From the IMG/VR virus record IMGVR_UViG_3300020165_000200, positions 1 to 20,244 of that record: DNA of 20,244 bases, one strand, 5' to 3'. The position numbers and the translations under genes were made by a program. Position 1 is the first letter of the stretch. Every line of letters begins with the position of its first letter. The DNA comes from a virus. Below the pieces are notes generated by a model. The model saw only the letters and a program-made list of their open reading frames with translations, made no database searches and was not told the DNA's origin. This document shows positions 1-20,244 of this stretch, piece after piece.

Positions 1-229
1 CACCTTTTTTTAGCTCTGTCTCACCTATACACGTAACATTGAGAAGTGTGTCAATCTCTGCTTTTTTTACCCACGAACCATAATCATTGTCAAAATTAAT
101 GCTAAGATTATCTGCGTGGTCGTAAGGATGAATTGACTTTGCATCCTCTTCGCTATTTGCTGCGACAATCATAGAATCAAATTCGTCATATCCTACTTCG
201 TCGCTTCTTTCTATTTTATATATATTCAT
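1..229 (-). CDS. Small phage protein of unknown function, 3' end outside window
   Basis: The minus-strand frame opens at ATG 229 and has no stop before base 1, so 76 residues are visible and the C-terminus is missing. The translation begins MNIYKIERSDEVGYDEFDS and goes on with an alternating hydrophobic and acidic pattern (IVAANSEEDAKSIHP). This resembles a recurrent small phage protein that starts IERTDxVGYDEYDS, recalled as a pattern and without a known function. Its ATG overlaps the stop of the next gene upstream (ATGA), so it is the distal gene of the same operon. No catalytic motif is visible. Confidence 0.75.
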   Translation of the reverse strand, partial: MNIYKIERSDEVGYDEFDSMIVAANSEEDAKSIHPYDHADNLSINFDNDYGSWVKKAEIDTLLNVTCIGETELKKG

Positions 230-495
230 TTCTCCACCTCATCCAATATAAATGTATTGCTCTTTTTACATCTAGTCATTTTTATACTATCGGGAGATGC
301 GCCCATACCACAACCACCACCTTTTCGCCACTGAACAGAAAACAATTCATCTCCAATCTTAATGAAATCAGTATCTAGATTTTTTATAAATGTGTAAATA
401 TAAGATCTCTCTGCACATCCCCAAGTGTCAAAAGTCTGCACACCTTCATTTTCATCTATTGAGTTAATCATAAAATCAAACATATATTTATTCAC
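226..495 (-). CDS. Hypothetical protein, 89 aa
   Basis: I do not recognise this family. The start is GTG at 495 in a GTGA overlap with the stop of the small membrane protein upstream, with a GAGG Shine-Dalgarno site about 10 bases away. An in-frame ATG at 483 is a weaker alternative. The protein is mixed alpha/beta in look, with a glycine-rich stretch (WRKGGGCGMGASPDS, about residues 56-70) and scattered cysteines. It overlaps the downstream gene by ATGA, so translation is probably coupled. Confidence 0.7.
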   Translation of the reverse strand: MNKYMFDFMINSIDENEGVQTFDTWGCAERSYIYTFIKNLDTDFIKIGDELFSVQWRKGGGCGMGASPDSIKMTRCKKSNTFILDEVEK

Positions 496-665
496 TTCCC
501 CACCTCATCCGCAAACTTAACATCTCTCACAACTCGCCCCGCTTCTATCTCGTCCTCAAGCATCATCTCAACCCTGCTAACCTGCCTCCAAATCATAAAC
601 CAAGCCAACGCATTTGTTCCTATGATCGCTATTAGCGTTAGGATTATTATTTCGATTATGTTCAT
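492..665 (-). CDS. Small single-pass membrane protein, 57 aa
   Basis: A short gene starting at ATG 665 behind a strong Shine-Dalgarno site (AGGAGATAAGAG). The first 26 or so residues are a hydrophobic helix (MNIIEIIILTLIAIIGTNAL and onward) followed by a basic and acidic tail (RQVSRVEMMLEDEIEAG). A short N-terminal anchor with a cytoplasmic tail is likely. It stops in a GTGA overlap with the next gene. Membrane placement is inferred from hydrophobicity and the function is unknown. Confidence 0.7.
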   Translation of the reverse strand: MNIIEIIILTLIAIIGTNALAWFMIWRQVSRVEMMLEDEIEAGRVVRDVKFADEVGK

Positions 666-668
666 CTC

Positions 669-815
669 TTATCTCCTGTTTTTATCTAACTTACATTTTC
701 TACAAATATGAAGCTTAATCAACTCGCTCAAATGTGAATCCACTTCGTAAACCTGCCTTCCTGCCTTGATTAACCGCCTGCACTTAGCGCAGTAAATATC
801 CCTTTCCCATTTCAT
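669..815 (-). CDS. Small zinc-ribbon-like protein, 48 aa
   Basis: Starts at ATG 815 and ends with TAA at 669, inside the ribosome-binding site of the next gene. Two CxxC pairs (CAKC at residues 9-12, CRKC at 38-41) are separated by 25 residues. This is the spacing of a small zinc ribbon, and the ends are rich in lysine and arginine. It may bind nucleic acid or protein, but only the metal-site geometry can be seen. It is one of several tiny Cys-pair proteins in the early region. Confidence 0.65.
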   Translation of the reverse strand: MKWERDIYCAKCRRLIKAGRQVYEVDSHLSELIKLHICRKCKLDKNRR

Positions 816-819
816 ACTA

Positions 820-1089
820 TCACCCGAAAGGATATTCTTGATCCTCTTTTCTCGCTTTGTATTCGTCTTCTTTTTTTAGTCTTTTAGCATATTCTTCGTC
901 TGTTTCCATTCTTCTATTATGTGCTTCTATATCTAAATAATAATCTCCATAACAAGAACCAACATCAATTTCAATATGAGTTGCGCCAAGTTCTTTAAGC
1001 TTTTTTATGTCTTTCTCAATTTCTGATATTTCAACACCATAAGCCCAATTTAGATTATAATGTATTTTTTCTTCGATCATCTTTTTCAT
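820..1089 (-). CDS. Hypothetical phage protein, charged helical C-terminus
   Basis: Begins with two consecutive ATGs at 1092 and 1089. The GGAG site overlapping the rusA stop is 6 bases from the second and only 3 from the first, so 1089 is preferred. The product (89-90 aa) has an N-terminal alpha-beta pattern (IEKDIKKLKELGATHIEIDV) and a charged tail with the motif ETDEEYAKRLKKE, often seen at the ends of small phage proteins. It follows rusA with no gap. Function unknown. Confidence 0.7.
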   Translation of the reverse strand: MKKMIEEKIHYNLNWAYGVEISEIEKDIKKLKELGATHIEIDVGSCYGDYYLDIEAHNRRMETDEEYAKRLKKEDEYKARKEDQEYPFG

Positions 1090-1092
1090 CAT

Positions 1093-1506
1093 CTACTCCA
1101 ATTCTTCAATTTCGATTTTAACACCTGTTTCTCTCTCGGTGTACTTCTTATAAATATAATGCTGAACCACGATTGAGTCATCTGACAACACACCCGCGTC
1201 CGTCATTGCATCCAAAACCGCTTTACTCAGATTATCCACATCGGGTTTTTTAGTGTGAAAGCTTGGCGCTGAGTCTTTTAATAATTCAGAAAACTTTCCT
1301 GTGCGGTAATGATTCTTAGGTCTTGGCATATAAAATATCAGTCTTAAGCAGATAGCTTTATCAAAGTGCGCGTCTTGTTCCTTAAGTACTTTTAAGCAGT
1401 GGTTTCGCCAGTCAGTCTTAGGTGAATACATATGGATATGATTACCTCGCCTTGATGCTCTTGGTCGTGCCTGTGGTTTTGGCTCACCTTGTATTAAGAT
1501 AATCAC
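1093..1506 (-). CDS. rusA: RusA-family Holliday junction resolvase
   Basis: A dimeric Mg-dependent endonuclease that resolves four-way junctions made during phage recombination and replication. The hallmark KPDVDNLSK is present at about residues 87-95 when counted from the GTG at 1506, followed by DAMTDAGVLSDDSIV. The two aspartates of DVD, the lysine of NLSK and the second aspartate of the DD pair correspond to D70, D72, K76 and D91 of E. coli RusA. Length (137 aa) is near the 120-aa norm. The GTG at 1506 is chosen because it forms a GTGA overlap with the upstream stop and lies 7 bases from GAGG. A TTG at 1512 is too close to that site. It fits with the ERF and exonuclease genes at 11454-12850. 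Confidence 0.93.
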   Translation of the reverse strand: MIILIQGEPKPQARPRASRRGNHIHMYSPKTDWRNHCLKVLKEQDAHFDKAICLRLIFYMPRPKNHYRTGKFSELLKDSAPSFHTKKPDVDNLSKAVLDAMTDAGVLSDDSIVVQHYIYKKYTERETGVKIEIEELE

Positions 1507-1718
1507 AACCAAGCCTCATCGTGTTCTTCAATCTCTTTCGGAGTCATCAGAACGTTAAGCCTTGACTCTAAGCAACCGAAGCAAGCCACGCCTACTGGAC
1601 TAGCACCCTCGCACATGAATGTTGGGCAGTCGGTCAGCTTATTTATTGGCGTAACCATGTTTCTTTTCATATCAGCCTTAATCAGCTTTATCTTTGCTTT
1701 GCGCTCTGCTTCTCTCAT
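1503..1718 (-). CDS. Small four-cysteine protein, 71 aa
   Basis: Starts at ATG 1718 in an ATGA overlap with the YopX-family gene, with GAGGAA as Shine-Dalgarno. The N-terminus is a basic helix (MREAERKAKIKLIKADMKR). Four cysteines follow at 31, 36, 46 and 49 (C-x4-C-x9-C-x2-C), which could bind one metal ion. The tail is acidic. It ends inside the start of rusA. Not a family I can name. Confidence 0.7.
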   Translation of the reverse strand: MREAERKAKIKLIKADMKRNMVTPINKLTDCPTFMCEGASPVGVACFGCLESRLNVLMTPKEIEEHDEAWL

Positions 1719-2125
1719 TTTGATTCCTCGTGTATGTTGCCGATTATTTCAAATTGATTTCTTGTGAATCTAGTTATCCCTATTGAGTCAAGTTTATAGG
1801 GTGCTTTTAAAAAAAACTTAGCCATGTCATTATCCCATTCACAAATAACAGTAAAATTAAATTGAATCCAGTTTAACTTATCCCCTTCAAAAATCTTAAC
1901 CCCGTTCTTGTCTGTGAGTCCTGTGTATTGTTCTAAAACAAAATCTTTTATTTCTCTTATTGACTCACTGGAAGTCCATTCACCACTTCCCGAACACCAA
2001 CTTTCGTATTCCTCCCATAAAGTGATTTTATCACCTTCAAGCTGAAGCCAACAAGGGTTTCCCTTTTCTATGTAATAGTAATCTCCCTCACTTGGGACAA
2101 ATGCTCTAAATAAAATCTCTCTCAT
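1715..2125 (-). CDS. YopX family protein
   Basis: Matches the YopX family of phage early proteins, of unknown molecular role, named after the Bacillus SPbeta protein. Diagnostic blocks are the start MREILFRAFV, the middle VLEQYTGLTDKNGVKIFEGD (about residues 63-82) and the end FEIIGNIHEES. Length (136 aa) is typical for the family. ATGA overlaps join it to the HTH gene upstream and to the small four-cysteine gene downstream. The family tends to sit in small-gene clusters near replication and recombination genes, as here. Confidence 0.9.
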   Translation of the reverse strand: MREILFRAFVPSEGDYYYIEKGNPCWLQLEGDKITLWEEYESWCSGSGEWTSSESIREIKDFVLEQYTGLTDKNGVKIFEGDKLNWIQFNFTVICEWDNDMAKFFLKAPYKLDSIGITRFTRNQFEIIGNIHEESK

Positions 2126-2505
2126 TTCTCATCTTCCTTAATTATCAGTTCCTCTTCAGTCAATCCTAGCAAGTCAGCAAATCTTTCAACACAGTGAATC
2201 TGAACCCTACCGCCATTAATCGCGTTATAAAAAGTCGTGGTGCTCAACTTCATTTTCTTATAGATGCCAGTTTGCGTCATCTTAAGCTCTTTTCTCTTCT
2301 TGTGAATCAGCTTTACATCTAGCTTATAAGTAGGCTTTGAGTAGACTAAACCACCGCCAAATCTTGCCGTACCTGCAACTTCAGCTCTTAGGCTTGAGGT
2401 GTCTACTTTTACTTTCTTCGCCTCGATATAAGCGCCTTTCGTCACGATCCCACTCTCACCAACATTCGCCAATGGCTTTAGCCCTCCGTATAGCATTTGA
2501 TTCAT
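2122..2505 (-). CDS. HTH (XRE-like) protein with unusual N-terminal extension
   Basis: A 127-aa protein. Residues about 64-122 look like a Cro/CI-type helix-turn-helix (VKLIHKKRKELKMTQTGIYK, then STTTFYNAINGGRVQIHCVE and FADLLGLTEEELI). The first 60 residues are not HTH-like and hold a glycine-rich stretch (EVAGTARFGGGLVYSKP). It starts at ATG 2505 behind AGGAGATAGGAAG. It is placed mid-operon and not beside a promoter, so a local regulator or an accessory DNA-binding protein are both possible. The HTH call rests on pattern only. Confidence 0.75.
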   Translation of the reverse strand: MNQMLYGGLKPLANVGESGIVTKGAYIEAKKVKVDTSSLRAEVAGTARFGGGLVYSKPTYKLDVKLIHKKRKELKMTQTGIYKKMKLSTTTFYNAINGGRVQIHCVERFADLLGLTEEELIIKEDEK

Positions 2506-2516
2506 CTTCCTATCTC

Positions 2517-2741
2517 CTATTTAAAAATCAAAGCGTATGCAAAATTCAGAACGAAAAACATAAACGCGAGCCCCATAAGCGCCATGAAGATCTGAAACAA
2601 GCATCCCAAGCTCATAAGCGCGCCAGTCGCCCCACCTTCAAGCGCTTTCTGTGAGCTCGTTTTATCGTTATCATTATTTGATAATCCCGCGCAGACTCCG
2701 AGAATTACCGCTACTACTACAAAACCTATTATCCAATTCAT
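2517..2741 (-). CDS. Small two-helix membrane protein, 74 aa
   Basis: The start is ATG 2741, because an AGGAGATAAGAGA site lies just ahead of it. The longer frame from 2774 would include that site as coding sequence. Hydrophobic segment 1 is at residues 3-21 (WIIGFVVVAVILGVCAGLS) and segment 2 at about 43-72 (MSLGCLFQIFMALMGLAFMF and onward). A short polar loop (NNDNDKTSSQKALEGG) joins them. Two helices on a small protein recall holins, but it lies among early genes, so this is not claimed. Function unknown. Confidence 0.65.
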   Translation of the reverse strand: MNWIIGFVVVAVILGVCAGLSNNDNDKTSSQKALEGGATGALMSLGCLFQIFMALMGLAFMFFVLNFAYALIFK

Positions 2742-2770
2742 TCTCTTATCTCCTGTTATTTCTTTTTCTA

Positions 2771-2935
2771 TCAACGATCATACGCGCTTAAAATTAAGTT
2801 CTCTAAATGTTGCTGAGTGCTGATTTCAAGCCCCTTAGCGTCATTTACTGCCTTCTGCCATACATCGTCATAGAACTGAACTTGGTGGCTCTTTTTGACT
2901 CGTCTTGGTGGTGTTGGGTTTTCTTTATGGTTCAT
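2771..2935 (-). CDS. Small ribbon-helix-helix-like protein, 54 aa
   Basis: Starts at ATG 2935 in an ATGA overlap with the upstream gene. After a proline-rich N-terminus (NPTPPRRVKK) comes a short beta-strand-like segment (HQVQFYDD) and two predicted helices (VWQKAVNDAKGLE and TQQHLENLILSAY). That is the strand-helix-helix plan of minimal MetJ/Arc-type repressors. Such proteins bind DNA as dimers through the strand. The assignment is from pattern and size only. Its target could be one of the operators in this window. Confidence 0.6.
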   Translation of the reverse strand: MNHKENPTPPRRVKKSHQVQFYDDVWQKAVNDAKGLEISTQQHLENLILSAYDR

Positions 2936-3231
2936 GGTTTTCCTTGGTTTTGTTTATTATAGCAAGATCTACAAGAAATAGATCTCTTGCTTATGGTTAT
3001 TTGACAATGATGACAATGTGGATCTTGTTCAGCAAACTTAGTTTTTAGTAATTCATGGTTTCCTATCAATTTATTGTGATTTATTCTTGCTTTACTCAAT
3101 TCACTAAAAGCAAGGTCTACTTTCACTTCTAACTCAATGTATCTTTTCTTATAAAAATCCCTCTCGTTCCTCATGCTCTTAGTTGTTCTAATGTGATATG
3201 TTAATTGCTTCTTTAATTGTCTTTTATTCAT
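2932..3231 (-). CDS. Coiled-coil protein with C-terminal zinc-ribbon-like site
   Basis: A 99-aa protein starting at ATG 3231 behind AACAGGAGATAAG. Residues 1-65 are long, charged and helical (RNERDFYKKRYIELEVKVDL), suggesting a coiled coil. The last third holds two Cys pairs, CHHC at 73-76 and CRSC at 87-90, ten residues apart, as in a small zinc knuckle. It is the first gene after the terminator at 3249-3267, so it must be reached by read-through or by a promoter I cannot place. Function unknown. Confidence 0.7.
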   Translation of the reverse strand: MNKRQLKKQLTYHIRTTKSMRNERDFYKKRYIELEVKVDLAFSELSKARINHNKLIGNHELLKTKFAEQDPHCHHCQITISKRSISCRSCYNKQNQGKP

Positions 3232-3248
3232 CTTATCTCCTGTTACCT

Positions 3249-3267
3249 AAAAAAGCCCCGAAGGGCT
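3249..3267 (-). terminator. Rho-independent terminator with UUCG loop
   Basis: Read on the minus strand: AGCCC, TTCG, GGGCT, followed by a run of six T. The UUCG tetraloop gives a very stable hairpin. It lies just past the stop of the 73-aa gene (3274-3495) and ends that unit. Confidence 0.88.
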
Positions 3268-3273
3268 GATTTG

Positions 3274-3495
3274 TTATCGTCTTGAAATAAACTTTGTTTT
3301 TGGTAGCGGGTCTAACGCTTCCTCTCTTGCCCAAGTTATTGATTCCTTCCACTTGAAGCCGATTTCGATGAAGTAGATAAAGAAGATATCGAACTCTTTT
3401 TTAGTGAGTATTGCGAATTTTCTTTTCATCAAATTGATTTTTGCAGTATTGTCAGTGAATGATTCGGCTTTAGTGATTGCTGTGTTTAGTGTCAT
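3274..3495 (-). CDS. Hypothetical protein, 73 aa, in a single-gene unit
   Basis: Starts at ATG 3495 behind CGGAGATAAGAAA. The product is basic and helical (TAKINLMKRKFAILTKKEF, then FFIYFIEIGFKWKESITW), with no known motif and no cysteine pairs. It stands alone: a terminator (3580-3608) closes the operon before it, a palindromic operator and candidate promoter lie at 3529-3568, and a terminator (3249-3267) follows its stop. Separate control suggests a regulatory or host-takeover role, but that is inference. Confidence 0.7.
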   Translation of the reverse strand: MTLNTAITKAESFTDNTAKINLMKRKFAILTKKEFDIFFIYFIEIGFKWKESITWAREEALDPLPKTKFISRR

Positions 3496-3528
3496 TTTCT
3501 TATCTCCGTTTAGGTTGTTGATAAAGAT

Positions 3529-3568
3529 ATATTAATTCATATTACATGTAATACAAATCATATTACAT
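3529..3568 (-). promoter_or_regulatory. Candidate promoter with palindromic operator
   Basis: On the minus strand a TTGTAT (-35-like, 3556-3551), a 16-base gap and TAATAT (-10-like, 3534-3529) point at the 73-aa gene. A perfect 14-base palindrome, TATTACATGTAATA, fills 3540-3553 between the boxes. The 11-mer TCATATTACAT occurs at 3537-3547 and again at 3558-3568, 21 bases apart, about two helical turns. This is a classic arrangement for a repressor that binds two sites on one DNA face. The regulator is unknown. Confidence 0.55.
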
Positions 3569-3579
3569 AAAATAAACAC

Positions 3580-3608
3580 AAAAAAGCCGAATCTTTTAAA
3601 ATTCGGCT
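3580..3608 (-). terminator. Rho-independent terminator
   Basis: AGCCGAAT (3585-3592) pairs perfectly with ATTCGGCT (3601-3608) around an 8-base loop. On the minus strand a T run follows (3585-3581). It lies 12 bases past the stop of the 67-aa Cys-pair gene and ends the replication and methylation operon. Confidence 0.85.
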
Positions 3609-3620
3609 CGTTTATTTAAT

Positions 3621-3824
3621 TTACGCGCAACTTGGACAGACGAATAAAAACGCCGTTCTTCCCTGCTTGCTTATCTTAATCCTGTAATAATCTGTTACTG
3701 ATTCGGGTTTTTCGTTCCCGTTCTTATCCGCTTGAATCCCTATTATCTGATCGCATGACTCACATTTGAAAGTGTTAGCGGTTCTTTTTAGCATCTGCTT
3801 TTCGGGCAAGTTTTCGTAGTCCAT
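3621..3824 (-). CDS. Small zinc-ribbon-like protein, 67 aa
   Basis: The ATG at 3824 is chosen. It lies 8 bases behind AGGAG and overlaps the methyltransferase stop by one base (TGATG). A TTG three bases earlier is not needed. Cys pairs CESC (21-24) and CPSC (63-66) bracket a mixed-charge middle with an aromatic strand (TDYYRIKISKQGRTAFLFV). It resembles the zinc-beta-ribbon design and may be a nucleic acid binder. It is the last gene before the terminator at 3580-3608. Confidence 0.75.
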   Translation of the reverse strand: MDYENLPEKQMLKRTANTFKCESCDQIIGIQADKNGNEKPESVTDYYRIKISKQGRTAFLFVCPSCA

Positions 3825-4519
3825 CAAAATAGCTCCTGTTGTCTTGTTTCTTTATATATTCGCTCAATGCTTGCTTTGTAATAATCCTCATCTAGCTCAC
3901 AGCCTACAAACTCACCCATCTTGGCATAGTGTGCGCTGATTGCATTGCTACCACTGCCTAAATGCGTGTCAAGAATCTTCTGGCCTTCTTGCGCGTAATT
4001 TTTATAAATCCAGTTGTATAGCTTTACGGGTTTTTGTGTTGGGTGGATTCGTTGCTCTTTGTTTTTCATGTCACCCTGGAGCATGCCTTGCCATTGAAAT
4101 CTAAAGTTTCTTACTGCCGTTTTAAATGATGTGTATGCAAGTTCTGAATCTGCGAAATCAGTCGCCCCGTTTATCTTATCCCACACCAACCAAGATGAAC
4201 TGTTTGCGTTTGGTATATTTTGAATAAAATGATTAGCACCCCAAATTATCACGTTTTTTGAGACTCTTTTAAGTTCAATAAAGTAATTTTTATCGGGAGC
4301 CTTTAAGTCGTCGCCTGCAAAAGATTTGTAGTTTTTACTTACAGCTAATTTGCCTCTTGTTTTGTTAGTTTTGCCACTTTCCCCTATCCCATAAGGCGGA
4401 TCACAAATGCAAAGATCATAATAATTGTCGGGGGTTTGTTTTAAGATATTCATACAATCATCATTATAAATTGTGATATTATCTTGCTTATAAACTTTTC
4501 CTTCTGTCTTATAGTTCAT
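3824..4519 (-). CDS. N6-adenine/N4-cytosine-type DNA methyltransferase
   Basis: Transfers a methyl group from SAM to an exocyclic base amine. From the ATG at 4519 (behind AGGAGAGAGAA) the protein has 231 aa. DPPYG (motif IV) is at 40-44, HPTQKP at 159-164 and the SAM-binding DTHLGSGSN at 184-192. This catalytic-before-SAM order marks the beta class. A frame extending to 4573 lacks a better ribosome site. The last five residues, QQELF, look like a sliding-clamp-binding peptide. No restriction endonuclease is next to it, so it is an orphan enzyme, likely to protect phage DNA or mark it. The modified base and site cannot be read from the sequence. Confidence 0.93.
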   Translation of the reverse strand: MNYKTEGKVYKQDNITIYNDDCMNILKQTPDNYYDLCICDPPYGIGESGKTNKTRGKLAVSKNYKSFAGDDLKAPDKNYFIELKRVSKNVIIWGANHFIQNIPNANSSSWLVWDKINGATDFADSELAYTSFKTAVRNFRFQWQGMLQGDMKNKEQRIHPTQKPVKLYNWIYKNYAQEGQKILDTHLGSGSNAISAHYAKMGEFVGCELDEDYYKASIERIYKETRQQELF

Positions 4520-4701
4520 TTCTCTCTCCTGTTCTTTTTTATTACTTCGTTTCGATTTCTTACATGATAGCAAATATTCGCCGAGCTACATCTGAACTTC
4601 ATTGCTAATTGTGCATAGCTCCAAAATGCAGGATCTTCTTTCCTCAGTCGCTTAATCTCTTTTATTTCTGATTCTGTTATCTTATATCGCTTGTCATTCA
4701 T
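4516..4701 (-). CDS. Small HTH protein, 61 aa
   Basis: Sits between the two methyltransferase genes with ATGA overlaps at both ends. The segment ITESEIKEIKRLRKE, AFWSYAQLAMKF, then SSANICYHVRNRNEV has the three-helix look of a homeodomain-like or resolvase-type helix-turn-helix. The ends are basic. It may regulate the methylase operon or help target one enzyme. The fold is inferred from pattern. Confidence 0.7.
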   Translation of the reverse strand: MNDKRYKITESEIKEIKRLRKEDPAFWSYAQLAMKFRCSSANICYHVRNRNEVIKKNRREK

Positions 4702-5744
4702 AATTTATCCAACCATTGTGTTTTAACTTCGTTTGCGACTCTTGCGGTCATTAAAGGAGGTACTGACATGCCAATTAAATATTTTGGTCTTTCGTTTAAA
4801 AAGTTATAATCAGATGGGAAAGCACCTATTTTAATAAACTCATTATTATTCACTGAAACTGGTTCTGATTCAATTCCATACTCACTGTTTCCTGCTGTCA
4901 AAGTAACAAAAACTTTTTTTCTTATTGCTGTGTAATAAAATCCAAATGTGTTACCATTTTTAAGGGTAGTGTAGCCAGTTCTTTTAGAAGCGTTACTCCA
5001 ATGTTTTACATAAGTTGGGGATAGTTTTTTTCTATTTTTATCATTCTCTTCAATCTCTCCAAATGAGATTCTTTTATTATTAAAAATAAGTTTCAATTCG
5101 GGTTCACTTTGAAATAAATCAACAAAAGCCCCTTTATATAAATCCTTTCTAATTGCCGTAAAAAAAACACGCTTTCTTTTTTGTGGAACTCCCATATTAG
5201 AAGCATCTAGTAAAGTGTAGCTCACATAATAGCCTGCTTTATTGAACTCATTTAAAACTTTATTAACATAAGTTTGAGCCTCACCAACAAGCATCCCTGC
5301 GACATTCTCAGCGATAACCACCTTAGGCTTTAATTTCTCTGCTAAGTCAATAAAGTCAAAAAATAGAGTATCAAGAACCTGTTCAGCTTGTCCCTCTTTA
5401 AATTTCTTTTCCTTGCCCCAGTCTTTTTCACGATTACCTGCCATCGAAAAAGAACTGCAAGGCGGCGAACCATCAAGAATGTCTAGATTGTAAAGTTCTT
5501 CTGGTAGATCATCGCGAAGCTTAAAAGTTTGGATTCCTTCAAGAAAGTTAAATTTAGGATTATGATTCTCAACATAGACTTTATTCATCTTTGGGTCTAT
5601 CTCATTACACCCGATTACGTCAAACCCTGCGAGCTTGTAGCCCATTGTCGAGCCTCCACCGCAAGCAAAGCAAGAGAATACTTTTAAGCCGTTCTTTTCA
5701 GTTGGGTAATCGTCTTTCATTGTCCATTTATAATTAAGTTTCAT
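4698..5744 (-). CDS. C5-cytosine DNA methyltransferase
   Basis: Makes 5-methylcytosine with SAM through a covalent cysteine adduct. Motif I is FSCFACGGGSTMGYKLAGF at about 23-41. The catalytic cysteine is C96 in GSPPCSSFSMAG. ENV of motif VI is at 146-148 and QKRKR of motif VIII at 188-192. Motif X lies near the C-terminus (GMSVPPLMTARVANEV, 325-340). Length (348 aa) is normal and all key motifs are intact. The target-recognition segment is about 200-310. It starts at ATG 5744 behind AGGAG and overlaps the HTH gene by ATGA. No partner endonuclease is present, so anti-restriction is the likely role. Confidence 0.96.
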   Translation of the reverse strand: MKLNYKWTMKDDYPTEKNGLKVFSCFACGGGSTMGYKLAGFDVIGCNEIDPKMNKVYVENHNPKFNFLEGIQTFKLRDDLPEELYNLDILDGSPPCSSFSMAGNREKDWGKEKKFKEGQAEQVLDTLFFDFIDLAEKLKPKVVIAENVAGMLVGEAQTYVNKVLNEFNKAGYYVSYTLLDASNMGVPQKRKRVFFTAIRKDLYKGAFVDLFQSEPELKLIFNNKRISFGEIEENDKNRKKLSPTYVKHWSNASKRTGYTTLKNGNTFGFYYTAIRKKVFVTLTAGNSEYGIESEPVSVNNNEFIKIGAFPSDYNFLNERPKYLIGMSVPPLMTARVANEVKTQWLDKL

Positions 5745-5748
5745 CTTC

Positions 5749-5928
5749 TCAGCTCTCCTGTTTGTTTATCGTGTTTTCAATTATCAGCAATCTATCTAAC
5801 CGCGCCCAGTCTCGTTGGCTCTTAGCGTCTGCCTTCAATCTCTCTAACTGCCGCGTCCATTCCTCAACGGTTGCTTTTGATGGGCGATGACTGGGGATTG
5901 CGGTTAGTTCTTTTTGGCGGTGGTTCAT
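5749..5928 (-). CDS. Hypothetical protein, 59 aa
   Basis: Starts at ATG 5928, overlapping the upstream stop as TAATG, and ends just before the C5-methyltransferase ribosome site. It is basic and helical (TVEEWTRQLERLKADAKSQR, then DWARLDRLLIIENTI). No family recognised. The tight overlap with both neighbours and the continuous frame support a real gene. Confidence 0.6.
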   Translation of the reverse strand: MNHRQKELTAIPSHRPSKATVEEWTRQLERLKADAKSQRDWARLDRLLIIENTINKQES

Positions 5929-6101
5929 TATAACAACCTCATTAGTTTTTCTATTCTTTCCTTGTAGTCATCGGGACATCCATACCAATAAAGAACGTTT
6001 TCAAGCATACTCATAGCTTCTTTTATCTCCCTGTCTTTCTCGGCTAGTTGGGTTTTTAGGTCTTTGATTGTCCTATTTTGCTCATCGCTTCTTATACTCA
6101 T
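5928..6101 (-). CDS. Small coiled-coil protein, 57 aa
   Basis: Starts at ATG 6101 behind AAGGAGATAAAG and ends as TAATG with the next gene. The first 35 residues form a charged heptad-like helix (RTIKDLKTQLAEKDREIKEA). A short aromatic segment follows (VLYWYGCPDDYKERIEKL). Function unknown. The N-terminal coiled coil suggests a dimer or a partner-binding role. Confidence 0.65.
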   Translation of the reverse strand: MSIRSDEQNRTIKDLKTQLAEKDREIKEAMSMLENVLYWYGCPDDYKERIEKLMRLL

Positions 6102-6124
6102 CTTTATCTCCTTGGCGTTTGCCG

Positions 6125-6373
6125 TTAGTTTTGTTTTATTGGGATCTCTTTGTAAAGTGTCCCATCTTTTAATTTATCTATCCAAATATTTCTACACTCA
6201 TTAAAATGCTCTTCGCTTCTTGCCTGCTCGTGTCCCCATCTAACCCGATACCATTGAGGATAATTTGCGTAAAGATTGCTTTTAAGTCTTTTAATTTCAG
6301 AAAATAATTCATCTTGGATAAAATCTTTATCTTCCTCATCACAATCTTTTAGTACCTCAAGTAGTTCATTCAC
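6125..6373 (-). CDS. Hypothetical protein, 82 aa
   Basis: Starts at GTG 6373 in a GTGA overlap with the helicase stop, with GGGAG 6 bases upstream. An ATG nearby at 6369 is out of frame. The N-terminus is acidic (EVLKDCDEEDKDFIQDELFS). A Trp- and Tyr-rich middle follows (YPQWYRVRWGHEQARSEEHF). I do not recognise it. Coupling to the helicase gene suggests a replication accessory protein, as inference only. Confidence 0.65.
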   Translation of the reverse strand: MNELLEVLKDCDEEDKDFIQDELFSEIKRLKSNLYANYPQWYRVRWGHEQARSEEHFNECRNIWIDKLKDGTLYKEIPIKQN

Positions 6374-7740
6374 ATATAACTCCCTTCATCTTTCCACGAC
6401 TCATCAGATTTAAACTTTGTCGATGGCGCGTTATAAATACATTTAGCAAAGCCATCTCGACCGCTACGATTCTTTAATACAATTAAATAAGATTGAAGCG
6501 CGTTTAGCTCTTGTTCCTCGCAAGATACTTTTCCGCTTTCCTTCCATGTTCCCGTATTAGTCTTTCCGTAAGTTGATGCTTCCATTTGAGCAACCATTGA
6601 ACGGTGAATAGCTATAACCAAATGCGCGTCTTGTTCAATCGCTGAAGACTCTTGTAAGTTAGACAAATTAGGAAAATTATTCTCATCAGCGCCCCGATTT
6701 AACTGAGCCATTGGAACGATGCAGATATCTAACTCTTTCGCTATATCGGTTAAGACTCCGCTGATTTCCATGACTCGGTTACGTGGATCTTTTGAACCAT
6801 CATCACTCATTATCTTTTGCAGGTAGTCAACAAAAACAACTTCTGTTTTCGGCTGCCTTCTCATAATCTCCCGAATCATGCGCCTAACATTTGAAACCTG
6901 TCTGCGTGTTGTGTCCATGATTTCATATCTTGGATTAGAACGCAATTCACCAATCGCCTTTGTTGCTTCCTGTAAACCTTGAGCGCAATTAGCTTCAGCG
7001 AAGTCGGGGTTTATTTCACCCTCAATGTAAGCCAACCTTTCAAAACATTCTTTCTTGGTCATCTCAACAGAAACAAAACCGCAGAAAACACCATCATTAA
7101 CCATGTTATTCATAATTGACAAGCCTAATGCAGTCTTGCCGACCCTTGGACGCGCCCCTAAGACCACCATAGTACCTTTTTTAAAGCCTTTAATGAGTTT
7201 ATCGAGCCCATCTATGCCAGTAGGAATAAAAGCGCCTTGTTCACCATTACAACGATCTACCCAATCTTTAACAACTTCATTCAAAGCCTCGTCTTTCGTT
7301 TGTTCTTCATCAGTATTACTGAAAGCATCAATAGCGGTTATGGTTTCATTGGCGGTCAATAAAAGATTTTCCGTATCTTCTGCGGTGGTCTGTCCTTGGA
7401 TCAGATGAGCGCCTAACCTGGAAAGCTTGCCTTTTGCCCAACCTTCAAAAATTAGATGGTCGTAGGTTTTCCAGTTGTGGAACTCACCACCACAGGCGCG
7501 GATTTCTTGAATCGTTGTTGCTTGCGGGTAGATCTCTTTGAATTTCTTTGAAGCTGAAATAAGCGAAAGAGCGCCTTTCTTGACTTTCATCTCTTCCTTC
7601 CAAATTCTAAAAAAGGTATTTGTCTCTTCGTTAAAAAAAGGATTTTCAATACTCAAGGCTTTTGATTCCTCAAGTATTTCGGGGTTTCCTTTCAAAACTG
7701 ATAAAAGCTTATACCCTGCTTTTATTTGTTCGTTAATCAT
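6370..7740 (-). CDS. DnaB-like replicative DNA helicase
   Basis: A RecA-fold ring helicase that unwinds the phage replication fork with ATP. Walker A is GARPRVGKT at 195-203 and Walker B is VVFVDYLQ at 301-308, with D305 coordinating Mg. MAQLNRG (344-350) fits the conserved sensor region, and KNRSGRDG (423-430) lies where the arginine finger is expected. The N-terminal 150 residues look like the helical DnaB N-domain. Length (456 aa) is normal. It starts at ATG 7740, overlapping the initiator stop as TAATG, with GGAG 10 bases upstream. No primase was seen in this window, so host DnaG or a gene outside may serve. Confidence 0.95.
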   Translation of the reverse strand: MINEQIKAGYKLLSVLKGNPEILEESKALSIENPFFNEETNTFFRIWKEEMKVKKGALSLISASKKFKEIYPQATTIQEIRACGGEFHNWKTYDHLIFEGWAKGKLSRLGAHLIQGQTTAEDTENLLLTANETITAIDAFSNTDEEQTKDEALNEVVKDWVDRCNGEQGAFIPTGIDGLDKLIKGFKKGTMVVLGARPRVGKTALGLSIMNNMVNDGVFCGFVSVEMTKKECFERLAYIEGEINPDFAEANCAQGLQEATKAIGELRSNPRYEIMDTTRRQVSNVRRMIREIMRRQPKTEVVFVDYLQKIMSDDGSKDPRNRVMEISGVLTDIAKELDICIVPMAQLNRGADENNFPNLSNLQESSAIEQDAHLVIAIHRSMVAQMEASTYGKTNTGTWKESGKVSCEEQELNALQSYLIVLKNRSGRDGFAKCIYNAPSTKFKSDESWKDEGSYM

Positions 7741-8414
7741 TACAGAAAATCTCCTATTTGTCTTTGTTGCGGTTTTGGTGGTGTGTTGCTCACTATCTCA
7801 TCATTCCATGATTGCTGATTAAGATATGTATCGGGGTTTTTTCTAAATTGCTTATCCGGCTGAGATTCTTTATATTTCAAAACATGCTCAAAAATAGTCT
7901 TTCTTATCTCTTCGCTGAGTTTCTCATATTTAGATTCGCACTTGGGTTTGCCTGTCTTCTTGTCATACATTTCCCAAAACAATTCAAAAGGGTAATCGGT
8001 AGGTCTTTTGTTCTTTGTTCCTTGTTCTTTGTTATCTTGTTTATTTATACTAACAGTGCTTTGACTGTGCTTTGTACCATGCTTTTGCAGTGCTTTGTCT
8101 AGTGCTTTGGTAGGTGCCTTGGTATTTTTTACAATAGCAACTATGTTTGCAGAGTACTGATTCTTAGATGTTTCGATCATTTCAATGAATCCAAACTCAA
8201 CTAAATCTTTTAAGACTCCGCTATACGTTCGCCAGTTCTTAATTCCGATTGCTTCCATGACCATTTGAGAAGGGAAGCCGAACTTCTCTTTCCATCCTAA
8301 TCTGTTGCAATGCTCAATGGCAAAGAAATAGACTGCTGAATGACTTGGTTTAATTTTTTCGGGATTATCAAAACTGAAATCGAACCATGCGCGTGATAGC
8401 TCGTAGCCGTTCAT
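7740..8414 (-). CDS. Phage O-like replication initiator or helicase loader
   Basis: Likely opens the phage origin and delivers the helicase encoded directly downstream. Residues 5-90 have a winged-helix pattern (PSHSAVYFFAIEHCNRLGW, then YSGVLKDLVEFGFIEMIE). Residues 96-140 are a low-complexity linker rich in K, T, Q and N. Residues 141-210 form a second domain (FELFWEMYDKKTGKPK, later KNPDTYLNQQSWNDEI), a module I recall at the end of phage O and DnaD-type proteins. The linker is encoded by the iterons at 8055-8121, just as the lambda O linker carries ori. It starts at ATG 8414, 2 bases after the stop of the small RHH gene, and its own ribosome site is weak, so coupling is likely. Confidence 0.85.
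   Translation of the reverse strand: MNGYELSRAWFDFSFDNPEKIKPSHSAVYFFAIEHCNRLGWKEKFGFPSQMVMEAIGIKNWRTYSGVLKDLVEFGFIEMIETSKNQYSANIVAIVKNTKAPTKALDKALQKHGTKHSQSTVSINKQDNKEQGTKNKRPTDYPFELFWEMYDKKTGKPKCESKYEKLSEEIRKTIFEHVLKYKESQPDKQFRKNPDTYLNQQSWNDEIVSNTPPKPQQRQIGDFL
8006..8050. repeat. T-rich direct repeats next to iterons (candidate unwinding element)
   Basis: TTGTTCTTTGTT occurs at 8008-8019 and 8022-8033, with a looser third copy (TTGTTTATTTAT) at 8037-8048. The plus strand here is almost pure T with few C and G. It encodes the second half of the initiator linker. Beside the iteron cluster this could be the DNA-unwinding element of the origin, which is inference. Confidence 0.5.
8055..8121. 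repeat. Iteron cluster, candidate replication origin
   Basis: Six copies of AGTGCTTTG or near matches begin at 8055, 8066, about 8078, 8089, 8101 and 8113. The spacing is 11 or 12 bases, close to one helical turn. Three copies are exact (8055, 8089, 8101), 8066 reads TGTGCTTTG, 8078 is degenerate and 8113 reads GGTGCCTTG. The copies fall in all three reading frames of the initiator gene, so the pattern is not a by-product of a protein repeat. Such arrays bind an initiator protein, here probably the gene product itself. Confidence 0.75.
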
Positions 8415-8415
8415 A

Positions 8416-8550
8416 TTACTTGAACATGCCTTTGTAGCACTCTTGAACAGATTCCTTGATAATGAGCTTGATGCTCTTACCAGTTAGCTTCTTAATCTTC
8501 TTTACGTCATCAAGGAACTCTTTATCGACTTTTACAGATGCTTCTTTCAT
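8416..8550 (-). CDS. Minimal ribbon-helix-helix regulator, 44 aa
   Basis: First gene of the replication operon, starting at ATG 8550 behind AAAGGA. A short strand (EASVKVDKEFL) is followed by helix 1 (DDVKKIKKLTGK) and helix 2 (SIKLIIKESVQECYKGMF). This is the CopG/Arc strand-helix-helix plan at minimum length. Such repressors usually bind operators in their own promoter. The inverted repeat AAAGTATAGT / ACTATACTTT at 8586-8652 is a natural target. It ends 2 bases before the initiator gene. Confidence 0.78.
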   Translation of the reverse strand: MKEASVKVDKEFLDDVKKIKKLTGKSIKLIIKESVQECYKGMFK

Positions 8551-8585
8551 GGTATATCCTTTGTTTTATTTTTAGGTGATAAATC

Positions 8586-8665
8586 AAAGTATAGTGCCAA
8601 AAAGCTATTATCAAGCGTATTCTCTACTTTATTATATAAAAAACTATACTTTATATAATCTCTAC
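8586..8665 (-). promoter_or_regulatory. Replication operon promoter and operator region
   Basis: On the minus strand TTGATA (8614-8609) and TATACT (8593-8588) form a promoter-like pair with a short 15-base gap. A perfect TATAAT lies at 8636-8631. Inverted copies AAAGTATAGT (8586-8595) and ACTATACTTT (8643-8652) flank the region, and TCTCTAC repeats directly at 8621-8627 and 8659-8665. The layout suggests an operator that could be looped by the RHH protein at 8416-8550. Confidence 0.5.
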
Positions 8666-8705
8666 ACAAAAAAAGCAATCCCCCGCAGCCAACCCACCAT
8701 GACAC

Positions 8706-8740
8706 AAAAAAAAGGATCAGAGCCGTTGTCGCTCCAATCC
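8706..8740 (-). terminator. Rho-independent terminator with no coding gene ahead
   Basis: Minus strand: GGAT-TG-GAG, loop, CTC-TG-ATCC, then eight T. GGAT (8714-8717) pairs with ATCC (8737-8740) and GAG (8720-8722) with CTC (8732-8734), with a two-base internal mismatch between. The T run is only on the minus side, so it stops leftward transcription. No gene of useful length lies between it and the terminator near 8900. Confidence 0.7.
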
Positions 8741-8892
8741 TTGACTTAACCTACTGTCATCGGGCATTATGTAAGGGCCAAACAATTAGAGTCAAATGCG
8801 TAACGCTCTAAAGGATTTATTCGCGAGTTGAGCTCTGTTATACAACTTTATAAACAAGAAGCCTGCGGGCGCTATTCAATATAGCACCAAAA
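8741..8892 (-). ncRNA. Candidate small RNA, no coding gene seen
   Basis: This stretch has no convincing frame; the longest ATG frame toward the terminator at 8706-8740 gives 16 residues. It is bounded by two leftward terminators, so a separate short transcript may begin inside it. TTAGAG and CTCTAA can form a hairpin around GTTACGCATTTGA near 8786-8812. No clear -35/-10 pair was found, so the start is open. It could also be read-through leader for the replication operon. Confidence 0.3.
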
Positions 8893-8929
8893 CAAAAAAA
8901 AGACGAACCGCAGATATTCGGTTCGCCTT
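8893..8929 (-). terminator. Rho-independent terminator of the small-gene operon
   Basis: CGAACCG (8904-8910) pairs with CGGTTCG (8919-8925). Beyond one mismatch the stem extends by AAG/CTT. On the minus strand a run of eight T follows. It ends the operon whose last gene is 8986-9219. Confidence 0.88.
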
Positions 8930-8985
8930 CATAAGCGATAGATCAAGAGGGTTAGTCAAGAAACGCTTTTTACGCTTGGGTTAGG

Positions 8986-9219
8986 TTACTCTTTTAAAAC
9001 AATATTACCATACCCTTGAACCCTCTCGTCAATCAAATACTTTCCACTTTTCAAGTTTGCATCGAGACATTGCTTACACAGATCTATTGTTTCAGTGACA
9101 AAATGATCTGAAAAAGACCTTCCATCAGAACTATCAAAATGCCTTAACATCTGCATCTCTTCTTGGTTTACATCTTCCTGTGATTTACATACATCACACT
9201 TTATGATTGTTTCCTTCAC
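8986..9219 (-). CDS. Small zinc-ribbon-like protein, 77 aa
   Basis: Starts at GTG 9219, with GAGG 6 bases upstream. Cys pairs CDVC (8-11) and CKQC (48-51) are separated by 36 residues holding an aromatic turn (HFDSSDGRSFSDHF). This is a zinc-ribbon layout. It is the last gene of the leftward operon before the terminator near 8900. No family recognised. Confidence 0.72.
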   Translation of the reverse strand: MKETIIKCDVCKSQEDVNQEEMQMLRHFDSSDGRSFSDHFVTETIDLCKQCLDANLKSGKYLIDERVQGYGNIVLKE

Positions 9220-9220
9220 C

Positions 9221-9523
9221 TTACACCTCGCTTTTCGGGGTTAGTTTTTCGTTACATAGATTGTATATTCTGAACATGTCGTGATCAAAATCATTCATAG
9301 AGATAGTTTTTATATGCTCAAGACAATCCTCCAACTCCCTAACCCGATCCACCGCCTTCCCCGATACTTGGACGAGCGTTGTTGGGTCTATTTCTACCCA
9401 CTCGCCCTCACTGATTTCCATAAAAATACAATTACGCTTTCTTTTGCAGGTTCCTTTCGATATTGTCATTGAATTAACCGTATCTCCACCACGCATCCTC
9501 TCCGCTTTGTAAAGTTCGCTCAT
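9221..9523 (-). CDS. Hypothetical protein, 100 aa
   Basis: Starts at ATG 9523 in an ATGA overlap, with GGAG 8 bases upstream. A basic N-terminal part (SKGTCKRKRNCIFMEISEGE) is followed by a helical part (AVDRVRELEDCLEHIKTIS). Four cysteines are scattered without paired spacing. Not a family I know. It ends one base before the next gene. Confidence 0.65.
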   Translation of the reverse strand: MSELYKAERMRGGDTVNSMTISKGTCKRKRNCIFMEISEGEWVEIDPTTLVQVSGKAVDRVRELEDCLEHIKTISMNDFDHDMFRIYNLCNEKLTPKSEV

Positions 9524-9720
9524 TCGCCTTTCTCCTTTAGTTTTTCATTGTATTTATCGCACCATATGACGTCTTCGTTATCTTCAATCCCATACTCTAG
9601 AAGTTCGTAAGCTTCTTTTAGAAACTCCCTAGCCTCCTCAATTTGGCGTTCGAGGTCTTTGATTTTAATTTTAGCACATCCTGCACATGAATTATCGTTG
9701 CTATGTAGTGGGCAACTCAT
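9520..9720 (-). CDS. Cys/His-site protein with coiled coil, 66 aa
   Basis: Starts at ATG 9720 behind AAGGAGATAG, overlapping the upstream gene as ATGA. The N-terminus holds C3, H6, C12 and C15 (CPLHSNDNSCAGC), a possible metal site. A long charged helix follows (KIKIKDLERQIEEAREFLKE), so it may dimerise. Function unknown. Confidence 0.68.
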   Translation of the reverse strand: MSCPLHSNDNSCAGCAKIKIKDLERQIEEAREFLKEAYELLEYGIEDNEDVIWCDKYNEKLKEKGE

Positions 9721-9875
9721 TTTCTATCTCCTTCTACACATGGTTTATTATTCATCTTACCTCTAAGGCAGTAGTTTCTAGCCTCCTGTTCACACTGCTC
9801 GCAAGTTCTCATGTTGTGGCAATCGGGCTTCACAATAACGATGTCGCGGGTGCAGGTTGGTTTAGCGCATTTCAT
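9717..9875 (-). CDS. Cysteine-rich micro-protein, 52 aa
   Basis: Starts at ATG 9875 with AGGAG about 9 bases ahead and overlaps both neighbours by ATGA. Seven cysteines lie at 3, 8, 19, 25, 28, 36 and 46 (for example CTRD, CHNMRTCEQC, NYCLRG). This is dense for 52 residues and suggests at least one bound metal ion, with CEQC as the core pair. No family recognised. Confidence 0.65.
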   Translation of the reverse strand: MKCAKPTCTRDIVIVKPDCHNMRTCEQCEQEARNYCLRGKMNNKPCVEGDRK

Positions 9876-10033
9876 GGTTTATCACTCCTAAGTTCTTTTA
9901 ATGTATATGGTATTGAATAGTTCTTACATTGCTTATCTGTGCATGAATAAATACCGCGAACCCTCGTTAAAGACCATGCGCAATAGTTACACTTAAAAGT
10001 CAGTGATTTTCTTATTAAAAGTTTATTATTCAT
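9872..10033 (-). CDS. Small zinc-ribbon-like protein, 53 aa
   Basis: Starts at ATG 10033 in an ATGA overlap with the upstream gene, with GGAG upstream. A basic start (NNKLLIRKSLTFK) leads to CNYC (15-18), then C31 and C36 (SCTDKQCKNY). Four cysteines in this order fit a small zinc ribbon. Function unknown. Confidence 0.65.
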   Translation of the reverse strand: MNNKLLIRKSLTFKCNYCAWSLTRVRGIYSCTDKQCKNYSIPYTLKELRSDKP

Positions 10034-10212
10034 TTTCCGTCATCTCCGTATACTTTTATTTTAGTTTCTAAGTGCTGAATTACGTGCTCTGTTTTCAGTT
10101 TGTAGCCGAATAGCATAAACTCAGTTTCCTTTGTCTCAGCTTCGGCATACTCAAGTTCAAGCCTTCTGAGCTGGTCTTTCTCCCATTCTAATAAGTCTTG
10201 TAGAACGCTCAT
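10030..10212 (-). CDS. Small coiled-coil protein, 60 aa
   Basis: Starts at ATG 10212 behind AAGGAG with an ATGA overlap. Nearly all helix by pattern (LLEWEKDQLRRLELEYAEAE, then KTEHVIQHLETKIKVY). No cysteines and no known family. Continuous coupling with its neighbours supports a real gene. Confidence 0.65.
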   Translation of the reverse strand: MSVLQDLLEWEKDQLRRLELEYAEAETKETEFMLFGYKLKTEHVIQHLETKIKVYGDDGK

Positions 10213-10397
10213 TTTAATAGCTCCTTTAATTCATTTACTGCATTCTCATAATCGGCCTTATGTTGTGCTCTCAAAGGCTCTGTTCTGCCTCTCATTGCTA
10301 ACCAAGATTCACCCTCTTTTCTTTCGTTGTGCTTCTTGTCTATGTCGCCTTCCCAGACCGTTATCTTGAATCCCTTATAATATAATTGCTCACTCAT
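10209..10397 (-). CDS. Hypothetical protein, 62 aa
   Basis: Starts at ATG 10397, overlapping the upstream stop as ATGA, with a GAGGGGG site. An N-terminal beta-hairpin-like part (LYYKGFKITVWEGD) is followed by a basic middle and a helix (ADYENAVNELKELLK). The pattern is often seen in small phage proteins of unknown role. Confidence 0.65.
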   Translation of the reverse strand: MSEQLYYKGFKITVWEGDIDKKHNERKEGESWLAMRGRTEPLRAQHKADYENAVNELKELLK

Positions 10398-10552
10398 TGC
10401 ATCACCCCCTCTAGCTCAAAATCTGCCTCGCGATCATCGTAGGGCATTAGTTCGGGTTCCTCAACAAAAACGATTTCTTCTTTGATGTCGAGAATCTTGT
10501 TAAGCTCTCTTTGGCGCTTCATGTCTTGGAATCGCTCGAATGATGTTTTCAT
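10394..10552 (-). CDS. Hypothetical acidic protein, 52 aa
   Basis: Starts at ATG 10552 and ends as ATGA with the next gene. A basic N-terminal helix (FERFQDMKRQRELNKILDIK) is followed by an acidic tail (EEPELMPYDDREADFELEG). The split charge recalls DNA-mimic or adaptor micro-proteins, but nothing specific can be claimed. The ribosome site is weak and coupling with 10554-10769 is likely. Confidence 0.58.
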   Translation of the reverse strand: MKTSFERFQDMKRQRELNKILDIKEEIVFVEEPELMPYDDREADFELEGVMQ

Positions 10553-10553
10553 C

Positions 10554-10769
10554 TTAAATATCCCCCAATAAAAAAAGCTTTAGCATTACCGCGCCGACTC
10601 CAAGGATCGAAGCCGAGCCGATGAATAAAAGCTGAGCCAAGCTTGTGTTTGTGAACTGGTAGCTAGTCCAGTTCTGAAGCGTGGACTCGTCACCTGTTCG
10701 CTGAATCTTGCCGTGGCTTCTCATGTTGATGTAGAGTGCTCTCGTGTTGTCGTTTGTGGGTTGGTTCAT
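10554..10769 (-). CDS. Small membrane-anchored protein, 71 aa
   Basis: First gene of the leftward small-gene operon, starting at ATG 10769 behind CCAGGAGACAGAAA. The first 42 residues are polar (NDNTRALYINMRSHGKIQRT). Residues about 44-68 are a hydrophobic helix (LAQLLFIGSASILGVGAVML), so the protein is probably C-terminally anchored. Function unknown. Being promoter-proximal, it may be among the earliest products. Confidence 0.65.
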   Translation of the reverse strand: MNQPTNDNTRALYINMRSHGKIQRTGDESTLQNWTSYQFTNTSLAQLLFIGSASILGVGAVMLKLFLLGDI

Positions 10770-10799
10770 TTTCTGTCTCCTGGTTTATTAAAAAGGTAT

Positions 10800-11010
10800 C
10801 TCGGCCAAGGCGGTTCGTATTATATAATAAAGAAATCGTTAGATTTTTAAATTCCCCCGCAAATATCGAGGCCGAGCTTTATGTATATTAATAGCGATTT
10901 AAAATTAATACAAATGAAATATAATAAAAATACCTATTTTCTTTTAAGGTGTGCTTGATAAATACCTACCCACTACTATTTTTACTTACCTCAACAATAA
11001 ATTAAAGGTG
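10800..11010. promoter_or_regulatory. Divergent early control region
   Basis: AT-rich gap between leftward and rightward operons. Leftward: TATAAT at 10824-10819 without a good -35 box. Rightward: TTGATA (10955-10960), a 16-base gap and TATTTT (10977-10982), with AAAGGTG ahead of the ATG at 11015. CTCGGCC (10800-10806) and its inverse GGCCGAG (10870-10876) flank the leftward -10 box. AAATACCTA is repeated at 10928-10936 and 10960-10968, 32 bases apart. These are candidate operators, perhaps for the RHH protein encoded at 11015. Confidence 0.5.
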
Positions 11011-11014
11011 AAAT

Positions 11015-11158
11015 ATGAGTGAAAGATTCGTCAATCTAAACGTTCGACAATCCACGAGGGACAGAGCGATTAAGGTAAAAGAAGCACACAAGTTCAAGAA
11101 CCAGGATGAGTTAGTCAACAGGGCTCTTGATTCGCTAAGTAAAGAAATAAAGAAGTAA
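11015..11158 (+). CDS. Arc-like ribbon-helix-helix regulator, 47 aa
   Basis: First gene of the rightward operon. The strand (ERFVNLNVRQS), helix 1 (TRDRAIKVKEAHK) and helix 2 (NQDELVNRALDSLSKEI) follow the minimal Arc/MetJ plan. It probably dimerises and binds operators in the region just upstream. It starts at ATG 11015 behind AAAGGTG, and the next gene starts 15 bases after its stop. The promoter-proximal place favours autoregulation of the recombination genes. Confidence 0.8.
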   Translation: MSERFVNLNVRQSTRDRAIKVKEAHKFKNQDELVNRALDSLSKEIKK

Positions 11159-11173
11159 AAAACTGGAGATAAG

Positions 11174-11434
11174 ATGAGAATAATTATAAACGAACGATTC
11201 AAAGTAGAATGCAAAGACGGCTCAAACTACAATCTGATAGAAACATCAATGACTCAGCCTAAAGGTGGCAAAGAAGGAAAGCTGACCGACAAAGTGCTAG
11301 GTCATTTCGGCAGCACGTTCGGAGCTTTAAAGGCTTATGTTGATCGCAGGCTTGACGATTGCGGGAAAGTTGAGGACGTTAAGAATCACATTGATTCAGT
11401 TGTTGAAGAACTGAAATTAATTTTAAGCAAGTAA
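11174..11434 (+). CDS. Hypothetical protein, 86 aa
   Basis: Starts at ATG 11174 behind ACTGGAGATAAG. The N-terminus is beta-rich (MRIIINERFKVECKDGSNYN) and the rest helical (GSTFGALKAYVDRRLDD, then VEDVKNHIDSVVEELKLIL). The layout resembles small phage proteins that precede recombination genes in other phages, but I cannot name a family with certainty. It lies directly before the ERF gene. Confidence 0.7.
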   Translation: MRIIINERFKVECKDGSNYNLIETSMTQPKGGKEGKLTDKVLGHFGSTFGALKAYVDRRLDDCGKVEDVKNHIDSVVEELKLILSK

Positions 11435-11453
11435 AAAACTGGAGATAAGAAAG

Positions 11454-12044
11454 ATGGAAAAATCAGAATCAATTAAAGAACTTGCAACGGCTTTAAATAA
11501 GTTCCAAGCTGAGTGTAGCGGTGCGAAGAAAGACGCGGATAATCCTTTCTTTGGATCAAAGTACGCCAATCTTGAGGCGGTTATAAACTGCGCTAAATCA
11601 GCTTTAGATAATAACGGTTTAGCAGTGAGTCAGTTTCCTATAATGGATCAAGGATACTGCGGTGTTGAAACTATCCTTATGCACTCAAGCGGTGAATGGA
11701 TCAGTAATACTCTTTTATTAGCCTGTAAGAAGCAAGATCCCCAAGCGATGGGTTCAGCTATTACTTATGCAAGACGCTACGCTTATCAATCTGTTTTAGG
11801 TATCCCAAGTGAAGATGATGATGGTGAAAAGTCTATGACAAGGAATCAAGCGCCAATTCAACAACAAGCGCCTGCACCAGTTCAATATCAGCGGATCTCA
11901 CCTGCACAAGCTACTGAGTTAATGACCATCGCACAAAGCAAAAGCAAGGCTGGAGTTGATTCTGTAATGCAAGGCGCAAAGATTTCAGATATTGCGCTAA
12001 AGGATTATGAGCCCGCTAAAAATGCTTTATTGGGTATACAATAA
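11454..12044 (+). CDS. erf: ERF-family single-strand annealing protein
   Basis: Anneals complementary single strands in phage recombination. ERF signatures are NPFFGSKYANLEAV (28-41), an SALDNNGLAVSQFP block (48-61), GVETILMHSSGEWIS (69-83) and GSAITYARRYAYQSVLGIPSEDDDG (about 98-122). The C-terminal 70 residues are a glutamine- and alanine-rich linker plus a short helical tail. Length (196 aa) is usual. It starts at ATG 11454 behind ACTGGAGATAAG and shares TAATG with the nuclease gene, the normal pairing of annealase and 5'-3' exonuclease. Confidence 0.94.
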   Translation: MEKSESIKELATALNKFQAECSGAKKDADNPFFGSKYANLEAVINCAKSALDNNGLAVSQFPIMDQGYCGVETILMHSSGEWISNTLLLACKKQDPQAMGSAITYARRYAYQSVLGIPSEDDDGEKSMTRNQAPIQQQAPAPVQYQRISPAQATELMTIAQSKSKAGVDSVMQGAKISDIALKDYEPAKNALLGIQ

Positions 12045-12850
12045 TGGAACAGTTCAAAATACGTTGCTCTGCCATGTCTGAAATCATGGGAGCACTCAAA
12101 GGTGGCTTAACTGAAACCCAAGCTAAGAACCTTGCAACGCTTGAAGCTAAAGAGAAGCGAACCGCTAAACAGGAAGAGACAAGAAAAGAGCTCGTTGCTA
12201 AGCGCGATATGCCTAAAGAGCTTCCTAAGACTTGCATCTCTTACCTGGAAAAGTGGGTTAAGGAAAAGCATTTCAAATGGCGCAAACAATTAAACACGAA
12301 CGCGATTAAAAAGGGGAATATCTGCGAAGATACTGCGATCTCAATGCTCATCGAAAATTATGGCTTGCCTTATAATGAGAAGAATGAGCAATTCTTTGAG
12401 AACGATTATATTTGTGGCACTCCCGACTTAATTTATAAAGATCGAGTTTATGATACAAAATGCTCTGAGTCGCCCGACACTTTTCCCCTGTTTGAAACTT
12501 CAGAGATGAAGAGTTATAATTTCAATTACTGGTGTCAGGGGCAGGCATATATGGCGCTCACTGGGATTCATTATTATTCGGTAGTGTATGCAATGTGTAA
12601 CACACCCGAAGAGCTACTCTCAAAACAGATTTATAATGAATGCTTTACACTCTCTCAAGATGAAAGAGACGCTAAAGAACTTGAGATAAGAATAAATCAT
12701 AACTTCGATCATGTGCCTTTGCAGGATCGTTTAAAGCGGTTTGATTTCGCTTTTGAACCAAAGTATATGGAGCACGTTTACGAGCGTGTAAGGCTTTGCA
12801 GAGAATATATCAAAAACAACCTAATAACAAAAATAACAACGGAGAAGTAA
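12044..12850 (+). CDS. YqaJ-like / lambda-exonuclease-like recombination nuclease
   Basis: Likely resects double-strand ends 5' to 3' so that the ERF protein can anneal the exposed strands. The PD-(D/E)xK core is visible: E95 in KKGNICED, D128 in CGTPDL, and D137-x-K139 in YDTKCSE, where D replaces the more common E. The motif QGQAY (165-169) is the conserved Q-x3-Y. Length (268 aa) is normal. It starts at ATG 12044 in a TAATG overlap. Residues 20-60 are a charged helical insertion. The next gene follows after one base. Confidence 0.92.
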   Translation: MEQFKIRCSAMSEIMGALKGGLTETQAKNLATLEAKEKRTAKQEETRKELVAKRDMPKELPKTCISYLEKWVKEKHFKWRKQLNTNAIKKGNICEDTAISMLIENYGLPYNEKNEQFFENDYICGTPDLIYKDRVYDTKCSESPDTFPLFETSEMKSYNFNYWCQGQAYMALTGIHYYSVVYAMCNTPEELLSKQIYNECFTLSQDERDAKELEIRINHNFDHVPLQDRLKRFDFAFEPKYMEHVYERVRLCREYIKNNLITKITTEK

Positions 12851-12851
12851 C

Positions 12852-13232
12852 ATGTCACAAGAAAAAATCTATGTAGGCGGTGCAAAAGAGATGAACGGAA
12901 ACTTTGGTGTGTTCCATAAAATCAGCTTTTCAGCTCAAGACCTCGAAACATTGAAGTCACATTTAAATGCTAAGGGTTATGTAAACTTGGCAATGAATCA
13001 GCGCCAAAGCCCAAGCCAGTACGGGCAAACGCATAGCTTAGTTGTAGATCTATGGCAACCACCCGCACAAAGTCAAGCGCCACAAATGCAACAAGCCCCG
13101 CAACAGTTCCAACAACCGCAACAGGCTCAACCATTCCAACAGGGCGCGCCAATTCCGCAGGAGTTTCAGCAGGTAGCACAACAACCGCAACAGTTCCAAC
13201 AACCGCAACAACAACCGCAAGTCGGTTTCTAA
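12852..13232 (+). CDS. Recombination-operon protein with Q-rich tail
   Basis: Starts at ATG 12852 behind CGGAGAAG, one base after the nuclease stop. Residues 1-68 look like a small beta-rich domain (KIYVGGAKEMNGNFGVFHKI, then YGQTHSLVVDLWQP). I recall similar short domains in phage operons, without proof of function. Residues 69-126 are almost only Q, P, A and F. The plan of a compact N-domain with a flexible Q/P tail resembles single-strand DNA-binding proteins, but the acidic SSB tip is missing (it ends QQPQVGF). It is the last gene before the rightward terminator. Confidence 0.72.
   Translation: MSQEKIYVGGAKEMNGNFGVFHKISFSAQDLETLKSHLNAKGYVNLAMNQRQSPSQYGQTHSLVVDLWQPPAQSQAPQMQQAPQQFQQPQQAQPFQQGAPIPQEFQQVAQQPQQFQQPQQQPQVGF
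13075..13230 (+). repeat. Low-complexity CAA/CAG-rich coding repeats
   Basis: The tail of the Q-rich gene is made of near copies of CAACAGTTCCAACAACCGCA and shorter CAACCGCAA units, in frame (QQFQQPQQ). The opposite strand shows spurious long frames here. Length change by slippage is likely between related phages. Confidence 0.7.
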
Positions 13233-13263
13233 CCCCACCTAAGACACCCCCGCACACATAGCT

Positions 13264-13319
13264 GAGTCATTGACTCGCGGGAGGTTTCTTTAGCCTCGTC
13301 TTAATTGGCGGGTCTTTTT
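13264..13319 (+). terminator. Rightward terminator of the recombination operon
   Basis: GACTCGC (13272-13278) can pair with GCGGGTC (13308-13314), with one G-U pair, followed by five T. The 29-base loop holds a small GAGG/CCTC stem. A perfect hairpin GAGTCA-T-TGACTC (13264-13276) overlaps the left arm and could compete with it. Confidence 0.6.
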
Positions 13320-13326
13320 CGTGTCC

Positions 13327-13353
13327 AAAAAAAAAGCCTCAAGTTAATGAGAC
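13327..13353 (-). terminator. Leftward terminator of the late operon
   Basis: Minus strand: GTCTCA (13353-13348), loop TTAACT, TGAGGC (13341-13336), then nine T. The six-pair stem includes one G-T pair. It follows the lipoprotein gene and lies tail to tail with the rightward terminator, insulating the two operons. Confidence 0.75.
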
Positions 13354-13368
13354 TCTAAAAACGTTCTT

Positions 13369-13380
13369 AGGAGATAAGAA
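13369..13380 (+). other. Orphan ribosome-binding motif without a gene
   Basis: AGGAGATAAGAA matches the strong Shine-Dalgarno motif used across the window but is followed by TTGTAA, so no frame opens. The next ATG (13398) gives only six codons. It may be the remnant of a lost rightward gene or chance. Confidence 0.4.
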
Positions 13381-13408
13381 TTGTAACCGAGGGAGGTAAT
13401 GTTGTTTT

Positions 13409-13936
13409 TTATACTTTAGCTTCACCTTGCGCTATTTGCAAATCATCCTGTGCCTTGCGTCTTTTCTCATACCAAACCCAAAACTGGAAGATCCCAAACA
13501 TCAGAACCGCGCAGAGTCCAATATCAGCCATTGCATTGAACCACTTAGCGCAGACAATAGAAAGCGCGAAGATTCCCGCGCCTGCTAAAGTGTGACGAGT
13601 TCCAGGAATGTAAAAACCTGCAACAAGAATCAGCAGCCCGATTGAACCCAAAGCAACAGGAAGATATTCCTCATAAAAGCTTTTTTTGTCATTCTTCTCA
13701 ATCGTCTTAACGTTCTTGATTACCTTCTCAGCTTGCTCATCAATAGCCTTGCTTGCCTTTTTAATTGCCTTAGCTAATTGCGCGACCTGTGGAGCCCTTG
13801 AAATGATCTCGTCTGCGTTAACGTCAATTACATCAGTTTGCTTTTGAATCACCCGCACTTCTTCACGAATGTTTTGAGTCGGTTTTACATTAGACCCACA
13901 ACCAACGAGTAATAGGATTAAGAAAAGATATTTCAT
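13409..13936 (-). CDS. Lipoprotein with coiled coil and three membrane helices
   Basis: A 175-aa envelope protein. Residues 1-15 are a lipoprotein signal (MKYLFLILLLVGCGS) with lipobox LVGC and modifiable C13. Residues 20-85 are a charged helix (EQAEKVIKNVKTIEKNDKKS). Hydrophobic segments follow at about 92-110, 113-131 and 136-156, with a basic tail. A lipid anchor plus three helices is uncommon. As the last late gene it could serve in lysis or superinfection exclusion; o-spanins lack such helices. It starts at ATG 13936, overlapping the fibre gene stop. The role is inference. Confidence 0.72.
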   Translation of the reverse strand: MKYLFLILLLVGCGSNVKPTQNIREEVRVIQKQTDVIDVNADEIISRAPQVAQLAKAIKKASKAIDEQAEKVIKNVKTIEKNDKKSFYEEYLPVALGSIGLLILVAGFYIPGTRHTLAGAGIFALSIVCAKWFNAMADIGLCAVLMFGIFQFWVWYEKRRKAQDDLQIAQGEAKV

Positions 13937-15174
13937 TATCTCGGATTCACAATAAAGTAAGAATCAAGCTCTGCGGTCACGTTTGTCGTGTCGGTTTCAT
14001 TTGCCACTTCCCAAAAAACATAGTCATTTTGGTCTAGTTCTATATTTGTCACAATATTAAAAAATGACACATCCCTACTTCCTACAAGCGAGTTCACTTG
14101 TCTTCTCTGTGTGAAAATATCAACATTTTGAGATGCTGAATCGTCATATTTTACTAGCTTTAAATCTACCACATCATTTGAGCCTCCATCAATAATAAAA
14201 TCAGCTATGACAGTAAACTCTCGCGGATTATTTCCCAAGTGCCTTAATTGACCTGTGACTGGTGAATCAAAGTGTGCTAGGTCAGTCTCAGTAAAAGTTC
14301 CCGCCAAAGTCTCAAAAACCCCCACGGTATTTATTGTGGTTTGCACCTCAGTCGTAAGCGTTGCTTTACCACTTACAAATGTATTTTTAATCCCGTTATT
14401 GTTGCCCCATTGAGAGACCAAATCAGTATTTAATAGGTTTGGCGTATAGTTCGCATCTTCTGCATCAAATACACCATTACGAGAAACAATGCACCCATCT
14501 AATTGCACAGTTGAAGGATTGACAAAGTTTGAAGATGAGAAATCAAAGAAGCTTGCGCTTGCAGGTAGATCAATATTTTGGTTTGATCTAAACCTAGAAT
14601 TCATCACAAAACCCGCGCCCGCCTCATATAGAGAATAAGCACCATCAGTTAATGACCTAACAATAGAGGAGTCGATAAAATAACCACCTAGCCAAGATCC
14701 AACTAATTCAAGTGAGGGAGTTCCGCCAAAGCGACCTGTGCCAGTTTCCAAACCCTGCCTATAATTATCTATCGTACCAATCTTTGTGCAGTTATTAAAG
14801 TTCACCGTGGTAAACTCAAAGGCATCAAAACCCGTGGCACTCGTAAGATTAAATACTTGTGAACCTGTCCCGCTTGCTTCAAAGGCGACATTATTGGCTA
14901 GAACATTTCCGCTGCCACCAACCGCACTGTAAAACATATCATAGCTATTGTCTGAACTCACTAATTTAGAAGTATCAAAAGTATATCCGATTATATTTAT
15001 TCCTCCCGCCGGAATTTCAACAGATACGCCAGTCATATCTATAATCCCATCAATTAAATAAACTTTTGATGAATCGACAACACCAAAACCCGCCGAGTCC
15101 TGCACTCTAATTAATGCATTAGGGCTTATTTGGGTTAATTGTGTGGAACCACTATAAATCTTGTTATCTGACAT
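13936..15174 (-). CDS. Tail fibre or tailspike-like protein
   Basis: A 412-aa secreted-type beta-rich virion protein, probably a receptor-binding part. Residues 1-60 look like a particle-attachment segment (LTQISPNALIRVQDSAGFGV). The middle has short repeated beta turns (NVAFEASGTGSQVFNL, FEFTTVNFNNCTKIG) as in parallel beta-helices. The last 110 residues (ADFIIDGGSNDVVDLKLVKY, VGSRDVSFFNIV, WEVANETDTTNVT) resemble a jelly-roll-like end module that I recall as recurring in phage tail proteins. The ribosome site is weak (GAGGTATGGGAAA). It overlaps the lipoprotein gene as ATGA. Confidence 0.78.
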   Translation of the reverse strand: MSDNKIYSGSTQLTQISPNALIRVQDSAGFGVVDSSKVYLIDGIIDMTGVSVEIPAGGINIIGYTFDTSKLVSSDNSYDMFYSAVGGSGNVLANNVAFEASGTGSQVFNLTSATGFDAFEFTTVNFNNCTKIGTIDNYRQGLETGTGRFGGTPSLELVGSWLGGYFIDSSIVRSLTDGAYSLYEAGAGFVMNSRFRSNQNIDLPASASFFDFSSSNFVNPSTVQLDGCIVSRNGVFDAEDANYTPNLLNTDLVSQWGNNNGIKNTFVSGKATLTTEVQTTINTVGVFETLAGTFTETDLAHFDSPVTGQLRHLGNNPREFTVIADFIIDGGSNDVVDLKLVKYDDSASQNVDIFTQRRQVNSLVGSRDVSFFNIVTNIELDQNDYVFWEVANETDTTNVTAELDSYFIVNPR

Positions 15175-15192
15175 TTTCCCATACCTCTTAAA

Positions 15193-15615
15193 TTAAACTA
15201 ATTCTAAAAGTCTTGCGTCAAATTCAAAAGAATTCTCTAAGCAATAATCTTCAAGTCTTTTGATCGCATCTAAGTCAGCCTTGATTCCTGTTGCGGTTAA
15301 GTAATCAGCAAAGCCACTTAAAACGCCTTCACTTATTACATGCTCATCGCTAATCGTGTAATCAATTACTTGACTAAATAAAGGCTCATTTACTATGATG
15401 CCGTTGCTCATGCAATACTCAATTAAATCAAGCATATCGGCACTGGCGTAAGTTGGGAAAATAGATTGCATGAAACCCATTTTTGAGTCTGAATCACTTC
15501 TGCCTGCGAACTTCTGAAGCGTCACTGCTTCGTTATCATTCACATTCACTACCCACTTTGTCCCATCGTTTGAAACTTTATAAGCACCGTTTTCTTTCTC
15601 GATAATTTCAATCAT
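15193..15615 (-). CDS. Hypothetical late protein, 140 aa
   Basis: The start at ATG 15615 is chosen (MIEIIEKENGAYKVSNDG), since the longer frame to 15672 would overlap the end of the fibre gene and has a poor site. A short beta part (KWVVNVNDNEAVTLQKFA) precedes a helical domain (YASADMLDLIEYCMSNGII, then ALDAIKRL-like ADLDAIKRLEDYCLENS). Its place between two fibre genes suggests a chaperone or accessory tail protein. No family recognised. Confidence 0.7.
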   Translation of the reverse strand: MIEIIEKENGAYKVSNDGTKWVVNVNDNEAVTLQKFAGRSDSDSKMGFMQSIFPTYASADMLDLIEYCMSNGIIVNEPLFSQVIDYTISDEHVISEGVLSGFADYLTATGIKADLDAIKRLEDYCLENSFEFDARLLELV

Positions 15616-15640
15616 TTTATTTTTTCCGTTTTTATTAAAT

Positions 15641-17020
15641 TTAGTTAAAAGTAAGAGTCCAACCACGACCAATTAGATTAGTTCTTGCGGTTAATGAAGC
15701 TCCCGAAGGCGCTGAGTTAGTACCACCCGAAACGTTTAGCGTTCCGTTTGATACACCGTTTGAGTCAGTGTCGTTGAATATGTTGTCAACTGAGGCTTGA
15801 GTAAGGGCGCAACCATTATGATCTATAAGATTAGTGCTTAAGCATCCTGCCATGCTTGTTATAGAAGTTAGGCCACTATTTCCGAAGAGTCTGAAAATGG
15901 TCATGTTAGGCGCTATAGGTACTTTAAACTCACCCTGTAAATTAGCATTGAACCCATCTAACTGACCTGTTAGTCCAGTGTATAATTCTGAATTAACTAA
16001 TTCATTTATATCGGTTGTGTAGAATCTTAACGAAGAACAGTTACTAGCGCCTATGGTTGGAAGTGTTACGCTCCCAGTTAGGGCAGTATTGCTATATAAG
16101 AATACAACTCCACCTGCCCCTACTGCTAAACTAGAAATATCTACTTCTGTTGCCCCTATAGCGTCCAGTTGTATATTGACCACATCAAGCGGATCGAAAT
16201 TATCGAATTCTACTAAGTGTTCAACACTTGGATCTGCGTAAGAGTAACTAGGCGAACCATTGGCTAAGATAACACCTTCATTTGATCCTGCTGACTGACT
16301 ATCGGGAGTGACGCCAGTTAAAGTAGGTGTGACAGGTGATACGTCTTTAGTGTAGAAGTAGAGGGGTGATTTTAGATTATTGTTTACATTGTAAATTGTG
16401 TCATCTTCGTATGGGTTTCCATTAAGCCCGATTAAGTCATATTGAAACTGATTGCCTAACCAAATATAATTGATTGGAAAAGGCGAGACAGGTGACTCAA
16501 AAACCGCCGTGTCTTCAATGGCAGTAATGGCATCATTCTGCACTATTTGCTCATTGTTGATCGTGACAATATCACCCGCATTTGTGGCAATGTCGGTGTT
16601 TTGTGTGCCCTGCTCAATATCCAAAGCATCAAGCGCGTCTTTAACTGTTGCGCCTGTCTCAGTAGAATTGTTTGTGATTAATGAGGCTTGGTAGTCATCA
16701 AGTGACGGTGTTATTGCTCCTGTTCTTCCGTCAAAGGATGTAACAAATGTAGAAGGCAGCCCATCCAAGTCAGTTTGTATTGTATCTAAAGCATCTTTAA
16801 CAGTGTCACCAACTACGCTTGAGTCATTATCAACTAAGCTAGCTTGGTAATCATCTAATTCGGGAAAGACTATGCCAATGCGACCATTAAAGCTTAATAC
16901 GCCTACATTGTCACCGCTATTGCCTTGAAGACCTACGCCCTCAATCTTAATCACTTCAGTAGTTGCTACATTAATTACATCAGTGTTGATTGTTTCAATT
17001 CTTATAATTTCCTGTGACAT
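15641..17020 (-). CDS. Tail fibre-like protein with N-terminal repeat pair and LRR-like end
   Basis: A 459-aa virion protein. Two repeats of LSFNGRIGIVFPELDDYQAS type lie at about 42-80 and 93-133 (second copy TSFDGRTGAITPSLDDYQAS), each ending in TVKDALD. A short coiled coil follows at 135-170 (NTDIATNAGDIVTINNEQI). Residues 270-459 have leucine-rich-repeat-like turns (ITSMAGCLSTNLIDHNGC) and end with the block TQASVDNIFNDTDSNGVSNG to GRGWTLTFN, recalled from other phage and surface proteins. Likely receptor binding. It starts at ATG 17020, just after the stop of 17022-17417. Confidence 0.82.
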   Translation of the reverse strand: MSQEIIRIETINTDVINVATTEVIKIEGVGLQGNSGDNVGVLSFNGRIGIVFPELDDYQASLVDNDSSVVGDTVKDALDTIQTDLDGLPSTFVTSFDGRTGAITPSLDDYQASLITNNSTETGATVKDALDALDIEQGTQNTDIATNAGDIVTINNEQIVQNDAITAIEDTAVFESPVSPFPINYIWLGNQFQYDLIGLNGNPYEDDTIYNVNNNLKSPLYFYTKDVSPVTPTLTGVTPDSQSAGSNEGVILANGSPSYSYADPSVEHLVEFDNFDPLDVVNIQLDAIGATEVDISSLAVGAGGVVFLYSNTALTGSVTLPTIGASNCSSLRFYTTDINELVNSELYTGLTGQLDGFNANLQGEFKVPIAPNMTIFRLFGNSGLTSITSMAGCLSTNLIDHNGCALTQASVDNIFNDTDSNGVSNGTLNVSGGTNSAPSGASLTARTNLIGRGWTLTFN

Positions 17021-17021
17021 A

Positions 17022-17417
17022 TTAAGAACTCGCAGTTAAAATGAATTCAATTCGACCCCTAAGAAAAACTCTTTTCTTACCGTTTGAGTCAGTGAAAATA
17101 ATATCAAACGTGCCAAGATCATCAGCCGTCAAAACTCCGCTTGTGGCCTCGTCTAAAATAAGTTTGAATTGACCGTTCGCTGAATCAATTCTATATAATC
17201 CCGTCATGGTATCATCAACGGTTTCAACTAAATTCGCCAATACTGAACCATCACTTTTTTTGATCGTTCCAGTAAGTGTAAAATCAGTTATGTCTATAGG
17301 CGTTTCAACATTGTTCGTGCAAATTGAATCAGTATAGGCGCTTTCAAAATGGGTCCCAATATTAACTTGATTCCCTTTATTTTGAACGGTGTAATTAAAT
17401 TGTCTTGGATCGCTCAT
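17022..17417 (-). CDS. Baseplate/tail Ig-like protein, 131 aa
   Basis: A beta-rich protein with the pattern IDITDFTLTGTIKKSDGSVL (40-59), a turn-rich middle and a strong end (TFDIIFTDSNGKKRVFLRGR). This looks like the N-terminal fold of BppU-type baseplate proteins, a comparison by pattern only. It starts at ATG 17417, overlapping the upstream stop as ATGA, and lies just ahead of the fibre gene, which fits an attachment role. Confidence 0.68.
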   Translation of the reverse strand: MSDPRQFNYTVQNKGNQVNIGTHFESAYTDSICTNNVETPIDITDFTLTGTIKKSDGSVLANLVETVDDTMTGLYRIDSANGQFKLILDEATSGVLTADDLGTFDIIFTDSNGKKRVFLRGRIEFILTASS

Positions 17418-17788
17418 TTTTTAGCCCCGTTCTCTTCTAGTTTTTTCTCTAACTTTTCAAATTTAGAGATGATTAAAGACATTTTTGTGTTGTGCATCGA
17501 CATAACATTTCTTAAATCTCTGAGCGTTACTGATAACTCATGAAAAGCGCTGCCCTGTGAATTTAAGCTAGTGTTTAGCTTATCCATTATTTCAGTCGCC
17601 CGAGCTTGATTAAGATGACACCTGTCTATTCGTTGCTTTGCGACAAGATCATCGCGCTCTTGGCTTTTTACTTGCATTTCATCATGTCTAATTAAGTAAT
17701 AAATAAAACCGCCAACAATGAGAAGCAAACTAACCAACTGCGGTGATTTTTTGAGTGATGATGTTATATTTTCCGCTTCTTTGCCCAT
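17414..17788 (-). CDS. Membrane-anchored coiled-coil protein, spanin-like
   Basis: A 124-aa protein. Residues 1-14 are polar, 17-33 form one hydrophobic helix (QLVSLLLIVGGFIYYLI) and the rest is a long charged helix (MQVKSQERDDLVAKQRIDRC, then KMSLIISKFEKLEKKLEENG). An N-in anchor with a periplasmic coiled coil is the plan of inner-membrane spanins (Rz), which fuse membranes at lysis. No overlapping o-spanin frame was found, so this is a candidate only. It starts at ATG 17788 behind AAAGAGA. Confidence 0.65.
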   Translation of the reverse strand: MGKEAENITSSLKKSPQLVSLLLIVGGFIYYLIRHDEMQVKSQERDDLVAKQRIDRCHLNQARATEIMDKLNTSLNSQGSAFHELSVTLRDLRNVMSMHNTKMSLIISKFEKLEKKLEENGAKK

Positions 17789-17854
17789 TTTTTATGTCTC
17801 TTTTGTTAGTTAAGTTGTTTTTTTAAGTTAAGTCAAATTTGGCACTTTTGCAAG

Positions 17855-18841
17855 TTATGGCGTGTAATATAAGATCGCGTCTAAATCGTCTACATTCACT
17901 ATTGGATAAGTCTTTATCACCGCAGTCTGTGAGTCCCCTTGTACGGTTATTTCAGTAAAAGAGAAAGGGTGAGTTTCATTAAAAACAATTATCTCACCGC
18001 CTACTCCATTCGATAGCTGAAATACATCATAAGTTAATTCAGTGAATTCATCATCACCGCCCGATTCTTTTTCTGTATAATTAAAGCCTTTTATTAATAA
18101 GTCTGCTGAACTTATCGGGATATTAGAAGAGTTTAAGAAGTTATCATTTACAAGTTTTGAATTCCTGTGAAGTAGATCATAGTTTGTCGCGCCAGTGAAA
18201 GAGTTTTCTAACTGCCCACCAGTAGAGTTTCCCGATGATCCCAAGTCTGAAGTATAATCTGAGTCAGCCGAAGCAAAATCAACTCCGCTACCATCCCACA
18301 ATTCAGAACTCCCATCCCAAGCATTATTAGAGGGCTGAATAGGAAAGAAAGGACTGCTTTTCACTACTGATATGATCTCCTTTAATTCTATTAAAACTAA
18401 ATAAATCATCTGAAGCAAATCAGAATTTATCCTCTGTGCAGTTACATCCCAATTTCTTATTTGATCCAAGCTTACCCCCACTTGAAGTTCTAAGCTACCT
18501 CCAATAGTGCTATCATAATAAGGAAGCCCATTTAAAAAGCCTGTTGTAATTGATTGACCATCGGGACTACTAGACGAATCAAAGAAGCGAGAGTAATTAT
18601 TTGTAAGAGAATTGAGCCAAGTCTGTAAACCTAGCATTATTTCATCTAATTTATTAGCATCTCTAATACCTGCATTTAAGTCCCAAGGAGATATGCTTCC
18701 TATTTTATCAGTATAATAAAGGAGCATTTGTTCACGCTCTTTAAATGCTCGATAAAGCTCATCAATAACCCAAGAAGTCCTTTCTTTATGAAGGTCAAGA
18801 TTAGCCCAATCAATCCCACTGTCAACCCATCGCGAAGCCAT
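17855..18841 (-). CDS. Hypothetical virion protein, 328 aa
   Basis: Lies in the tail region between other structural candidates and shares TGATG with the gene upstream. Residues 1-90 are helical (ERTSWVIDELYRAFKEREQM, later LNAGIRDANKLDEIMLGLQ), 90-230 are Ser/Asn/Gly-rich with short helices, and 240-328 are beta-rich (EFTELTYDVFQLSNGVGGEI). No known family. A tail or neck role is inferred from neighbours and composition. Confidence 0.68.
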   Translation of the reverse strand: MASRWVDSGIDWANLDLHKERTSWVIDELYRAFKEREQMLLYYTDKIGSISPWDLNAGIRDANKLDEIMLGLQTWLNSLTNNYSRFFDSSSSPDGQSITTGFLNGLPYYDSTIGGSLELQVGVSLDQIRNWDVTAQRINSDLLQMIYLVLIELKEIISVVKSSPFFPIQPSNNAWDGSSELWDGSGVDFASADSDYTSDLGSSGNSTGGQLENSFTGATNYDLLHRNSKLVNDNFLNSSNIPISSADLLIKGFNYTEKESGGDDEFTELTYDVFQLSNGVGGEIIVFNETHPFSFTEITVQGDSQTAVIKTYPIVNVDDLDAILYYTP

Positions 18842-19440
18842 CAGCCTACACCAATGCCCGCTAAGTAAGCGTCAGCAAGATAATCAGTGCCGTCAACATC
18901 GCCGTAAATTATTTCATTTATATAAAACTTTGCTGAAGCGAATTTCTTTTGCTTTACATTTACGTCAACGGTAAGTACCGCACCAGTGTTATCTATTATA
19001 TCACATAAAAAAACAACATTAGCTAGTACAGTAGCGGTTGCTTTCACTTTAAGCCTTACTTTTGTGTCACCACCACCCGCGGGTTTAAAACCTAACCAAA
19101 TAAGTGAGCCATCACTTAACGCGCTAGGCTCAACTCTCACAACATCATCCACTGCGCCCACTTCACCCTCAATTAATAAAGGATTCGTCGTGACATCCCA
19201 CACTTTGCCACTCGCCTTGACCACTGGCGCACCTGCTGAGTCAAAACCGACTTCTGAGCCATACCAAAACAAAGTAGGACTACCGCCGTCTAAAACATTC
19301 TCAGTAAGTTTTACATAAGTATACTCACGATTGAATTGATTGAACGAGCGCCCTTGCTTCTTTGAGATCGTTAGCGCGTTTACATCCTTAATTACTTTTT
19401 GTAATTTGTCGCGGTCTGAAGCTGATAAAGTATAACCCAT
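18841..19440 (-). CDS. Hypothetical virion protein, 199 aa
   Basis: A helical start (SASDRDKLQKVIKDVNALTI) is followed by beta-rich sequence (VGAVDDVVRVEPSALSDGSL, KVRLKVKATATVLANVVFLC). This mix is common in small tail-associated proteins. It starts at ATG 19440, just after the stop of the gene at the window edge, and shares TGATG with 17855-18841. Function unknown. Confidence 0.67.
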   Translation of the reverse strand: MGYTLSASDRDKLQKVIKDVNALTISKKQGRSFNQFNREYTYVKLTENVLDGGSPTLFWYGSEVGFDSAGAPVVKASGKVWDVTTNPLLIEGEVGAVDDVVRVEPSALSDGSLIWLGFKPAGGGDTKVRLKVKATATVLANVVFLCDIIDNTGAVLTVDVNVKQKKFASAKFYINEIIYGDVDGTDYLADAYLAGIGVG

Positions 19441-19441
19441 C

Positions 19442-20244
19442 TTAATAGCTCGGATAAGCGGTTGGCAAGCCGAATGTTGAGAAGTCGATTACATCGTTAA
19501 TGACGTAGGTTAGATAGTTTGGTGTGCGTGAAACTGTACCTGTTACTGGGTCAAGGAATTGAGCAGTATTAACTGGCTCTTGATTATCATCTAAGATCTT
19601 TTGCGGAACTGTTGCAGGTACTATAAGTTCATTTAAGCCAACATTAGCAATCTGTGTTTTAAATCCGATTGTAGAGGCAGGAGCAGACTGATCTTTATTA
19701 AAATTTAATTGGAAAGTGAAGGTGTTATTGTATCTCACCACACCCGTTTCGGGATCAGTAACAGGATCAATTTTATAATCTGCCAACATACCACAAAAAG
19801 CAGGTATTGTAACACCAACAATATCAATCGAAGCGTCATTTATTGAACCTACATCCTCTATAAAATTAATGTTTGGTGCGTTCTCACGAACTGTAACTGA
19901 GATAGTCGGGTAAGTAATTGTTTCTAATGGTGGTGGATCGAACTTTTCACCCGCTGAATTTTGAATAATCTTTAAAACATTAGTCTTATCAACTTCCACA
20001 ACTCTCTGAAAACTCCAAGAGCCATAAGAGATTAGCGCTTTAAATTCCGCAGGAGTTGCACCCGAAGAACTGATGGTTTGATCGTCTGACCAAGTTAGCG
20101 CAAACATCCACTCCGCACCGCTTACAGGGTCGCAAGTGATCCCCCTAAGCTTCATTGCTGAATAATTAGGATGACTTTGCCCGATTGTATAACCCGATGA
20201 AGATATGGCATCAACTGCGTCATTAACTACCGCGTCAAAGGTTA
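19442..20244 (-). CDS. Virion structural protein, 5' part outside window
   Basis: The frame stays open from its stop at 19442 through the window end, so the start lies beyond 20244. The codons above the first internal ATG (20155) encode a natural continuation (TFDAVVNDAVDAISSSGYTI, then GQSHPNYSA), and no ribosome site precedes that ATG. Visible segments are beta-rich (TISVTVRENAPNINFIEDVG, NNTFTFQLNFNKDQSAP). This suggests a tail or capsid-associated protein, identity unknown. About 267 residues are visible. Confidence 0.75.
   Translation of the reverse strand, partial: TFDAVVNDAVDAISSSGYTIGQSHPNYSAMKLRGITCDPVSGAEWMFALTWSDDQTISSSGATPAEFKALISYGSWSFQRVVEVDKTNVLKIIQNSAGEKFDPPPLETITYPTISVTVRENAPNINFIEDVGSINDASIDIVGVTIPAFCGMLADYKIDPVTDPETGVVRYNNTFTFQLNFNKDQSAPASTIGFKTQIANVGLNELIVPATVPQKILDDNQEPVNTAQFLDPVTGTVSRTPNYLTYVINDVIDFSTFGLPTAYPSY

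Follow-up and report, generated by a model that had tools for sequence, protein, structure and literature searches.

The initiator gene and its neighbours

We looked at the replication region of a virus record of 20,244 bases, called here the window, which is the whole stretch of DNA that was analysed. On the minus strand, a replication initiator gene is followed by a gene for a DnaB-like replicative helicase that overlaps its end, and the initiator gene itself holds an array of short repeats, a small box and an AT-rich stretch. The features, all on the minus strand, are given below.

6370 to 7740, minus strand: DnaB-like replicative helicase gene (DnaB_C, E 1.5e-50; phrog_19, E 5.2e-60)
7740 to 8414, minus strand: replication initiator gene, an ORF of 224 aa with PHROG matches
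Protein layout of the initiator: N-terminal winged-helix domain, about residues 1-95; iteron-coding linker, residues 97-123; stretch encoded by the AT-rich DNA; variable C-terminal domain
8114 to 8121, minus strand: iteron 1, CAAGGCAC, 1 mismatch, frame 2
8102 to 8109, minus strand: iteron 2, CAAAGCAC, frame 2
8090 to 8097, minus strand: iteron 3, CAAAGCAC, frame 2
8079 to 8086, minus strand: iteron 4, AAAAGCAT, 2 mismatches, frame 1
8067 to 8074, minus strand: iteron 5, CAAAGCAC, frame 1
8056 to 8063, minus strand: iteron 6, CAAAGCAC, frame 0
8046 to 8051, minus strand: AGTATA box, which joins the iterons to the AT-rich stretch
8008 to 8045, minus strand: AT-rich stretch with an ACAA ladder, candidate unwinding element

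The original prediction had placed the repeats in the linker of a helicase-loader-like protein. The linker location was right, while the protein is better named a replication initiator, as profile searches matched residues 48-219 to the replication initiation protein phrog_270 (E 1.1e-18). Its C-terminal half also matched the primosomal protein phrog_9327 (E 9.5e-6). A Pfam scan at E 0.1 returned just one sub-threshold, unrelated match, RepA_N (PF06970) being absent, and a PDB sequence search using the N-domain profile found nothing. An AF2 model made from 36 sequences gave a confident winged-helix N-domain (pLDDT about 81-97), whereas the linker had low confidence and the helical C-domain was less certain. 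The modelled N-domain matched the structures 4pql, 4pt7 and 5kbj with Z of 8.7-9.2 over 105-108 residues, Fur, LexA and other winged helices scoring alike, and Foldseek against RepA_N-like folds gave E of 0.05-0.1. We take these three structures to be the N-domains of staphylococcal RepA plasmid initiators, the library labels being just "DNA binding protein", "initiator" and "Rep-DNA complex"; one of the three was solved with DNA. The winged helix is a very common fold, so that a match of this model would not show common descent with RepA. The helicase is presumed to be the cargo of the initiator.

Two other observations were made around these genes. A 44-aa ORF on the minus strand (8416-8550, MKEASVKVDKEFLDDVKKIKKLTGKSIKLIIKESVQECYKGMFK), ending just before the initiator start, resembles by eye a small ribbon-helix-helix DNA-binding protein. 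Moreover, two DNA methyltransferase genes, one of the N6/N4 type and one of the C5-cytosine type, adjoin the replication genes (3824-5744, minus strand).

A six-unit array runs through the three frames of the linker

Six units had been reported on the plus strand starting at 8055, 8066, 8078, 8089, 8101 and 8113, and all of them were found there. Compared by eye with AGTGCTTTG, which is the plus-strand reading of the CAAAGCAC-like units in gene orientation, three are exact, and those at 8066, 8113 and 8078 carry one, two and three mismatches, respectively. In the direction of the gene, the cores start at gene positions 294, 306, 318, 329, 341 and 352. The steps are therefore 12, 12, 11, 12 and 11 bases and the frames 2, 2, 2, 1, 1 and 0, which bears out both the 11/12-base spacing and the use of all three reading frames. 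The array had also been described as helically phased. The spacing is indeed close to the helical repeat; strict phasing on one face does not hold, the mean step being 11.6 bp and 12 the commonest step. Against a turn of 10.5 bp, the iterons drift by about 1.1 bp per step, and successive sites rotate by roughly 35-40 degrees. We saw no dyad within the iteron unit, and the RNA structure of the segment gave no signal (z = 0.57).

A motif-free search for 8-mers with at most one mismatch at steps of 11 or 12 recovered the same six-unit chain. For comparison, the linker was recoded synonymously 5,000 times with the phage's own codon usage, leaving the peptide unchanged. None of the recodings contained a six-unit chain, and the longest had five units, reached in 9 of the 5,000. 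When the rest of the window was scanned on both strands, no chain of more than one unit was found. A chance origin of the six-unit chain is excluded.

The repeats are conserved as DNA

Relatives of the initiator were gathered by protein similarity from viral contigs and from bacterial genomes, the latter belonging to Chryseobacterium, Flavobacterium, Maribacter and other Bacteroidota; among named phages, the Polaribacter phage Danklef is the closest. Selection used the N-domain alone, and dereplication at 92% N-domain identity left 60 relatives. Of these, 54 kept a chain of four or more units, each with at most one mismatch to CAAAGCA, and 38 of the 60 used all three frames. The step series 12-12-11-12-11 was the commonest (20/60). 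Depending on the frame, the units translate as KA, K(H/Q) or QS.

The original prediction had proposed that iteron bases would be kept even where codons could vary, and both tests run on the homologues strongly upheld this. First, the lysine codons of the linker were compared over the 60 relatives: before alanine, AAA outnumbered AAG by 160 to 4, and before histidine or glutamine AAG outnumbered AAA by 111 to 4 (Fisher 3e-67, a value that overstates independence because the relatives share descent). Outside the linker, the trend was weak and reversed. Second, in aligned columns, lysine was AAA in 46/46 and 48/48 cases, alanine GCA in 50/50 and 50/50, and lysine before H/Q AAG in 48/48 and 48/48, whereas the leucine between units is coded freely (CTA 22, CTT 18, TTA 6) and the commonest codon of conserved N-domain columns averages just 0.61. 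This contrast between linker and N-domain columns of the same genes would not be explained by descent. A lysine codon that depends on the following neighbour is not expected if the protein alone were under selection. Codon usage in the linker is set by the repeat and not by the residue encoded.

The N-domain and the linker are common to the relatives, while the C-domain differs among them. This is as expected if the array and its reader form one module. When viral contigs were scanned for the DNA pattern alone, at least 89 of at least 119 placed matches fell inside this initiator family. Matches in three contigs (L063, L074 and L121) were rejected as origin arrays, as they fall in Lys/Ala-repeat proteins and look like ordinary low-complexity coding repeats.

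Variants of the array were also noticed. One initiator linker (L050, 3798-4565) carries seven nearly perfect 12-bp tandem units encoding QSTG repeats, apparently a recent one-frame expansion. A subgroup (L036-L040) has two array blocks 43 bases apart with a reversed half-unit, GCTTTGAAAG, between them.

An AGTATA box and an ACAA ladder follow the array

The T-rich 14-base direct repeats that had been reported next to the iterons were detected at 8008-8019 and 8022-8033. They have lower plus-strand coordinates than the iterons and are thus downstream in the direction of the gene, and each 14-base period corresponds to two steps of a finer ladder. On the plus strand, this ladder appears as TTGT at 8008, 8015, 8022, 8029 and 8037, five units at steps of 7, 7, 7 and 8.

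Among the 54 array-bearing family members, 48 have AGTATA after the array, usually 12 nt past the start of the last unit. The 40 bases beyond it have an AT content of 0.82/0.77, whereas most other bins of the gene range over 0.65-0.74, and about 60% of them are A on the coding strand. Over the family, pairs of ACAA were observed 62 times at offset 7 and 73 times at offset 8, against 13.6 and 16.7 in synonymous recodings, and never at offsets 5, 6, 9 or 10. The ACAA ladder is conserved beyond protein need. In place and composition, the AT-rich stretch is as expected of an unwinding element, for which it is a candidate, the unwinding itself being predicted. The literature searched holds no named counterpart of a regular ladder step of 7-8 bases.

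Two relatives carry the array in non-coding DNA

The original prediction would have been undermined by homologues that keep the linker and lose the DNA repeat. Such loss was found in two cases, and both carry an equivalent array in non-coding DNA. In the first (G001/L101), the linker retains a degenerate remnant only, with no exact two-unit match, and a six-unit array with steps of 12, 11, 12, 11 and 12 stands some 10.4 kb away in a non-coding segment, followed by AGTATA and an AT-rich ladder of AACAAAT repeats. In the second (G002/L148), the initiator N-domain is 48% identical and the linker has no repeats; its array is found in a non-coding segment, about 260 bp upstream of the initiator, and is followed by a stretch composed almost wholly of A and T. 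The pairing of linker-array loss with an equivalent non-coding array favours a DNA site. Together with the switching of codons with the repeat phase, these moves agree with the earlier claim that selection acts on the DNA and not on the protein. The array thus behaves as a cis-acting DNA site that accompanies the initiator in the genome, not as a part of the protein.

In another contig, which is prophage-like, an exact 11-bp tandem array of six to eight units (ACAAAGCAAGT) was found near a repressor-like gene (L106, 1560-1721). It was set aside because the stretch examined has no family initiator; it is possibly an operator or an unrelated origin.

GC skew at the locus

The cumulative GC skew had been expected to turn near 8.05 kb, and this expectation failed, as the window shows no turn at 8 kb. 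In 17 relatives and Danklef_1, no consistent skew change was seen at the gene (mean difference 0.0006, s.e. 0.019). The detrended skew of the whole Danklef_1 genome has its minimum at 29,913, within the initiator gene and near its end, and this minimum is shallow. The skew follows gene orientation and mosaicism, which makes it uninformative, and it speaks neither for nor against an origin.

Similar arrays in other phage initiator families

Nine other named phage initiators were examined for 11/12-base arrays. Six of them, all DnaD-like loaders, have four to six units at 11-base (some 12-base) steps in all three frames, likewise in the linker region and with cores that differ from those of this family. 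They belong to Lactobacillus Lrm1, Bacillus Pookie, Enterococcus EH-TP1, Pseudomonas KLEP17-4, Solobacterium SMO_1P and Listeria vB_LmoS_188. The recoding null never reached the observed count for Lrm1, the Solobacterium phage and vB_LmoS_188 (0/60 each), and did so in 3/60 recodings for Pookie, 5/60 for EH-TP1 and 8/60 for KLEP17-4, whose arrays are suggestive only. Of the other three, Vibrio 1.064 and Shewanella 3/49 had no such array, and that of Anoxybacillus A403 was weak. The N-domain profile compared with one DnaD-like loader family gave a probability of 0.7%, so no homology was detected between these two. In the Solobacterium phage (L268, 583-1130), the short replisome-organizer gene appears to stop inside the array, which would therefore straddle the stop codon. 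The rep gene of TP901-1 was rejected as an example of the same array type, its repeats standing at 15 bp and not at 11/12.

Altogether, these observations permit a broader reading, which we offer tentatively and rate at slightly less than an even chance. Phage initiator families of Bacteroidota, Firmicutes and Proteobacteria that are not detectably related in sequence may share one origin grammar, made of four to eight short sites spaced by one near-turn (11/12 bp) and running through all three linker frames, each family with its own core. The ACAA ladder of 7-8 nt in Bacteroidota would mark the strand to open, possibly as single-strand binding steps of the initiator, and the frame-shifting codon signature would find the origin from sequence alone.

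A probable replication origin inside the initiator gene

What the analysis establishes is an array of repeats that is conserved as DNA and linked to this initiator family, its relocation to non-coding DNA in two relatives, and the conservation of the second ladder. We consider that 8008-8121 is very probably the phage's replication origin inside the initiator gene, where the initiator would bind, the AT stretch would open and DnaB would be recruited. Several initiator molecules would occupy the CAAAGCAC sites by means of the N-terminal winged-helix domain, with roughly one molecule to a site and the sites spaced by a near-turn of DNA. The resulting nucleoprotein array would strain open the adjacent AT-rich stretch, formed by the AGTATA box and the ACAA ladder, after which the C-terminal domain would recruit the DnaB helicase that the phage itself encodes in the next gene. 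This order of binding, opening and helicase loading is inferred from what is known of lambda, SPP1 and pSK41.

Plasmid iterons also act as operators and partition sites, so the array could instead serve the initiator or another phage protein in autoregulation, copy-number control or partition without being an origin. The array of L148, upstream of the initiator gene, lies where an operator could sit. In most relatives, however, the array lies some 300 nt into the gene and away from the promoter, the conserved AT-rich ladder usually follows it, and that of L101 is some 10.4 kb from the initiator; we regard a purely regulatory site as improbable. Still less probable is that a host protein of the DnaA or IHF kind reads the sites, the initiator acting only afterwards. 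Many iteron origins do require host DnaA, but over many contigs and Bacteroidota hosts the array goes together with this initiator family, and the cores differ in other initiator families, which is what one would expect of initiators that each recognize their own sites. Finally, the repeats could be a functionless by-product of the low-complexity linker (KALDKALQKH...), left by protein-level selection or slippage, since its peptide is conserved in the family and 12-base steps keep the frame so that protein repeats alone could yield some of them, but the codon and relocation tests already refute this, as codon choice switches with the repeat phase, 11-base steps shift the frame, synonymous recoding destroys the array and two non-coding arrays belong to initiators that lack one, which leaves it next to no credence.

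An origin within the initiator gene has several consequences. Bacteroidota phage replication origins are little known, and we found no described case of this in-gene origin in the literature searched. With the codon-phase signature, raw phage sequence can be searched directly for origins that lie inside genes. The relocated arrays suggest that an origin can part from its initiator gene, and an array placed where the two domains meet would account for the exchange of C-domains with the origin staying beside its reader domain. The 7/8-nt ladder gives a specific, testable prediction on DNA opening by the initiator.

Comparison with known in-gene origins

With the in-gene origins of lambda, SPP1 and pSK41, the locus shares an array between N- and C-domains, conservation at the DNA level and an AT-rich neighbour. 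The lambda initiator gene O contains, in its middle part, iterons with an AT-rich region next to them (PMC7466680). The parallel with O and ori-lambda drawn in the original prediction holds for the layout, as here too the array separates an N-terminal part, predicted to bind DNA, from a C-terminal one, and breaks down for the iteron sequence, the dyad structure and the spacing. Lambda has four 18-bp iterons at 20, 24 and 23 bp, whereas six sites of 8-9 bp, unrelated in sequence, stand here at 11/12 bp, about half of lambda's spacing; lambda-type 18-bp iterons about 20-24 bp apart are absent from this array. Lambda also uses a P-type loader, while the next gene here is a DnaB helicase. By tblastn, the initiator matched lambdoid O proteins weakly (E 5e-3 to 9e-3 over residues 90-206).

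The SPP1 gp38 system combines direct repeats with an AT-rich unwinding element, with one origin in gene 38 and a second, intergenic one about 13 kbp away (PMC6316719). By description, this oriL/oriR layout matches the in-gene and relocated arrays of this family, although SPP1 has two origins and G001, whose in-gene copy is degenerate, one good array. In pSK41, the Rep boxes are central in rep, and Rep has a winged-helix N-domain, a dispensable linker encoded by the origin and a separate C-domain (PMC5703833). Central in-gene repeats and a modelled winged-helix N-domain are likewise present here, but in a phage protein with a separate phage DnaB and no Pfam RepA_N match. A predicted Francisella phage origin also has repeats inside its initiator gene (PMC7924643).

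As far as the sequence can indicate, the locus is best read as an in-gene origin of the lambda, SPP1 and pSK41 kind. The layout is already known; what is different here is the iteron, a spacing half that of lambda, the AT ladder and the Bacteroidota setting.
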